From Phormidium tenue FACHB-886 (GTDB lineage Bacteria; Cyanobacteriota; Cyanobacteriia; Elainellales; Elainellaceae), in the NCBI RefSeq assembly GCF_014764505.1, contig NZ_JACXWX010000007.1, positions 186,001 to 250,000 of the forward strand: DNA of 64,000 nucleotides, read 5' to 3'. The position numbers and the translations under genes are program-made. The notes under the pieces are model-generated. The model did no database searches. It saw only the letters and a program-made list of their open reading frames with translations, and was not told the DNA's origin. Every line of letters begins with the position of its first letter. The first letter of the stretch is position 1. Below are positions 1-64,000 of this stretch, piece by piece.

Positions 1-1014
1 CTTGAGGCTCACAGCACCGGAAATATCCGTTGCGCCACCCGTAGCAATCTGAAACAGCTGCGCGCTAAGTCCTGTCGTTAGCCCAAACGATCGCTCTAGG
101 CTTAGAAAATGCCCACCCTGATCGAGGGTGAGCAGCTCGCTAAGTCCGCCGGTCGCTCCAGCGCTAGGTGGTTCTGCCAAATACAGATGCTCAGACAGCA
201 GCGTTGTTTGGTTTTCGCCGATCAGGTAGTGCTGCAGACGAATCGGAATAGGCTGGGGAGAGCCTGCCTTCCCAGCAGGGTCCGGTAAATCTTGCTCCAG
301 TGCTGACTCAGTAGCTGTGAACAGCCGAAAAGGCTCCAGCTGCCCACCTGCTGAACCGCTAGCGTTGATGGTTAATGCCTCAAACCCTTGGTTATCTTGG
401 ACACCCACGGGCTGATCCTCTACGACGGCTGGCAAAAAGCGGTTGGGAATGGGCAGTTTGCCGCGGAGCTGCCCGGTCTCTAGATCAAACTCCGCGATAA
501 AGGGAGCAATTCCTTCGCGGCTCGCTCCTTCGCTAGAGATAAATAGCGATCGCCTTGGAGACAGTCCAATCCCTTCTAGATCGACTGTGCCTTCGGCAAA
601 TGGCTGCCCATCTTCGTCTTTCAGCGTTGTCACCTTCTCAATTTCCACAGTTTCAAGCTTCGGCGTTCCGTCAGCTTCGCCAACCGTCAGCTTCAGCGTA
701 TAGAACCGAGCCGGAGCGCGCTCACTCCGATCGTCTGAAATGGCATAGAAGCGATCGAGCTGGCGATCGTAAGTAATGCCCGACAGCCCGCCCACAGGTG
801 AACCATCAAAGGTGAGCTTGGGCAGGTCATACTCATCCAAAAAGTCTAGAGACAGGTTCAACAACAGCCGATCTTCTGCCCGCACCTGCGGAATGCTACA
901 GGCAGTTAGCGAAATGACACACAGCAGAAAAATGCAGCTTAAACAGCGACGGAGCGATGAGAGCTTCACAACGCCGAAGGGCAGAAGCAGCCAGCGTAAG
1001 GTGGGGAGGTTCAT
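1..1014 (-). CDS. Esterase-like activity of phytase family lipoprotein (3' end beyond window)
   Basis: The minus frame is open from an ATG at 1014 to the window edge (338 codons) and has no stop, so the C-terminus is missing. The N-terminus has a basic and hydrophobic stretch ending in a lipobox-like LTAC with Cys at about residue 39, which suggests an exported lipoprotein. The mature part begins with a pattern seen in the phytase-like / SdiA-regulated beta-propeller family: GGLSGITYD, then FYAISDDRS, and later DLEGIGLS and QGFEALTIN. Members are usually periplasmic and called 'esterase-like activity of phytase'; the true substrate is unknown. It is divergent from dxr. The family call rests on motif memory and not on a search. 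Confidence 0.72.
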   Translation of the reverse strand, partial: MNLPTLRWLLLPFGVVKLSSLRRCLSCIFLLCVISLTACSIPQVRAEDRLLLNLSLDFLDEYDLPKLTFDGSPVGGLSGITYDRQLDRFYAISDDRSERAPARFYTLKLTVGEADGTPKLETVEIEKVTTLKDEDGQPFAEGTVDLEGIGLSPRRSLFISSEGASREGIAPFIAEFDLETGQLRGKLPIPNRFLPAVVEDQPVGVQDNQGFEALTINASGSAGGQLEPFRLFTATESALEQDLPDPAGKAGSPQPIPIRLQHYLIGENQTTLLSEHLYLAEPPSAGATGGLSELLTLDQGGHFLSLERSFGLTTGLSAQLFQIATGGATDISGAVSLK

Positions 1015-1174
1015 GGCAGTTGACCGAAATGCGATCGAGGAGAGCCTTTGCTATCTTCCCTCATTTGCTATCTCCAGCGGCAGCAGATTCTCCAGCAAGA
1101 TCTATAAGCTTCAGCAAGCTTCAGCCCTACTTTCTCCCTGATCCCCAACCGTCCTATAGTAAAGGGGCTGCTCA

Positions 1175-2374
1175 TTGAATCCCATTGTGAAAGCAATTAC
1201 CCTGCTTGGTTCCACTGGCTCCATCGGCACTCAAACCCTAGAGATCGCGGCCGAACATCCTGAACAGTTTCGGGTGGTTGGCTTGGCAGCGCACAGTAAT
1301 GTGCTGCTGCTGGCGCAGCAGATTCGGCAGTTCCGCCCGGAGATTGCCGCAATTTGCGATACGGCTCAGCTTGCCACGCTGAAGGAGGCGATCGCCGATA
1401 TCACCCCCCAGCCGATTCTGCTAGCAGGCGAAGAAGGCGTGGTAGAGGTCGCTCGCTACGGCGATTCCGAAGCGGTAGTCACAGGAATTGTGGGCTGTGC
1501 CGGACTGCTGCCAACGCTGGCTGCTATTCAAGCTGGAAAAGATATTGCACTGGCAAACAAAGAAACGCTGATCGCAGGCGGATTGGTGGTGCTGCCGTTG
1601 GTGCAGCAGCATGGCGTGAAGCTGCTGCCTGCTGACTCTGAGCATTCTGCTATCTTCCAGTGTCTGCAGGGAGTTCCAGATAAAGGTTTACGCCGAATTT
1701 TGCTAACGGCTTCTGGCGGCTCGTTCCGTGATCTACCCGTCGAGAAGCTAGCAGAAGTGACGGTGGCAGATGCCCTCAAGCATCCAAACTGGTCGATGGG
1801 ACGCAAAATCACGATCGACTCTGCCACGTTGATGAACAAAGGGCTGGAAGTGATCGAAGCACACTTCCTGTTTGGGCTGGACTACGACCAGATTGATATT
1901 GTCATCCATCCCCAAAGCATTATTCATTCGCTAATCGAGCTGCAAGACACTTCAATGCTGGCGCAGCTGGGCTGGGCAGATATGCGCCTGCCGCTGCTGT
2001 ATGCCTTGTCTTATCCCGATCGCATTTACACCAACTGGGAGCCGCTGGATCTGGTTAAAATCGGTAGTCTCACCTTCCGCGAGCCCGACCACCAAAAATA
2101 TCCCTGTATGCAGCTTGCCTATGCGGCAGGGCGAGCAGGCGGCACCATGCCAGCCGTGCTTAATGCAGCGAATGAGCAAGCCGTGGCGCTATTCCTGGAA
2201 GAGAAAATTGGCTTTTTGGATATTCCACGGGTGATTGAGAAGGTATGCGATCGTCACCAGTCGCAGAACCGAACCACGCCAACCTTGGAGGATATTTTGG
2301 AGAGCGATCGCTGGGCGCGGCAGGAAGTGCTGGCTGCGAGCGAAACGCTAGACAACCGAGTCGTGGTGGCGTGA
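1175..2374 (+). CDS. dxr: 1-deoxy-D-xylulose 5-phosphate reductoisomerase
   Basis: Converts DXP to 2-C-methylerythritol 4-phosphate with NADPH, the committed step of the MEP isoprenoid pathway that feeds carotenoids, the chlorophyll phytyl chain and quinones; cytosolic. Full family length (399 aa). The N-terminal NADPH loop GSTGSIG is at residues 12-18, the metal-binding DSEHSAIFQ at 154-162, SGGSFRD near 180 and NKGLE at 221-225. The start is open to choice: TTG 1175 sits 8 nt after AGGGG, whereas an in-frame GTG at 1187 would give the more usual beginning [16 protein letters not shown] hexamer at 1154-1159 may be the -10 box. Convergent with phoH, with only about 40 bp between. Confidence 0.96.
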
Positions 2375-2413
2375 TGAGCATTGCGCCTCGTCATGCCCTG
2401 CAAAAAGATCTGT

Positions 2414-3373
2414 TCAAGAAGGCTTTTCGTAGCTCTCATAGGCGGCCACAATTCGCTGCACTAGCGGATGCCGCACCACATCTGCCTTAGAAAGATGACA
2501 AAAAGCAATGCCCTCCACATTGCGGAGGATGCGCTGGGCGAGCGCCAGCCCTGAAGTTTGGTTGACAGGGAGATCGGTTTGGGTCACGTCTCCAGTCACC
2601 ACCATCCGCGACTTGAAGCCCAAGCGCGTCAGCACCATCTTCATCTGGGCGGGTGTAGTGTTTTGCGCCTCGTCTAAAATCACAAAGGCATTGTTGAGGG
2701 TACGTCCGCGCATGTAGGCAAGTGGCGCGACTTCGATAATGCCTCGCTCCATTAGATTGGCGATCTTTTCTGGCTCAACAATTTCATATAGCGCATCGTA
2801 GAGCGGTCGCAGATAAGGATTGACCTTCTGCTGCAGGTCTCCTGGCAAGAAGCCCAGCTTCTCCCCTGCTTCCACGGCAGGGCGTGTCAAAATCAGCCGC
2901 TCATAATCATTTGCTAACAGCGCCTGCACTGCCACCATTGCCGCTAGATAAGTCTTCCCGGTTCCGGCCGGACCAATGCAAAAAGTCATGTCGTGCGATC
3001 GAATCGCCTCGATATACTGGCGCTGCCGAAACGTCTTAGCGCGAATCTCTTCACCCCGCCGCGTCCGCACCACCACATCCTGCTGCATGGCGCGCAGCTC
3101 TGCCTGCCGATCGCTATTCAATGCCTGACGTGCCGTTATCAGATCGGCAGCATCGATTGGCTTGCCTTGGCTCCAATAGGGCTCCAGCGATCGAACCCAC
3201 TGCATCACAATCTCGACCTGCTTCTCTGTACCCGAAAGCAGCAGCGTCTGTCCCCGCAGCACGACCGTCGCACCTGTCTGCTGGGCTAACTGCTTCAAAT
3301 TCTCCTCGCGCTCACCTGCCAAGGCGATCGCGCTTTCTGGAGACGGAAGTTCGAACGTAAAAGAGGTTCCCAT
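2414..3373 (-). CDS. phoH: PhoH family ATPase
   Basis: Cytosolic P-loop ATPase of the PhoH/YbeZ family, thought to act in RNA metabolism and ribosome maturation. At 319 aa it has the family length. The N-terminal 60-100 residues resemble the small nucleic-acid-binding region of these proteins. Walker A is GPAGTGKT at about 134-141, followed by LTRPAVEAGEKLGFLPGD, and Walker B is VILDEAQN at about 231-238. It is the third gene of a leftward cluster rpsP-khpA-phoH, which supports an RNA or ribosome role. The exact substrate is not established in the family. Confidence 0.95.
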   Translation of the reverse strand: MGTSFTFELPSPESAIALAGEREENLKQLAQQTGATVVLRGQTLLLSGTEKQVEIVMQWVRSLEPYWSQGKPIDAADLITARQALNSDRQAELRAMQQDVVVRTRRGEEIRAKTFRQRQYIEAIRSHDMTFCIGPAGTGKTYLAAMVAVQALLANDYERLILTRPAVEAGEKLGFLPGDLQQKVNPYLRPLYDALYEIVEPEKIANLMERGIIEVAPLAYMRGRTLNNAFVILDEAQNTTPAQMKMVLTRLGFKSRMVVTGDVTQTDLPVNQTSGLALAQRILRNVEGIAFCHLSKADVVRHPLVQRIVAAYESYEKPS

Positions 3374-3433
3374 GCGAGAACTAGAAAAAAATTCTATTTG
3401 AGAGCAAAAGCTAAGAGAGGGGCTATTGAAATT

Positions 3434-3808
3434 CTAGCGAGGACGAGGGCGCTGTGGGGGGCGACGAGACTGCGATCGAGGTCTATCTTCTTGCCCTTCA
3501 CGCCCCTCCCGTTCTGGCGAACTGCCAAACACTTCCAAATGCGCCATTTGTCCGGCCGATTGAGCGATCGCTTGAATCACCGTGCGGATCGCCTGAATAT
3601 TGCGGCCACCCCGACCAAACACACGCCCCTTATCCTCCCCTTCAAACGCCAATCGAATCAGCACTCGCGAGGTGCGCGGCGACGCTTCACAGTCAATTCG
3701 CAGCGAGTCTGGTGAGTCTAAGAAGGGATACACCAAAAAGCGCACCAGATCAACATAGTCAGGGGTGCGGACGGAAGTAGCAGTGGAGGGCGGGGTAGAC
3801 TCAGGCAC
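3434..3808 (-). CDS. khpA: KH domain RNA-binding protein (KhpA/YlqC type)
   Basis: A 124-residue protein with one KH domain. The hallmark loop appears as GRVFGRGGRNIQAIRT at about 61-76. A basic, Arg/Pro-rich tail after residue 98 is probably disordered and may add RNA contacts. KhpA proteins are small RNA chaperones, often encoded just after rpsP as here. The gene lies 104 bp downstream of rpsP and 60 bp upstream of phoH on the same strand, so co-transcription is likely. The Pro/Thr-rich N-terminus (first 15 residues) is not part of the fold. Confidence 0.93.
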   Translation of the reverse strand: MPESTPPSTATSVRTPDYVDLVRFLVYPFLDSPDSLRIDCEASPRTSRVLIRLAFEGEDKGRVFGRGGRNIQAIRTVIQAIAQSAGQMAHLEVFGSSPEREGREGQEDRPRSQSRRPPQRPRPR

Positions 3809-3912
3809 AGGTAGTATTCAGTCGTTAGCAATGCTTAGAACGGATTTATGCAGCCTGTAGACTGTACCTACAAAGCTAAACGCCTTAAATCCGATCGTGT
3901 TAATTAGAGACC

Positions 3913-4182
3913 TTAGGAGTTAGATGCCGCCTGAGGAAACGGCTTTTGCTGTAGCACGTTGGCTTTTTCCAGGATACGGCGCACGGTTGGAGTGGGCTGT
4001 GCACCCTGCTGAAGCCGCCGCTCTACGGCTGGAATATCTAACTTTACTTCATCAGTTCTGGGGTTATAAAAGCCCAATTCTTCTAGAGGGCGACCGTCAC
4101 GACGACTGTCATTGTTCATTGCTACAATCCGGTAGCTTGCCTCGAACTTCTTGCCGATCCGCTTTAAGCGCAGCTTGATCAT
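3913..4182 (-). CDS. rpsP: 30S ribosomal protein S16 (bS16)
   Basis: 89 aa, normal size for bS16. The opening [12 protein letters not shown] and the central [19 protein letters not shown] are diagnostic. The C-terminus ([15 protein letters not shown]) is of the cyanobacterial type. The protein binds 16S rRNA early in 30S assembly. It is first in the leftward rpsP-khpA-phoH cluster; the roughly 190 bp between it and gatC should hold the promoter, but no clear boxes were recognised. Confidence 0.97.
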
Positions 4183-4372
4183 GCCTGAAACTGTTACTCC
4201 TAATTGACTGCAAATAAGGTAATTGACGATCGCAAGCCTTTCTCAGCGTAGCTCCACTGAAGAAAATGGCAGCCTCACATCTGATTCCAAAGATAAGATT
4301 GTATCACTTTTAGGCAATCCTGTACCACCGATCAATCGGGCATCGGCAGCAAATGTCTTCTGGATAAGCCTT

Positions 4373-4675
4373 CTAGTCTACATTCAAGATCTTTGGAACC
4401 TTAAAATAATCTCCCTGTGCTGTGGCCTCCCGATCGGGGGCGCTGTCTAGAATCAAATCTCGATCGCCATAGGGCTGAAGTTGATCGGGACGAGTGATGT
4501 TGCTGGCATCGATCGCGCGAGTAGTAGGCGGTACGTCGGCTGTATCAATCTGATTGAGTTGCTCGAAATAGCCCAAAATATCATTGAGCTGCGTGGTAAA
4601 CCGCTCCTCTTCTTCGGGCGTTAGCTCTAGCCGTGCTAGGTGAGCTACTTTGTGAACTTGGTCGCGATCGATCAT
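4373..4675 (-). CDS. gatC: Aspartyl/glutamyl-tRNA(Asn/Gln) amidotransferase subunit C
   Basis: 100-residue GatC, the small belt subunit of the GatCAB enzyme that amidates Glu-tRNA(Gln) and Asp-tRNA(Asn). The sequence opens [18 protein letters not shown], followed by [16 protein letters not shown] and an FEQLNQIDT helix, all family hallmarks, and ends with an [11 protein letters not shown]-like tail that wraps GatA. GatB is encoded nearby at 8504-10000 on the other strand, so the subunits are not in an operon, as is usual in cyanobacteria. gatA is not in the window. Confidence 0.95.
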
Positions 4676-4768
4676 GGATTGAGAAGGAGTAAGGAATAAA
4701 AGCTAGAGAAAACGAAGGTAGGGAAACATTGTAATGCCTGCCCTACTCATTTTCACTTTTAGAAACTC

Positions 4769-5290
4769 TTAGAAAAAGACATCTGCCTTAGAGCGCCCTG
4801 TAGTTTTGAGCCAGTTTTGGGCTTCGATGTAGTTGTTGGGGGCTTGGCGGATGGCGCGCTGCCAGTAGTCTGCCGCTTGGTCAAACAGCGCTTCGGCTTC
4901 TTCTTTTTGTCCCACTTCTTGTGCCCGTTCGCCTAAGTGGTGATAGATCACAGCAACGTTGTTAAGGGCTTGCGGCATCCGCGGGTTTAAGTCGAGCGAC
5001 TGATGATAGTGATCTAGCGCTTTTTCATGGTCGCCATTGCTGGCAAAAATCAAGCCCATGTTGTAGAGGATGTAGCTGCGATCGTAGGGATCTTCTTCTA
5101 GCTTTAGCGCTTCTTCGTAGTTGGCAAATGCCTCGGCATATTCACCATCTGCTTGGGCAGACATACCATCTCGGTAATAGGCAAAGGCTTCTTTTGCATT
5201 TTTGTTGGCGGGCAGCACCTTAAGGATCATGTCTGCCATCACCGTAAAAGTTTTATCAATAAAGTTGTCGTTCCGCTGGGATCTGGGCAT
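4769..5290 (-). CDS. ycf3: Photosystem I assembly protein Ycf3
   Basis: 173 aa, the standard Ycf3 length. The start [20 protein letters not shown] is characteristic. Three tetratricopeptide repeats follow (about residues 35-68, 72-105 and 120-153), with typical motifs [22 protein letters not shown] and [13 protein letters not shown]. Ycf3 is a peripheral thylakoid chaperone that helps assemble PsaA/PsaB. It is transcribed leftward and is separated from the divergent membrane-protein gene at 5500 by about 210 bp that should hold both promoters. Confidence 0.96.
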
Positions 5291-5499
5291 AGCTGCTTCG
5301 CCAATTGCACGTAAAAGGGCTTACTTAACCACCTAACACTTTAGCAGTAAGCCTCAAAGCGGAGGCGCAAAGTTGAGGTTTGTAAAGGGACAACGAGTGG
5401 TGGTATTACTCCCCACGGGGTGAATCCAAATTTCTATACTGGAATAAAGACCTAACTTAAGGCTTGAATCTCTAGCTCCGATAAGGAGAATTCCCCCTA

Positions 5500-6816
5500 A
5501 TGGCTCCAAATCCGATCGTCATGAAGGCTGTTGAAACGCTCAACTATCGCGTTACCGTCGGCGATGTGGCGTCTCAAGTCGGTTTAGATATCAAGGTTGC
5601 AGAGCAGGCGCTGCTGGGGCTGGCATCGGAGGCAGGCGGGCATATGCAGGTAGCAGAGTCAGGCGAGATTGCCTATCTGTTTCCGCGTAACTTCCGAGAT
5701 ATTGTGCGAAATAAGTACTGGCGGCTGCGGTTTCAGGAAAGCTGGAACAAAGTCTGGCGGATTGTGTTTTATCTAATTCGCATCTCTTTTGGCGCTGTTT
5801 TGATGGCATCGATCGCCCTCATCTTTATAGCCATCTTCCTGATCATGATTGCCGCAAATTCTAGCAACGACCGAGACGGTGGCTGGGGTGATTCATCAGG
5901 ACATTCCGGCGGTGGCATGGGGTTTCCCATATGGAATTGGTGGTTCTTTTCGCCTGACTATGGCTATTACGACTCTCCGCAGCGTCGCTCTCGGGTTCGC
6001 GGTGAGAAGTCTGAGCTGAACTTCCTGGAGGCGATCTTCTCGTTCCTGTTTGGGGATGGCAACCCCAACGCCGACCTAGAAGAACGGCGCTGGCAAGCGA
6101 TTGCCACCGTGATTCGGAATAACGGCGGCGCGATTGTTGCTGAACAAGTGGTGCCCTATCTGGATAACCTGGGCGAACGCTATCAGCAAGAATATGAGGA
6201 CTACATGCTGCCGGTGTTGACTCGCTTCAACGGACGACCCGAAGTTAGCCCGGACGGGCAGCTCATCTATCATTTTCCGGAACTACAGGTGAAAGCGACG
6301 CAGCGCAAAATCAATCCGGTGGCTGCTTACCTACGCGAGACAGCCTGGAAGTTTAGCCAAGCTAGCTCCGGACAGATTATCGGTGCGATCGCGCTGGGAG
6401 GCGTCAACTTAGTAGGAGCGCTAATGCTGGGCAGCTTGCTGCGGGGTGGCGTTGCGGCTCAGCTGGGTGGATTGGTCGGCTTCGTGGCGGGTATCTATGG
6501 CGTGCTGCTGGCGTATGGTATCGGATTTTTGGCAATTCCACTAATTCGCTATTTCTGGGTGCAGTGGCGCAACCAGCGCATCGAAGCGCGAAATCAGCAG
6601 CGGCAGCAGCGGGCGGTCGTCCTCAACGCTGCCCTCAATGCCGCAGATGATACGGTCAAACAAAAGCTGGCATTTGCCCAGCAGTTTACTACAGAGACGA
6701 TCGTTGATGAAGCTGACTTGGCATATACCACTGAGACAGACTTGACCGAACAAGAACTCCGCCAAGCCGACAAGATCGACGCCGAGTGGATGCAACGATT
6801 GGAGCAGGCAGATTAG
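5500..6816 (+). CDS. Conserved cyanobacterial membrane protein, function unknown
   Basis: 438 aa. The N-terminal 80 residues look like a small winged-helix or regulatory fold (VGDVASQVGLDIKVAEQALL, then a pattern ending YLFPRNFRDIV). A hydrophobic segment follows at about 90-120, then a Gly/Ser/Trp/Tyr-rich stretch (about 123-165), a soluble domain at about 175-265, and two further membrane segments at about 295-355 that are Gly-rich. A basic and acidic coiled-coil tail closes the protein. From memory, similar proteins occur across cyanobacteria and in plant plastids, but no function can be assigned. A clear Shine-Dalgarno AAGGAG lies about 12 nt before the ATG. Confidence 0.8.
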   Translation: MAPNPIVMKAVETLNYRVTVGDVASQVGLDIKVAEQALLGLASEAGGHMQVAESGEIAYLFPRNFRDIVRNKYWRLRFQESWNKVWRIVFYLIRISFGAVLMASIALIFIAIFLIMIAANSSNDRDGGWGDSSGHSGGGMGFPIWNWWFFSPDYGYYDSPQRRSRVRGEKSELNFLEAIFSFLFGDGNPNADLEERRWQAIATVIRNNGGAIVAEQVVPYLDNLGERYQQEYEDYMLPVLTRFNGRPEVSPDGQLIYHFPELQVKATQRKINPVAAYLRETAWKFSQASSGQIIGAIALGGVNLVGALMLGSLLRGGVAAQLGGLVGFVAGIYGVLLAYGIGFLAIPLIRYFWVQWRNQRIEARNQQRQQRAVVLNAALNAADDTVKQKLAFAQQFTTETIVDEADLAYTTETDLTEQELRQADKIDAEWMQRLEQAD

Positions 6817-6837
6817 CCCTCTTCCCTCATCTACCCA

Positions 6838-8208
6838 CTATCTACCCAAAAGATTAGGAATGCCTTCGCAGCCGCCCGGAATCGTGTCTCTTGTTTTGGA
6901 GCCGCCCCACGCGCAGCAGTAGTAGCGCTGCTGCTCAGACATCCGTTTAGCTTCTGTGAAGTTGGTATCTTCGATCACAGCTCCGCTGAAAGCCCCGCTC
7001 TCATAGTTGGGGAAGTCAGCGCGGCTGCGGGGAGTGGCAGTTTCGGCAGCACCATAGAACAAGCGAGCGCCCATCATATCGACCTCTGAGAGATCGGCTT
7101 CACACAAAATCGCCCGCGACAGATTTGTTTTAACCAGATCGCAGCGGTGAAGATTGGCATAAATCAGGTTGATATCACTTAAATCTGCCCAGCGGAGGTC
7201 TGTACCTGACAGGTTGGCGCCTGCTAGCATCACGCCCAAATCAATTACCCGTGTTCCGGCTTTGCGATCTTCCGCATAGCCGCCCACGCCGTCTAAAATG
7301 GCCCGCCCCAATCGCCGATCGCGCTTCAGCGGTGTCAGCAGGCGTGAGCGGGATAAGAACCGCAGCACCTTGGCTTTGCCGTTGGCATCAACGCTGCTGA
7401 GAATAGCAGCAGTCCGTCCCGCAGCAATTGCCCGCTCTAGCGGCATATCTTGCAGCAGTCCTTCTTCATCTAGCACCAGTTCAGAGATGCCCTGAAAGTA
7501 GGAGTCGATCGTCTGCTGCTGCGTGATGATGTTCTGTTGGATGGTTAAATCTTTGCCGATGACATACTGCCGCCACGCCACATAAACCGCCAAGATCGCA
7601 ATCAAAATCTGCCCAATTGCCCCAATCACCTCACCGGTTGCACCGAGCGCGTCCCAGTTCAAAGTGAAATACCACTGCCCAATCCGCCGACTTATGCCTG
7701 TGACTTGCAGCAGACCGAGAGCGGCAACCACCAGCCCCACGATGCTGAGCGTCAGCAGCCGTTGCTCTGGAGACAGCAATTCATCGAAGGCATCCCGCAC
7801 TGCCAGCCAGATCACCTGAGCAGATAAGATCAGCGCCACAATCGATCCGGCAAACCCCAGCCAGAAACTGCCTAACACCAGCCCAACCAGCATCAAGCCC
7901 AGAGCAAGCAAGATTAACCAACCGATCGGCGGCTGCAAGCCTTTTTTACGTCCTTTAATCCAGTTAGTTAGACTTTTTGAGGCTGCCGCGGGCTGAGAAG
8001 CACCTGTAAACGAATCAATGCTGCCTACTGGCGCAAAGCTAGTACGGCTGAGGGCATCGACTGCATCACTGCGAAGCGAATCAGACTCACCCAGTGTAGC
8101 CGGAGTCAGAATTTTTGCTGACTCAGGAGCTGTATTGTTTCCATCGTTGCTGTTTCCACCGTTGCTGTTTCCGCTATTGCTAATAGATGGGTTAGAGTCT
8201 GGGTTCAT
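6838..8208 (-). CDS. Membrane protein with C-terminal pentapeptide repeats
   Basis: 456 aa. The first 30 residues are Asn/Ser/Gly-rich, with an imperfect SNSGNSNGGNSNDGNN run, and are probably disordered. Hydrophobic segments occupy about 93-145, 150-172 and 190-215, followed by a linker containing QQNIITQQQTIDSYFQGIS, a helical regulatory region, and a pentapeptide-repeat block near 325-390 (ANLSG TDLRW ADLSD INLIY ANLHR style). The tail contains CCAWGG. Similar pentapeptide membrane proteins are common in cyanobacteria and their functions are mostly unknown. It ends 22 bp from the convergent gene at 5500-6816. Confidence 0.85.
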   Translation of the reverse strand: MNPDSNPSISNSGNSNGGNSNDGNNTAPESAKILTPATLGESDSLRSDAVDALSRTSFAPVGSIDSFTGASQPAAASKSLTNWIKGRKKGLQPPIGWLILLALGLMLVGLVLGSFWLGFAGSIVALILSAQVIWLAVRDAFDELLSPEQRLLTLSIVGLVVAALGLLQVTGISRRIGQWYFTLNWDALGATGEVIGAIGQILIAILAVYVAWRQYVIGKDLTIQQNIITQQQTIDSYFQGISELVLDEEGLLQDMPLERAIAAGRTAAILSSVDANGKAKVLRFLSRSRLLTPLKRDRRLGRAILDGVGGYAEDRKAGTRVIDLGVMLAGANLSGTDLRWADLSDINLIYANLHRCDLVKTNLSRAILCEADLSEVDMMGARLFYGAAETATPRSRADFPNYESGAFSGAVIEDTNFTEAKRMSEQQRYYCCAWGGSKTRDTIPGGCEGIPNLLGR

Positions 8209-8503
8209 AAAGATTCTGACGCAATGAGTTCGTGAAGGCTGTGCTGAGGTACTTTGAACTTAATCCTTATCTAGAGCAGCAAAGCGCTCAAACACTGATT
8301 CACGCTAATTCAGTTTATCTTCAATCCTCTTTAGCCTGTACAGTTCGGTATATACGATCAGCTACAGATTATCCAGGAGAAGTGGAAAATTGCGGACTTC
8401 GCGAGACAGCACAGCGGGCACACACGAGCCCCTGGAAATTGAAGATAATATTTAGTATGACAGCGATCTAAAATGAACCCTATTTGCTGCCAATGCGATT
8501 GCT

Positions 8504-10000
8504 ATGACTGCCACAACCCCTACTTCCACCGTCCCCAAAACTCAGTACGAAGCCATCATTGGGCTAGAAACCCACTGCCAGCTCAGCACCGAAACCAAAA
8601 TTTTCTCAGATAGCTCAACGCAGTTTGGAGCCGATCCCAACACGCACATCGATCCAGTTTGCATGGGCTTACCCGGAACGCTGCCTGTGCTAAACCAGAA
8701 AGTGTTGGAGTATGCCGTCAAAGCAGGACTGGCGCTAAACTGCCAGATCGCTCCCTACAGCAAATTCGATCGCAAACAGTACTTCTATCCTGACCTGCCC
8801 AAAAACTACCAAATCTCGCAGTACGATCTGCCGATCGCCGAACACGGTTGGCTAGAAATCGAACTGGTGGATAAAGATGGCACACCCATCCGCAAGAAAA
8901 TCGGGATCACCCGCCTGCACATGGAAGAAGATGCCGGCAAGCTAGTACATGGCGGCAGCGATCGCCTCTCTGGCTCCACCTATTCCATGGTGGACTACAA
9001 CCGGGCGGGCGTGCCGCTGGTGGAGATCGTCTCGGAGCCAGATTTGCGATCGGGTCAGGAAGCCGCCGAATATGCCCAAGAGCTGCGCCGCATCGTCCGG
9101 TATCTGGGCGTTAGCGATGGCAACATGCAGGAAGGATCGCTGCGCTGCGATGTAAATATTTCAGTGCGTCCGCTGGGAACCGAGAAGTTTGGCACGAAGG
9201 TTGAGATCAAAAACATGAACTCCTTCAGTGCGATCCAGAAGGCGATCGAATACGAAATTGAACGGCAAATTGCAGCCGTGGAAGCAGGCGAGCGCATCTA
9301 TCAGGAGACGCGGCTGTGGGATGAATCGTCTCAGCGCACGGTAAGTATGCGATTGAAAGAAGGCTCTAGCGACTACCGCTACTTCCCCGAGCCAGATTTG
9401 GGACCGATCGAGGTCTCCAAAGAACAGCTCGCTGAATGGCAGTCGCAACTGCCCGAATTGCCTGCTGCCAAGCGTCGCCGCTACGAGGAAGACCTAGGTC
9501 TTTCGCCGTATGATGCGCGAGTGTTGACCGACGATCGCACCATATCGGAATACTTTGAAGCCACGGTTGCTGCCGGAGCCAGTCCTAAACCCGCAGCAAA
9601 CTGGGTCATGGGGGATATCAGCGCCCACCTCAACAAAGAAGGGATTAGCATTGCCGAACTGCCGCTAAAGCCCGATCAGCTCGCTGAAATGATCAAACTC
9701 ATTGAGGCAAACACAATCAGCAACAAGATCGGCAAAGACCTGCTGCCAGAACTGCTAGTGAGCGGCGGCTCACCCAAAGCACTGGTTGAAAAGAAAGGAT
9801 TGGTGCAGGTCTCTGATCCAAAAGTGATCGAGGCGGCGATCGATCAGGTTATTGCGTCTTTCCCCAGTGAGCTGGAGAAATACCGGGGCGGCAAGAAAAA
9901 CATGCTTGGCTTTTTTGTGGGTCAGGTGATGAAAGCAACGGGAGGCAAAGCCGATCCCAAGCTGACCAATCAACTGCTTCAGAAGAAGCTAGAGGGCTAA
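8504..10000 (+). CDS. gatB: Aspartyl/glutamyl-tRNA amidotransferase subunit B
   Basis: 498 aa, full length. GatB activates the mischarged aminoacyl-tRNA by phosphorylation and receives ammonia from GatA. Motifs seen: [19 protein letters not shown] near the start, [31 protein letters not shown] and EIKNMNSF, all in the catalytic cradle. The C-terminal helical YqeY-like tail (about 350-498) binds tRNA and ends with [10 protein letters not shown]. No strong Shine-Dalgarno precedes the ATG. A strong intrinsic terminator follows within 20 bp. Confidence 0.97.
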
Positions 10001-10016
10001 AGATCGCCACAATCTC

Positions 10017-10048
10017 AAAAAGAGTCGCGCTCCGCGCGACTCTTTTTT
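10017..10048 (+). terminator. Rho-independent terminator of gatB
   Basis: Perfect hairpin: arm AGAGTCGCGC at 10021-10030, loop TCC, matching arm at 10034-10043, extended by A/T pairs on both sides and ending in a T-run (TTTTTT). It can work in both directions but lies closest to the gatB stop. Confidence 0.9.
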
Positions 10049-10139
10049 GTATCCGTAGAGCCAATGTCGAATTTTTGCAGATTCAGCGCTTCCGAGTAGT
10101 TTGAGAAATACACAATCTCTGCATTACTCAATCTCTGCA

Positions 10140-10919
10140 TTAGATGTACCGCGTTAGCTGCACCCGATAGCGATCTTTTTTAGTCACCATCACTTCGCCA
10201 ATTTCCAAGCGTCCTTTACCGCGAATTGCTACCAGATCGCCTGACTTTAGCTGATAGCTCGCCTGCGTCACTTCCTTCCAGTTAACCCGCACATCGCCCG
10301 TGCTGATCAGGTCTGTCATCTTGCTGCGCGACATACCAAACCCCGCCGATGCGACCGCATCCAGCCGCATCGAGGCTTCCACGGTCGTCAGCTCTTTTTT
10401 CTTTGGCTCTCGAATCTTCAATTCACTCAGGTCAAGGCGGCGCGTCTTCACAGGAACCGATCGCACCTGCGTTAAGCTCATCTCCAGAAACTCAACCAGC
10501 TCTGGAACGACGATCGCCTGTGCCCCCCGTTCTCCTAGCACAATAATGTCGCCCACTTTTTCCCGCACAATACCCGTACCCAAAAGCGCCCCCAAAAAGT
10601 CGCGGTGTGTGGCAGGGTCAAACAAAAAATTGCCGGAAATATCGAGGGCAGCAATTCCCACCTGTGAAGATTCGATCGGCAGCTCAGAGCGGGCGATCGC
10701 CACTCGCTGCCGCTCTGCTTGCGGATAGCCACCCCACGGTAAATACACAATGTCGGTCAGCCGGCTAAACATCTGCTGCACACCCACTAGCTCCGGCGGC
10801 GACAAAAAATCGGTGCAGACGACTTCCCAAGTTTTAATTGCCTGCTCAGCTTGGTCGATCACCCGTGCAGCCGTGTCTCGCTCTTCAATTCCCTTTAGCA
10901 AATCCTCGCGTGGCAGCAT
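10140..10919 (-). CDS. Photosystem II S4 domain protein (YlmH-like RNA-binding protein)
   Basis: 259 aa. The middle shows the YlmH pattern ALLGTGIVREKVGDI, and the C-terminal 70 residues form an S4 RNA-binding domain: ASMRLDAVASAGFGMSRSKM, then VRVNWKEV and LKSGDLVAIRGKGRLEI. In cyanobacteria this product is named 'photosystem II S4 domain protein' because of a report of PSII-related phenotypes; its RNA target is unknown. It is a single gene with a divergent neighbour (the AMIN amidase), and its start ATG at 10919 is supported by the conserved MLPREDLLKG opening. Confidence 0.9.
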   Translation of the reverse strand: MLPREDLLKGIEERDTAARVIDQAEQAIKTWEVVCTDFLSPPELVGVQQMFSRLTDIVYLPWGGYPQAERQRVAIARSELPIESSQVGIAALDISGNFLFDPATHRDFLGALLGTGIVREKVGDIIVLGERGAQAIVVPELVEFLEMSLTQVRSVPVKTRRLDLSELKIREPKKKELTTVEASMRLDAVASAGFGMSRSKMTDLISTGDVRVNWKEVTQASYQLKSGDLVAIRGKGRLEIGEVMVTKKDRYRVQLTRYI

Positions 10920-11121
10920 GATCCTCCCAATTCAATGAACGAAGGGGGCAGGCAAGCCCACCCCCTCCACATCCCATTTTAACGCCGACTCCATCTTCTA
11001 CAAATCTTCATCTGAACCTAGTGACAGGTTTCTCTAGATATGCCAACCTATGGCGAGTATCTAAACTTCTAGCGCTATTTATAGCGTTGAGGGCACTAGC
11101 TGTTGCAAAAGGGGAAATACC

Positions 11122-13329
11122 TTGAAGAGCCATTGCTTAAAGCACTCTAGATGGGTAATTGGTGGATGGGCGATCGGGTTGTTGAGTTTGTGCTGGGCTA
11201 CAGCACCAGCAGAGGCGGGGCAGCTCTCGACTTGGCGATTTGATGCGGGTGCAAATCGGCTAGAGTTCAATACAAATGAAGATGTTCAGCCCCGCGCGCA
11301 ACTCGTTGCCGATCCAACTCGCTTGGTGATCGATCTACCCGGAACAACCGTCGGGCAAGTGCCAGCGAGTCAAGCGATCGGGCAAGCAGTGCAGCAGATT
11401 CGCGTTACCCAGTTAAATTCCCAAACAACCCGGATTGTGGTGCAGCTAGCTCCGGGATACACGATTGACCCTAAGCAGGTACGCTTTCGTGGCATTTCTC
11501 CTACTCAATGGACTGTGCAACTCCCAGAACCACAGGCTACCACTGCGGCCGCTTCCCCTGCGTCCCCGGCAGCTCAAGCGACACGCAGCTCTGCGTCCAG
11601 TTCTTCCAGTCTTGCTCGTTCTGCCCCCAGCGCTGCTCCCTCAGTCCGCTCTACACCTGCCCCAGCCGCAAATCAAACTGCAAACCAAGCTGCAAACACA
11701 CCGACGCCGCCTGCCGATCCATCTCTGACTCAAATTGAGGGAGTGCGAGTCACTGCCGACGGGTTATTTATCCGCACTAGCGGCGCAAGACCTGAAGTGG
11801 AAGTGAAGCGGGGGCGGCGCGATCGAGAAACGATCACTGTCCAAGTTGATAAAGCGGCTTTGTCTCCGCAGCTAACTGAACAGAGCATTGCCGTTAATCA
11901 ATATGGCATCAGCACTTTAGAGCTGAGTCAATCGTCGGATCGATCCTCTGTTGAGATTACGCTGCACGTTGCCGAAGATAGCCCCGATTGGCAAGCCTAT
12001 GCCAGTGGGGCTGGAGGTATCGTTATGCTGCCCCAAGGCGGTATAAACGCTGTGGCTCGCCTCACACCACCTGCGGAAACTCCCCCCGAAACCCGCCCCA
12101 CTCAAGCTCGTCCTGCTGAAGCTCGTTCTGCTGAGACCCCTTCTACTGAAGCTCGCCCCACTCAAACTCGCCCCACTCAAACTCGCCCCACTCAAACTCG
12201 CCCCGCTGAGACCCCTTCTGCTGAAGCTCGTCCCACTCAAACTCGTCCTGCTGAAACCCCTTCTGCTGAAGCTCGTCCTCCGGCTGCTCCTCGCTCCTCG
12301 TCCAGTGCTTCTCGCCCTGCTCCCAGCGCTCTTAACTCATCTTTGTCCTCTACCGCATCAGGAGAAATTGCGACCATCGCAGGGGTAGAACTTAACCCCG
12401 CTAGCAATCAACTACTAATTCGCAGCGATCGTCCGGTTGCCCATAGTGGACGCTGGCAAAGCGGGATGTACCAGATTACACTGTCCCCGGCTCGGCTAGC
12501 GGATAACGTCACTGGCTCTCAGATTGGAGGAGCAGATAGTCCTGTTCTGCGTGTGCGGCTACGGCAGCAAACGGAAGAAACTGTTGTGGTTTCAGTGCAG
12601 CCTGCGGCAGGGGTACGGTTTGGCAGCTTGAATTTGGTGAGCCCACAGCTCTTGGCGCTGGAAGTGCAGCGACCGCAGCCCACTGCATCAGCCAATACAG
12701 CTTCTACTGCGCCACCCGCTGCTGCCCCTACCGATCGTCTCCCATCGGTTACACTGCCCAACGTTGAAAGCGGGCGTTTGGTCGTGGTCATCGATCCAGG
12801 GCATGGTGGCTCTGATCCGGGAGCCGTAGGAATCAATGGAATTCAGGAAAAGCAAATCGTGCTGGCAATTGCTCAGCAGGTAGTAGCCTACTTAGAGCAG
12901 CAAGGTGTTCAGACGGTTTTGACTCGCAGTGACGATCGAGACGTGGAGCTAGAACCCCGAGTTCAGATGGCAGAACAGGTTCGCGCTAGTTTGTTTGTCA
13001 GTATTCACGCAAATGCCATCAGTATGGATCGCCCAGAAGTAAACGGGGTTGAAACATACTTTTATTCCAGCGGCGAACAAATGGCACAGGTAATCCAGGA
13101 CAGCCTTGTACAGGGTACAGGCATGAATGACAAAGGCGTTCGCTCCGCTCGGTTTTATGTTCTCCGTCGTACTTCCATGCCTGCTGTGCTGATTGAAACT
13201 GGATTCGTCACAGGCAGCGAAGACGCACCTCGTCTTGCCGATGCTGGCTTTCAGTCTCAGATGGCAAGGGCGATCGCTCAAGGAATATTGCGCTATGTTC
13301 AACAGAACTCAGCGGCGTTGAATCGATAA
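11122..13329 (+). CDS. N-acetylmuramoyl-L-alanine amidase with AMIN domains (AmiC type)
   Basis: 735 aa periplasmic peptidoglycan amidase. Residues 1-33 form a Sec signal peptide ending APAEA. Three AMIN-like segments follow (about 35-140, 205-310 and 413-520), joined by Ala/Ser/Pro-rich linkers; the linker at about 322-390 carries tandem TQTRP repeats. The Amidase_3 zinc domain covers about 550-730: IDPGHGGSDPG (His ligand), QEKQ (Glu ligand), SIHANA (His ligand) and LIETGFV (catalytic Glu). It starts at TTG 11122 with AGGGG 8 nt upstream. It probably splits septal peptidoglycan and may affect cell-cell communication in filamentous relatives. A second amidase lies at 47071-48903. Confidence 0.94.
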   Translation: MKSHCLKHSRWVIGGWAIGLLSLCWATAPAEAGQLSTWRFDAGANRLEFNTNEDVQPRAQLVADPTRLVIDLPGTTVGQVPASQAIGQAVQQIRVTQLNSQTTRIVVQLAPGYTIDPKQVRFRGISPTQWTVQLPEPQATTAAASPASPAAQATRSSASSSSSLARSAPSAAPSVRSTPAPAANQTANQAANTPTPPADPSLTQIEGVRVTADGLFIRTSGARPEVEVKRGRRDRETITVQVDKAALSPQLTEQSIAVNQYGISTLELSQSSDRSSVEITLHVAEDSPDWQAYASGAGGIVMLPQGGINAVARLTPPAETPPETRPTQARPAEARSAETPSTEARPTQTRPTQTRPTQTRPAETPSAEARPTQTRPAETPSAEARPPAAPRSSSSASRPAPSALNSSLSSTASGEIATIAGVELNPASNQLLIRSDRPVAHSGRWQSGMYQITLSPARLADNVTGSQIGGADSPVLRVRLRQQTEETVVVSVQPAAGVRFGSLNLVSPQLLALEVQRPQPTASANTASTAPPAAAPTDRLPSVTLPNVESGRLVVVIDPGHGGSDPGAVGINGIQEKQIVLAIAQQVVAYLEQQGVQTVLTRSDDRDVELEPRVQMAEQVRASLFVSIHANAISMDRPEVNGVETYFYSSGEQMAQVIQDSLVQGTGMNDKGVRSARFYVLRRTSMPAVLIETGFVTGSEDAPRLADAGFQSQMARAIAQGILRYVQQNSAALNR
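12160..12204 (+). repeat. 15-bp tandem repeat inside the amidase linker
   Basis: Three perfect copies of ACTCAAACTCGCCCC (encoding TQTRP) sit in the Pro/Ala/Thr-rich linker between the second and third AMIN segments, flanked by degenerate units GAAGCTCGTCC and GAGACCCCTTCT over about 12090-12290. All keep the reading frame. Confidence 0.9.
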
Positions 13330-14155
13330 TTTTTGAGAGGATGTTTGAAAAGCTGCTGGATTAAGTAGATCTAGCCTGGTATTAAGTAGATCTAGTTAAG
13401 AGTAAAAGGCAGAGAAGGCTTGTCTAAATGCTGCTGCTGGCGTTAGCTCATTTAAAGCAGTTTCTATTTAATAGGTAGACAACAAATTATTTTTTGAAAG
13501 CCAGGAAAACTAGCTTTCAAAAAATAATCTAATTTTGCCTGAGCGTAATAATGCTGTAAATCGAGGATGGGTTTTCCAGAGCCTGGTGCTTGCTCTTATG
13601 AATCAACATGTGAATCAACACAGGTCTAGAGCATTACCCCTGCTGATTATCTGACCCAGCTAGCTCACATTGTTATTGCCGAGTTATTGCCGATAAAAAC
13701 TTATTCGGCCATGCAGAATTCATTTAGCTGCGGTTAATACAAAACCCTAAAGGGTAACCTGTATTATGACTGGTAAAACTAAAAACTTTGAAGTAGTCTG
13801 TAAAGAGTCAGCAAATTGTTCTGAAAGCCTCTCCACTTTAGGGAGCATATTCGTTCGAGTCTTGTGTTCTTTGAGTTTCCGTATTTCAGAGTAATCAGTT
13901 GAGTCGGCTCGGTTTCTACCATTCAATTTCTCTGCTCAAGCGGTTTTCTGGTTAGAGCTGCTTGCAGAGGTTTCGACAGGAGTGCGTCAGCTTTTTTGTG
14001 AGATAGCTTTTTGCGAGATGGGTTTGCAGTTCCACAAAAAGTTGAGGAAACAAAAGGGGACGCGCACCCGTCTATAGGCTGATTAATCGGGGTGTCTACC
14101 ACATGCAGGGTGCCTAGGACGGTTTTAGGGCAAGCTGTTTGATGAGGTAGGTGCT
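13330..14155. other. 826-bp intergenic gap with several repeats, no recognised gene
   Basis: No convincing coding frame or RNA gene was seen. It contains GGATGTTTGAAAAG near 13338 (also found in altered form at 51233), a 15-bp direct repeat ATTAAGTAGATCTAG at 13360-13374 and 13381-13395, an inverted repeat at 13486-13528, and a tandem AGCTTTTT-GAGAT repeat at 13989-14019. The last 300 bp probably include the promoter and leader of the pentapeptide gene at 14156. Confidence 0.6.
13486..13528. repeat. Perfect inverted repeat, A/T-rich hairpin
   Basis: The 16-bp arm ATTATTTTTTGAAAGC (13486-13501) is exactly complementary to 13513-13528, with an 11-nt loop. It can act as a terminator-like hairpin for the amidase gene, but the same arm core recurs at 51286-51336, so it looks like a member of a dispersed repeat family. 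Confidence 0.85.
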
Positions 14156-15088
14156 ATGAAGAATACTCGGAAAGACGAAGTTGTTTGGCTTTACGAATTA
14201 GGCGAGAGAAATTTCAAAAGGCAAAACCTGAGAGGCAAGTGCTTCAGAGGGGAGGATTTGTCAGGCGTAGATTTCAGCGGCTCTGATATTCGAGGAGCCG
14301 ATTTTACAAACGCGCTGCTTAAAGGAGCCAATTTCGTAAATGTGACGGCCGGGCTGCAGAAGCGCCAGGCGATGATCCTCTTAGGTGTTTTATTTTTAAT
14401 TGCCATTTTGCTAGGGGCAGCGGCAGGATATATAGGAGCATTCGCTGAGGTTAGATTCTTTGCGGTTCATCAAGCCGGACGTGGTTCTTATGCCTGGATC
14501 ACGCCGATTATGATCGCCGGATTTGCCTTTGTTGCCCTGACTCGGCGTATGTCAGTGGCATTTGGGATGTTTGGACTTGTTTTTCTAGTTGCAACGGCAT
14601 CGGCTGTGGCAAGTACTGCAGCAGTTCCTTTGGCAGGTGGCGTCGCTGCTGTGATTGCAGTCAATGCGCTTGTGACGGCTGCCACGGCTGCTGTGAGTGC
14701 GTTAATGGTAGCAGCCGTGCTGGCATTTAGAATCACTGTTGCGTTGCTAATTGCTGCAACTTTTGTGGCATCGTTTGTGTTAGTGATCGTCTTAACAGAA
14801 GCATTTGCCCCAACTAGCAGCATTAATTCTGCAATTACCGTCGCATCGATCGTGTTGCCGCTTACGGCTTACATTGGCTGGCGCACCCTCAAGGGCAAGC
14901 GCAAAGATACTGTGACTTGGACAGTTGCCCACTACCTGGCAACCAAATGGGGAACTAGCTTCCGAGGGGCTGATTTGACCAACGCCGACTTTAGCCGAGC
15001 TGTTCTACAGAGTACAGACTTCAGCAGAGCCACTGTGACCAACACCTCCTGGGATAGATGCGTCTGGTCAGGAAACTCGCTGGACTAG
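14156..15088 (+). CDS. Pentapeptide-repeat membrane protein with split repeat blocks
   Basis: 310 aa. An N-terminal pentapeptide block (about residues 19-62: NLRGK CFRGE DLSGV DFSGS DIRGA DFTNA) is followed by a long membrane region of about five to six Ala/Val-rich segments (about 70-250), then a second short pentapeptide block near 271-300 (FRGADLTNADFSRA). Both blocks would be on the same side of the membrane if the segment number is even. The function is unknown. Hairpin-rich gaps flank the gene on both sides. The GGTAGGTGCT just before the ATG gives a weak ribosome site. Confidence 0.85.
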   Translation: MKNTRKDEVVWLYELGERNFKRQNLRGKCFRGEDLSGVDFSGSDIRGADFTNALLKGANFVNVTAGLQKRQAMILLGVLFLIAILLGAAAGYIGAFAEVRFFAVHQAGRGSYAWITPIMIAGFAFVALTRRMSVAFGMFGLVFLVATASAVASTAAVPLAGGVAAVIAVNALVTAATAAVSALMVAAVLAFRITVALLIAATFVASFVLVIVLTEAFAPTSSINSAITVASIVLPLTAYIGWRTLKGKRKDTVTWTVAHYLATKWGTSFRGADLTNADFSRAVLQSTDFSRATVTNTSWDRCVWSGNSLD

Positions 15089-15151
15089 CGCTTAAGTAGC
15101 TTCTCTCTTCGATCGCATCTCCATCTACCTATTTTGCTTTTAGCTGGTTAT

Positions 15152-15238
15152 GGGTAACCGGCAATAGGGAATACGTTTAGACAATGACAGTTACTCAGCC
15201 ATCCCTTGCTCATTTCCCATTCCCATTGCCGGTCACCC
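15152..15238. repeat. Long imperfect inverted repeat
   Basis: GGGTAACCGGCAATAGGGAAT at 15152-15172 pairs with ATTCCCATTGCCGGTCACCC at 15219-15238, leaving a 46-nt loop. It starts 64 bp after the pentapeptide gene and may end its transcript, or may be a small mobile palindrome. Confidence 0.75.
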
Positions 15239-15264
15239 AATTCACTACTCACAAACAGCAAGCA

Positions 15265-15312
15265 AGAACTGCTTAATGGTTAGAGAGTTCTCATTAACCG
15301 TTAAGCAGTTCT
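15265..15312. repeat. 18-bp-arm hairpin
   Basis: AGAACTGCTTAATGGTTA (15265-15282) pairs with 15295-15312 with one mismatch and a 12-nt loop. There is no T-run after it, so it is not a typical terminator. Confidence 0.8.
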
Positions 15313-15645
15313 CATATCCTGGATAACATTCAGCGGGCAATAAGCTTTATATGGGCTACAAGATAGCCGCGTTCCAATGTTTCTGAGTGAATTTGCTTTT
15401 TAGAGCGTAGGATTAACCAGCGGCTACCTACTGAGATTAGAACATTGAAGGGGTTGGATTAAGAACGGAATAGCCTCTTGAAGTCGCAGTTGCCGGAGTA
15501 ATTTCCGTTTGGTGCTTTCATAAGCTAACGGCACAAAGGTAACGCTGGTGTTGAGTGCATGCGGGTAGGCTACGTCTGCCAAAAAACTCGTTCTAGAGTA
15601 AACAGGCTCTTATGTATAGCGCTAGCGTATACGCTAGGACTGGTC

Positions 15646-15688
15646 TTTTTGTGTAAAAGCCTTGCTAAGCGGGACTTTTACACAAAAA
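15646..15688. terminator. Hairpin with T-rich and A-rich flanks, downstream of ychF
   Basis: TTTTTGTGTAAAAGCC (15646-15661) pairs with GGACTTTTACACAAAAA (15672-15688) with a single unpaired base. Read on the minus strand it lies 62 bp past the ychF stop and ends in T5, so it may terminate ychF. Confidence 0.6.
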
Positions 15689-15749
15689 TATTTTAATTGA
15701 GGCACGTAGCGCCATATTGAGATGGCAACACAAGCAGCGATCTGCACCT

Positions 15750-16841
15750 CTACACGTTAAACCGGAACAGCATCACGTCTCCTTCCTGCACGGTATATTC
15801 TTTGCCTTCACTGCGAACCAAGCCTTTTTCTTTGGCAGCCACCATCGAGCCTGTAGTCACTAAATCCTGATAGGCAACCGTTTCTGCCCGGATGAAACCG
15901 CGCTCAAAATCGGAGTGAATAACGCCTGCTGCCTGCGGAGCCAACATTCCAGCGCGGATCGTCCATGCGCGAGTTTCTTTGGGTCCGGTGGTGAAATAGG
16001 TGCGAAGACCCAATAGCTCGTATGTGGCGCGAATCAGCGATTTAAGTCCGCCTTCCTCCACGCCCAGCGACTCCAAAAATTCTGCCTGGTCTTCCGGTGG
16101 CAGATCGATCAGCTCTGCCTCAACCTGAGCAGAAACGATTACAACTTGAGCGTTCTCAGAGACGGCGATCGCCCTCACCTGTTCCACCCACTCGTTCCCA
16201 GTTGCCAGGTCGTCTTCAGAGACGTTTGCCGCGTAAATTACTGGCTTGCGCGTCAGCAGTCCCAGCGGCTTAATTAGCAGCTCCTCTTCTTCGTTAAGCG
16301 ATACCTGACGCGCTGGCTTGCCTTCGTTCAACACGGCAGCAATACTTTCCAGCGCCGTCATTTCAACCTGTGCCTCTTTGCTGGTGCGGGTTAGCTTGCG
16401 GGTGCGATCGATCCGCCGCTCCAGCTGACTCAAATCTGCCAAAACTAGCTCTAGGTTGATGATTTCAATATCACGAGCCGGATCGATCGACCCTGCCACA
16501 TGGATAATGTCGTCGTTCTCGAAGCAGCGCACCACATGCACGATCGCATCGACCTCGCGGATATTGGCGAGAAACTGGTTGCCTAAGCCTTCGCCCTGGC
16601 TGGCTCCCTTCACCAAGCCAGCAATATCCACAAACTCTACCCGTGCCGGCACCGTTTCTGCCGAATCAGAAATTTTTGTCAGCACTCCCAGCCGCTCATC
16701 AGGGACAGCAACCACGCCAACATTCGGTTCGATCGTACAAAACGGAAAATTTGCCGCCTGCGCTTTGGCATTGGCAACAACAGCGTTAAACAAAGTCGAT
16801 TTGCCGACGTTCGGCAATCCAACAATCCCGGCTCTCAGCAT
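15750..16841 (-). CDS. ychF: Redox-regulated ATPase YchF (Obg-like)
   Basis: 363 aa, the full YchF length. The G1 loop GLPNVGKSTLFNAV is at about residues 8-21, DIAGLVKGASQGEGLGNQFL carries the switch II region near 72-91, and the C-terminal TGS domain (about 280-363: FTTGPKETRAWTIRAG, FIRAETV, VQEGDVMLFRFNV) is intact. YchF prefers ATP, binds ribosomes and affects stress tolerance. It stands alone between a hairpin-rich gap and marC, which is transcribed in the same direction 88 bp upstream. Confidence 0.97.
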   Translation of the reverse strand: MLRAGIVGLPNVGKSTLFNAVVANAKAQAANFPFCTIEPNVGVVAVPDERLGVLTKISDSAETVPARVEFVDIAGLVKGASQGEGLGNQFLANIREVDAIVHVVRCFENDDIIHVAGSIDPARDIEIINLELVLADLSQLERRIDRTRKLTRTSKEAQVEMTALESIAAVLNEGKPARQVSLNEEEELLIKPLGLLTRKPVIYAANVSEDDLATGNEWVEQVRAIAVSENAQVVIVSAQVEAELIDLPPEDQAEFLESLGVEEGGLKSLIRATYELLGLRTYFTTGPKETRAWTIRAGMLAPQAAGVIHSDFERGFIRAETVAYQDLVTTGSMVAAKEKGLVRSEGKEYTVQEGDVMLFRFNV

Positions 16842-16928
16842 GGCGATCGGAGTAACAAAACATTAATAATTCTAGGGTATTTGAAGCCGGTGCTGTGTAG
16901 CGTGAGGGCGCTCGTCTGCGTGCTTCTT

Positions 16929-17555
16929 CTAACTTAAAAACAACGCGCGGATGCCAGCACTGCCAATTTCCACTGCCAAAGCTGCCAGCAGAAAGCCCAG
17001 TAGCTTAGTAGCGATCAGAGCACCCTCTTGCCCGATCCAGTCGGCAACTCGGTTGGCTTGGCGAAAGATCAGCCAGCTTACAACCATTGCACCCAAAATG
17101 CCAGCCGCTACGCTGAGATGGGCTGTGGGTGACTCCGAAACCAGCAGCATTACCGTGGTGAGTGTTCCCGGCCCAGCCAGCAGCGGCAGCGCTAACGGGG
17201 TGATGGCGACATCCCGACCCTGCTCAGTAATTGGCTCGTCCAGCTCGCCGCGCAGCATGTCCAGGGCAATCAGCAGCAGCAGCAAGCCGCCTGCAATCTG
17301 CAGAGAGCCGATGCTAATCTCCAGATAATCTAGAATGGGTTGCCCGATGTAAGAGAACACCAGCAGCACCGAGGTAGCAACTAGCGTGGCTCGATCGACC
17401 ACGCGATTCCGCTGCTCCAACTCCATCCCCTTGGTCAGCGCCAGCAGAACGGGTGCATTGCCGAGCGCATCTGCCAGCACAAAGACCGCAATGAAAGCGC
17501 GAGTCAGGATGGAGGTGTCAACAATATCCATCAGATGAAGGAATGGGGCAAGCAA
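16929..17555 (-). CDS. MarC family integral membrane protein
   Basis: 208 aa with about six hydrophobic helices. Features of the MarC/UPF0056 family are seen: an early FVLADALGNAPVLLALTKGM (normally DPxGxxPxFLxLT), then ITPLALPLLAGPGTLTTVMLL in the second half. Function is unknown; the old link to multiple antibiotic resistance was withdrawn. The TTG at 17555 gives the longest form, while ATG at 17531 (MDIVDTSIL) is an equally possible start with no better ribosome site. ychF lies downstream on the same strand. Confidence 0.9.
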   Translation of the reverse strand: MLAPFLHLMDIVDTSILTRAFIAVFVLADALGNAPVLLALTKGMELEQRNRVVDRATLVATSVLLVFSYIGQPILDYLEISIGSLQIAGGLLLLLIALDMLRGELDEPITEQGRDVAITPLALPLLAGPGTLTTVMLLVSESPTAHLSVAAGILGAMVVSWLIFRQANRVADWIGQEGALIATKLLGFLLAALAVEIGSAGIRALFLS

Positions 17556-17843
17556 TTTCTCTTTACCTTATCGTGAATTGTGTAAAATTCTGTGTCCGTT
17601 CGATCGCTCTGTCAATTTTTTGCTTCGGCTTCTCAGATTTGCAAAGCTAGCGACAACACCTAGAGGCGAAAACCGTTTTCGCTCGGTCTCCGTATTTGCT
17701 ATGTTGGAGCGACCGAGAAGGTTACACTATGATACTCAATCGAAAGGTGATATAAATTTTTACAGCAGTTTAACAAAAACTTAACAAGCCTGTAGACTTA
17801 TCCAGATGAAAGAAGACCAGCGGGCAAAGGAGACAGTTTACCT

Positions 17844-18068
17844 ATGAGTTCTGAACAGATTAAGGCGAAAGCTTTAGCAGCCAGCATCATCACCCTATCG
17901 GCCTTTGGAACCTTAGCCCTGTTTGGCTGCGTTCCAGTGATCGCCAAAATTGGTTCCAATGCTCCCTTCTCGATTAGCAAGATTGAAGCCTTTTTGTTCC
18001 AGCAGGCTAATATGCCGCTGCCGTCTACCGAAGACAATGCAGCTTCTCGCAACGTGCAGTCTCAATAG
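17844..18068 (+). CDS. Small membrane or exported protein, unknown
   Basis: 74 aa. A good Shine-Dalgarno (AAAGGAGA) precedes the ATG, and a strong terminator follows 12 bp after the stop, so this is very likely a real short transcription unit. The protein has one hydrophobic stretch (about residues 9-34, LAASIITLSAFGTLALFGC) containing a Cys that could be a lipobox, then a short polar tail rich in Ser/Asn. I do not recognise the family. It may be a small lipoprotein or single-pass membrane peptide. Confidence 0.7.
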   Translation: MSSEQIKAKALAASIITLSAFGTLALFGCVPVIAKIGSNAPFSISKIEAFLFQQANMPLPSTEDNAASRNVQSQ

Positions 18069-18080
18069 CGTTCTCCTCCT

Positions 18081-18117
18081 CAAGTCAAAAAGCCCCCAAT
18101 GGGGGCTTTTTGACTTG
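18081..18117. terminator. Bidirectional intrinsic terminator between the small gene and tkt
   Basis: Perfect hairpin with 17-bp arms (CAAGTCAAAAAGCCCCC, 18081-18097, against 18101-18117) and an AAT loop. The T-rich side works for the plus gene and the A-rich side for tkt, whose stop is 16 bp away. Confidence 0.95.
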
Positions 18118-18132
18118 GCTTTCAAGGCACCC

Positions 18133-20145
18133 TTAGCTCAGTAGTGCTTTCGCCTTCGCTACCACGTTGTCTACCGTGAAACCAAATTTCTCCAGGCAAA
18201 CTCCACCGGGAGCCGATGCGCCGAAGCGATCAATGCTCACGTTATCGCCCTCTGTGCCGGTGTACTTGCTCCAGCCAAAGCTAGTTCCTGCTTCTACCGA
18301 GAGGCGCTTTGCCACCGCCTTGGGTAGCACAGACTCTTTGTAGGCTGCATCTTGGGCTTCAAACAGCTCCCAAGACGGCATTGATACTACGCGGACTTTC
18401 TTGCCTTCGGCAGCAAGCTGTTCGGCAGCACCCACGCAAAGGCTCAGCTCAGATCCCGTGCCAATCAAGATCAGATCAGGGGTGCCGTCAGAATCGACCA
18501 GCGTGTAAGCGCCCTTGCTGACTCCCTCAATCGACGTGCCTGCTAAGTTGGGCACATTCTGGCGGGTGAACGCCAGCAGCGTTGGGCTGCTTTGCTTGGC
18601 ATGGGCGATCGCAATCTTGTAAGCGCCAGAAACTTCTGTACCGTCTGCCGGACGAATTACCGTCAGGTTGGGGATTGCCCGCAGCGATGCCAACGTCTCC
18701 ACCGGCTGGTGAGTCGGACCATCTTCACCTTGACCGATCGAATCGTGGGTCATCACCCAGATAGACCCTGCCTGCGACAGCGCCGATAGGCGAATTGCTG
18801 CGCGCATGTAGTCAGTGAAGATGAGGAAGGTTGCACCATAGGGAATCAGCCCAGAGTTGTGTAGCGCAATACCATTGCAGATCGCGCCCATGCCGTGCTC
18901 CCGCACCCCAAAGTGGATGTTGCGGCCAGCATGTGTATCTTTCTGGAAGTCACCAAAGCCCTTCAGCTCGGTTAAGTTGGAGTGGGTCAGGTCAGCAGAG
19001 CCACCAATTAGCTCTGGCAGCACTGGAGCCAGCTTGTTGAGGCAGGTTTCGGAATGTTTGCGGGTGGCAACGCCTTTGTCTTCCGGGGTATAAGTCGGCA
19101 GAACGCTATCCCAGCCGTCTGGCAGTTTGCCGCTCAGCAGCCGCTCAAACTCTGCCGCCTCTTCGGGGTACTTGGTTTTGTACTGCGCCCAAGTTTCTTG
19201 CCACTCGGCCTCATAGCTGGCGCCACGCTCGATCGCCTTCCGCATATGGTCTAGCGCGTCTTCCGGAACCACAAATGGCTCATAGTTCCAGCCCAAGTTT
19301 TCGCGGGTCGCCACGATTTCTTCGCCGCCCAAGGGAGAGCCATGAACGCCAGCGGTGTTGGCTTTTTTGGGAGAGCCATAGCCGATCGTCGTGGTCACTT
19401 TAATCATCGTAGGTTTATCGGTCACAGCTTTAGCTGCTTCGATCGCCTGAGCAATGGCGTTCAAATCCGTGTTGCCGTTTTCCACATGCAGCACATGCCA
19501 ACCATACGCCTCAAACCGCTTCGAGACATCTTCGGTGAAGGCAACATCCGTAGAGCCATCGATCGAAATATGGTTGTCGTCGTAGAGCGCAATTAGCTTG
19601 CCCAAACCCCAGTGTCCAGCGATCGAGCAGGCTTCGCCCGATACGCCTTCCATGTTGCAGCCGTCGCCCAAGATCACGTAAGTATAGTGATCAACCAGCT
19701 TGATGTCAGGCTTATTAAACTTGGCAGCCAGATGAGCCTCTGCAACTGCCAAGCCGACTCCATTCGCAATCCCTTGACCCAGCGGTCCAGTCGTCACTTC
19801 TACCCCAGCCGTCTCAAAATTTTCGGGGTGTCCGGGAGTGCGCGACTCCCACTGGCGGAACTGTTTGATATCCTCGATCGAAACGCTATCATATCCGGTC
19901 AAATGCAGCAGGGCATACTGCAGCATGCAGCCATGACCCGCAGATAGAACAAAACGATCGCGGTTGAACCATTTGGGATTTTTGGGGTTGTACCGCATAA
20001 ACTTGTCCCATAGGACAAATGCCATCGGAGCGGCACCCATAGGTAGACCAGGATGACCAGACTTCGCTTTTTCAACCGCATCCACGGCTAAAAAGCGAAT
20101 TGCATTAATGCAAAGGGTTTCAAGAGATTGGCTCGCAACAGTCAT
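18133..20145 (-). CDS. tkt: Transketolase
   Basis: 670 aa, full length. Thiamine diphosphate enzyme of the Calvin cycle and pentose phosphate pathway, moving two-carbon units between sugar phosphates. Seen: [30 protein letters not shown], the ThDP/Mg motif [13 protein letters not shown] ending in the expected Asn region, [17 protein letters not shown] in the pyrimidine domain, and a complete C-terminal domain. The ribosome site AGAGGAA precedes ATG 20145. The block acpP-fabF-tkt on one strand is a well-conserved cyanobacterial gene order; a 455-bp gap with a terminator separates fabF from tkt, so tkt likely has its own promoter. Confidence 0.98.
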
Positions 20146-20599
20146 GACTTCCTCTAATCAAAGACGGTTTGGTACGTGGGCGATCGGACACTGAGTGTTC
20201 AGCATGTTTAGACACATGACGCAAAAACGCAGTGCGTTTAAACGGTAAGCAAATATACCTATTGCAGATTACTTATAGTCTATAGCCTAAACAGCGAAAG
20301 ATCTATCTCCGGTCGGACGTTCTGAGTGAGATCAAATTGCCTATACCCTGATGCCAAACTGCGTTAAATCTATTGGCAGGCAATTCATTTTGTAGAAGGC
20401 AAAAGGATGAGATGCAGAAAAACTGACTGCATGAAACGGGACTCACATAAAAGCCTACACCGTCTGTGTCTCCTGCTGCAAAATTGCGTCAGCCTGCTCG
20501 GAGGCTCAAGGCTAAATCGCGGGTTTTTGGCAAAAGAGGTAGAGGGCGTTTCCCCCTACCTCTTTCACTGTCGTCGACCCTTAACGCCACTGCCAAGCG
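20146..20599. other. Intergenic region upstream of tkt, no gene seen
   Basis: This 454-bp stretch holds the tkt promoter region on the minus strand and the fabF terminator at 20533-20565. Short open frames here lack ribosome sites and protein-like composition. Confidence 0.6.
20533..20565 (-). terminator. Intrinsic terminator of fabF
   Basis: Arms AAAGAGGTAG (20533-20542) and CTACCTCTTT (20556-20565), with G/C pairs extending the stem inward. Read on the minus strand it ends in TTTTG and lies 35 bp after the fabF stop. Confidence 0.85.
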
Positions 20600-21853
20600 C
20601 TAGGGGCGATATTTCTTGAACGCTAGTGTGACATTGTGCCCGCCAAAGCCAAACGAGTTCGACAACGCCACCTCCACAGTTTGCGATCGACTCTGATTGG
20701 GCACATAGTCCAGATCGCAGACTGGATCAGGCGTTTGCAGATTAATAGTGGGTGGTACTTTGTCGTTTGCAACTGCCATGGCGGTAGCGACTGCCTCAAT
20801 ACCGCCCGAACCGCCGAGCAGATGCCCGGTCATAGATTTGGTGGAGCTGATGGCTATGGTACGAGCGTGATCGCCCAACACCGTTTTGATTGCCGTGGTC
20901 TCCGTTGAATCGTTAGCAGGAGTGCTAGTGCCATGGGCATTGATATAGCTGATTTGTTCAGGCGATAGCTCTGCATCTTTCATGGCTAGCCGCATCGCTC
21001 TTGCAGCCCCTTCACCCCCCGGAACGGGCGAAGTGATGTGGTAAGCATCGCAGGTCATGCCATAACCAATGATCTCAGCGTAAATTTTTGCACCACGACT
21101 AAGGGCATGTTCTAACTCTTCTAGAATCAGCACCCCCGCACCTTCTCCCATCACAAAGCCGTCGCGGTTGAGATCAAACGGACGCGAAGCATGCTCTGGA
21201 TCGGCATTGTTTGTAGACATGGCTTTGCAGGCACAGAAGCCGGCAAAGGAGAGGGGGGTAACTGCAGCTTCTGCGCCGCCACAGATCATGGCTTGGGCAT
21301 AGCCGCGTTGAACTAGACGAAAAGCATCACCAATTGCGTTGGAGCCAGCAGCGCAGGCGGTAACTGTGCAGACATTAGGGCCTTTGGCGCCCGTATGGAT
21401 TGCCGTCAAGCCTGCCGCCATATTGGCGATCATCATCGGCACCATAAAAGGACTACAGCGATCGGGACCCCGCGTCAGATAAACTTCCTGCTGGTCCTCC
21501 ATCACCTTCAGCCCACCAATGCCCGTGCCAATAATGACACCGACTTGTTCTGCATTTAGATCGTTGATGGTGAAATTGGCATCTTCGAGGGCTTGCTTGC
21601 TGGCAGAAACACCAAATTGAGCGAAGCGATCCATCCGCTTCGCTTCTTTGCGATCGAGGTAAAGATGAGGATTGAAATCTTTTACCTCTCCGGCAATTTG
21701 GCAGTCGTGCCGTGAGGCATCAAATAGGGTAATGGGTGCGATGCCATTGCGAGCGCTCAACAACCCTTCCCAATATTCTGCTAGCGTATTGCCGATGGGT
21801 GTAATTGCACCCATTCCCGTAACCACTACCCGCTTCAGTTCAGAACTCGTCAT
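20600..21853 (-). CDS. fabF: Beta-ketoacyl-ACP synthase II
   Basis: 417 aa condensing enzyme that extends acyl-ACP with malonyl-ACP. The catalytic triad is intact: Cys in [10 protein letters not shown] (about 167-176), His in [14 protein letters not shown] and His in [13 protein letters not shown]. The family start [13 protein letters not shown] and the end [14 protein letters not shown] are present. acpP lies 165 bp upstream on the same strand, which fits the usual co-expression of carrier and synthase. Confidence 0.98.
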
Positions 21854-22018
21854 GACCGCAGTCTCTCAGGGATAAACACCCCAACTAATACATTTAAACG
21901 ATACGGCAAAACCAAAGACCGTGGGGGATTTTTGGGCATACCCTGAAGCCATCAATCGAGCTAGCCGCAAAAACCCACAGTCTTCCGCCTCTGAGCGCTC
22001 TTTAGCGCTTTATTCCTT

Positions 22019-22264
22019 TCAGACAGCTGCTTTTTGGCTGATGTAGTCTACTGCTGCCTGCACGGTGGCAATTCCTTCTGCCGCCTCATCAGGAATTTCT
22101 ACGTCAAATTCTTCTTCGAGCGCCATGACTAGCTCAACGGTGTCGAGAGAGTCTGCGCCAAGGTCGTTGGCGAAGCTGGCTTCCGGAGTGACTTGCTCTG
22201 GATCAACGCTGAGCTGTTCCGCCACAATCTTTTTTACCTTCTGAAAAATTTCGTCTTGGCTCAT
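22019..22264 (-). CDS. acpP: Acyl carrier protein
   Basis: 81 aa acidic protein. The phosphopantetheine site is Ser39 in [13 protein letters not shown]. Start chosen at ATG 22264 ([14 protein letters not shown]), which has AAGGAAA about 10 nt upstream; an in-frame extension to 22318 would add 18 residues foreign to the family. ACP carries the growing acyl chain for FabF and other Fas II enzymes. Confidence 0.98.
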
Positions 22265-22578
22265 ACAGAATGCTTTCCTTACTCGACACGGTTGCTTTCT
22301 AAAAGTTACCCCACCCAACTCAGATTAGCCGCTGGCAAACAGACAGTATTTAGTCAATGCTGATCTGTCTACCGCGATCGTTCATTTGGGCATCTCTTCA
22401 TCTTACGGCAAAGGGGAGCGGAGTGATAAAACGATGACACTCTACGATAATTTTGCAGCTCGAAGCTGAGCACTAGCTGACCACTACTAGAGGCAATTAT
22501 TCCTGCTGTTGACTGTGTTGCGCTGTAGATGGACAGCCTAGATCTGGGCATTCTTGAGTGTCTTTTCATTGCCCTCTC

Positions 22579-23172
22579 ATGACCCTCTACACCCCCACCC
22601 TGACGGCTTTAGGCAACGAAATTTTTCTAGTCAAAGGGTTGCTAGAACCCTCGCTTTGCCAGCATTTAATCGAGGTGACACATCATTGCGAACTGCAGGC
22701 GGCGGATATTTTGATCGAGCAAGTAAACGATCAGGTGCGAAGTAACGATCTGCTGCGGCTAGGCGGTGAAGACCCACTGCTGAACTCCACAAACCAACTG
22801 CTATTTAGCAAGCTGGTGATTGTGCAGCAGCTGCTCTACCAAACCTACGGCGTGAAGTTTCCCTATGCCGAACCCTGCACGATCTTGCGCTACCGAGCAG
22901 GTCAATTTTATAAGCGCCATATTGACAACCTGCTGCTAGCTAGCCGCTTTCAAGAGGTAGAACAGGGCATCCCCACGCGAGATATCAGCATCGTTGGGTA
23001 TCTCAATGACGGGTTTGAGGGTGGCGAAACCTATTTCGATCGCCAAGACCTTAAAGTAAAGCCAGAAGCCGGAGCTGTCTTGGTATTTCCAGCTTATTTC
23101 ACCCATCCCCATGCCTCACTGCCGATCGGCAAGGGAGAGAAATATGCGTTTACAAGCTGGCTTTTCCATTAA
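22579..23172 (+). CDS. 2-oxoglutarate/Fe(II)-dependent dioxygenase (prolyl 4-hydroxylase-like)
   Basis: 197 aa from ATG 22579 (MTLYTPTLTALGNEIFLV); a GTG 21 nt upstream would also be in frame. The double-stranded beta-helix iron site is visible: H114 and D116 in YKRHIDN, a distal His in FTHPHAS (176 or 178), and K185 in PIGKGEKYAFT as the likely 2-oxoglutarate contact. GYLNDGFEGGETYF is typical of P4H-like bacterial dioxygenases. The substrate is unknown. A terminator follows closely, so it is monocistronic. Confidence 0.88.
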   Translation: MTLYTPTLTALGNEIFLVKGLLEPSLCQHLIEVTHHCELQAADILIEQVNDQVRSNDLLRLGGEDPLLNSTNQLLFSKLVIVQQLLYQTYGVKFPYAEPCTILRYRAGQFYKRHIDNLLLASRFQEVEQGIPTRDISIVGYLNDGFEGGETYFDRQDLKVKPEAGAVLVFPAYFTHPHASLPIGKGEKYAFTSWLFH

Positions 23173-23199
23173 GCCAAACTGCGTATTTATAAATTTACT

Positions 23200-23243
23200 A
23201 GCCCAATTTTGTGTTTATTCAATCAGCGCAAAATTGGGCTTTT
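23200..23243 (+). terminator. Intrinsic terminator of the dioxygenase gene
   Basis: AGCCCAATTTTG (23200-23211) pairs with CAAAATTGGGCT (23229-23240), followed by TTT. It lies 28 bp beyond the stop codon. Confidence 0.85.
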
Positions 23244-23358
23244 CAATTGTTGTGTAGAAAAAATATTGCCCAAAGCCCATCCATCAAATCACTTACTATA
23301 TGAGCTATGGCAGAATTCAACGCATCTGCTGCGGGCACCAGACTCGATATAAACCCTA

Positions 23359-24654
23359 ATGACCTTTGAAATTCTGACAATTCTTTTGCTGATGATCGCC
23401 AATGGCATCTTTGCGATGTCGGAAATGGCGATCGTTTCTGCCCGTAGAGCACGACTTCAGGAACAGGCCGAACAAGGCAACGTGGGCGCAAGAGCAGCAC
23501 TAGATCTTGCCAACTCCCCCAATCGGTTCCTTTCTACTGTGCAGGTAGGAATCACGTTGATTGGTACATTGGCAGGAGCATTTGGGGGAGCGGCGTTGGC
23601 AGCACCGGTGGCAAACTACATCGCCCTAATTCCAGCACTGCGGCAGTCGAGTCAAGCGATCGCTTTTGGCTTGGTGGTGCTGTTAATTACTTATCTGTCG
23701 TTAATTATTGGTGAACTGGTTCCAAAACGACTGGCGCTGAATAATCCCGAAAAAATTGCCGCTATGCTAGCTGTCCCCATGCAGATGGTGGCAAAACTGG
23801 TAGCGCCGATCGTCACTTTACTCAGTCTTTCAACGGAGTTGGTGCTAAAGCTACTGCGAGCAAACAACCCCTCCGCAGAGCCGCTGGTTACAGAAGAAGA
23901 AATTAAAGTGCTGGTGCGGCAGGGAGCCGAGGCAGGCATGTTCGCAGCAGCAGAACAAGACATGGTGGAGCGTGTGTTTCATCTGGGCGACCAGCATGTA
24001 AATGCCTTAATGACCCCTCGTCCGGATATTGTCTGGCTAGATTTGAACGACTCTAGCGAAGTCAACCGCCAAAAGATGATCGACAGCCACCATAGCCGCA
24101 TTCCTGTCTGTCAGGATACGCTCGACAATATTTTGGGTGTGGTACGAGTGACAGATATTTTGGCACGCAGCCTTGCCGGAGAGCCGATCGATCTCGCCTC
24201 TCTGCTGAGCCAGCCGCTATTGATTCCTGAAACCACTCATGCCCTACGCGTTCTAGAGCTGTTTAAACAGTCTGGAACGCATATCGCCATGATTGTGGAT
24301 GAGTACGGCGTGATTCAGGGGCTTGTGACGTTGAATGACGTAATGGAGGTGATTATTGGCGATGTCCCCTTTGCTGACGATCCCCAGGAGACGGATGCGG
24401 TTCAACGCGAGGATGGCTCTTGGCTGCTAGACGGAATGCTGTCGATCGACGAGGTGAAAGACATCTTTCACTTCGATGAACTGCCTGATGAAGAACGCGG
24501 CAACTACCAAACGCTGGCGGGCTTCATCATTATGCAGCTTGGTCATATTCCGCGATCGACTGATCATTTTGAGTGGGCAGGCTACCGCTTTGAGGTAATG
24601 GATATGGATGGAAATCGGGTGGATAAGGTGCTAGTTATACCGCCTAAAAAGTAG
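23359..24654 (+). CDS. Hemolysin family / CNNM-CBS membrane protein
   Basis: 431 aa. The order is a DUF21/CNNM transmembrane domain (about residues 1-190, four hydrophobic segments, with GELVPKRLALNNPEK), two CBS domains (about 205-330, including TPRPDIVWLD and VDEYGVIQGLVTLNDV), and a C-terminal CorC_HlyC domain (about 345-431, DGMLSIDEVKDIF ... NYQTLAGFIIMQLGHIP). CNNM proteins are linked to Mg2+/Co2+ efflux, and the CBS pair probably senses ATP-Mg. The 'hemolysin' name is historical. It is convergent with the cysteine-cluster gene, 13 bp apart. Confidence 0.95.
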   Translation: MTFEILTILLLMIANGIFAMSEMAIVSARRARLQEQAEQGNVGARAALDLANSPNRFLSTVQVGITLIGTLAGAFGGAALAAPVANYIALIPALRQSSQAIAFGLVVLLITYLSLIIGELVPKRLALNNPEKIAAMLAVPMQMVAKLVAPIVTLLSLSTELVLKLLRANNPSAEPLVTEEEIKVLVRQGAEAGMFAAAEQDMVERVFHLGDQHVNALMTPRPDIVWLDLNDSSEVNRQKMIDSHHSRIPVCQDTLDNILGVVRVTDILARSLAGEPIDLASLLSQPLLIPETTHALRVLELFKQSGTHIAMIVDEYGVIQGLVTLNDVMEVIIGDVPFADDPQETDAVQREDGSWLLDGMLSIDEVKDIFHFDELPDEERGNYQTLAGFIIMQLGHIPRSTDHFEWAGYRFEVMDMDGNRVDKVLVIPPKK

Positions 24655-24667
24655 GGGGGCGGGTCGC

Positions 24668-25021
24668 CTAGCTCAAGCCGACTGCCCGTTCAAACCTCAA
24701 CATCTCTAAACTGCGATCGCCATAAACTCCTTCGATCTGCTGCTGGCAGCACTCGACCGCAAAATCATTTAGCTCTTCAGGTTCGATACCGTATAGATCT
24801 TGAAACACCTCTACTTCAACTCGGCAGAAGCGGGGGCGATCGTCATAGATTCGGCATTCCCGGGTGGTGTGGTCGTAGTGGATGCACCAGCCCATCTCTC
24901 CTACCAGACTGAGATAAAGTTCTAGTTCATCGGGTAGGAGGTATTGGTCTAAATCAGGGCGATCGGCGGGATCGAGCTGACAGCACGCCCCGCATTGCTT
25001 TATACATTGCCAAGTTGCCAT
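24668..25021 (-). CDS. YkgJ family cysteine cluster protein
   Basis: 117 aa from ATG 25021 (MATWQCIKQCGACCQLDP); an upstream in-frame start at 25042 adds seven residues without family support. Cysteines are arranged as CxxxCGACC near the N-terminus, then CRIYDDRPRFCRVE in the middle, and CCQQ near the end, matching the Fe-S or Zn-binding YkgJ family. Function is unknown. Confidence 0.92.
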   Translation of the reverse strand: MATWQCIKQCGACCQLDPADRPDLDQYLLPDELELYLSLVGEMGWCIHYDHTTRECRIYDDRPRFCRVEVEVFQDLYGIEPEELNDFAVECCQQQIEGVYGDRSLEMLRFERAVGLS

Positions 25022-25275
25022 AGGATTACTCTGTAATTTCAAAATTTTGTAACAAATTTATAAGAGTTTGATTAACTTCATGAGAAAGGCAGAACCGTTA
25101 ACCCTTAAAATATGATTCAGATATCAGAACCAGATGTCTTGGCTGGGAGTGTGTCTATAGCTTGTAGGGTGGTCTTGCCGCCTTGCAGTCTACAACAGAA
25201 AGTCACAGGCACTCTTTCCAGTCTGCATTATTAATCGGCTTTTGAACTTAGCTTAGATTCACTTTGGGAGGAGCA

Positions 25276-25434
25276 ATGGATTTTCAATTGGCTTTGCTAG
25301 GGTTGGACGGTGTGTTAAGCGGCTTAAGCAATGTTAACTTTGAGGCGATCCTTCAGTTAACAATGCTGGCACTGATCGTGATTTCAGGTCCTGCTGTGAT
25401 TTTTGTATTGGCGCTGCGGGGCGGCGATCTGTAA
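25276..25434 (+). CDS. psb30: Photosystem II protein Psb30 (Ycf12)
   Basis: 52 aa encoded by an ATG with GGGAGGAG about 6 nt upstream. The C-terminal half, [19 protein letters not shown] then [13 protein letters not shown], is the single membrane helix and RGGDL/M end that define Psb30/Ycf12, a small subunit at the PSII periphery near cytochrome b559. The N-terminus ([19 protein letters not shown]) is about nine residues longer than some homologues. A strong terminator follows within 12 bp, so it is a monocistronic gene. Confidence 0.93.
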
Positions 25435-25444
25435 CTAAAGATAG

Positions 25445-25489
25445 CGAGCTGGGGGTAGGCTTATTGGCGATCGCCCCCAGCTCGTTATT
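25445..25489 (+). terminator. Intrinsic terminator of psb30
   Basis: CGAGCTGGGGG (25445-25455) pairs with CCCCCAGCTCG (25474-25484), followed by TTATTT. The loop contains a HIP1-like GGCGATCG. Confidence 0.88.
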
Positions 25490-25888
25490 TCTCTAATCTG
25501 TCTTGAACCGTCTACGACCTCGTGTGCGACCAAATTTCTCTAGATTAAGTTAAGTCTTGCAACTTTTATAAGTCTCTATTTATACAAACTAATTCTTTTA
25601 ACAAAGTTAGCTATATCAAGCCAATTAGAAGTCTCCGGATAGCGATAAACTAAGCCTGGATCAAAGGAAGGGTTTGAATCTCGTCTCCGGGTAGTTTTGG
25701 GGCGACCGTAGTTTGATGCCCCCTTGGCAAGGGTTAAATCCTATTTTGATGGCAAGCATTCCCCGCTTTATTGATTGAAGATTAATCGAAGGGTGCTAGA
25801 TGAACTGAACCGTGTCCGAGATCTCACAAGAGATGTTTTCAGTTTGTTGATGTTAAGATTTCGATGACTGTAGCGTCGAGGAACAATC
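25490..25888. other. Intergenic region upstream of prs
   Basis: 399 bp with no coding frame recognised. A GC-richer stretch at about 25630-25740, with TCTCCGG repeated at both ends and a CCCCCTTGGCAAGGG hairpin, could fold as a leader RNA for prs, but it matches no RNA family I know and is not a tRNA. Confidence 0.45.
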
Positions 25889-26881
25889 GTGATCCGCTCC
25901 GCCACCTTAGCTATCCAGCCTCTGGCTTCTCCGATCGCAGATAATAGCCGCCTCCGGCTGTTTTCTGGCTCTGCTAATGTGCCTCTCTCGCATGAAGTCG
26001 CGCGCTACCTTGGGATGGACTTGGGTCCAATGGTTCGTAAGCGCTTCGCTGATGGTGAGATTTACATCCAAATTCAAGAATCGATTCGAGGCTGCGATGT
26101 TTACCTGATGCAGCCGACCTGCTGCCCGGTTAACGACCACCTGATGGAACTGCTGATCATGATCGATGCCTGTCGTCGGGCGTCAGCACGTCAGATTACA
26201 GCCGTTCTGCCCTACTACGGCTATGCCAGAGCCGATCGCAAGACGGCAGGTCGAGAATCAATCACCGCCAAACTGGTTGCCAATCTGATCACGCAGGCAG
26301 GGGCCAATCGCATTCTAGCGATGGATTTGCACTCGGCTCAGATTCAGGGCTATTTTGATATTCCGTTTGATCACGTTTACGGCTCTCCAGTCATCCTGGA
26401 CTATCTTCTCAGCAAGCAGTTCGAAGATATTGTCGTCGTTTCACCTGATGTAGGTGGTGTAGCACGCGCTAGAGCCTTTGCCAAAAAGCTGAACGATGCG
26501 CCCTTGGCAATCATTGACAAGCGGCGGCAGGCGCACAATGTAGCTGAGGTGATGAACGTGATTGGTGATGTAGCAGGCAAAACAGCCGTGCTGGTGGATG
26601 ACATGATCGACACCGCCGGAACGATCTGCGAAGGAGCCCGACTCCTGCGTAAGGAGGGCGCTCGTCAGGTATACGCCTGCGCGACTCATGCAGTCTTTTC
26701 ACCTCCTGCTGTAGAGCGCTTGTCTAGCGGCATCTTTGAGGAAGTAATTGTCACGAACACCTTGCCTATCTCCGAAGACAAACGCTTTAAGCAGTTGACG
26801 ATTCTCTCAGTGGCCAATTTGCTAGGTGAAACGATCTGGCGAATTCACGAGGATAGCTCGGTCAGCAGCATGTTTCGCTAG
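25889..26881 (+). CDS. prs: Ribose-phosphate pyrophosphokinase
   Basis: 330 aa. Makes PRPP from ribose 5-phosphate and ATP for nucleotide, His and Trp synthesis. Seen: FADGEIYIQIQESIRG, DLHSAQIQGYFDIPFDH, VVSPDVGGVARARAFAKKL, and the PRPP loop VLVDDMIDTAGT near 235-246. GTG start at 25889 with GAGGA about 6 nt upstream. It is a class I enzyme of usual size. The pseudogene at 26907-27379 follows it on the opposite strand. Confidence 0.97.
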   Translation: MIRSATLAIQPLASPIADNSRLRLFSGSANVPLSHEVARYLGMDLGPMVRKRFADGEIYIQIQESIRGCDVYLMQPTCCPVNDHLMELLIMIDACRRASARQITAVLPYYGYARADRKTAGRESITAKLVANLITQAGANRILAMDLHSAQIQGYFDIPFDHVYGSPVILDYLLSKQFEDIVVVSPDVGGVARARAFAKKLNDAPLAIIDKRRQAHNVAEVMNVIGDVAGKTAVLVDDMIDTAGTICEGARLLRKEGARQVYACATHAVFSPPAVERLSSGIFEEVIVTNTLPISEDKRFKQLTILSVANLLGETIWRIHEDSSVSSMFR

Positions 26882-26906
26882 CTGACGTTCGATCTTCAAC
26901 TGCCAC

Positions 26907-27379
26907 CTAGTATGGAGCTGTGTCAGCCTGGAGTTCTGGCGAAATGTAATAGCCTTCATGCCTGGGCTGTACCTCAAAGTGCTCAATTAGCAGCTCTCGC
27001 AGCCCGGGTTTCAGGTCTTCGCAAGAAGTTCTCTGTTGGATGTGCTTGCCCAGCTTCGTATCTTTGCCACTTTGCCCCCCATCCATAAATCGGCTGCCTC
27101 AACTACCTGACCGTTCTTGCGACCTTTCGGCTCCATATGCCGATGTCTGCAACCCGCCGCTGTCCGCAATTGGGGCAGCCCGTCCATCGATAGAACAACC
27201 CCAAAACCCGTAGCCGAAAATCTGGATTGGCTTTATCAGGCGCTTCCTAACCGATCTTGGCAAGCAATTTCAGCTCTTGCTTCAGCACCAGCCCATCTTT
27301 TTCGGCTCTGATCTTCTAAATCTTCAGCAGTACTTTCAGAAGTGCCTGCAGCGCTGATAGTTTTGGAGGTTCCTTTCAT
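26907..27379 (-). pseudogene. nirA: Relic of ferredoxin-nitrite reductase with large internal deletion
   Basis: On the minus strand two NirA pieces are fused. At 27315-27187 the N-terminal region reads KIRAEKDGLVLKQELKLLAK-IG-stop-EAPDK, ending LGLFYR; the stop is TAG where NirA has Trp in IGWEA. At about 27186 it jumps directly to the C-terminal siroheme/Fe-S motif TGCPN-CGQRRVADIG, which lacks the Ser codon of the normal TGCPNSCGQ. Then come RKNGQVVEAADLWMGG and KLGKHIQQRTSCEDLKP, joined by two one-base frameshifts, with a stop at 26907. About 340 central codons are missing relative to a roughly 510-aa NirA. It cannot make a functional enzyme. Confidence 0.85.
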
Positions 27380-27980
27380 AAATTTAACGCTGGCGCCTAC
27401 TGTGCAAGCAGCATTGTGAGGCGCACTGGCTAATGCAATCGCACTTCATGATTTATTGCTGCTTAAGTAGAGGATTGAGGCTCTTCTGTAGGCTACTTAC
27501 TTGAAAGTGCGCATTCAGTAAAGGTTGTTACAAAGCACAGATTAAAGAAGTAGATCCATCTTAAGAGGTCTCTCTTTTTAGGTACCTAAAAAATAGCCTG
27601 CAATCTTTAAAGGAGCATGCAAAGCATTGCAGGCATAGCTTAAACCACCCCTAGATTACTTAAGCTAGAGCATTCAAGATTTAAGGAAGCGTTCAACCCG
27701 ATTTGGATTCAATAGTTGTTCAACGAAGAGAATTTAGGGAACGAATGCAAAGCCTTCAGTATTTTTTCAAGATCCTCCAAGTAGGTGGAGTAATTATATA
27801 AAAGCTTTGTGGACATTGATGAGTGAATAAACCATCTAGAAACTGAGTGTTATTAGGCTACGCATGCTGAATTATGCCTTTCCATTGAGTGGGTAGCTAA
27901 ACCGTTGAAAAGACGCAGAAATCCTTCAGAAAGCTGTGCTTCACAGAATTTTCAGATGCAATGCTGCTCATTCTCCTGCC
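27380..27980. other. 600-bp A/T-rich gap, no gene recognised
   Basis: No convincing frame, RNA or transposon end was seen. One hairpin, GCCTGCAAT...ATTGCAGGC at about 27596-27635, stands out. Together with the adjacent nirA relic, the region looks like decaying DNA. Confidence 0.5.
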
Positions 27981-28445
27981 TTACAAGTCTTCAATAATCG
28001 TCCGACGGTTGATTAGCTCTCGTCGAAGAGATTGTTGTGGTGAAGCCTTTAAGCCATCTGCTTTCAGCCTTTCCGCATTCTGTTGCCTTCTCTTAGCAGG
28101 ATTGACGCTGGGCTGCCTCCAGTTTTCATCCAATGACGACAATTCTGTACGTTTCGCTACTTCTTTAAGCTTCTCTAGTTCTCTAACCTTCTCTAACTCC
28201 AAAAACTTATTGCTAAACCATGTATAGTCGCAAGGTTTCAGGTTCGATTCAACTCGATTGCCTCGTTGAATCAGAATGATTCCTCTGCCGTCTAACGTGC
28301 TGATAAGCAGGCTGTCTTGCTCTTTTCCTTCAACTAATCGATAAGGAGAAAAAGTGATAGAACGTTTAGTGTATTGACACAGGATTTGCTTTGCAACAGA
28401 TATTACATTTTGTGGTGTAGAGATAGTATTTTGTGTTGAATACAT
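27981..28445 (-). CDS. Hypothetical protein, orphan
   Basis: 154 aa with no family recognised. The N-terminal half (about 1-85) includes ISTLDGRGIILIQRGNRVESNL, which looks like a small beta-rich domain. A helical stretch (LEKVRELEKLKEVAKRTEL, about 87-106) follows, and then a basic, Arg/Gln-rich tail. A weak AAGGCGG precedes the ATG. Base composition is slightly lower in GC than the neighbours and it sits in a decayed zone, so it may be recently acquired or a remnant; coding status is likely but not certain. Confidence 0.5.
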   Translation of the reverse strand: MYSTQNTISTPQNVISVAKQILCQYTKRSITFSPYRLVEGKEQDSLLISTLDGRGIILIQRGNRVESNLKPCDYTWFSNKFLELEKVRELEKLKEVAKRTELSSLDENWRQPSVNPAKRRQQNAERLKADGLKASPQQSLRRELINRRTIIEDL

Positions 28446-28765
28446 ACCGCCTTAGACCTTAGCTTTCCTTATAAGGAAACACTGATCCTTTTCTGTTGGC
28501 ACATACTTTAGATAGAGATGTAACAGTTTTCTACCCGTCGAGACACATTGGCTTATTACAAAAGTAAACTGCTATTTGTTTGTCAGCCGCACTATGCTTT
28601 GTTGAAGAATAAATGTGGCGAATTCTAACAGCAAAATATTGTCATCGCAAATAATTTTCCCAGCTTGCTCTGCTGATGGTTTAGCGTCTGTTGCCCGCTG
28701 GAAAAGGAGGAAAACGTAGAGTATTTAATTCTTTTCTTACGCTGCTTACCTGGCATCGGCGCCAC
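28446..28765. other. Intergenic gap, nothing recognised
   Basis: 320 bp between the orphan gene and murJ, both on the minus strand. It is A/T-rich, with no coding frame, RNA or clear terminator seen, apart from AAAGGAGGAAAA near 28701 without a following gene. Confidence 0.45.
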
Positions 28766-30424
28766 CTACGATCGCCGCAGTTTTTGCCGAACTCGATCGC
28801 TAAACTGAGCAACTTCCGGAATTCGTAGTTGGCTAACCAACAGCGCGAACACCCCCAGTCCCACTAATCCAGCCAGGCAAATTTGCGCCAAATGCAGCCA
28901 AAAGCCTGCCCCTTGCCACACTTGCGCAACTCCTTGCAGCACTCCCCATGCCGCCAGTCCTGATACTGCGCTGACGATGGTAATTCCAACGGTGGGCATG
29001 CTCCATTCTCGCAACGGCAACCCATTCAGCTTGCGATCGAGAAACCATAGCATCATTAGCATGGATATCAAATTGACCCCCACCGTTGCCAGCACCAAAC
29101 CAGGCGCACCGAATGGCTTCACCAGCAGAAAATCCAGCAGGGCATTTAGGAGAATATTGAAAATGCTGATCCGAAACGGCGTATCGCCATCCCCCAGCGC
29201 ATAAAAGACCCGGACTAGAACATCCCGCCCGAGATACACAAACATCCCAACGGCATAAGCAATCAACACCGATGCCGTCAGATAAGAGTCTTGCGCCGTA
29301 AACGCATAGCGCTCATATACAACTCGTGTGATCGGCAGCGCCAGCACAATCATCAACACGCTAAGGGGCAGCATGGCGATCGCGGTCATCATCAGCCCTT
29401 GGCGAATGCGTCCCTTCAGCTCTGGCCAGTGTTCTGGGTCTGCCAGCTTAGAAAATACCGGCAGCAAGGGAACCAAAATCACGTTAGACAATATTCCCAG
29501 CGGCGTTTGCACCAGCAAGCCCGCGTAGCCCATCGCCGAAACTGCAGCGGCAGCGTTGGGAATAAACGACGCAAAAAATAAATCTGTCCAGACGTTAATC
29601 TGCATCATTCCCGACGAAAACGTCGCCGGACCCATAATCTTAATCACTTCCTGCACGTCAGGCTGCCGGAAGTTAAACCGTAGCCGAAAGCCACCCAAGC
29701 CCGATCGCCATTGCGCAGGCAATTGCATTAACCATTGCAGCACCGCGCCTGCCAGCGTTGTGGCAGCCAGCACCACACCGCCCAACAGCGCATACTGAGG
29801 CGATAAAATATCACTCCCCAAATAAACAGCCAAACCACCCAGCCCCACCAGCACCGCAACGCTAGAAAACAGTGGGCTAATCGACGGCAACCAATATTGA
29901 TCGGCAGCATTCAGCGCTCCAAAGCCAATACCGATCAGCCCTGCCAGTACCGCCATTGGAGCCATAATCCGGAACTGCAGAACTGCGAGTTCCCTAGTTT
30001 GCTGCAGCGTCTCCAAAGTTGCTGGATCAGCGTTGGCTGCCGTCAAAAATAGTCCCGGGGCAACGAGCCGCATCAGCGGTTCAGCAAACACAATCAGGGC
30101 GATCGTCACCAGCAGTAGAATCCCCACCACCAGCGTAGTAATCGTTTCCATAATCGGGGCAATTTCTTCCCGCTTTCGCTTCGCCAGCACACTCACCATA
30201 GCGCTGTGGAAGGGACCATTGATACCGCCCAACAAAATCAGCAGAAAGCCTGGAATTACATAGGCAAAGTTGAATGCCCCAAACACCGGACCTGCACCAA
30301 ATGCAGCCGCGATCGCCTGCTGCCGAAACAGCCCAAACACTTTGCTCAGCAGGGTTGCAACTGCCACAATTCCAGCAATGCTGGCAAGAGAACGGGAAGG
30401 TTTTGATTCTGGCTGGGATGACAC
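28766..30424 (-). CDS. murJ: Lipid II flippase MurJ (MviN)
   Basis: 552 aa with about 14 hydrophobic segments. The N-terminal pattern VATLLSKVFGLFRQQAIAAAFG is diagnostic of MurJ, and NAFLVKPFGAPGLVLATVGVN-like sequence appears near the C-terminus. MurJ flips lipid-linked peptidoglycan precursors across the plasma membrane and belongs to the MOP superfamily. It is complete. The next gene upstream on the same strand is the NUDIX hydrolase, 79 bp away. Confidence 0.96.
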   Translation of the reverse strand: MSSQPESKPSRSLASIAGIVAVATLLSKVFGLFRQQAIAAAFGAGPVFGAFNFAYVIPGFLLILLGGINGPFHSAMVSVLAKRKREEIAPIMETITTLVVGILLLVTIALIVFAEPLMRLVAPGLFLTAANADPATLETLQQTRELAVLQFRIMAPMAVLAGLIGIGFGALNAADQYWLPSISPLFSSVAVLVGLGGLAVYLGSDILSPQYALLGGVVLAATTLAGAVLQWLMQLPAQWRSGLGGFRLRFNFRQPDVQEVIKIMGPATFSSGMMQINVWTDLFFASFIPNAAAAVSAMGYAGLLVQTPLGILSNVILVPLLPVFSKLADPEHWPELKGRIRQGLMMTAIAMLPLSVLMIVLALPITRVVYERYAFTAQDSYLTASVLIAYAVGMFVYLGRDVLVRVFYALGDGDTPFRISIFNILLNALLDFLLVKPFGAPGLVLATVGVNLISMLMMLWFLDRKLNGLPLREWSMPTVGITIVSAVSGLAAWGVLQGVAQVWQGAGFWLHLAQICLAGLVGLGVFALLVSQLRIPEVAQFSDRVRQKLRRS

Positions 30425-30502
30425 AAGTTTTTAGAGGATGCTAAAGGGCGGCATGTCCTTATCCAATAAAGCACGAATTGTCGATCGCACCGCTTGCTCG
30501 TC

Positions 30503-30955
30503 TCACAAAAACGTTAAGAACGCCTCCGGAACCAGCCGGAGTTGCCCAGACTTGAACCGATCGATTGCCACCCACAGCGCTTTAAATGTTCCGTTTGTTT
30601 CTTTACCAATCAATGAGTCTGCCTGGTAAAATTGGCGATCGGCAAAGTCAGCTCGATAAAGCTGAATCAGCTCATGCCCCGGTTTGCCATTAAAAACAAA
30701 CAAATTCTCAAGGCAGCCCAAATAATACAGATTACTCAGCTCAGCGTTTAGCTCTTCTCGAAATTCGCGCTGCAATCCCTCCAAGCTCGTTTCACCAAAC
30801 TCAACCCCACCGCCCAGTGCTCGGTAGAAGAAATCTTGCTTAACCGCATCAAATCCTTCACCCACAAACAAGCGATCGCCGTCTTGAATCAGCGCCAGTG
30901 AAATCACTCGAATTTGCTGCCGCAGCGTGATCAGGTCTGCCGAAGACTGAGCCAT
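30503..30955 (-). CDS. NUDIX hydrolase
   Basis: 150 aa. The Nudix box is clear: GGGVEFGETSLEGLQREF followed by REEL at about 48-70, with the metal-binding Glu residues in place. The substrate (a nucleoside diphosphate linked to some moiety) cannot be told from sequence. It starts only 5 bp after the stop of the DUF3531 gene, so the two are probably co-transcribed. Confidence 0.93.
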   Translation of the reverse strand: MAQSSADLITLRQQIRVISLALIQDGDRLFVGEGFDAVKQDFFYRALGGGVEFGETSLEGLQREFREELNAELSNLYYLGCLENLFVFNGKPGHELIQLYRADFADRQFYQADSLIGKETNGTFKALWVAIDRFKSGQLRLVPEAFLTFL

Positions 30956-30960
30956 TGATG

Positions 30961-31428
30961 CTAGTTATAGTTATTTTCTGTGTCTCGCTCTACAAAGCTG
31001 GCTTTTTTGCTGCCCGGAATTCTCCAGTCGGCATTTTCGCCGCCAATAATCAGTCGTTCGATCGTCACATAGTCTTTGTTGAGCTGGTCTAAAGCGTTGA
31101 TTAGCACATCTAAGGCGATCGCATCGGCAGTACCAATGTCAAACCAGCAGCGCCCCCAGTTGCTTTCATACTCAAACTCACTCATGTTGTGCATCAGCGC
31201 CATGAAGCTTCCTTCAGCAGTTTCCTGACTATACTCCATGTAGCTAATTTCAAGCCCAGTCTCTTGCACCTGCAAGTTCTCAGCGTTGAAGCCACCCAAC
31301 TTGCCCAACAAAAACCAGGAGTTAAACACTTCTTCCACGTATTGCCGCTCTGCCTCAGAGGGAATAGTTGTGAACTCAAGCCAAATCCACAGGTCGAAAA
31401 AGTCGCACTCGCGAAATTCTACTTTCAT
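30961..31428 (-). CDS. DUF3531 family protein
   Basis: 155 aa matching the cyanobacterial and plastid DUF3531 family from memory: MKVEFRECDFFDLWIWLEF at the start, YVEEVFNSWFLLGKLGGFNA, and SNWGRCWFDIGTADAIALD. Function is unknown. It shares the minus strand with pyrD (36 bp upstream) and the NUDIX gene (5 bp downstream), suggesting one operon pyrD-DUF3531-nudix. Confidence 0.9.
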   Translation of the reverse strand: MKVEFRECDFFDLWIWLEFTTIPSEAERQYVEEVFNSWFLLGKLGGFNAENLQVQETGLEISYMEYSQETAEGSFMALMHNMSEFEYESNWGRCWFDIGTADAIALDVLINALDQLNKDYVTIERLIIGGENADWRIPGSKKASFVERDTENNYN

Positions 31429-31464
31429 AATTTAATCCCAAACTACCTCTCTATCCTGCCACTT

Positions 31465-32610
31465 TCACGCTTGCCTCACCGCCAGCCCGATCCCCTCCTC
31501 CAGCGATTCCAGCCCTGCCGCTTCCAGCTTCTGGCTCACCCCCTCCAGAACTCGCCGCACCATCCACGGACCTTCATAAATCCAGCCTGTATAAACCTGC
31601 AGCAGGCTGGCTCCCGCCGTAATTTTTTCCCAGGCATCTTCGGCAGTAAAAACGCCGCCCACGCCCACAATCGGCAGCGTCCCGTTGGTTTTCTCATAGA
31701 TAAACTGAATTACTTCAGTAGAACGCTGCCGCAGCGGTGCACCGCTAATGCCACCTCCCTCCTCAACAATAGGATTGCCATTCACCCATGCAGTCTTCAG
31801 CCGATCGCGGCGGATCGTTGTATTGGTGGCAATGATGCCTGCGAGCTGATGCGTCTGTGCCAAAGCAATTACATCTGCGATCGCCTCCCACTCCAAATCG
31901 GGCGCGATCTTCACCAGCATCGGCTTTTCCCCTTGATTTTCTTGCTGCAACCTTGCCAGAATCAGATCAAGCTGATCGGTGGCTTGCAGCGATCGCAGCC
32001 CCGGCGTATTGGGAGACGACACATTCACCACGAAATAATCGCCCCACGCTTTCAGCAGCCGAAAGCTGCCCAAGTAGTCTTCGGCTGCCAGTTCCAGCGG
32101 TGTCACCTTCGACTTGCCCAAATTCACGCCTAAGGGAATGCGGCGTTCGTGGCTCCCCAGCTTTTCCAATCTTGTTGCTAGCGCCGCCGCTCCCTGGTTA
32201 TTGAAGCCCATCCGATTGAGTGCAGCTTGGTCGATCGGCAAGCGAAACAGACGGGGTTTAGGGTTGCCGGGCTGCCCATGAAAGGTGACAGTACCCATCT
32301 CCGCGAAGCCAAAGCCAAAGCGATCCCAAACGCCTGCCGCTACGCCGTCTTTGTCAAATCCGGCGGCTAAGCCGACTGGGTTCTCAAACGTCAGTCCCCA
32401 AAGTGTTTGTCGTAGCGCTGAATTCTGAACGGTGCAGGTGTGCTGCAGCCAGTGGTTCAGGGAAAATTTTAGAGGATCGATCGATGAATTGACTGTTCCT
32501 AACCAGTTCAGCAACCGTAACGTTTGCTGATGGGCAACTTCTGGATCCACCTTCAGCCCAGAAAATAGCAGCGGACGCAAGACCGATTGATAAAGATCCA
32601 GTTGATTCAA
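31465..32610 (-). CDS. pyrD: Dihydroorotate dehydrogenase (quinone), class 2
   Basis: 381 aa, membrane-associated FMN enzyme that oxidises dihydroorotate with quinone in pyrimidine synthesis. Seen: [47 protein letters not shown] with the class 2 catalytic Ser, [12 protein letters not shown], and the phosphate-binding [15 protein letters not shown]. The N-terminal helix typical of class 2 is present. It is likely first in an operon with DUF3531 and NUDIX. Confidence 0.97.
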
Positions 32611-32947
32611 GGAAATGACTCCTGCTCCCTCAATACGGGAAATCCCAGACAGATAGTGAGCTGCTGACTTAGGGCACTCTAAAAAGGATGAATAAGCAAA
32701 AGGGTAAATGCACCCAATTCACATAAAAATTTTAGGAATTTTAGCAGGACAATTGCAGGCACCTGTCCCAGTCAGGCGATCGATCCTAGAACCCTTCACC
32801 CTTACCAGCACAACACCATTAACAAATAAATAACAAAGTAACAACAAACAAAGCAATTGAATTGTCCTTACATCAATTTTCTCACATCCCCCAATCAAAG
32901 CTGAGAGGTTGACCCAGTGAGTTACGGAGGCTAGGAGTTAGCTTGGC
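32611..32947. other. Divergent promoter region between pyrD and the GAF gene
   Basis: 337 bp, no gene. It contains an A-rich stretch with loosely repeated AACAAA units at about 32805-32855 and GAGAGGTTGACCC near 32902. The two genes diverge here, so both promoters must lie in it. Confidence 0.5.
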
Positions 32948-35740
32948 ATGGGTGTTCAGAAGGAGTCGAGCCACGAAAAACAGTTAATTGCCCTTGGGCG
33001 GGCTCTTCAGGCATTACGAGAAGGAGAGTTGCCCGATGATCTGGTCAAAATTGCGCTGGATTACCTTCAAGCAGAGTTTGGCTATGCGCTAATCTGGCTG
33101 GGACTGTATGAGAATACTGAGCACCGTCTAGCTGGTAAAGGGGGCGCGACTCCTGGCGGCGACACCGCTTTTCTCAAGCAGAAAATTAGCCTCAATCCGG
33201 GCGATATTCTAGAGCAGGTAGTAATCCAGCAGCGCCCGATGGGAGTCCCCGATCTCCGTGAAGAAGCTCGTGCCGGAGAGTGGCGTAAAGCCGCCCAAAA
33301 GTATGGCATTCAAGGCACAATTATTTTTCCAATTCGCCACAAAGACCGTTGTTTTGGTGTGGTGCTGCTGGGTTCTACCCTCTGGGGAACTTCACCCCAC
33401 GCCGACGAAAAAGCCCGTCTGTCAATGCTGCTAGGGACACTGGCAGATGCCTTCCAGGAGATCGACATTGAGCAGCAGCGTCAGCGAACCAAGCGCCCTG
33501 ATCAACCCTTGCTGAATTTGCTGGACAGGCTACGATCGCTGCCTGCACTACAAAAGCGGCTTGAAGCCGTAGTCGATGAGACTCACCGCTTCGTCAAGCC
33601 TGACCGTACTAACATCTACTGGTACGAGCCACAGCAGCGCTACTTCTGGAAACGGCACGGCACCCGCTCGCCTGATTCGCCGACGGATCTAAAAATCCTG
33701 GCGCAGGCAGTCAACGGCTTCTACCAAACCCTGACGGCAGACCAGCTCGTGACAATTGGCGAAGCCCACAGCTCCCTCAAAACCGATGTCACCGGACGGC
33801 TGATGCAGCAAATTCAGGCGCAGTCGCTGATTGCTGCTCCAATTTTGTTTCAAGGCGAACTACACGGCTTCTTGACCGTAGAAGGCAACGACGCCCGCAT
33901 CTGGACAGAAGCGGAAAAAAATTACGTGCGCGGCGTTGCCCAACTGCTGGCGCTAACGGCTCCTCTAGAAAAGCTAGAAGCCACAATTCAGCAGGTGAAA
34001 TGTGACCAAGCCCTAACTACTGAAGTTACCCGCGCCCTCTATACCGAAGAAGACTGGCGCACCATGCTAAAAACCTGTGCCAGCCAGCTTTGCCAGCGGC
34101 TCACCGTTGAGCGATTTCTGCTGCTGCTCTATGACGCCGATCTCAAGAAATTTGAGATCCACTACCAGCAGCAAACTTCGCCCCGCAAGCCGATCGCCAC
34201 TACTCTGGGCGACCTTAACGCAGTAGACTGGCAGATGCTAGAGCGCAGCACCGAAGCCGTCAGCATCGAAAATTTGGAAGAAGACCTGAAGCTGATGGCA
34301 TGGCGGCAAGCATTTCTGAATCTAGACGTGCGATCGCTTTTAGTCTGTGGTACTGCAATTGGGAAACCCCTTGAAGGGCTAATTATCCTGGCACACGAAG
34401 CTCCCCGCAGTTGGAGCCGCAGCGAGCGGGAGCTACTCAAAACCGTGAGCCAGCAACTCGGGCTCTTGCTGCACCAGCATCAGCTCCAACGCCAGAGCGA
34501 CCGCCTCAACAAAACGCATGAGGCGATCGAGCGGGGGCTAGCAATACTCCAGCAGCAGCACCAGCTTTCCGCCCTAGAACGAGCCGCCACAGAACAAATT
34601 GCCCAGCTGCTGCAATCACCGCTCACTGCACTAATCACCTGGCAACCTAGACAGAAAAAAGCCAAAGTTACAGCCCCCGTGATTACCAAGCGCCCTTTTG
34701 CGATCGCAGAAGAGGCTGCCATTCCCATCCACACCGATCTACTAGTGCAGTGGGCGCTGCAAAGCCAGGATTTTCTGATTATTAGCAGCAACAATCTACC
34801 GCCTGAAACACGCCACTGGCTAAACGGCACTGAGATTGGGCAAGTGCTAGTACTGACGCTCCGCACCTCGCCCGACCACGAACCCTGCGCCATCATCTTG
34901 GTGGCAGATGCCGCTGAGCGGACTTGGACAGAGCAGCAGCTTAAGGCATTTCAAACGCTAGTCAATCAGTTTGCTTGGTGTCGGCGATATTTAACATTGA
35001 CAGAAACTTTGCTGGCACAGCGCAACAGCTTGGGACAGCTCAACTGGTACAAGCAGCGCCGCCTAGAAGAAACCCACCGCATCCTCAATGTGGCAGTACG
35101 CCGTCTCAACGAACTTAGCCATCGAAAAGACGATGTTTCTAGCCTGCGCTATCAGCAAATTTTGCGACATATGGGCAGCACCCTTACGGGACTAACCCCC
35201 GTATTGAAGCAAGAACAGTGGCAGCTTCAAAGCGAGCGAGAAGCAATGCCGCTAGTCAGCCTGCTGCGACGATCGCTAGAACGGCTAGACGCGCTGATCA
35301 AGCAGCGGCAGCTCTGGTCACAGGTTCATAGTGATGCCAACGTTACCGTTGGGGGTGATGTCGCCAAAATTGAGTTTGTGCTGCTAGAAGTGCTGATGTC
35401 TGCCTGTTTGCGGTCGCCTACCAGCGGACGACTAGACATCTGGTGTCAGCAAGCCAATCCACACTGGCTGGAACTATCCATTACCGATAGCGGTGCGGTC
35501 GATGCGAGCCTACTAAAAGAGTTGGAGCAAGGGCGATCGAGCGATCTGCTTGTTCCCTCCACGCTAGACCACCCTCCTGGGCTTCACCTTGCCATCTGTA
35601 AGTCCATAATGGAGCGGATGGGCGGCGAGTTTAACCTCTATACACTAGAAGACAATCGCATCGTCAGCCGACTGTTAATTCCGATCGCGGTTGGTGTTCC
35701 ATCGATGCAGCATAGCCAAGTGGAGACTAGCTTTTTTTGA
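32948..35740 (+). CDS. Multi-GAF sensor with degenerate histidine-kinase C-terminus
   Basis: 930 aa soluble protein. Four GAF-like segments are suggested at about 10-175, 190-345, 365-500 and 525-690. The C-terminal 230 residues have the layout of a histidine kinase, but key motifs are broken. No H-box HExRxP-type sequence is seen in the helical region (about 710-780); the N-box position reads LLEVLMSACLRSP where an NALKYTP-type motif is expected; and the G2 position reads PPGLHLAICKSIMERMGG and lacks the GTGLGL loop. It is probably a sensor or scaffold without kinase activity. It begins with an ATG preceded by GGAGGCTAGGAG, a good ribosome site. Confidence 0.85.
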   Translation: MGVQKESSHEKQLIALGRALQALREGELPDDLVKIALDYLQAEFGYALIWLGLYENTEHRLAGKGGATPGGDTAFLKQKISLNPGDILEQVVIQQRPMGVPDLREEARAGEWRKAAQKYGIQGTIIFPIRHKDRCFGVVLLGSTLWGTSPHADEKARLSMLLGTLADAFQEIDIEQQRQRTKRPDQPLLNLLDRLRSLPALQKRLEAVVDETHRFVKPDRTNIYWYEPQQRYFWKRHGTRSPDSPTDLKILAQAVNGFYQTLTADQLVTIGEAHSSLKTDVTGRLMQQIQAQSLIAAPILFQGELHGFLTVEGNDARIWTEAEKNYVRGVAQLLALTAPLEKLEATIQQVKCDQALTTEVTRALYTEEDWRTMLKTCASQLCQRLTVERFLLLLYDADLKKFEIHYQQQTSPRKPIATTLGDLNAVDWQMLERSTEAVSIENLEEDLKLMAWRQAFLNLDVRSLLVCGTAIGKPLEGLIILAHEAPRSWSRSERELLKTVSQQLGLLLHQHQLQRQSDRLNKTHEAIERGLAILQQQHQLSALERAATEQIAQLLQSPLTALITWQPRQKKAKVTAPVITKRPFAIAEEAAIPIHTDLLVQWALQSQDFLIISSNNLPPETRHWLNGTEIGQVLVLTLRTSPDHEPCAIILVADAAERTWTEQQLKAFQTLVNQFAWCRRYLTLTETLLAQRNSLGQLNWYKQRRLEETHRILNVAVRRLNELSHRKDDVSSLRYQQILRHMGSTLTGLTPVLKQEQWQLQSEREAMPLVSLLRRSLERLDALIKQRQLWSQVHSDANVTVGGDVAKIEFVLLEVLMSACLRSPTSGRLDIWCQQANPHWLELSITDSGAVDASLLKELEQGRSSDLLVPSTLDHPPGLHLAICKSIMERMGGEFNLYTLEDNRIVSRLLIPIAVGVPSMQHSQVETSFF

Positions 35741-36036
35741 GACGGTGCTTTATGGTTGCACCCAGCTGGATCTCAGTAAGAATACTGACAATTCCCCACT
35801 GGCAATTTCCGGCTACCCACCATAGCGCTACACCAGTTCATTGGGACAAATGCAGTGCTACACCAACCCTGGTCATCTATTCACAGAAAGTACTCCAGAA
35901 ATGGGAACACTAGGCTAGTAGCTGCCGATTGTTCGCTTGATGAACTTGCTGTATAGCAACCTGACTTCTGCTGCTGCCTACTGTAATAAAGAGTAAGACC
36001 CAAAGCCCTCGTTCTAACTGTTTACTTCTTTCACCC

Positions 36037-36357
36037 ATGGCATTAAACCTACAAATTATTAAACCCTCTGGAATTCTAGACGGAACCCAAGCGAACCATT
36101 TTCGGACTGAAGTTGCTGAAGCGGTTGACAGCGGCAGCAATATGATTCTGGTGAACCTTAAAGACGTTCCCTTCATGGATAGCTCTGGACTGGCAGCACT
36201 GGTGCTGGCGCTGAAAACTGTACGCGCAGCCGGGGGCAAGCTGTGCGTCTGTTCGGTTAACGATCAGGTACACATGCTGTTTGAACTGACTAGCATGAAC
36301 CGGGTTTTTGAGATTTTTGCCGATCAAGAAGCGTTCAACCAGGCGTTTGGTTTCTGA
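36037..36357 (+). CDS. STAS-domain anti-sigma factor antagonist-like protein
   Basis: 106 aa, one STAS domain. The phospho-acceptor site DSSGLAALV is at about 48-56 (Ser49 or Ser50), with a preceding strand MILVNLKDVPFM. Such proteins are switched by phosphorylation and dephosphorylation by a kinase and a PP2C phosphatase. The convergent response regulator-PP2C gene overlaps its last 23 bp, a good candidate phosphatase partner. No anti-sigma kinase is in the window. Confidence 0.93.
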   Translation: MALNLQIIKPSGILDGTQANHFRTEVAEAVDSGSNMILVNLKDVPFMDSSGLAALVLALKTVRAAGGKLCVCSVNDQVHMLFELTSMNRVFEIFADQEAFNQAFGF

Positions 36358-37471
36358 AGCAAACTCGCAGCAAGGATAGGTCATCGTTGAATGTCTGCAC
36401 ATCGCTTTCTGCCTGAATTTTTGCCAGAACTGCATCAAGGCTCGTCTTGGAATCAAGGCTAACCAGCAGCTCAATAAAAGAATCCAGCCCCCATGTGCTG
36501 CTGGGCTGGTTCAGTTCATAAATACCGTCGCTGTAGATATACAGGACACTTTCAGCAGGAATCGTTAGGCAAGCGCTAGTAAATGTGGCATCAGTCATCA
36601 TGCCGATCGGTAAACAGGGTGTCCGCAGCTGCAGAGCTGCATCAAATTGATTTGGGGCAATCAGAACGGCGGGCGGATGCCCAGCGCTGGCATAGGTGAG
36701 CTGACGATCGGCGGGGCGATAAACGCCATACCAAATTGTGAAATACTTTTCGTTCTGGCCGCTCATCTGAAACCGATCGTTTAGCCCTAAAAGCACGGAT
36801 CCTGGATCTCGAAAATCTACGTTGGGTAGCGAGCGCGATCTCAGCAGATTCAACACCATAATCGAAGGGAGCGCCGCACCCAGCCCGTGCCCTGACACGT
36901 CTAATAGATAAAAGGCTAAGTGATCCTCATCAAGCCAAAAGTAGTCAAAGCAATCACCCCCTAGCTGGCTGGAGGGGATGAAACGAGCCTCAATGCTGAT
37001 CGCGCCTGAGAGCGGCGCTGGCAACAGGGCAGTGACGTAGGCGGCAGCTTCGGCTAGCTCTGCCTCCAACCGCTGCTTTTGCATCTGCAAATCTTGATTG
37101 AGCTGGTGCAACCGCAGTCCTGCCCTGACTCGTGCTTGCAGCTCGGCGATGTCGATCGGCTTTGACAAAAAATCATCTGCGCCCGTGTTTAGACCTCGGA
37201 CGCGATCGGCAATACCATCCCGTGAAGTCAGCAGAATAAAGAAAGTTGTACATAGCTCTGGATTAGCCTTGAGCCTGCGGCAAACCGTCAAGCCATCTAC
37301 TGCAGGCATCATCCAATCGCAGACAATGAGGGCAGGCTGAACCGCTTGTGCTTTTGCAATACCTTCCTGACCATCAGCGGCTAAAGTGACTTCATGCCCC
37401 TGGTTTTGTAATGCCCGTTGAATCACCACACGAATCAGCGGATCGTCATCTATAACCAGAATCTTTGACAT
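36335..37471 (-). CDS. Response regulator fused to SpoIIE-type PP2C phosphatase
   Basis: 378 aa. The receiver domain is at about 1-120, with acidic pocket residues IDDD (8-10), Asp52 in CDWMMP and Lys104 in FLSKP. A coiled-coil linker (about 120-145) leads to a PP2C domain at about 150-375, with LGGDCFDYFWLDEDHLAFYL, LLDVSGHGLGAAL and the metal-binding DDLSLL at the end. This architecture is RsbU/HsbR-like and dephosphorylates STAS antagonists in partner-switching systems. It converges on and overlaps the STAS gene. Confidence 0.95.
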   Translation of the reverse strand: MSKILVIDDDPLIRVVIQRALQNQGHEVTLAADGQEGIAKAQAVQPALIVCDWMMPAVDGLTVCRRLKANPELCTTFFILLTSRDGIADRVRGLNTGADDFLSKPIDIAELQARVRAGLRLHQLNQDLQMQKQRLEAELAEAAAYVTALLPAPLSGAISIEARFIPSSQLGGDCFDYFWLDEDHLAFYLLDVSGHGLGAALPSIMVLNLLRSRSLPNVDFRDPGSVLLGLNDRFQMSGQNEKYFTIWYGVYRPADRQLTYASAGHPPAVLIAPNQFDAALQLRTPCLPIGMMTDATFTSACLTIPAESVLYIYSDGIYELNQPSSTWGLDSFIELLVSLDSKTSLDAVLAKIQAESDVQTFNDDLSLLRVCFRNQTPG

Positions 37472-37577
37472 AAAGGCGCAGCCGTCAAAGCAAGCGAACG
37501 AGGTTTCCTTGGTTGATCGAAAACCCTATTTTAGCCACCCTTTCTTGGTTTTGGCAGAGGATTGACCGCTTCATTAT

Positions 37578-38420
37578 TTATTCTGGCTGCTTGCCTGCGG
37601 TCATGGCTGCCAAAACGGCTTGTTGGCTTACCTGAGCATAAACAGCTCTAAAATATTCTAAAATTTGCTGCGATGCTGCCGATTGATTGGCGGTGCCCTC
37701 CGGTTTAAGGGGAATTGCACCCAAGACATCCAACACTGTTTCGCTGCTGGGGGATGGAGCTACCACCACCAACGAAGGCTCTAGCTGTTCGTTGTAATGC
37801 CAGAACGCTTCTGGATTAATTGGCTGATCGCCTGCCTCGGTCTGCTCTTCCGGTACTGCGGTGTTGGTCTCAGAGCCGGCGCTGCGAAGTTGCCGGAGCG
37901 CTGTGATGATCTGCTCTTTGGCACGACCGCGCAGCTGGAATAAGACAAATGGATCTTCGCTGAAGCGATCGCCTAGCAGATAATAGACTGCGCCAATATG
38001 TTTACAGGGATTCGCCGGATCAGGACAAGAGCATTTGCTGTGGATATCAAACTTTGTATACGGGAACAGGCTCAACCCATTTGCCGTAAAGACTTCTTCA
38101 ATGTTCTGGGGCATTTCGCCAGAGAGCAGCTTTGCCGAAAAAATGGCTCGTTCTGCCATTGATTCAATCACATATTGCCACTGCTCATCATCAAATGGAT
38201 CAAGCGACAGTGAAACTTTGTAAGGTTCTGGAGCTGTTCCCTGCACCAATGCCGAAACTTTAGCCCCCCGAAACTCTAACTGCAGCACATTTCCTTGACG
38301 GGCATAGTTTCGTGCCCGCTCTAGCCGCCGCCGCCAGCCAAACGACTCAAGCACATCGACCCAGCGCTGTGCCCACCATTCCCGGCTTGTTTGTGTATCG
38401 TAGGGGGTTGAATTAGTCAT
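37578..38420 (-). CDS. SWIM zinc-finger protein
   Basis: 280 aa. The SWIM motif CxCx(6)CxH is complete: C130, C132, C139 and H141 in SKCSCPDPANPCKHIGAVYYLL. SWIM proteins are often encoded with SNF2 helicases, but none is nearby here. The flanking parts (about 15-60 with WAQRWVDVLESFGWRRRL, and a low-complexity middle) follow the cyanobacterial version. It lies between the methyltransferase and the response regulator on the same strand. Confidence 0.92.
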   Translation of the reverse strand: MTNSTPYDTQTSREWWAQRWVDVLESFGWRRRLERARNYARQGNVLQLEFRGAKVSALVQGTAPEPYKVSLSLDPFDDEQWQYVIESMAERAIFSAKLLSGEMPQNIEEVFTANGLSLFPYTKFDIHSKCSCPDPANPCKHIGAVYYLLGDRFSEDPFVLFQLRGRAKEQIITALRQLRSAGSETNTAVPEEQTEAGDQPINPEAFWHYNEQLEPSLVVVAPSPSSETVLDVLGAIPLKPEGTANQSAASQQILEYFRAVYAQVSQQAVLAAMTAGKQPE

Positions 38421-38461
38421 GGCTTGTCGTAGGGCGATCGCTTCGTTGCCCTGATCATAGC

Positions 38462-39676
38462 TCAGCAGTCTGATCGCTCAGCGGCTAACTGCCCCAGTCG
38501 CAGCAGAATCAACTGCTGCTGCTGCAGCTTCCGCACCGTCGTCAGATCCAGCTCAATCTCCCGCAAAATTTCTCCCACCGATCGGGTTTGGTTGCCATCG
38601 CAGGCTTTCATAAACTGCCACTCCGGCTCAGTTAGATTAATAATCTGGTAGTCATAGTTGAACAAACAGCGGCTTTCCCACCCCTCCATACAGGTGCTGC
38701 GATCGGGAATAGCAGCCAGCAGCGCTGCATCAGTTGACCAATCTGCGCGGGGCAGCGGCGCGCGTCCCAGGAAAAACTCGTAATGGGCGATTGTTTCTGG
38801 ATCAAGCAGCTCAATCAGGCGGTAGCGTTGCCGATCGCTCAGCCCTCTGGCTCGCTCCAGCAAATCAGGCGCCTTGCTCAAAAGCCGCTCTAGTTCCCAG
38901 ACCTTGGGGTTGGAAAAACCAATAAACTCCAATCCTGAAGCGTCAATCAGTTCAAACAGCGTATTAATGTTGTAATCGATCTCCTGGGGATGAACATACA
39001 TATCCGCAAAGCATTCATCCTTTTTATTCTCCAGCGACCACCGCTCCTGTTCGCGGCGAACCAGCCGATTCGTTTCAGGCAGCGAGGCAAAAATCTGTCG
39101 CCCCACCCGTACCCCATCCTGGTAATCCCCTCGTTGATCACCCTGCAATAGCGCGATCGCCTGCTGCATCAATTTAATCTCCCAGCGCCCCAGCTCACCA
39201 TATACAAAGATGTGCATCAAGCCACCTGGAGCCAGCTTTTGGGCTAACGCCTGGATGCCGCGAATCGGGTCGGGCGTATGATGCAAAACGCCAACACAGT
39301 TGATCAAATCAAACTCGCCCGCTAGCTGATCCACATCAAACAAGCTGAGCTGTTGAAACTGGACGCGATCGGCTCCGGAGCGCTGACACCGTTCTTGGGC
39401 AACAGCCAGCGTGCCCGCACTTAAATCAATGCCGATTACCTGTGCCTGCGGATTGAGATGCACCAGGTATTCAGTGCCCACGCCAGAGCCACAGCCTGCA
39501 TCCAAAATGCGGATCGCCAGGCGATCGGGCTTTTGTCCCGTGCAGAAGGCATGTGCTGCTGCCCAGTTCCAGCGCCAGTTGTAGCCGGGCGGCGGCTCGT
39601 CTAAGATTGGCTCTGGCGGAAAGGGATAGGTGTCGTAGAGTTTGGCGACGGCGGCGCTAATGGCTTGGTCAGACAT
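38462..39676 (-). CDS. Class I SAM-dependent methyltransferase
   Basis: 404 aa. The SAM-binding core is at about 50-170: ILDAGCGSGVGTEYL (motif I), VIGIDLSAGTLAVA, and VGVLHHTPDPIRGI (motif IV region). A long C-terminal extension (about 200-404) is of a type found in cyanobacterial methyltransferases; it may hold a winged-helix-like element near the end. The substrate is unknown. It is 41 bp upstream of the SWIM gene on the same strand. Confidence 0.9.
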   Translation of the reverse strand: MSDQAISAAVAKLYDTYPFPPEPILDEPPPGYNWRWNWAAAHAFCTGQKPDRLAIRILDAGCGSGVGTEYLVHLNPQAQVIGIDLSAGTLAVAQERCQRSGADRVQFQQLSLFDVDQLAGEFDLINCVGVLHHTPDPIRGIQALAQKLAPGGLMHIFVYGELGRWEIKLMQQAIALLQGDQRGDYQDGVRVGRQIFASLPETNRLVRREQERWSLENKKDECFADMYVHPQEIDYNINTLFELIDASGLEFIGFSNPKVWELERLLSKAPDLLERARGLSDRQRYRLIELLDPETIAHYEFFLGRAPLPRADWSTDAALLAAIPDRSTCMEGWESRCLFNYDYQIINLTEPEWQFMKACDGNQTRSVGEILREIELDLTTVRKLQQQQLILLRLGQLAAERSDC

Positions 39677-39875
39677 GAATTAAGACCGGGTGTAGGGAGG
39701 CAGCATTTCTGAGTGTATCGAAAAAGGGGCACTGCCGATCTGCTGTTCTGACTGGAGAGTGATGCGATCGCTCCTTCCCCATTCGGCTTTACCCCTCCCT
39801 GCAATTTAACCCGCCACAGTATCCTTAAGATATTGGTGTACTAGCGCCTCATGTACCCTTCTTCTCTTACTGCCT

Positions 39876-41828
39876 GTGACAGCCTCCTCCAAGCCCATTC
39901 CGCTCATCAAAGATCCCGATCGTTTGGAAGCCCGCCTCAAGGAGATTCCACCAGAGCCAGGGGTCTATTTCATGCGGGACAGTACAGATCAAATTCTTTA
40001 CATCGGCAAATCAAAGAAGCTGCGATCGCGCGTTCGTTCGTATTTTCGGGACAAGCATGACCAGAATCCCCGCATTGCCCTGATGGTGATGCAGGTGGCA
40101 GAGATCGAGTTTATTGTCACCGACACAGAAGCCGAAGCATTGGCGCTAGAAGCGAATCTGATCAAGCAGCACCAGCCTCACTTCAATGTGCTGCTCAAGG
40201 ATGACAAAAAATATCCTTATCTTTGTATTACCTGGAGCGAAGAATATCCGCGCATGTTTATCACGCGCAAACGCAAGCTGGGTAAATCCAAAGATCGCTA
40301 TTACGGTCCTTATGTGGATGTGCATCTGCTGCGGAGTACGCTGCACTTGGTCAAGCGTATCTTTCCTCTGCGGCAACGCCCCCAGCCGTTATTCAAAGAT
40401 CGCCCCTGCCTCAACTACGACATCGGGCGCTGTCCTGGCGTTTGCCAAAAGCTAGTTACGCCAGAAGAATATCGCAAGATTATTCACAAGATCGCCATGA
40501 TCTTCCAGGGACGAACTCAAGAGCTAGAAGAGATTTTGACGCAGCAAATGGAAAAAGCGGCGGAAAATCTCAATTTTGAGTACGCGGCACGACTGCGCGA
40601 CCAAATTCGCGGTTTAGAATCTTTGGGCGCTGAGCAGAAGGTGGCGTTACCAGATGACACAGTTTCGCGGGATGCGATCGCGCTGATGGCAGATGATCAG
40701 CACGCTTGTATCCAGCTCTTTCAGATCCGGGCAGGTCGCTTGGTGGGTCGGTTGGGATTTGTAGCAGATGCTCAATCTGGAACAGTGGGCGAAATTTTGC
40801 AGCGGGTTTTAGAGGAGCATTATTCTACGGTGGAATCGGTTGAGATTCCCTCTGAGATTTTGGCCCAGCATGAGCTACCCGACAGCGAAATGCTGGCAGA
40901 GTTTTTGTCCGAGCGGCGCAGTCGCAAAGTCACGATCTATGTGCCGCAACGCCAAACTAAAGCTGACCTGATTGAAATGGTCGAGCGTAACGCTGGATAT
41001 GAGCTAGCCCGGACGCAGCGCTTCGCCGATCGTAATAACCAAGCCATGCTCGATCTGGCAGATGCGCTTGATCTACCCGATCTGCCGCACCGGATCGAGG
41101 GCTATGATATCTCCCACATTCAAGGCTCGGATGCGGTGGCTTCGCAGGTGGTGTTTATCGATGGCTTACCTGCCAAGCAGCACTATCGCCACTACAAGAT
41201 CAAAAACCCCACGGTGCGATCGGGTCATTCTGATGATTTTGCCAGCATGGCAGAGGTAATTCGGCGGCGGTTCCGCAAGTATGACAAGAGCAAGCTGGCA
41301 GAAAGCCAGCCGAACGAAGCCGCCATGAAAGCTAAGCCAGACGTAGATTTTCCAGATCTGGTGATGATCGACGGTGGGAAAGGGCAGCTTTCGGCGGTGG
41401 TAGAAGTGCTGCGCGACATGAACTTGCTAGAAGATGTGAAGGTCGTCAGCCTTGCCAAGCAGCGTGAAGAAATCTTTTTGCCGGGTGAATCTCTACCGAT
41501 CGCCACGACTGCCGAGCAGCCAGGAGTGCAGCTCTTGCGCCGTCTTCGAGACGAAGCACACCGCTTTGCCGTTAGCTTCCACCGGCAGCAGCGCAGCGAT
41601 CGTATGAAGCGATCGCGTCTTGAAGAAATTCCCGGTCTGGGGCACTACCGCCAGAAGCAGCTCTTGGCGCACTTTCGCTCGATCGATTATTTGAGAGAAG
41701 CTTCGGCTAAGCAGATTGAAGAAGTACCAGGAATCGGTGAAAAGATGGCGCAGCAGATTTATGACTACTTCCATCCCAAATTCACAGATGAAGCGATGCC
41801 CGAATTGGAAACCCCTTCTTCTAGCTAG
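39876..41828 (+). CDS. uvrC: Excinuclease ABC subunit C
   Basis: 650 aa dual-incision nuclease of nucleotide excision repair. The N-terminal GIY-YIG domain begins [20 protein letters not shown] (about 24-43). A UVR motif is near 215-245 ([20 protein letters not shown]), the central RNase H-like nuclease has [14 protein letters not shown], and the C-terminal HhH pair contains [13 protein letters not shown] and [15 protein letters not shown] start at 39876; the usual start of the family is short of this by a few residues. A strong hairpin terminator follows. Confidence 0.97.
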
Positions 41829-41892
41829 GAAGTATCGATAGATAGCATTAGATAGCATTGAACATATCAATATTCAACAAGGTCAGGATAAA

Positions 41893-41933
41893 TTTTTACT
41901 GAAAGCCTTGTATCGTGCGGCTTTCAGTAAAAA
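41893..41933 (+). terminator. Intrinsic terminator of uvrC
   Basis: Perfect 15-bp arms TTTTTACTGAAAGCC (41893-41907) and GGCTTTCAGTAAAAA (41919-41933), then AA. The stem core CTGAAAGCC is distinct from the other hairpin family in the window. Confidence 0.85.
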
Positions 41934-42120
41934 AATCTGTTTATTTTTGAGTACATACTTCAGCATTTGAGCACAATGGCAATCATTCTTCATCCAAGAA
42001 GCTAAGATTCTGGGCTAGCATAAGGACTGAGATTCCATATTCGGTGTTACTGTGCTTTTTCAAGATTGACAGTCAGCTCTCCGATTATCAATTCTCGTCC
42101 TTACCTACATGGAGTAGTTC

Positions 42121-42444
42121 ATGTCAATCTACGTTGGAAACCTATCCTATCAGGTGACTGAAGAAGAAGTTAACGCTGTCTTCGCAGAGTACGGTACGGT
42201 TAAGCGGGTTCAGCTTCCCACCGATCGTGAAACGGGACGGCTACGCGGCTTTGGCTTTGTTGAGATGTCTTCAGAAGCCGAAGAAACAGCTGCGATCGAG
42301 GCGCTAGACGGCGCTGAGTGGATGGGGCGCGACCTGAAGGTCAACAAAGCCAAGCCCCGCGAAGAGCGTCCGGCTGGCAACTGGGGTGGCGGTGGCGATC
42401 GTGGCGGCAATAGACGTGGCGGTGGCGGTGGCGGTCGTTACTAA
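42121..42444 (+). CDS. RNA-binding protein, RRM with glycine-rich tail (Rbp type)
   Basis: 107 aa. One RRM covers about 1-80, with RNP2 IYVGNL (3-8) and RNP1 RGFGFVEM (near 42-49). The tail from 85 is Gly/Arg-rich (NWGGGGDRGGNRRGGGG). This is the cyanobacterial Rbp class, known from other species to be cold-induced and often upstream of rpsU, as here. The ribosome site ATGGAGTAGTTC is close to the ATG. Confidence 0.95.
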   Translation: MSIYVGNLSYQVTEEEVNAVFAEYGTVKRVQLPTDRETGRLRGFGFVEMSSEAEETAAIEALDGAEWMGRDLKVNKAKPREERPAGNWGGGGDRGGNRRGGGGGGRY

Positions 42445-42574
42445 GCACTAGGTGTGGTATCTCCACAATAGGCTTAGAACTAGTAGAGATGCTTGAAAAG
42501 ATGAGAGAAAGCGGATTTTGTGTGTTTTCGGCACACAGAACCAGGTTTTTCGAATAGGTTCTGCAACTTGAGGA

Positions 42575-42619
42575 CTTCTGGCAGATCAAGGTGTCCCCTT
42601 GATTTGCTAGAAGCTTTTT
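42575..42619 (+). terminator. Hairpin with T-run between rbp and rpsU
   Basis: CTTCTGGCAGATCAAGG (42575-42591) pairs with 42597-42613 with two G/T-type mismatches, followed by CTTTTT. It could attenuate read-through from the RNA-binding protein gene into rpsU. Confidence 0.7.
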
Positions 42620-42726
42620 GTAGAAATCCTACGTCAGTGCTACCAAATCTTTTGCTGCCGATCGTCACGGTTGTCTTGAATGGTTTTGTTGAACATTGCT
42701 GCTTTGAATGCATGGAGGAGTTATAA

Positions 42727-42915
42727 ATGGCTCAAGTCATTTTGGGTGAAAACGAAGGAATAGAATCGGCTTTGCGTCGGTTTAAGCGCCAAGTATCCAA
42801 AGCTGATATCTTTGCCGATATGAAGAAGAATCGCCACTTTGAAACCCCTTTGCAAAAGGAAAAGCGTAAAGCTCTTGCTAGAAGGAAAAAGCGACGGTTC
42901 CGCGCTAGGCCTTAA
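42727..42915 (+). CDS. rpsU: 30S ribosomal protein S21 (bS21)
   Basis: 62 aa basic protein: [20 protein letters not shown] at the start and [13 protein letters not shown] at the end, typical of cyanobacterial S21. The Shine-Dalgarno GGAGGAG is 8 nt upstream. It lies 282 bp after the Rbp gene in the same direction, the known rbp-rpsU pairing. A clean terminator follows. Confidence 0.97.
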
Positions 42916-42973
42916 CGCACACTCCAATCTATATTTACTGTTCCAACCCCAATGTTGGGACGTTGAAATTAAT

Positions 42974-43003
42974 AAAAGCGAGGTCAAAATTGACCTCGCT
43001 TTT
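42974..43003 (+). terminator. Intrinsic terminator of rpsU
   Basis: Perfect arms AAAAGCGAGGTCA (42974-42986) and 42991-43003, with loop AAAT and a T-rich end. Lies 59 bp after the stop codon. Confidence 0.92.
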
Positions 43004-43206
43004 GCTTTAGAAAATATTTTACTGTTTCAGTATTAAGTTGTTGTGTGGAGGCTCAACTCAACCTTAAATACCATTCTGTTCGGCTAGAAAATCTTGATCA
43101 CGAGCGCTTATGCCTAACTGTGTTGCGAATAGCTCAGTAACTTCGGGGGGCTACAGAATCTTAAGCGAAGCATTTGGTCAAAATTTTCTAGCCTCAAGGC
43201 AGGGGA

Positions 43207-43524
43207 TTAGTGGCTGGAACCGGCACCCACCAAGGTATCCACCTCATCGTCTGAGAACCGCAGACTGGGAAACAGAAAATGGTTCTCTTCAACGTACTGA
43301 GCGCCGAACAGCCCTTTTTCTGCCCAAAAGTAACGATCTGTGGTATGCTCATTGCGCTTGACCAACAGCAGAGCTGGCGGCGCAATGCCTTCAGATTGAA
43401 TAAACTTGCGGGCAGCAGTTACGGGCTTGTCTTCACCACTCTCAATACTATACTGGGGCACGAGTTCTAGGATGCGGCGCCCCTCTAACCGACGACGACT
43501 CTTGCGCTTGCGTCTTCTTGCCAA
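43207..43524 (-). CDS. DUF3155 family protein
   Basis: 105 aa. It starts with a strongly basic MARRRKRKSRRRLEGRRIL, then ESGEDKPVTAARKFIQSEG and LLLVKRNEHTTDRYFWAEKG, matching the cyanobacterial DUF3155 family. Function is unknown; the basic head suggests nucleic-acid binding. It is divergent from the histidine kinase gene across a 475-bp repeat-bearing gap. Confidence 0.92.
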   Translation of the reverse strand: MARRRKRKSRRRLEGRRILELVPQYSIESGEDKPVTAARKFIQSEGIAPPALLLVKRNEHTTDRYFWAEKGLFGAQYVEENHFLFPSLRFSDDEVDTLVGAGSSH

Positions 43525-43558
43525 CCTAACCTACCTCCGAGCTTACTTACAGACCTAC

Positions 43559-43792
43559 AATTACTGTAACGAGCAATTACCATAACAAGCTACCGTAATA
43601 GGTTACTGCGCTGTGACGAGCTAATATACTATGACGAGTTACTAGACAGCGACAGGTTGCCGCGTTTAGGCAGATCGGTGTTCCGCCATAAATGCTGAAA
43701 CGAGTCACCGTACTAGAACAAATCACCATACCAAACGGGGTCACTGCGTCAGACACAAATTACTGTAAACGGGTCGTTGTAACTGACGTTAC
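43559..43792. repeat. Degenerate iterated motif upstream of DUF3155 and kinase genes
   Basis: The unit AATTACTGTAACGAGC (43559-43574) is directly followed by AATTACCATAACAAGC (43575-43590). Further variants of the pattern TTACyrTrACrAG, with irregular spacing of 15-20 bp, run to about 43792 (for example ATACTATGACGAG and TCACCGTACTAGAAC). The unit recurs around both genes' promoter region. No coding frame with protein-like character was seen in the gap 43525-43993. Confidence 0.65.
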
Positions 43793-43999
43793 AAAATCAA
43801 AACCGTGCAAAGTATATCGACTTAAAGATGCGATTTCAACTTCCTTTAAACTTTTGAAACAAAATCTAAAGATAACCTATATTAGGTAGTGATTGCTACA
43901 AAGTCAAGCTGTAATTAATACCTTTGAGCCTGTTACTTTGTAAAGTTTTTTAGCATTACCTCCTGCGCCTTTATTGAGTGTGTTTCGGTTGTTTTGCTC

Positions 44000-45433
44000 A
44001 TGTTAATGCCTGCTAGCTCCGAATTTATTTCCCTTTGTCAATCGCAGGTTGCTTTGCTAACGCGAGGACTTGGTGCTGCATTCAGCATTATTTATCTAAC
44101 CGAAGAGTTAGCAGATGCCGCAGATGCAAAGCTTGTGCCGATCGTCGCTTATCCAGAAGCTGTTGCCAGCTGGGGTGAAGACCAAATTCTTTCACTGCTA
44201 ACGCAGGGACCGCACAGCCCATCCACCGAACTGCGATCACTAGCTTCCCAGCCTCCAGACTCACCGATCGCGCTGTTGCCCGCCCAACCGCCCGATCTTA
44301 CAGAGCTTGAGCGAGCTGAGCCTGACCCACCTGAGCCGCTAACCGCCGCAGAAAAAGCGCTCAGTCAGCAGCAGATTGTCCTGCCGCTGGTGCATGAAAG
44401 CGTGGTGATGGGGCTGCTAGTGACTGCCAGAGCTGATCGCGCTTGGAACGCCGCTGAGCAGGAGCAAATTGAGCAGATCGTGGAAACGCTATCACTGGGT
44501 TGTGTCTTAGATCAGCGAGCGCAGTGGATGGCGCAAGACCTGCGGCAGCAGCGCCTAATGCGAGAGCAGCGTCGGGATTTGTTTGATAACCTACTGCATC
44601 AGTTTCGCAATCCTCTGACTGCCATGCGGACATTTGGCAAGCTGTTGGTAAAGCGCATCCGTCCTGAAGATGTGAACCGCACCGCCGCAGAGGGAATTGT
44701 CCGCGAGAGTGACCGCCTGCAGGATCTACTGAAACAGTTTGATGCAGCGGTCGATCTAGACGAAACAGACCTGAATCGCATACTGAGCAGCGTAGATGAG
44801 GCTGAACTCGATACCGAAACGCTAGAGGCTGATGCGGAAAATCGTAGCCACACGCCGCCGCTGCTAACGGCTGGCTTTCCGCCCCAGCCTAATCTTCTCG
44901 TCTCCAGCATTCAGCTTGCGCCACATTCGCTCGAAGAGGTGCTAAATCCACTGCTGGAATCTGCAATGGCGATCGCTCAAGATCGGCAACTCACCCTCCG
45001 TAGCCATATCCCACCTAACTTGCCGCCTGTGCAAACAGATAGCCGCGCTTTGCGGGAAGTTTTGAGTAACCTGATCGACAACGCTCTTAAGTACACGCCT
45101 ACCGGACGACAGATTGAGGTAATTGTGCAGCGGCAGGATAACCAGCAAGTGATCGCCATCCTGGATGCCGGAGCGGGTATTCCATCAGAAGATTTGGCAC
45201 ACCTGTTTGAGCGCGGCTACCGTGGCGTCCAGGCACAAACCGCAATTCCGGGAACAGGGCTAGGGCTAGCGATTGCCCGCGATCTGATCCGGAGAATGCA
45301 AGGCAATATTCAGGTTTTCAGTCCAGCCGCTAGCAGTGGCTTCAGTATAGAAGAAGGGAATACTCCTTCTCCTGGCACTGCCGTCGTGGTGCACCTTCCC
45401 GAAGCCGTACCCCAAGAGAGAATGCCAACTTAA
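44000..45433 (+). CDS. GAF-like sensor histidine kinase
   Basis: 477 aa. An N-terminal GAF-like sensor (about 5-175) has no transmembrane segment, so the protein is soluble. The H-box LLHQFRNPLTAMRTFGKLL carries the phospho-accepting His at about residue 200, followed by VRESDRLQDLLKQFD. The ATPase domain has the N-box LIDNALKYTPTG, G1 LDAGAGIP, and G2 GTGLGLAIA. The layout resembles the cyanobacterial Hik2 / chloroplast sensor kinase (CSK) group, which is an inference. ATG 44000 is chosen; TTG 43994 and ATG 44006 are possible. Confidence 0.88.
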   Translation: MLMPASSEFISLCQSQVALLTRGLGAAFSIIYLTEELADAADAKLVPIVAYPEAVASWGEDQILSLLTQGPHSPSTELRSLASQPPDSPIALLPAQPPDLTELERAEPDPPEPLTAAEKALSQQQIVLPLVHESVVMGLLVTARADRAWNAAEQEQIEQIVETLSLGCVLDQRAQWMAQDLRQQRLMREQRRDLFDNLLHQFRNPLTAMRTFGKLLVKRIRPEDVNRTAAEGIVRESDRLQDLLKQFDAAVDLDETDLNRILSSVDEAELDTETLEADAENRSHTPPLLTAGFPPQPNLLVSSIQLAPHSLEEVLNPLLESAMAIAQDRQLTLRSHIPPNLPPVQTDSRALREVLSNLIDNALKYTPTGRQIEVIVQRQDNQQVIAILDAGAGIPSEDLAHLFERGYRGVQAQTAIPGTGLGLAIARDLIRRMQGNIQVFSPAASSGFSIEEGNTPSPGTAVVVHLPEAVPQERMPT

Positions 45434-45580
45434 AGCGGTTCCAACGCCGTCCTGTTGACTTCTGGGCGATCGCTCGCTAAGCTTCTCAAGGCTTGAGAGG
45501 CACCGGTCGCAGAGTACGCTGATTCACCCTGCCGAAGGAGTGCCCAAGCGCTAAAGTAAGTTACTAAATCTGTCGAATGT

Positions 45581-46987
45581 ATGCGTATGTTTATCCGATG
45601 CTTAAAAGCGGTGGCGATCGCCACAATAGGCACCGCTTGGGCAAGTTCTACGATCGCTGCTCCTACTGCTTCTCCTTCCCCTGCACCGACCGCTCCCACG
45701 CCCACCGCTCCTGCTACTCCTGCACCTGCTGCACCCACCGCTCCTGCTACTCCTACACCTGCTGCACCCACCGCTCCCACATCTACTGAGCTGATTAACC
45801 CACTGACCACCCCTGTTGTACCTGCTACCACTAATGCTTTTAATCAGCAGGAAGTTGACCAAAGCCGCTTTATTGCAATTGCTGCTCCCTATGCAGGCGG
45901 CACTGCCCACCAGCTTTTGATTGTGGAGCAGATCAAAGACGATCGCCCTTGCTGGAGCGTGTTGGGCGGTACGCCGACGATTGTCGATCCCCTCCTGCGG
46001 ACGTTTAACTTCGCGGGTATCTGTGGGCGCAGCATTGATGCGAACGGGTACTCGGTGCGCGCAAACGGCGAAGATTTGGGGCTGAAATATAGTCTGCGAA
46101 TTGTCCGGCGCAATCAAGATTTAATATTGGTGGCAGATCCGATCGGCTGTTTCAGCCCCGATCGCAGCAGATGTCCCAACCCAGAATTTGAGATTGGGCA
46201 TGTCAATGGCATCACCAATGAGTATGCGCAGATCAACCTGAATCCGGGCTGGCGGTTTACGCGACGGGTGGTAGGCAATCGTCCCTTGGGACATATTTAT
46301 CTCACCTATGAAGGGACTTTTCCACCAGAAGCCCTTGCCTCAACCCCTCCTCCTCCCACGGCTCCACCCACGTCGCCCACCACACTAACCTTCCGCGATG
46401 TTGGCGGTGACATTTACGCAGCAGAAATTCAGCAGGCGGTTCAGTTAGGGGTGATTGCAGGCTTCGAGGATGGCTCTTTCCGTCCGCAGCGCAGCCTCAC
46501 GCGTGAGCAGCTTGTTTCAATGGCGCTGGAGTCCTTGAAGCGGCTTCCGGGCGTTAACCTGACGCTGCCCACGGCTGCCTCTACCAGTCCCTACACTGAT
46601 GTGGAAGTGAACCGCTGGAGTGCGGGCAAAATCGAGTTTGCTCAGCGCAACAACATTGTCAGTGGCTACGAAGATGGCACATTCCGCCCTACACAGCCTG
46701 TCACCCGCGCCGAGATGATCGCCATTTTGCGACGGACAGCTGAGTATGGGCGATCGCTGCGTCGCCTCACGCCTCAGTTGCCTGCTTCTCAGGCAGTCAC
46801 GCCTTTTACAGATACCACAGGTCACTGGGCAGAAGGGCTAATCAGCCAGATGTCTGGCTACTGCAAAGTTGCCTCACCCGTCAACGAAATCGGAACCAAC
46901 TTTGCCCCCAACAGCGAGGCCCAGCGGAACTATGCAGCGGCTGCAACGCTGCGGATGTATAACTGTGTGGCGCAAGCGCAGCAGTAG
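45581..46987 (+). CDS. DUF3747 protein with C-terminal SLH domains
   Basis: 468 aa exported protein. Signal peptide at about 1-26 (ending STIAA), then a Pro/Ala/Thr-rich linker (about 27-75), a DUF3747-like domain with FNQQEVDQSRFIAIAAPY (about 88-250), a second Pro linker, and three S-layer homology segments at about 270-460: FRDVGGDIYAAEIQQAVQLG, GFEDGSFRPQRSLTREQ, and GYEDGTFRPTQPVTRAEM. SLH domains bind the peptidoglycan or outer-layer polymers. The role of DUF3747 is unknown. Confidence 0.92.
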   Translation: MRMFIRCLKAVAIATIGTAWASSTIAAPTASPSPAPTAPTPTAPATPAPAAPTAPATPTPAAPTAPTSTELINPLTTPVVPATTNAFNQQEVDQSRFIAIAAPYAGGTAHQLLIVEQIKDDRPCWSVLGGTPTIVDPLLRTFNFAGICGRSIDANGYSVRANGEDLGLKYSLRIVRRNQDLILVADPIGCFSPDRSRCPNPEFEIGHVNGITNEYAQINLNPGWRFTRRVVGNRPLGHIYLTYEGTFPPEALASTPPPPTAPPTSPTTLTFRDVGGDIYAAEIQQAVQLGVIAGFEDGSFRPQRSLTREQLVSMALESLKRLPGVNLTLPTAASTSPYTDVEVNRWSAGKIEFAQRNNIVSGYEDGTFRPTQPVTRAEMIAILRRTAEYGRSLRRLTPQLPASQAVTPFTDTTGHWAEGLISQMSGYCKVASPVNEIGTNFAPNSEAQRNYAAAATLRMYNCVAQAQQ

Positions 46988-47004
46988 TGTAGCTGTCGCC
47001 AGTA

Positions 47005-47059
47005 CGGCTATGACATTTTTGTGGGTGTGCTCCCCATACTCACAAAAATGTCATAGCCG
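47005..47059. terminator. Long bidirectional hairpin between the SLH gene and the amidase
   Basis: The 19-bp arm CGGCTATGACATTTTTGTG (47005-47023) is perfectly complementary to 47041-47059. It sits between convergent genes, 18 bp after one stop and 12 bp from the other, so it can serve both. Confidence 0.93.
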
Positions 47060-47070
47060 CTGTAGCGGAT

Positions 47071-48903
47071 CTACTGAGCCTGCACGAGCCATTGCTCAAT
47101 TCCATCCGCTAGCGCATCGGCTAATTGCTTCTGAGCTTCTGGGTCGGTGACCCACTCAAACTCAGTCGGATTAATCATGAAACCAAGCTCTAGCAGTACA
47201 GCAGGGGTCACAGTGGGGCGAGTCAGGGCGAGATTATTCCAATACACGCCATAGGACGGGCGATCGAGCCTTTGCGTTAGGTAATCGTGCAGATACACTG
47301 CAAGACTATGCGCTTGCGTGTTGTACCAAAAGGTTCCTATACCGCTGGTGTTCTCCGCATCTCCGTTATCGGGTAAGGCGTTGTAGTGAAGGCTAAGAGC
47401 AATCGTAGGTTCTAGCTGGTTGATTAAATCTGCGCGATCGTTTGGATAAAGGTCAATATCGCCTTCGCGGCTCATGTAGACCGTTGCCCCTCTGGCAACC
47501 AACCGATCGCGCAGTAGATTCGCCACGATCAGCGCCACCTCTTTTTCGGGATAGCCTGTGGGCCCGCGTGAGCCAAAGTCTTCAGGTCCACCGTGCCCCG
47601 GATCAAGCAGAATACGCATGCCAGACAGCGATTGCCCCTCTATCTGCGGCGGGTGCTTCAGCGAGAGAACTAGCGTCGTGCCTTCGTAGCGCAGCTTATA
47701 GCCCCACTGCTGAGCAGATTTAAGGTTAAAGATATATTGCACCTGTCCAGGGGCGATCTGCTGCCAGTCGAGCCGCTTGATAATTGGATCGTCATCCACC
47801 GCGATCGTATCGGTTTGAGCGGTGGTGTTGTAGAGCGTTAGGGTGAAAGTGCGCTCGCCCTGCTGGACACTAACTGGAACTGCCACCTGCAGCGGAAAAG
47901 CAATTTCTGTCCAGTCTCCAGCTTGGCTGGAGCGGATACTGCGAATCAACGTTTGGGGAGGAGCGCTGCTGGCGACCGGCTGCGTCTCAGTAGCTCTAAT
48001 CCAGCTGCCATAGTCTAGCCGCAGCCATTCGCCTTCTATAGCGGTGACGGTAGCCCTCGTTCCTTTGGGCAAAGGTGTGAGGCGAGAGTAATCGGTACTT
48101 GCGCCAGAGCGAGCAGTGCCTGGATCAGCAGTCACTTCTATTACGGGCAGGTGGGCAGGCGAGAGAATTTCGACTTTGCCTGCACCTTGCTGGGTAATAG
48201 TCTGTCCGTTGAGCGAGAGCTGAAACTGGGGGTAGCCTAAATCCAGAGCAGCCTGTGATAAGCCTGCGTTAGTGGCAGCGCGATCGCTAGACAGAGCCGC
48301 TGAAATCCAGCTTTCACCCGTGGTGCAGCCCTGATACTGCTGGGCTGACGAACCGCCTGCAGCAGTGGGCTGATTCTGCTGAACCAGAACAGCCGAGTTG
48401 GGTGGCAAATCAACCGAATTGGTTTGGGGCAGCAAGGGAATGGTTTGGTTAGCAAGGGTTACTGAAACAGCAGCGTTGGCAGGAGCGATCGCCCCAAAGC
48501 ACAGAGAGTCACTCGGCAGGCGAGCTACATCCACCGCAGGCAACAGCGACTCCTCTCCAAAGGCAGTTCCTACCGGAGCCGCAGGCGTTGCTGCAATCCG
48601 ATTTACATGAATTACCACCTGTTGGTTTTGATACTTCAGCGTGAACAAGTTTTCACCTAGCTGCAGCGGCAAGCTGGGAGCAAAATGTCCGGCATCACTG
48701 CGATCGACTGTCTGCCCATTGATGGTAACTTCTCCTTCTGGTGGAGCCGTACCGATAAAGAAAATTTTGTCGGAGGTTGTTTCGTGGTTATCGGGTGGGT
48801 AAGCGACCGACAAGGATTGTTCTGCCCAGGCGATCGAGGTCATGCTTAAAGTTCCGATAATAAATCCGCTGCCAAATCCTAGCCACTTTAACCCGCTTTT
48901 CAT
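47071..48903 (-). CDS. N-acetylmuramoyl-L-alanine amidase (Amidase_3)
   Basis: 610 aa. Start chosen at ATG 48903 (MKSGLKWLGFGSGFIIG), which begins a Sec signal peptide ending SIAWA and has a GGGGC ribosome site; the frame is open 36 codons further but without support. The middle (about 30-420) is a long domain with a possible SH3-like part (RATVTAIEGEWLRLDYGSWI) and an AMIN-like part. The C-terminal zinc amidase has DPGHGGPEDFGSRGP, PEKE, SLHYNALP and LLELGFM. It is smaller than the AMIN amidase at 11122 and distinct in its N-terminal half. Confidence 0.93.
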   Translation of the reverse strand: MKSGLKWLGFGSGFIIGTLSMTSIAWAEQSLSVAYPPDNHETTSDKIFFIGTAPPEGEVTINGQTVDRSDAGHFAPSLPLQLGENLFTLKYQNQQVVIHVNRIAATPAAPVGTAFGEESLLPAVDVARLPSDSLCFGAIAPANAAVSVTLANQTIPLLPQTNSVDLPPNSAVLVQQNQPTAAGGSSAQQYQGCTTGESWISAALSSDRAATNAGLSQAALDLGYPQFQLSLNGQTITQQGAGKVEILSPAHLPVIEVTADPGTARSGASTDYSRLTPLPKGTRATVTAIEGEWLRLDYGSWIRATETQPVASSAPPQTLIRSIRSSQAGDWTEIAFPLQVAVPVSVQQGERTFTLTLYNTTAQTDTIAVDDDPIIKRLDWQQIAPGQVQYIFNLKSAQQWGYKLRYEGTTLVLSLKHPPQIEGQSLSGMRILLDPGHGGPEDFGSRGPTGYPEKEVALIVANLLRDRLVARGATVYMSREGDIDLYPNDRADLINQLEPTIALSLHYNALPDNGDAENTSGIGTFWYNTQAHSLAVYLHDYLTQRLDRPSYGVYWNNLALTRPTVTPAVLLELGFMINPTEFEWVTDPEAQKQLADALADGIEQWLVQAQ

Positions 48904-49100
48904 AGCGCCCCGTTTGATCAATTCGCCGCAAAACTTTGCACAGAAACTCAGTATAAGCTGTGATAGAGTTTCCCCGGCATTTTTGCAGCATATGGAGAAT
49001 GATGCAGCCAACAGTCTAAACAGATTGTGTGGAACTGCTATATATTGAAAATAGAACGTGAAGAAATATTTAGAAATTTAAAGCATAAAGCATAAAGTAT

Positions 49101-50078
49101 ATGGCGTTTATTCATATCCCAAAGCCATGGCAGCTTCCGGAACACGAAGTGACTTATGAAGCGGCCTTTTGGAACCGACGCAAATTTATGAAAACGCTGA
49201 TCGGCGTTGGGATTGCCGGCTCGGTCCTGCCGCTGGTAGGCTGCCAGTCGCAAAACAAAGCTGCAGAGGAGCCGCTGGCAGGTGTCAAGACCCTATCCGC
49301 AAGACAGAACACCGCTTTTGAGGTGAGCGATCGTCCCCTCACCAATCAAACGATCGCCGCTACATACAACAATTTCTATGAGTATGGTGGCTCCAAAAAT
49401 ATTTGGCAAAACGCCCAAAATTTGCCGTTGGAAGATTGGAAAGTAGAAGTCTCCGGACTGGTTAACAATCCCCACACCTATGACATTGATGACCTGTTGA
49501 GATTTCCACTTGAAGAGCGCATCTGTCGGTTTCGCTGCGTGGAAGCTTGGGCAATGGTGGTGCCCTGGATTGGCTTTCCGATGAATGCGATTCTCAAGCA
49601 GGTAGAACCGACTGCAAAGGCAAAGTTTGTTCGGTTTACTTCGTTTTACGCTCCCAACATCACCAAAGGACCCATCTTTCCACCCGGTCAATTTTTGCCC
49701 TTCCCCTACACCGAAGCTCTGCGAATTGAGGAGATGGCAAACGATCTTGCCTTTTTTGCCGTTGGTGTCTATGGTCACACGCTGCCGAAACAGCACGGCG
49801 CGCCTCTTCGGGCTGTATTGCCCTGGAAGTATGGTTTTAAGGGAGCTAAGTCGATCGTCAAGATTGAGTTTACTGAGACGCAGCCTGCAACTTTTTGGAA
49901 TACGCTCAGCCCCGGCGAATATAAATTTGTCTCCAATGTAGAGCCTGAAGTGGCGCATCCTCGCTGGTCACAGCGCAAAGAGAAATTGGTGGGTCCTGGC
50001 GCTCAGTTTGAATGGAAGGAAGTACCAACAGCCATCTACAACGGCTATGGAGAATACGTGGCAAAGCTATATGCCTGA
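49101..50078 (+). CDS. msrP: Protein-methionine-sulfoxide reductase catalytic subunit MsrP (YedY)
   Basis: 325 aa molybdopterin enzyme that repairs oxidised methionines in periplasmic proteins. The twin-arginine signal is NRRKFMKTLIGVGIAGS (about 25-41), so it is exported folded. The molybdenum-coordinating Cys is in CRFRCVEAWAMVVPW (about 142-156, Cys146). The membrane heme partner MsrQ is not next to it in the window. The next 600 bp contain the MITE-like element. Confidence 0.95.
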   Translation: MAFIHIPKPWQLPEHEVTYEAAFWNRRKFMKTLIGVGIAGSVLPLVGCQSQNKAAEEPLAGVKTLSARQNTAFEVSDRPLTNQTIAATYNNFYEYGGSKNIWQNAQNLPLEDWKVEVSGLVNNPHTYDIDDLLRFPLEERICRFRCVEAWAMVVPWIGFPMNAILKQVEPTAKAKFVRFTSFYAPNITKGPIFPPGQFLPFPYTEALRIEEMANDLAFFAVGVYGHTLPKQHGAPLRAVLPWKYGFKGAKSIVKIEFTETQPATFWNTLSPGEYKFVSNVEPEVAHPRWSQRKEKLVGPGAQFEWKEVPTAIYNGYGEYVAKLYA

Positions 50079-50676
50079 GAGCGCAAGTTTTAACTGAATT
50101 ATCAGGAATACAGCAAGCTTGACTGAAGCTTTACATTAAACTGGGATCGTTACAAGATTCGTGAGCTACGCTGGGAAGCAAATCAGAATTTTGTAGCTCC
50201 AGCAATCTAGAGATTCATTTCAACTGGCAATTCAGTACGATTCAAGTTCATAGTGCAGGTAGTTCGCCTCTAAGAGTGTGTTTGAAAGGTGCTTCTGCCT
50301 TGAGGGTGCTGATCCTCCCTAGCCCCCTTTTTCTAAACTTTGCCTTCCCCTGGCTAAGAGATTTAGGGAGATCAAGCAAATTTAACGGGTGAAAACCTTT
50401 TTTCAAACATACTCTAAACACCCTCGAAACGTTCATCGCTACATTAGGTTTGCTGGAGTTAGATTCAATTAAGTGGATGTTTGAAACGTTCTAGTAGGTA
50501 ATAGCACTTTCAACATCCTCAAAAATTCTGCTTTTGCAGCGTTTCTGCTCTTTAAAGAATGGCTGAAGCTGCAAAAGAAGTTCATTTTTAGGGTGCTGTT
50601 GCGGTTTCTGAAATATCAATTTAAGGACATTTCAGGTAACCATTTAGAACGTTGTAAGTAAAGGTATTTATCCACT
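50079..50676. other. Intergenic gap holding a MITE-like element
   Basis: 598 bp with no gene. It includes the element at 50273-50415, a further TTTGAAACG at 50478, and a hairpin with arms CTTTTGCAG/CTGCAAAAG at about 50531-50578. No ribosome site or coding frame was seen before the ATG at 50677. Confidence 0.6.
50273..50415. mobile_element. MITE-like element with terminal inverted repeats
   Basis: 143 bp. The left end AGAGTGTGTTTGAAAGGT (50273-50290) and the reverse complement of the right end (50395-50415) share AGAGTrTGTTTGAAA and GGT. The interior has CCTCCCTAGCC and GGCTAAGAG...AGGGAG, so the element can also fold inside. No transposase is encoded. A copy of the same ends was not found elsewhere in full, but the core TGTTTGAAA recurs nearby. 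Confidence 0.7.
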
Positions 50677-51162
50677 ATGACAGTATCCTCCCCCCCAAAT
50701 ACAACTCATCGGCTTCGTCCCGAATTAGGAGACTTTAGCAGTATCGCCTGTTTCAAGGCAGTCGTCGTTGGCATTGAAGAAGCTTTGGGAGAAAAAGCTG
50801 CCACGATCGCCCTAATCGCTGCTGGACGCGCCCGAGGAAAACAGCTAGCAGCCCAGTTAGAGTACGACAATGGTTCGCTAGAAGAGCTAACAGGTTTACT
50901 CAATCATGCTTTAGGCACATTAGGAACGCGGCTTTGCTTAATCGACCGAATCGCTCAAGACGGCGAGGTAATTAGAGTTCATTGCCGTGAAACGATCTGT
51001 TCTTCAGGTGAACCGCAAGGCTCAAGCCGCTGCTTGACCTACACGCTGGGTGCAATCCAGGGTGTTTTGGAGCAGGTAGTTGGTAAACGGCTGCGTGGCA
51101 AGCAGGTAGAATCTATTCTTCGGGGCAGCAACCAAGACGTGCTGGAGTTTCAAACTATCTAA
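50677..51162 (+). CDS. Hypothetical protein, possibly V4R-like
   Basis: 161 aa soluble protein I do not recognise. The N-terminal third has GIEEALGEKAATIALIAAGRARG, a helix-rich pattern, followed by ALGTLGTRLCLIDR and the Cys-bearing VHCRETICSSGE. The end, GAIQGVLEQVVGKRLRGK, resembles the tail of V4R/heme-NO-like domains, so a small ligand-binding role is possible; this is inference. It has no strong ribosome site, and the next gene is the MarR-GNAT fusion 277 bp away. Confidence 0.6.
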   Translation: MTVSSPPNTTHRLRPELGDFSSIACFKAVVVGIEEALGEKAATIALIAAGRARGKQLAAQLEYDNGSLEELTGLLNHALGTLGTRLCLIDRIAQDGEVIRVHCRETICSSGEPQGSSRCLTYTLGAIQGVLEQVVGKRLRGKQVESILRGSNQDVLEFQTI

Positions 51163-51260
51163 AAGGTGGAAAGCGAAGGGCAAAAAGGCTGTCTGTTCTT
51201 TTTGCCCTTTCCCTTTGTCCTTCGTCTTTAGAAGATGTTTGAAAAGACTAAGGCAGAGCC

Positions 51261-51370
51261 TACAGCAATTTTCACTTGAACAAAACCCAATTATTTTTTT
51301 GATAACTACGCTTCGTGTAGCTTTCAAAAAATAATTGGGTTTTGTTTTAGCGCAAAGCGCTAAAACAAAA
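51261..51370. repeat. Two consecutive inverted repeats downstream of the 50677 gene
   Basis: The first hairpin has arms around CAAAACCCAATTATTTTTTT (from 51281) and its complement AAAAAATAATTGGGTTTTG (to 51344). The second is a perfect 14-bp-arm hairpin TTTTGTTTTAGCGC / GCGCTAAAACAAAA (51340-51353 and 51357-51370) with a 3-nt loop. The prefix TACAGCAATTTTCACTTGAA (51261-51280) also occurs at 53193 and 61985. Confidence 0.8.
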
Positions 51371-51399
51371 GGGGCTTGACCACCAAAGGTCAATAATGT

Positions 51400-51431
51400 A
51401 GCTTATTACGTAAGTGCTTACGCAATAAGCT
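51400..51431. promoter_or_regulatory. Near-perfect 32-bp palindrome, probable operator of the MarR-GNAT gene
   Basis: AGCTTATTACGTAAG (51400-51414), centre TG, and CTTACGCAATAAGCT (51417-51431) form a 15-bp-arm palindrome with one mismatch pair. It lies 7 nt before the ATG at 51439. A second, smaller palindrome TGACC-ACCAAA-GGTCA is at 51377-51392. MarR-type proteins bind such dyads and often repress their own gene. Confidence 0.8.
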
Positions 51432-51438
51432 TAAACAC

Positions 51439-52386
51439 ATGGACTTCTATCACCAGACTGGAAAATTAGCGCTAGGTAGCCGTCTCCGCAAGCTGAGTGA
51501 GAAATTTACAGAAGATGCGGCAAAAATTTATGCACTTTACCAAGTTGCGCTAGACCCTAAGTGGTTTCCAGTGTTTTATGTACTTTCGCAAAAAGACGCT
51601 TCTATTACAGAAATCGCGCAGATTATTGGGCATTCTCATGCGTCTGTTAGCCAAATCGTGAAGGAAATGACCCTCGAAAACCTGACAATTACGGTTAGAG
51701 GTTCATCAGATGCCAGAGTCACAGTTGTCAAACTTTCTGGCAAAGGCAAACAGCTCATCTCTAAGATCGAAGACCAGTATCTTGATGTTGCTCAAGCTGT
51801 TGAAGAATTACTTTCAGAAGCCCAGAATGATCTGTGGAAAGCGATCGAAGAAACAGAGTTTTTGCTAGCTCAAAAAGACTTCTACACTCGCGTTCGGGAG
51901 AAGCGCAAAGCCCGCGAAGGTCAACAAGTTGAAATCATCGACTACTCGCCCGAGTTTCAAAAAGAATTCCAGCAGCTCAACTACAGTTGGATTGAGCGTT
52001 ACTTCAAGCTGGAAGAAGAAGATTATCAAACGTTGAACAATCCGGACGAAAAAATCTTGCAGCCTGGAGGACAAATTCTGCTTGCCCGATACAAAGGTGA
52101 AATTGTTGGAACTTGCGCCCTAATTAAGCTAAATTCTGACACTTATGAGTTGGCAAAGATGACGGTTGCAGAACAGGTCAGAGGCAGGAATATTGGCTGG
52201 CTGCTGGGGCAAGCCGCGATCGACAGAGCACGGCAGCTTGGCGCAAAGACACTTCATCTGGAGAGCAACACCGTTCTAGAGCCTGCCATCCGGCTTTACT
52301 ACAAACTAGGCTTTCAAAAAGTGGTTGGGCAACCCTCTCCTTATCAACGGTGCAACATCCAGATGGAGCTGCGTCTCGATTGCTAG
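51439..52386 (+). CDS. MarR-type regulator fused to a GNAT acetyltransferase
   Basis: 315 aa. The MarR winged-helix part covers about 1-145 ([19 protein letters not shown], then [24 protein letters not shown] as the recognition helix region). The GNAT part covers about 165-315: [17 protein letters not shown], then [20 protein letters not shown] (acetyl-CoA loop) and [19 protein letters not shown]. The fusion is a known architecture; here it probably senses a small molecule and acetylates it or a protein. Upstream palindromes suggest autoregulation. Confidence 0.9.
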
Positions 52387-53102
52387 CCTAGCTCTTCACA
52401 AATTCGCTCGAAAGCCGCTACTGGATCAGGAGCTGCCGTAATCGGTCGCCCGATCACTAAATAATCTGCCCCAGCCTGCAGAGCCGCTTTGGGGGAGAGC
52501 GATCGCGCCTGATCCCCTGCCGCCGCCCAACTTGGGCGAACACCGGGACAAACCAGCAAAAATGATTTGCCGCAGGTGTCGCGGAGCTGTGCCGCTTCTT
52601 GAGGAGAGCAAACAACACCCGACAAACCGCTCTCTTGAGCCAGCAATGCCATCTGTAGGGTGTAGTCATCTAGCTCCAGCGGAACCTTTAACTCGAAGGC
52701 AAGCGATCGGGAATTAATGCTAGTTAGCAGGGTGACGGCGATCAAGCTGGGGGTGGGCAGTCCGGCGGCTGTCGCTCCTGCTTCGGCAGCAGCTTGGGCC
52801 GACTGCAGGGCAGCTTTTCCGGCAGCAGTGTGAACCGTGACCAAATCAACTCCATAAGTTGCGGCAGCTCGGCAGGCGCCCGCCATGGTGTTGGGGATGT
52901 CGTGAAACTTGAGATCGAGAAAAATCTTTTTCTGTCGTTGTTTCAAAGTTTTGAGGATGCCAGATCCAGCGCTGACAAATAGCTCCAGCCCAACTTTCCA
53001 AAAGCTGACCTGCGGTAGGCGATCGAGCAAGGCGATCGCTTGGGCTTCGGTAGGGACATCAAGCGGAACAATAATGCGATCGGATAGGGGGGAGGCACTC
53101 AT
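52383..53102 (-). CDS. pyrF: Orotidine 5'-phosphate decarboxylase
   Basis: 239 aa from ATG 53102 ([16 protein letters not shown]); a GTG 24 nt upstream is in frame but not needed. The catalytic [13 protein letters not shown] carries the Asp-x-Lys-xx-Asp triad near 60-66. Other motifs are [11 protein letters not shown] and VCPGVRPSW, with [18 protein letters not shown] near the end. Converts OMP to UMP. Its 3' end overlaps the MarR-GNAT gene by 4 bp, convergent. Confidence 0.96.
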
Positions 53103-53322
53103 GGAAGATACAAAAGATGAAGACACAAAGGATCAAAACTATCCCCATCGTAGTGCTCTTCAATAGCATCAGAACTGCAATTTCCTACCGTCTACAGCAA
53201 TTTTCAACTGAATAGATCTCAACCATAGCGATGTCAATCTACCAAAGAAAATGGCGCACATTCAAGTGCGCCACTACAACCAACCCAGCCAAATTTAAGA
53301 TCCCAACGTACGAATTTACAGG

Positions 53323-54120
53323 CTATTCTTTACGCTTGTTGTTGACCGAGTGCAGAAATTCCCGGAGGAGCTGCTTGATCTCCCGCTCTTTGCGGGCGAC
53401 TACTGCTCCAGCTTCTGCCATTTTTCCTTCTAGCTCCGTCTGCTTCTCCTTCAGCGGATCAGTGCCTTGCGCTTCGGCTTCTACCTTGGTTTTGTCATAC
53501 CAGGATTTGGCATTGCCCAGATGGCGCTTGGCTTCTTCATAGCGATCGCCATACTTTGCCTCCAGTCTGGTTTCCAAAATCTCTAGCTGATCTTTGAGGC
53601 GGGCATACTGCTGACGCAACATTGCAAATTCCTCTTTCTCTTTGACAGCTTGAACGGCAGAATCAATCAGCGAGTTAAGATCATTTGGAGAGGCTTTTCC
53701 AGTCTCCTGAATTTCAGTCAAGGCGGTATCCACTTCAGCCTCTAGACGCTCTGTTTCTTCATCAACTTGTGCCTGAAGCTGCTTAATCTGCGTCTCTGCT
53801 TCGTTCAAAGACTGCCGACGCGGTTGGCTAATTCCTTCTACCACCCCCTCCACAGCTGCAGAGATATCGTGCTGGACTTCCTTACCCTTAACTTCCACGA
53901 CTTCCATCACGGCAGCCAGAGCATCCTTGATTAGCGGACGGACTTCCTGAGAGCCTGTTTTAAGCTCGCCGATCGCTTGGGATACTGCTTGCTGCACGAT
54001 CTCTTTAATGCGCTCGGCTCTTAGACTGCCTTCGCCTTTTGCAGACTTAAGATTAGCAGCTACTCGCTCTTTCACAGAATTAGGATCTGTCTTCGGATCG
54101 GTAGGAACTAGGTTAGTCAT
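53323..54120 (-). CDS. Hypothetical coiled-coil protein
   Basis: 265 aa, very rich in Glu, Lys, Gln and Ala, with no Cys and few aromatics. Long heptad-like helices are predicted at about 45-150 (IKDALAAVMEVVEVKGKEV; QIKQLQAQVDEETERLEAEV) and about 165-225 (LRQQYARLKDQLEILETRLEA). The composition resembles apolipoprotein- or LEA-like helical proteins found in many cyanobacteria. No function can be assigned. It stands alone. Confidence 0.72.
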   Translation of the reverse strand: MTNLVPTDPKTDPNSVKERVAANLKSAKGEGSLRAERIKEIVQQAVSQAIGELKTGSQEVRPLIKDALAAVMEVVEVKGKEVQHDISAAVEGVVEGISQPRRQSLNEAETQIKQLQAQVDEETERLEAEVDTALTEIQETGKASPNDLNSLIDSAVQAVKEKEEFAMLRQQYARLKDQLEILETRLEAKYGDRYEEAKRHLGNAKSWYDKTKVEAEAQGTDPLKEKQTELEGKMAEAGAVVARKEREIKQLLREFLHSVNNKRKE

Positions 54121-54555
54121 AATCCACCTAATAAAAAGTTGAAGTTAATATGCTCCTCGCTGCGATGAACATATTAAAACGTTATCTGAAACACCTTGTG
54201 ATACTTCTAATGTAGGTTGCGAAATTCGGAGCTGGATCTACTCAATGACAGAGTCCCTCTCTCTCCAAATAGAGAAAACACAGCACAGGACAGCAGCAAA
54301 ATTTACTGCTACGACAGCAAATTAGAGCGTTTTTAAGGAGTTCATTCCATTTTCTGAATGGCTAAACAAATTAAACCATCGTGCTTAGAGCGCGCGCGAT
54401 TATAGTGTGGCGAATTCGAGCGATCGCACTTGGGGAACAAATCAATTCATGTTGAACTAACAGTGCAACAAATAAAGACATGAGCTGAATTAAAGCAGAA
54501 AAAATATCCGCGCGTGAACTTCTTCTGCTTGATGGCGTAGAGAGCTTTCTCAGCG
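54121..54555. other. Intergenic gap, nothing recognised
   Basis: 435 bp, A/T-rich, between two leftward genes. Short words such as ACAGCAAATT/ACAGCAAAATT recur at about 54290-54325. No coding frame, RNA gene or terminator was seen. Confidence 0.45.
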
Positions 54556-55329
54556 TCAGGTGTTTCGACGATGTACCAATGTTGCACTCGCTTGATCAGT
54601 TGCCAATACAATCAGATCGCTAATATTAACGTGAGCAGGACGAGTAGCACAAAATAACACAATTTCAGCAATATCCTTAGGCGTGAGGGGAGTCATCCCG
54701 CGATAGACTGCGTTAGCGCGTTCTGCATCTCCATGGAACCGCACTTGGCTAAACTCAGTCTCCACCATACCTGGGTCAACCGAGCTAACCCGAATTGGTG
54801 TGCCCATTAAGTCCAGCTTTAAACCCTCTGACAATACTCGCACAGCAGCCTTGGTGGCACAATACACGCTGCCACCTGGGTAAGTTTGATGTCCGGCGAT
54901 CGACCCAATGTTGATGATATGTCCTCGCCCCTGACGCACCATGCCCGGTACTAGCTCGCGCGTCATGTACAGCAAACCCTTGACGTTGGTATCAATCATT
55001 TCCTCCCAGTCCTGGACATCTGCTTCATAAAGCTTGTCTAGTCCACGACTCAAACCTGCATTATTAATCAGCACATCCACAGATGCCCAAGCTTCTGGCA
55101 AGGCTTGCAGCGTCGCTTTCACTTGAGCGCGATCGCTTACATCCAACGGCAGCAAATGAACTGATGCATTGAATGGTTTTATTTCTTCGGCAAGCTGAGT
55201 GAGGCGATCCAGCCGCCGTGCTGCCAAAATCAGACGTGCGCCTGCTTCAGCAAAAGCTTGGGCACAAGCCGCACCAATGCCACTACTGGCTCCAGTAATC
55301 AAAATCGTTTGGTTGTGAATTAATGCCAT
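54556..55329 (-). CDS. SDR family oxidoreductase
   Basis: 257 aa from ATG 55329; an upstream TTG at 55350 is also in frame. The Rossmann cofactor loop TGASSGIGAACA is at the start, NNAGLSRG follows near 85-92, and the catalytic YCATKAAVRVLSEGLK holds Tyr and Lys; the Ser is in INIGSIAGHQTYPG. The pattern is close to YdfG-like (serine/3-hydroxy acid) dehydrogenases, but the substrate is not predictable. It is divergent from the ABC exporter operon. Confidence 0.92.
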   Translation of the reverse strand: MALIHNQTILITGASSGIGAACAQAFAEAGARLILAARRLDRLTQLAEEIKPFNASVHLLPLDVSDRAQVKATLQALPEAWASVDVLINNAGLSRGLDKLYEADVQDWEEMIDTNVKGLLYMTRELVPGMVRQGRGHIINIGSIAGHQTYPGGSVYCATKAAVRVLSEGLKLDLMGTPIRVSSVDPGMVETEFSQVRFHGDAERANAVYRGMTPLTPKDIAEIVLFCATRPAHVNISDLIVLATDQASATLVHRRNT

Positions 55330-55562
55330 AGAATCAACGTCATAGCTCAATCGGACGGCAACACTGATGCAGCTATTGCTGCCTGGATACTGCTGCCTAG
55401 ATATAGTTTCCGCAACTGTTGTCTAGAACTATAGCAGCCTTGCAGAATTTGTGATGAGCCGACTAGTAAGCACTTGCTCAAAGGGCAGATGCTCACAAGC
55501 TAAAGGAGGATTGCTATATAATTTCGATGCGGCTGCACCTGCCAGTCGAAGGAGATGACGCT

Positions 55563-56339
55563 GTGAGGAAGTATGGGCGGGAAACGCTGGCAGTAGCACA
55601 GCGAATTTTGATCGAACTGGGACGACGACGGCGATCGCTAATCTTTTGGGCAATTTTTCCAATTTCTGTCCTGCTGCTCAACGGCTATATCGTGGCAGAA
55701 CGAGCGAACCTGTCTATTGCAGATGCTTTCAAGACTGCGGCTCCTGCAACCTTAGTGGGGGCTGCTTTGTTCTTTAGCTGTTTGGGCGGCAGCGTTGCGA
55801 CAGTTGTCTCAGAGCGAGAACAGCAAACCCTAAAACGGCTATTTCTTTCACCGCTGAGCGGAGTGTCCTATTTTTTAGGTATCTTTCTGGCGCATACCTG
55901 TATTGGCATTGGTCAAACGCTGTTGGTCGGCGCGGTTTCGGTGTTTATGGGCGCGCAGTTTCAGGGTGTTTTGCTGTTGGCAGCGCTGATTATTCTGATT
56001 AGCATTGCTGCCTATGTCGGGCTGGGTTTTATTTTGGGAACGCAGTTTGCACGACGGACAGAAGATGTGAATGCGCTGGTTGCTGCTTTTGGTGTGCCGT
56101 TGCTGATCCTCGGCGGTGTGTTTCTGCCGACTTCTTTATTTCCAGACAATTTACTGCGAATTGCCGAATACAATCCGATCTATCACATGAACGAAGCGCT
56201 GACAGGCGTTTTGGCTGCCGGAGAAAGTGTGGCAGAGATTGATAGACACTTTTGGTTTTTGGTGGGGTTTGCAGCGCTGATGGTGGTGGGCGGCTGGCTG
56301 TCCTACCGTCGCATGGTTCTCTCAGAGCGGAGGCTATAG
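55563..56339 (+). CDS. ABC-2 type transporter permease
   Basis: 258 aa from GTG 55563, chosen because AAGGAG lies 8 nt upstream; an ATG at 55527 is in frame but its Shine-Dalgarno is 17 nt away. Six membrane segments are expected (for example SLIFWAIFPISVLLLNGYI and LIILISIAAYVGLGFILG). The motif VSEREQQTLKRLFLSPLSG is typical of DrrB-like exporter permeases. It stops 5 bp before the ATPase gene, forming an exporter operon. Confidence 0.9.
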   Translation: MRKYGRETLAVAQRILIELGRRRRSLIFWAIFPISVLLLNGYIVAERANLSIADAFKTAAPATLVGAALFFSCLGGSVATVVSEREQQTLKRLFLSPLSGVSYFLGIFLAHTCIGIGQTLLVGAVSVFMGAQFQGVLLLAALIILISIAAYVGLGFILGTQFARRTEDVNALVAAFGVPLLILGGVFLPTSLFPDNLLRIAEYNPIYHMNEALTGVLAAGESVAEIDRHFWFLVGFAALMVVGGWLSYRRMVLSERRL

Positions 56340-56344
56340 CGCCC

Positions 56345-57262
56345 GTGCTGCGAATTGAACATCTCAGTAAGGCATATAGCACTCCGACGGGCAAGCGTCC
56401 CGTTCTGGAGGATTTGTCCTTTTCGATCGCCCCAGGAGAAATCTACGGACTGCTAGGGCCCAATGGTGCAGGCAAAACCACCACCATCAACATCATCTGC
56501 AACCTCTTGCAGCCCGATCGGGGTGTAGTGGAGGTGAACGGTCAACCTATCTCAAAACGCACACAATCGCTGATTGGCGTTGCTCCGCAGGAGAATTTGC
56601 TCTACCGCAGTCTCACCTGTCAGGAGAACCTCAATTTTTTCGCACAGATTTATGGGTTACCGAAGCGGCAGCGGGTTCAGCAGGTTAGAGCTTGTTTGGA
56701 GGCAGTAAATCTTACCGATCGCGCTAATAGCCCTGTGGAAACACTCAGCGGCGGTATGCAGCGACGGCTGAGTGTGGCGATCGCCCTCGTTCATCAGCCT
56801 AAGCTGGTCATTCTAGATGAACCCACTACAGGACTAGATATTGAAACGCGCTACGACATTTGGGAATTGATCCGCCAGCTCAAAACTCAAGGTATTACCA
56901 CCCTGCTGACGACCCACCTGCTAGAAGAAGCAGAACGGCTTTGCCAAAAGATTGGCATTCTCAAAGGCGGTAGGTTACTTGCAGAAGGAACACTAGCGCA
57001 ACTGCAGCAGCGCATTCCCGCTGAAGAAATTGTGATTGTGCAAACACCCGCAGAAGCACAGGCGATCGCACAAGCAAAACAGCACGGCTTCACACCCAGA
57101 CGCTACGGCACAGATCTCGCTTTTTGGATACCTCAGCGAATGGAGCTGAAAGAAATCATAAACTGCTTTGACGGTGTTCCTCTAGATTCAATTTCTCGTC
57201 AGCCGGTGCGTCTGGAGCATCTTTACATCGAAGTCACCCAAGCCGACCAGCAGCAATTCTGA
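56345..57262 (+). CDS. ABC transporter ATP-binding protein (DrrA-like)
   Basis: 305 aa from GTG 56345, which follows GGAGG by 11 nt; a 31-codon in-frame extension overlaps the permease and lacks ATPase sequence. Walker A GPNGAGKTTT, Q-loop VAPQENLLYRS, signature LSGGMQRRL, Walker B VILDEPTTGLD and the H-loop LLTTHLLEEA are all intact. The C-terminal 90 residues are of the multidrug or lipid exporter type. The exported substrate is unknown. Confidence 0.94.
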   Translation: MLRIEHLSKAYSTPTGKRPVLEDLSFSIAPGEIYGLLGPNGAGKTTTINIICNLLQPDRGVVEVNGQPISKRTQSLIGVAPQENLLYRSLTCQENLNFFAQIYGLPKRQRVQQVRACLEAVNLTDRANSPVETLSGGMQRRLSVAIALVHQPKLVILDEPTTGLDIETRYDIWELIRQLKTQGITTLLTTHLLEEAERLCQKIGILKGGRLLAEGTLAQLQQRIPAEEIVIVQTPAEAQAIAQAKQHGFTPRRYGTDLAFWIPQRMELKEIINCFDGVPLDSISRQPVRLEHLYIEVTQADQQQF

Positions 57263-57332
57263 AGTTTTGCTGAAAAACACTGTGCCAAAGGGCGATCGCT
57301 GCTAGTCTCTAGTTTTTGGTGTGGAGTGTTTT

Positions 57333-57827
57333 ATGGTGAGAAAGTTCAGGGTTTTGACCCTGCTCCTAGCCGTCCTAGTCGGCTGGGCAAGTTCCTCCAG
57401 CGTTAGGGCGGATGATAGCGTCGAGGCAGGTGATACGGTGAACGATGCCAATTCGCTCTCAGGGAATTTAACCGTTGAAGTAGACGGGCTAAAAAGCCAG
57501 GAAGGACAGATTTGCATTAATTTATTTGCCAGCAGTCGCGGCTTCCCCAGCAACCGACAAGAAGCGTTGCAGCGGCAATGCGAGGCAATCGCCACCATTC
57601 CAATGACGTTTACCTTTAACGATCTACAGCTTGGGAACTATGCCGTTGCCGTCTACCACGATGCGAATGGTGATGAAGTTCTCGATCGCAATGAGTTGGG
57701 GATGCCGATCGAAGGCTACGGTTTTTCCAGAAATCCAGTTGTCCGTACGGGCCCGCCTGAGTTTGGCGATTCTGCAGTGCTGGTTGCAGGCTCAAGTACT
57801 AGCATCCAGATTCAGCTAAAGTACTAG
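57333..57827 (+). CDS. DUF2141 family exported protein
   Basis: 164 aa from ATG 57333 (GGAG about 6 nt upstream). Signal peptide at about 1-27 (VLTLLLAVLVGWASSS). The mature part has LTVEVDGLKSQEGQICINLF, FTFNDLQLGNYAVAVYHDAN, and GDEVLDRNELGMPIEGYGFS, characteristic of DUF2141, a small beta-sandwich domain of unknown function. It lies between the ABC exporter and the MarR gene. Confidence 0.9.
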   Translation: MVRKFRVLTLLLAVLVGWASSSSVRADDSVEAGDTVNDANSLSGNLTVEVDGLKSQEGQICINLFASSRGFPSNRQEALQRQCEAIATIPMTFTFNDLQLGNYAVAVYHDANGDEVLDRNELGMPIEGYGFSRNPVVRTGPPEFGDSAVLVAGSSTSIQIQLKY

Positions 57828-57957
57828 CGCCTTTAAAGTACTAGCGCTTTCGTTGGTAAGTTCTGTACAGGTGAATTGCTAAGAGGCAACTGTCCATAAC
57901 TCAGCTTTTTAGGTAGGTCTAGCGCTTAGGCTAGTTCCGAAACGAACTATCAGAAAG

Positions 57958-58004
57958 AATAATTAGTCTTTGTAATTATTGAGCTGAACAATTGTTGACT
58001 CAAT
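57958..58004. promoter_or_regulatory. Palindromes upstream of marR, candidate operators
   Basis: AATAATTA...TAATTATT at 57958-57980 (7-nt spacer) and an imperfect dyad ATTGAGCTGAACAATTG / TTGACTCAAT at 57978-58004, centred on CAATTG. They lie 44-90 bp before the MarR start and would suit dimeric MarR binding. Confidence 0.65.
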
Positions 58005-58047
58005 CAATCATTTGGCTCTAGACTAATCGGAGGTTTTGCTCTCGCCA

Positions 58048-58509
58048 ATGAAGAAGGGTTCTACTCATCGTTCTACGTTTCTGCCGCTGCATCCTGCCCT
58101 GGCCGAGATCACGAGTGTGCTTCTAGTAGAAGCCGCAGATAGGACCCGTCATTTATTCAGCGATAGCTTGGCTCCGTTGAAGATTCAAGTCAAACATTTT
58201 GGAATTTTGTTCTTGCTGGCTCAGCAGGGATCGCTCTCTCAGGTACAGCTAGGCAAGCAGCTAGAAGTTGACCGCGCTTTGATCGTGCGATTTGTCGATT
58301 ATCTAGAGCAACTTGGCGTAGTCCAGCGGACTCCCAATCCAACCGATCGCCGCTCTCATATCATTGTCCTAACCACCAAAGGTAATGAGCTTTTAGCTCA
58401 AGCGACTGACCTAGCGAGAACCTGCGAGGAGGAATTTCTAGCTCCTCTCTCAGAGCGAGAACAGCGGCAGCTCCATCGTTTGCTGGCTCGGCTGCTGGAA
58501 GGCAAGTGA
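58048..58509 (+). CDS. MarR family transcriptional regulator
   Basis: 153 aa from ATG 58048; TTG 58036 is an alternative but too close to GGAGG. The winged helix reads FGILFLLAQQGSLSQVQLGKQL, VDRALIVRFVDYLEQLGVV, and the wing RTPNPTDRRSHIIVLT. The gene is 147 bp upstream of the FAD/Rieske gene in the same direction, so it may control that pair. The effector is unknown. Confidence 0.93.
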   Translation: MKKGSTHRSTFLPLHPALAEITSVLLVEAADRTRHLFSDSLAPLKIQVKHFGILFLLAQQGSLSQVQLGKQLEVDRALIVRFVDYLEQLGVVQRTPNPTDRRSHIIVLTTKGNELLAQATDLARTCEEEFLAPLSEREQRQLHRLLARLLEGK

Positions 58510-58656
58510 ATTGAGCTTGGATTTTGGATTGTTTTACTGCAAACTGCTGGCGATCAGATCTGACATGCCCTGGCTACCACAAGAAGACCGTTTGGTACAT
58601 GTCTCAGTTCCATTGCAACGATTTACTGTATAACTCGATCGCATACGCCTTTTTGA

Positions 58657-60591
58657 ATGAATCAGCACTCTAATTTTTTCTCCCAAACTATCTCTCGACG
58701 AGCAGCCCTCCAGCTATTCGGGATTGGGACAGCAGGTGGACTGTTAGGATATTCGCGGTTTTCTAAGCCCCAACCCAGCATTTTTCAGAAAGACACTATT
58801 AGCCTACCGCAGCAGCTTAGCAACCCAAAGCGGGTAGTGGTGGTAGGCGGTGGCTTGGCAGGGCTAGCCTGTGCCTATGAGCTGAGCCAGCGGGGGTTTG
58901 CGGTGACGTTGCTGGAACGAGCCGCGCAGCTAGGCGGAAAAGTTGCGAGCTGGACGGTTCAGGTCGGCAACGAAACACTAAAAATGGAACATGGCTTTCA
59001 CGGCTTTTTTCCCCAGTACTACAACCTGTGGGCGCTGACAGATGAGCTGTCCGCAAGCCAAAACTTTCGCTCCTTAGATTTCTACTCGGTTGTCTACCAG
59101 GATCGCCGCTATGCGCCAGAGGTGTTTCGTCCCAGCCATTCTGCCTTTCCCTGGAACGTAGTAGATCTGGCAATTGCTTCACCCAACTGCCTCAACTGGG
59201 GATTGAATTTAACCAAGTTTGGACACTGGCAGGTTTTTCGAGAGATTACAGGCTTCCATCCTGAAAAAAGCTTTCAGCGGTTAGATCACCTCTCAGTTGC
59301 TGAATGGACAGAAAAAGACTTTCCACGCGGACTTTACGATCTCTACTTCCTGCCGTTTGCCAAATCTAGCTTGAATGCGCCCGATGCCACGAGCGCAGGT
59401 TATCTAATGCAGTTCTTCCATTTCTATTTCTTTGGCAATCCGGAAGGGCTAGCGTTTAACGGGACACGGCAAGATATGGGGCGGAGTTTGGTGCAGCCGA
59501 TCGCTGATGCGATTCTGCAAAAAGGCGGCAAAATTATCACCGAAGCAACAGTCAGCCGGGTTCACTGGCAGAACGAGAAAGTTGCGTCGATCGACTACTG
59601 CCAGGGAGCCGCCCATAGCGCTGTGCCCTTTTGGGTGAAGCGCAACCCCCTATTGAGCACCGAGCAGCAAGAATACTTTGGGGCGGGAGATGCAGTATAT
59701 GCGATCGCCTCGGGTAGCCAAACTGCAATCTCTTTGAGCTGTACTCATCAAGGTTGCACAGTGCATCAAACGCAAGGCAAATTTCAATGTCCTTGTCATG
59801 GCGCCACCTATGATGAAACGGGCAAAGTGCTGAGTGGACCTGCGCAGCAGAACTTACCGCAGTTCCAAGTCCTAGACCGCCAGGATGACCAGGTTCAGCT
59901 TGCTGCACTCCAGGCAGAGAATTCAACGGCTCAAGCTCTGGAAGCAGACTATTACATATTCGCAGCCGATATTCCAGGCATTCAACATCTATTCGCTTTA
60001 GCTGATGGAGAGGTTCCTTCTGAGATATCTAATCAAGTCAACCAGCTTTGCGTTGCCGATCCTTTTGCAGTTGTCCGGTTCTGGTTCGATCGTGATTTTG
60101 AGTGGGAACACAGCTATTTCACCTCCCTGTCCGGCTACCAGCTAACCGATAGTATTACGCTCTATCACCGAATTCAAGATGATTACATTGCCTGGGCAAA
60201 ACAAACGGGTGGCAGCGTCGTAGAGCTACACGCCTACTGCTACAAAGAGAAAGACTTCCCTACTCAACAGGCGCTGCTTGCAACCTTCGAGCAAGAGTTG
60301 TACAACATTGTTCCATCGCTGAAAGCCGCAACGATGCTGCATCGAGAGCTGGTGAACCAAAAGAACTTTGCCGGTTTTCCACCAAACAGCCATCTCAATC
60401 GCCCCGAAACCTGCACTAGCGTTTCTAATTTGCTTTTTGCAGGAGACTGGCTCAAAATGCCTTTTCCCTGCGGGCTGATGGAACGAGCTGTCAGCAGCGG
60501 ATTTTTGGCAGCGAATGCGATCCTTCAGCAAGAAGGCGTGCAGCGTCGGACAATTCTTTCTGTAAATCCACAAGGCGTTTTGCAGATTTAA
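58657..60591 (+). CDS. cruE: FAD-dependent oxidoreductase with inserted Rieske domain, probable CruE/CrtU-type carotenoid desaturase-methyltransferase
   Basis: 644 aa. A twin-arginine start (ISRRAALQLFGIG) suggests export or thylakoid-lumen targeting. The FAD loop VVVGGGLAGLACAYELSQRG is at about 61-80, and the C-terminal end closes the amine-oxidase fold with FAGDWLKMPFPCGLMERAV. A Rieske [2Fe-2S] domain is inserted at about 360-410: CTHQGC and CPCHGATYDETG carry the Cys/His ligands. FAD enzymes of this layout include CrtU/CruE, which aromatise the beta-ring of carotene. A Rieske oxygenase gene follows 36 bp downstream. The assignment to CruE is an inference from domain layout and context. 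Confidence 0.7.
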   Translation: MNQHSNFFSQTISRRAALQLFGIGTAGGLLGYSRFSKPQPSIFQKDTISLPQQLSNPKRVVVVGGGLAGLACAYELSQRGFAVTLLERAAQLGGKVASWTVQVGNETLKMEHGFHGFFPQYYNLWALTDELSASQNFRSLDFYSVVYQDRRYAPEVFRPSHSAFPWNVVDLAIASPNCLNWGLNLTKFGHWQVFREITGFHPEKSFQRLDHLSVAEWTEKDFPRGLYDLYFLPFAKSSLNAPDATSAGYLMQFFHFYFFGNPEGLAFNGTRQDMGRSLVQPIADAILQKGGKIITEATVSRVHWQNEKVASIDYCQGAAHSAVPFWVKRNPLLSTEQQEYFGAGDAVYAIASGSQTAISLSCTHQGCTVHQTQGKFQCPCHGATYDETGKVLSGPAQQNLPQFQVLDRQDDQVQLAALQAENSTAQALEADYYIFAADIPGIQHLFALADGEVPSEISNQVNQLCVADPFAVVRFWFDRDFEWEHSYFTSLSGYQLTDSITLYHRIQDDYIAWAKQTGGSVVELHAYCYKEKDFPTQQALLATFEQELYNIVPSLKAATMLHRELVNQKNFAGFPPNSHLNRPETCTSVSNLLFAGDWLKMPFPCGLMERAVSSGFLAANAILQQEGVQRRTILSVNPQGVLQI

Positions 60592-60627
60592 AAGTTGCAC
60601 AATTTTAGGAAGGAGTGAGCCAGCCGT

Positions 60628-61737
60628 ATGAATATAGAAGAGTACGAAAAATCTGCAACAGAGCCGGATAACGGAACTCACTCAGCTGTTCAGTACCGAG
60701 ATACAAGACGATCGCCGATTAATCCTAACTACTGGTACGCAGTTGCCTGCAGCAGCGAACTGCAAGCAAACCCGCTGAGCGTAACCCTCTGGCATCAAGC
60801 GATCGTTCTATACCGAGATAGCACCGGACGGGTTCAGGCGTTAGAAGATCGCTGCCCTCATCGCCAAGTCAAGCTGAGCGAGGGACGAGTTCAAGGCGAT
60901 GTTCTAGAGTGTGCTTATCACGGCTGGCAGTTCAACGCCATAGGGCAATGCAGCCATGTTCCCTACCTTGCCGAAAACCAAAAATTGCCCGCCTGTCTGC
61001 TCCGCACCTATCCTGTGCGTGAGCAGGACGGCTTTATTTGGCTCTTTCCAGGGGATGTAGCAACACTGCAGGCAGAGGCAATCCAGCCGCTAGCCCTGCC
61101 TGAATGGAATCATCTGAACTACATCGCTTCGGTGGCAACGATCGAGTGCCAAGCCCATTTTTCGTTTCTGATTGAGAATCTGATGGATATGTATCACGGG
61201 CATCTCCATGAGAACTATCAGGCTTGGGCAGACCCCAAGCTAGAGACATTGGAAGTAGAAGACGATCAGATTCACGCCCGCTATCAAGCCCAGAGTTACT
61301 ACAAAATAGACAAAATTTGGTCTGTCTCGCAGCTCTTTTTTCCCGCTCTGCGCCGTCTCCATCCTGAACCCCTCGATGTCAGCTACCTCTATCCCCACTG
61401 GGCTTCTACGCTGGGTCAAGATTTCAAGATCTACTGTTTATTCTGTCCGGTTCACGAGACTCAAACGCGGGCTTACCTGATTCACTTCACCTCGCTCCAT
61501 GCCTTCTCACGGCTGCATAAACTCTCAGAAAGATTTCGCCGCTTCGTTAAAAGGCTTTGCTTCAATGCGGCCAAAGGCTTGCTAGAAGGATTAATTCGCC
61601 AGGATGTGAAGATGATTGAGCAGGAGCAGCAAGCCTACCTCCACTCACCCGATCGCCGTAGCTACGAACTCAATCCCGCGCTTGCCAGCGTTCAACGACT
61701 GATTCGGGAGCAGGGAAACCGAAACTGGGAGAGGTAA
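60628..61737 (+). CDS. cruH: Rieske non-heme iron oxygenase, probable CruH-type carotenoid ring oxidase
   Basis: 369 aa. Rieske domain at about 30-130: EDRCPHRQVKLSEG (Cys76, His78) and CAYHGWQF (Cys95, His98). The mononuclear iron site is in ENLMDMYHGHLHENY near 183-197, with an Asp and two His in the usual arrangement. It lies directly downstream of the FAD/Rieske gene, with AAGGAG about 13 nt before the ATG, so the two are a likely operon. In synechoxanthin synthesis CruH oxidises the aromatic ring methyl; the identity here is inferred from the pairing. Confidence 0.68.
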   Translation: MNIEEYEKSATEPDNGTHSAVQYRDTRRSPINPNYWYAVACSSELQANPLSVTLWHQAIVLYRDSTGRVQALEDRCPHRQVKLSEGRVQGDVLECAYHGWQFNAIGQCSHVPYLAENQKLPACLLRTYPVREQDGFIWLFPGDVATLQAEAIQPLALPEWNHLNYIASVATIECQAHFSFLIENLMDMYHGHLHENYQAWADPKLETLEVEDDQIHARYQAQSYYKIDKIWSVSQLFFPALRRLHPEPLDVSYLYPHWASTLGQDFKIYCLFCPVHETQTRAYLIHFTSLHAFSRLHKLSERFRRFVKRLCFNAAKGLLEGLIRQDVKMIEQEQQAYLHSPDRRSYELNPALASVQRLIREQGNRNWER

Positions 61738-61772
61738 TTTGCTGGAGATGTAGCCGATTGCTGGGCAAGCGT

Positions 61773-61883
61773 TCACTGTGAGAGAAATCCAGTGAACAGG
61801 AGTGGGATCAGGAGTAGCGCTACCACAATCAGGAGTAGCGTTCCAGGTTCAACTTTGACAATGTTTTTATCAGGTTCTGGCAT
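61773..61883 (-). CDS. Possible 36-residue single-pass membrane peptide
   Basis: An ATG at 61883 opens a frame with a polar N-terminus MPEPDKNIVKVEPG, then a strongly hydrophobic TLLLIVVALLLIPLLFTGFL and a short end LSQ. The hydrophobic core is encoded partly by the direct repeat ATCAGGAGTAGCG (61807-61819 and 61828-61840). No clear Shine-Dalgarno is present. Tiny single-pass proteins are common in thylakoids, but I cannot match this to a known one; it may also be chance. Confidence 0.3.
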   Translation of the reverse strand: MPEPDKNIVKVEPGTLLLIVVALLLIPLLFTGFLSQ

Positions 61884-61984
61884 AGTGAATTAGCAGTAAA
61901 CTAGCAGTGGATTAGCACTGATTACGGTTTTTATAGCTTCAGCTTCTGTAGCAGTGTTCTGAAGCTGCATAGCAGTGCCTAGGT

Positions 61985-62030
61985 TACAGCAGTTTTCACC
62001 CAGATAAACTATTAAGTTATTTTTTGAAAA
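61985..62030. repeat. Copy of dispersed TACAGCA-TTTTCA / TTATTTTTTGAAAA repeat
   Basis: TACAGCAGTTTTCACC at 61985-62000 and TTATTTTTTGAAAA at 62017-62030 match parts of the repeat near 51261-51300 and, for the second part, 13486-13501. Only one arm is present here. Confidence 0.55.
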
Positions 62031-62112
62031 CCGCCCAGAGCGCTGTCATTGAACCTCCAACGCAGCACCGAGCCTGCGGTATGCTGAGGCTAAGTAGCAT
62101 TTGGATGGAGCA

Positions 62113-62571
62113 ATGTCTAGTCCTCAACTGGCTCAATCAGCGCTGGCTCTCGGCATTCTGCGGAAAGTGCATCATATCGCCCTGAATGTCCGCGATCTCG
62201 ATGCATCACGACAGTTTTATGGCGGGCTATTGGGGCTGCGGGAGCTGCAGGGCGATGAAGTCCCAGAAACTTTGCGGCAGGCATTTGAAGCGGGAGAAGC
62301 CGCCAATTTTGTCACGCCAGATGGCACCGTGATCGACTTATTTTGGAAGCCTGACTTGCTGCCTGCGGATCTTGATCCGCGTAAGGAATTTACGCGTGCA
62401 GGTCATTTGGCTTTTGATATCGATCCAGCGCTGTTTGAGCAAGCGGTCGAGGTTTTGCATCAGAATCAGGTAACGATCGATCATGGACCTGTTAGCCGTC
62501 CCACGGGACGCGGCATCTACTTTTACGATCCAGACGGATTTCTGGTGGAGATTCGCTGCGATCCTGATTGA
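62113..62571 (+). CDS. VOC family (glyoxalase-like) protein
   Basis: 152 aa from ATG 62113. Metal-binding and fold motifs: KVHHIALNVRDLDASRQFYG at the start, DGTVIDLFWKP in the middle, and IYFYDPDGFLVEIRCDP at the end, with His, His and Glu in the usual VOC places. The family covers glyoxalases, dioxygenases and resistance proteins; the substrate is unknown. It is followed 66 bp later by sipA. Confidence 0.92.
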   Translation: MSSPQLAQSALALGILRKVHHIALNVRDLDASRQFYGGLLGLRELQGDEVPETLRQAFEAGEAANFVTPDGTVIDLFWKPDLLPADLDPRKEFTRAGHLAFDIDPALFEQAVEVLHQNQVTIDHGPVSRPTGRGIYFYDPDGFLVEIRCDPD

Positions 62572-62636
62572 TAAACTCAGGTTTTGCTGAGGTGAGGCAG
62601 TTCTACCGCTACAGATTTCACTTTTACTACTTTCCT

Positions 62637-62855
62637 ATGGCTGAAAAACAATTTACAGTTGGCGATCGAGTTCGCATCGTTGCACTACCGCCTTACTTAA
62701 AGACGGCTGAACCCATGCCGATGCTGCGCCCCCCCAGTGTGGTGCAGCTAGGAGAAGAAGGTATAGTGCTCGATCGGCGACCCGGCGGCTATTGGGGAGT
62801 GCGGTTTACCAGAGGCACGTTCCTAATGGACACCCAATATATTGAGGCAGTCTGA
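62637..62855 (+). CDS. sipA: Regulatory protein SipA
   Basis: 72 aa. VGDRVRIVALPPYLKT, ADPMPMLRPP-like PMPMLRPPSVVQLG and LDRRPGGYWGVRFTRG are the hallmarks of SipA, a small SH3-like protein that binds the NblS/Hik33 sensor kinase and raises its autokinase activity in light, cold and nutrient stress. The start at ATG 62637 matches the family; the frame is open farther upstream but not conserved. Confidence 0.93.
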   Translation: MAEKQFTVGDRVRIVALPPYLKTAEPMPMLRPPSVVQLGEEGIVLDRRPGGYWGVRFTRGTFLMDTQYIEAV

Positions 62856-63015
62856 ATTAAAGCAGAGGCTAGATTGAGGCAGTCTGTGCAAGGCACAGTT
62901 CTTCTTTAGGGCACATTCTTAAACTCAGGTGGCACAATAGTTTTAAAGGCAGGACGTTAAAGGCGTATCCAGGCGTAGATTGTCAATAGGATGCGTTAAT
63001 ATGAATAAATATTAA

Positions 63016-64000
<985 letters not shown>

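Follow-up and report, generated by a model that had tools for sequence, protein, structure and literature searches.

The DNA analysed (the window) is a stretch of 64,000 nucleotides from Phormidium tenue FACHB-886. A gene on the plus strand, taken to be prs by recognition and from the preliminary description, faces a convergent relic on the minus strand which is confirmed, as judged by its sequence, as a decayed ferredoxin-nitrite reductase gene (nirA). Both ends of NirA are present in the relic, in the right order and on the right strand. The N-terminal part reads KIRAEKDGLVLKQELKLLAKIG, a stop codon and EAPDKANPDFRLRVLGLFYR, with WTGCPN-CGQRRVADIG directly after, and the C-terminal part reads KGRKNGQVVEAADLWMGGK and GKDTKLG...QPRHEGYYISPELQADTAPY with a final stop codon, in two other frames. 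The junction of KIRAEKDGL...FYR with WTGCPN-CGQ...ADIG given in the preliminary description is thus present. The coordinates of all parts are listed in Table 1.

Table 1. Parts of the nirA relic and its neighbouring gene, in positions of the window.
Feature	Position	Strand	Remarks
nirA2 pseudogene, entire relic	26907..27379	-	likely former start codon 27379-27377 to terminal TAG 26909-26907
N-terminal block KIRAEKDGL...GLFYR	27187..27315	-	43 codons
Premature TAG replacing the conserved NirA Trp (IGWEA)	27247..27249	-	
Join of the in-frame deletion, 375-382 codons gone	27186..27187	-	between FYR and WTG
C-terminal Fe-S block WTGCPN-CGQRRVADIG	27139..27186	-	one codon absent at 27169/27168
C-terminal block KGRKNGQVVEAADLWMGGK	27068..27136	-	second frame, 3' of the frameshift placed between 27138 and 27123
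C-terminal block GKDTKLG...QPRH	26907..27068	-	third frame; nirA2-type tail EGYYISPEL and terminal TAG
prs	25889..26881	+	convergent to the relic; stop 25 bases from the relic end

The similarity to NirA claimed for the locus is clear in protein searches. By tblastn the two NirA proteins resident in the genome, encoded on contigs C112 and C79, match pieces of the relic with E values of 1e-7 (C112) and 8e-14 (C79, summed value). The best single stretch scores 70.5 bits with a NirA of Leptolyngbya FACHB-36, a member of a separate NirA branch for which the name nirA2 is coined here, and 45.8 bits with the C112 NirA, against 23.1 and 23.9 bits, respectively, for the best of 500 dinucleotide shuffles of the relic. 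In the rest of the 64-kb window the two resident proteins give at most 23.9 bits. The numbers of identical residues per aligned codons between the relic and nirA2 are 99/147 for FACHB-36, 96/150 for genome G142, 95/148 for Myxacorys (G068), 93/151 for G189 and 88/143 for G055. When the relic was searched as DNA, 34 of 78 relatives (the own genome excluded) matched at E ≤ 0.01; the matches mostly cover relic positions 194-405, which is the C-terminal part, and many of the places coincide with the nirA places of the relatives.

Lesions were mapped by frameshift-aware alignment against the two resident NirA proteins and five nirA2 proteins. The internal deletion comprises 375 codons compared with the C112 NirA, 382 with the C79 NirA and 375-376 with the five nirA2 proteins; the large in-frame loss described earlier is therefore real, but larger than the approximately 340 codons then given. 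The TAG at 27249-27247 stands, as described, at a conserved NirA tryptophan, and one codon, serine in intact NirA, is gone between TGCPN and CGQ, the cysteine pair of the second motif, also as described. Both frameshifts that had been noticed downstream are found, the first somewhere in 27138-27123 and the second near 27070, but an additional one lies in the N-terminal stretch, at a position that varies with the reference within 27313-27340. Because this stretch is variable, the small gaps in it also differ with the reference. The motifs SCTGxxFC and GCPNSC, which we take to carry the four cysteine ligands of the Fe-S/siroheme centre, are both affected, the former lying inside the deleted stretch and the latter lacking one codon. 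The catalytic centre is lost through this deletion and the broken spacing of GCPNSC, as the preliminary description had stated. Where a working gene would have one open frame of about 510 amino acids or more, the relic has a stop codon and frameshifts; the three frames of its coding strand run without a stop for at most 73, 47 and 63 codons, and the conserved pieces are spread over three different frames. The relic cannot be an enzyme.

In the genome, which comprises 8.93 Mb in 255 contigs (completeness 99.88, contamination 3.54), the NIR_SIR family is matched nine times, within five open frames. Two frames exceed the NCBIfam cut-off for NirA (NF007125), one of 512 amino acids on C112 and one of 526 amino acids on C79. 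On C112 the open nirA is followed by ORFs reading as NrtA, NrtB, NrtC, NrtD and NarB, where the nrt names are our assignment by recognition; on C79 narB comes directly after the open nirA. The narB genes were assigned by homology to narB of G142 and by their molybdopterin-oxidoreductase domains. Since nirA and narB are open on both contigs, the two reductase steps of the pathway are encoded twice. These two open nirA, the nrt-like genes and the two open narB, which a genome search of the kind proposed in the preliminary description brought out, contradict its suggestion that the relic is a trace of decaying nitrate assimilation. The NirA of the second open pair (L011:8971-12785, G000:C79) has a long branch (0.50-0.61) and an unstable placement. 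The contig of the relic also bears, at a distance of about 190 kb, a large NIR_SIR frame with 855 codons open (L004:13-2151, G000:C223:22056-25472), NirB-like by recognition. Neither the relic nor its flank was found a second time in searches of the own genome.

The phylogenetic trees place the relic within nirA2. In a tree of 46 rows it groups with the second nirA of G068 and G055 (100/98), and the C112 nirA groups with G012 and G025. A tree of 117 rows, including some duplicates, places it with FACHB-36, G189, G142 and Myxacorys californica (G068) with an SH-aLRT of 100; the FACHB-36 nirA2 protein is identical to that of G321. In a tree of 43 rows, the bootstrap of which had not settled, support was 99/99 for the five-row group with the relic and 100/99 for the nine nirA2 rows. 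The C79 nirA is sister to nirA2 in the 46- and 117-row trees and falls outside it in the 43-row tree. In these trees only 23-24% of the columns are filled for the relic, and its branch is long. Its start, MKGTSKTISA, resembles the MTGISKTASA of G142 and G189, other nirA2 starts differing more, and its tail, EGYYISPEL, resembles the YFVPPEL of several nirA2, whereas both resident NirA end differently. By its grouping as well as by its start and tail the relic belongs to the separate branch nirA2; it does not stem from duplication of the operon nirA of this genome.

Differences at the three codon positions were counted over 117 codons, and the mean at positions 1 and 2 was divided by that at position 3. 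This ratio is 0.31-0.36 between the relic and six nirA2 genes and 0.43 between the relic and the C112 and C79 genes, compared with 0.17-0.28 among 15 pairs of intact nirA2 and 0.28-0.38 for intact pairs in which C112 or C79 is a member. Changes at second positions number 13-18 per 117 codons on the relic branch against 3-8 on four intact nirA2 branches. The codon positions thus carry a modest signal of relaxed selection. The raised second-position changes indicate that selection was relaxed on part of the relic branch; most changes are at third positions, and selection would therefore have acted on the gene for a large part of its separate evolution. The relic thus shows what is expected of a pseudogene, several disabling lesions together with relaxed selection on the codons that are left.

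The distribution of nirA2 was followed by searching 388 genomes of the class (own included) with the Myxacorys gene and scoring up to three candidates per genome. A match at E ≤ 1e-60 was obtained in 349 of the genomes, and at least five (G068, G189, G321, G142 and G055) exceed 900 bits, the next score among the matches listed being 852. A scan of genome contigs with two short peptide patterns gave 48 loci, six of which are nirA2 in the tree: Chlorogloea CCALA 695, Chroococcus CMT-3BRIN-NPC107, an Aliterella bin, a bin titled Tatlockia sp., FACHB-36 and Myxacorys. The gene of the Tatlockia-titled bin (L120, JACCVJ010000307.1) is nearly identical to that of Chlorogloea and probably sits on a mis-binned cyanobacterial contig.

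A narB gene lies within about 1 kb of nirA2 in five of nine distinct loci examined, directly beside it in FACHB-36, G142 and G189, immediately ahead of it in G055 and about 1 kb ahead in Chlorogloea. For Chroococcus, Aliterella and the Tatlockia-titled bin the contig start truncates the upstream side. In Myxacorys the gene stands alone, 3' of modA- and modBC-like ORFs, with no narB in the stretch seen. In G142 ABC-transporter and solute-binding ORFs (modBC and modA type) follow narB, the mod names at these loci being our assignment by recognition, and in G189 an MFS transporter follows narB. In a narB tree of 33 rows the nirA2-linked narB of FACHB-36, G142, G189 and Chlorogloea cluster (90/92); the narB of G055 and both resident narB fall outside this cluster, that of C79 without a resolved place. 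A frameshift divides the G189 narB (L194:5244-7440, G189:C26) into two ORFs that overlap. The ORFs beside the G055 nirA2 (L112:109-2081, G055:C31) contain a repeated unit, SIPQRDLLFLR or FQSLKGICCFCD depending on the frame, the units being separated by differing stretches as in a CRISPR array. Many other cyanobacterial NirA frames are 640-720 amino acids long with a common extra C-terminus ...ILTCIAHPVGxVxIDA (L122, L123, L125, L126, L128, L176, L190 and others), presumably a ferredoxin-like extension. A limited full-text search of the literature turned up no mention of the nirA2 branch. It is possible, if less than even odds, that nirA2 is a rare accessory module of nitrate reduction which often comes with a narB lineage of its own, in isolated instances also with transport genes of the molybdate or MFS type, and whose gains and losses extend over distant families of cyanobacteria; the present lineage would then once have held three nirA side by side, and the relic would mark the module.

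The relatives, which included no other strain of the same genus, gave 36 prs loci from 29 genomes, 29 of the loci (L045-L073) with flanks of up to 1.5 kb, some cut by contig ends, and seven longer ones (L104-L110) from genomes already among the 29. When the locus was compared in this way, as had been proposed earlier, no trace of NirA at E ≤ 0.05 was found at any of the 36 loci, and the sequence after prs differs among the seven longer ones, which rules out the relic as an old conserved neighbour of prs. In the relatives prs and nirA either sit on separate contigs or lie well apart; the closest pair seen on a single contig, in G067, is separated by about 23 kb. The contig with prs looks native, because a small Cys-rich ORF upstream of prs is also found upstream in six of the seven longer loci.

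Beside the relic, no clear remnants of nirA2 partners were found in 26882-28765 by comparison with ORFs of at least 80 amino acids from the fetched loci; outside the relic this region matched only an ORF of the window itself, of 154 amino acids, and, weakly, an L109 ORF (E 0.003, at 28433-28290 of the window). No trace of narB was found in 26882-28765 either. Proximity to narB is not a strict feature of nirA2, since it is seen in five of the nine loci, three being cut and Myxacorys being without it. The 154-amino-acid ORF (27981-28445, minus strand) adjoins the relic, has no Pfam match at E ≤ 0.01 and is a single copy in the genome.

Taking up the observed homology, lesions, branch and other open copies, the relic is very probably the pseudogene of an accessory nirA2, a third nirA beside prs which was redundant, lost its function, suffered the internal deletion and is eroding. 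The nirA2 gene would have come to sit beside prs in the Phormidium tenue FACHB-886 lineage and would once have worked there. It would have been redundant because the operon that combines nirA, nrt-like genes and narB stayed, as did the second nirA-narB pair, and this redundancy may have allowed its loss. It would then have lost its function, afterwards its middle by the in-frame deletion, and would now be eroding through point changes and frameshifts, presumably in that order. That the relic arose as a copy of either intact nirA of this genome and then decayed is unlikely. With the relic held with the C79 nirA, an AU test gave p 0.115 and a log-likelihood 24.6 lower, which is disfavoured but above rejection, and the sister position of the C79 gene in two trees also speaks for such an origin. 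Held with the C112 nirA the log-likelihood is 45.6 lower and this grouping is rejected (p 0.00045); over 117 codons the relic differs at 52 residues from C79 and 51 from C112 compared with 31-39 for six nirA2 proteins, and its start and tail are nirA2-like. A recent duplicate of the operon nirA is ruled out by the trees, the AU test and the tail. The lost duplicate of the preliminary description thus survives broadly, as a redundant extra copy, but one of a separate branch.

An intact or less damaged gene shortened by an assembly error would fit a deletion that is in frame and leaves both gene ends in place, but is very improbable, as an error at the join would not explain the stop codon, the lost codon and at least three frameshifts in the retained parts, and second-position changes are raised. 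That the remnant now serves in a new role, as a small protein or an RNA, is scarcely credible: the relic persists and its deletion is in frame, but its stop-free runs are short, its conserved pieces lie in three frames and no Rfam family reaches the gathering score in 26700-28800. No present function of the relic is seen in what its sequence offers.

The pseudogene of nirA2 would represent ordinary gene loss, since the genome keeps two intact nitrite-reductase genes and nitrate-reductase genes, and by its features the relic is a genuine but ordinary pseudogene. It matters little alone, as a clear case of the loss of a redundant metabolic gene, and should neither be annotated as nirA nor be taken as a loss of nitrate use. 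Of mild interest is the rarity of the nirA2 branch in the class, and that its adjacent narB genes cluster in the tree except that of G055.

Compared with known systems, the relic is a descendant of NirA (NCBIfam NF007125; plant relatives of solved structure 3b0h and 2akj), with both ends aligning, but lacks the internal codons and has a broken frame. Intact nirA2 proteins score 834-857 bits with NF007125, for which the cut-off is 594, and match the plant nitrite reductases. The relic is like the nirA2 of FACHB-36, Myxacorys californica, Chlorogloea CCALA 695, Chroococcus CMT-3BRIN-NPC107, the Aliterella bin, G055, G142 and G189 in tree place, start and tail, whereas those genes are open and not beside prs in the loci examined, and their neighbours have left no trace at the relic. 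With ordinary bacterial pseudogenes of redundant metabolic genes it shares the stop codon, the frameshifts, the large deletion, the raised second-position changes and the other copies in the genome, and it differs from them only in the identity of the gene and its place.
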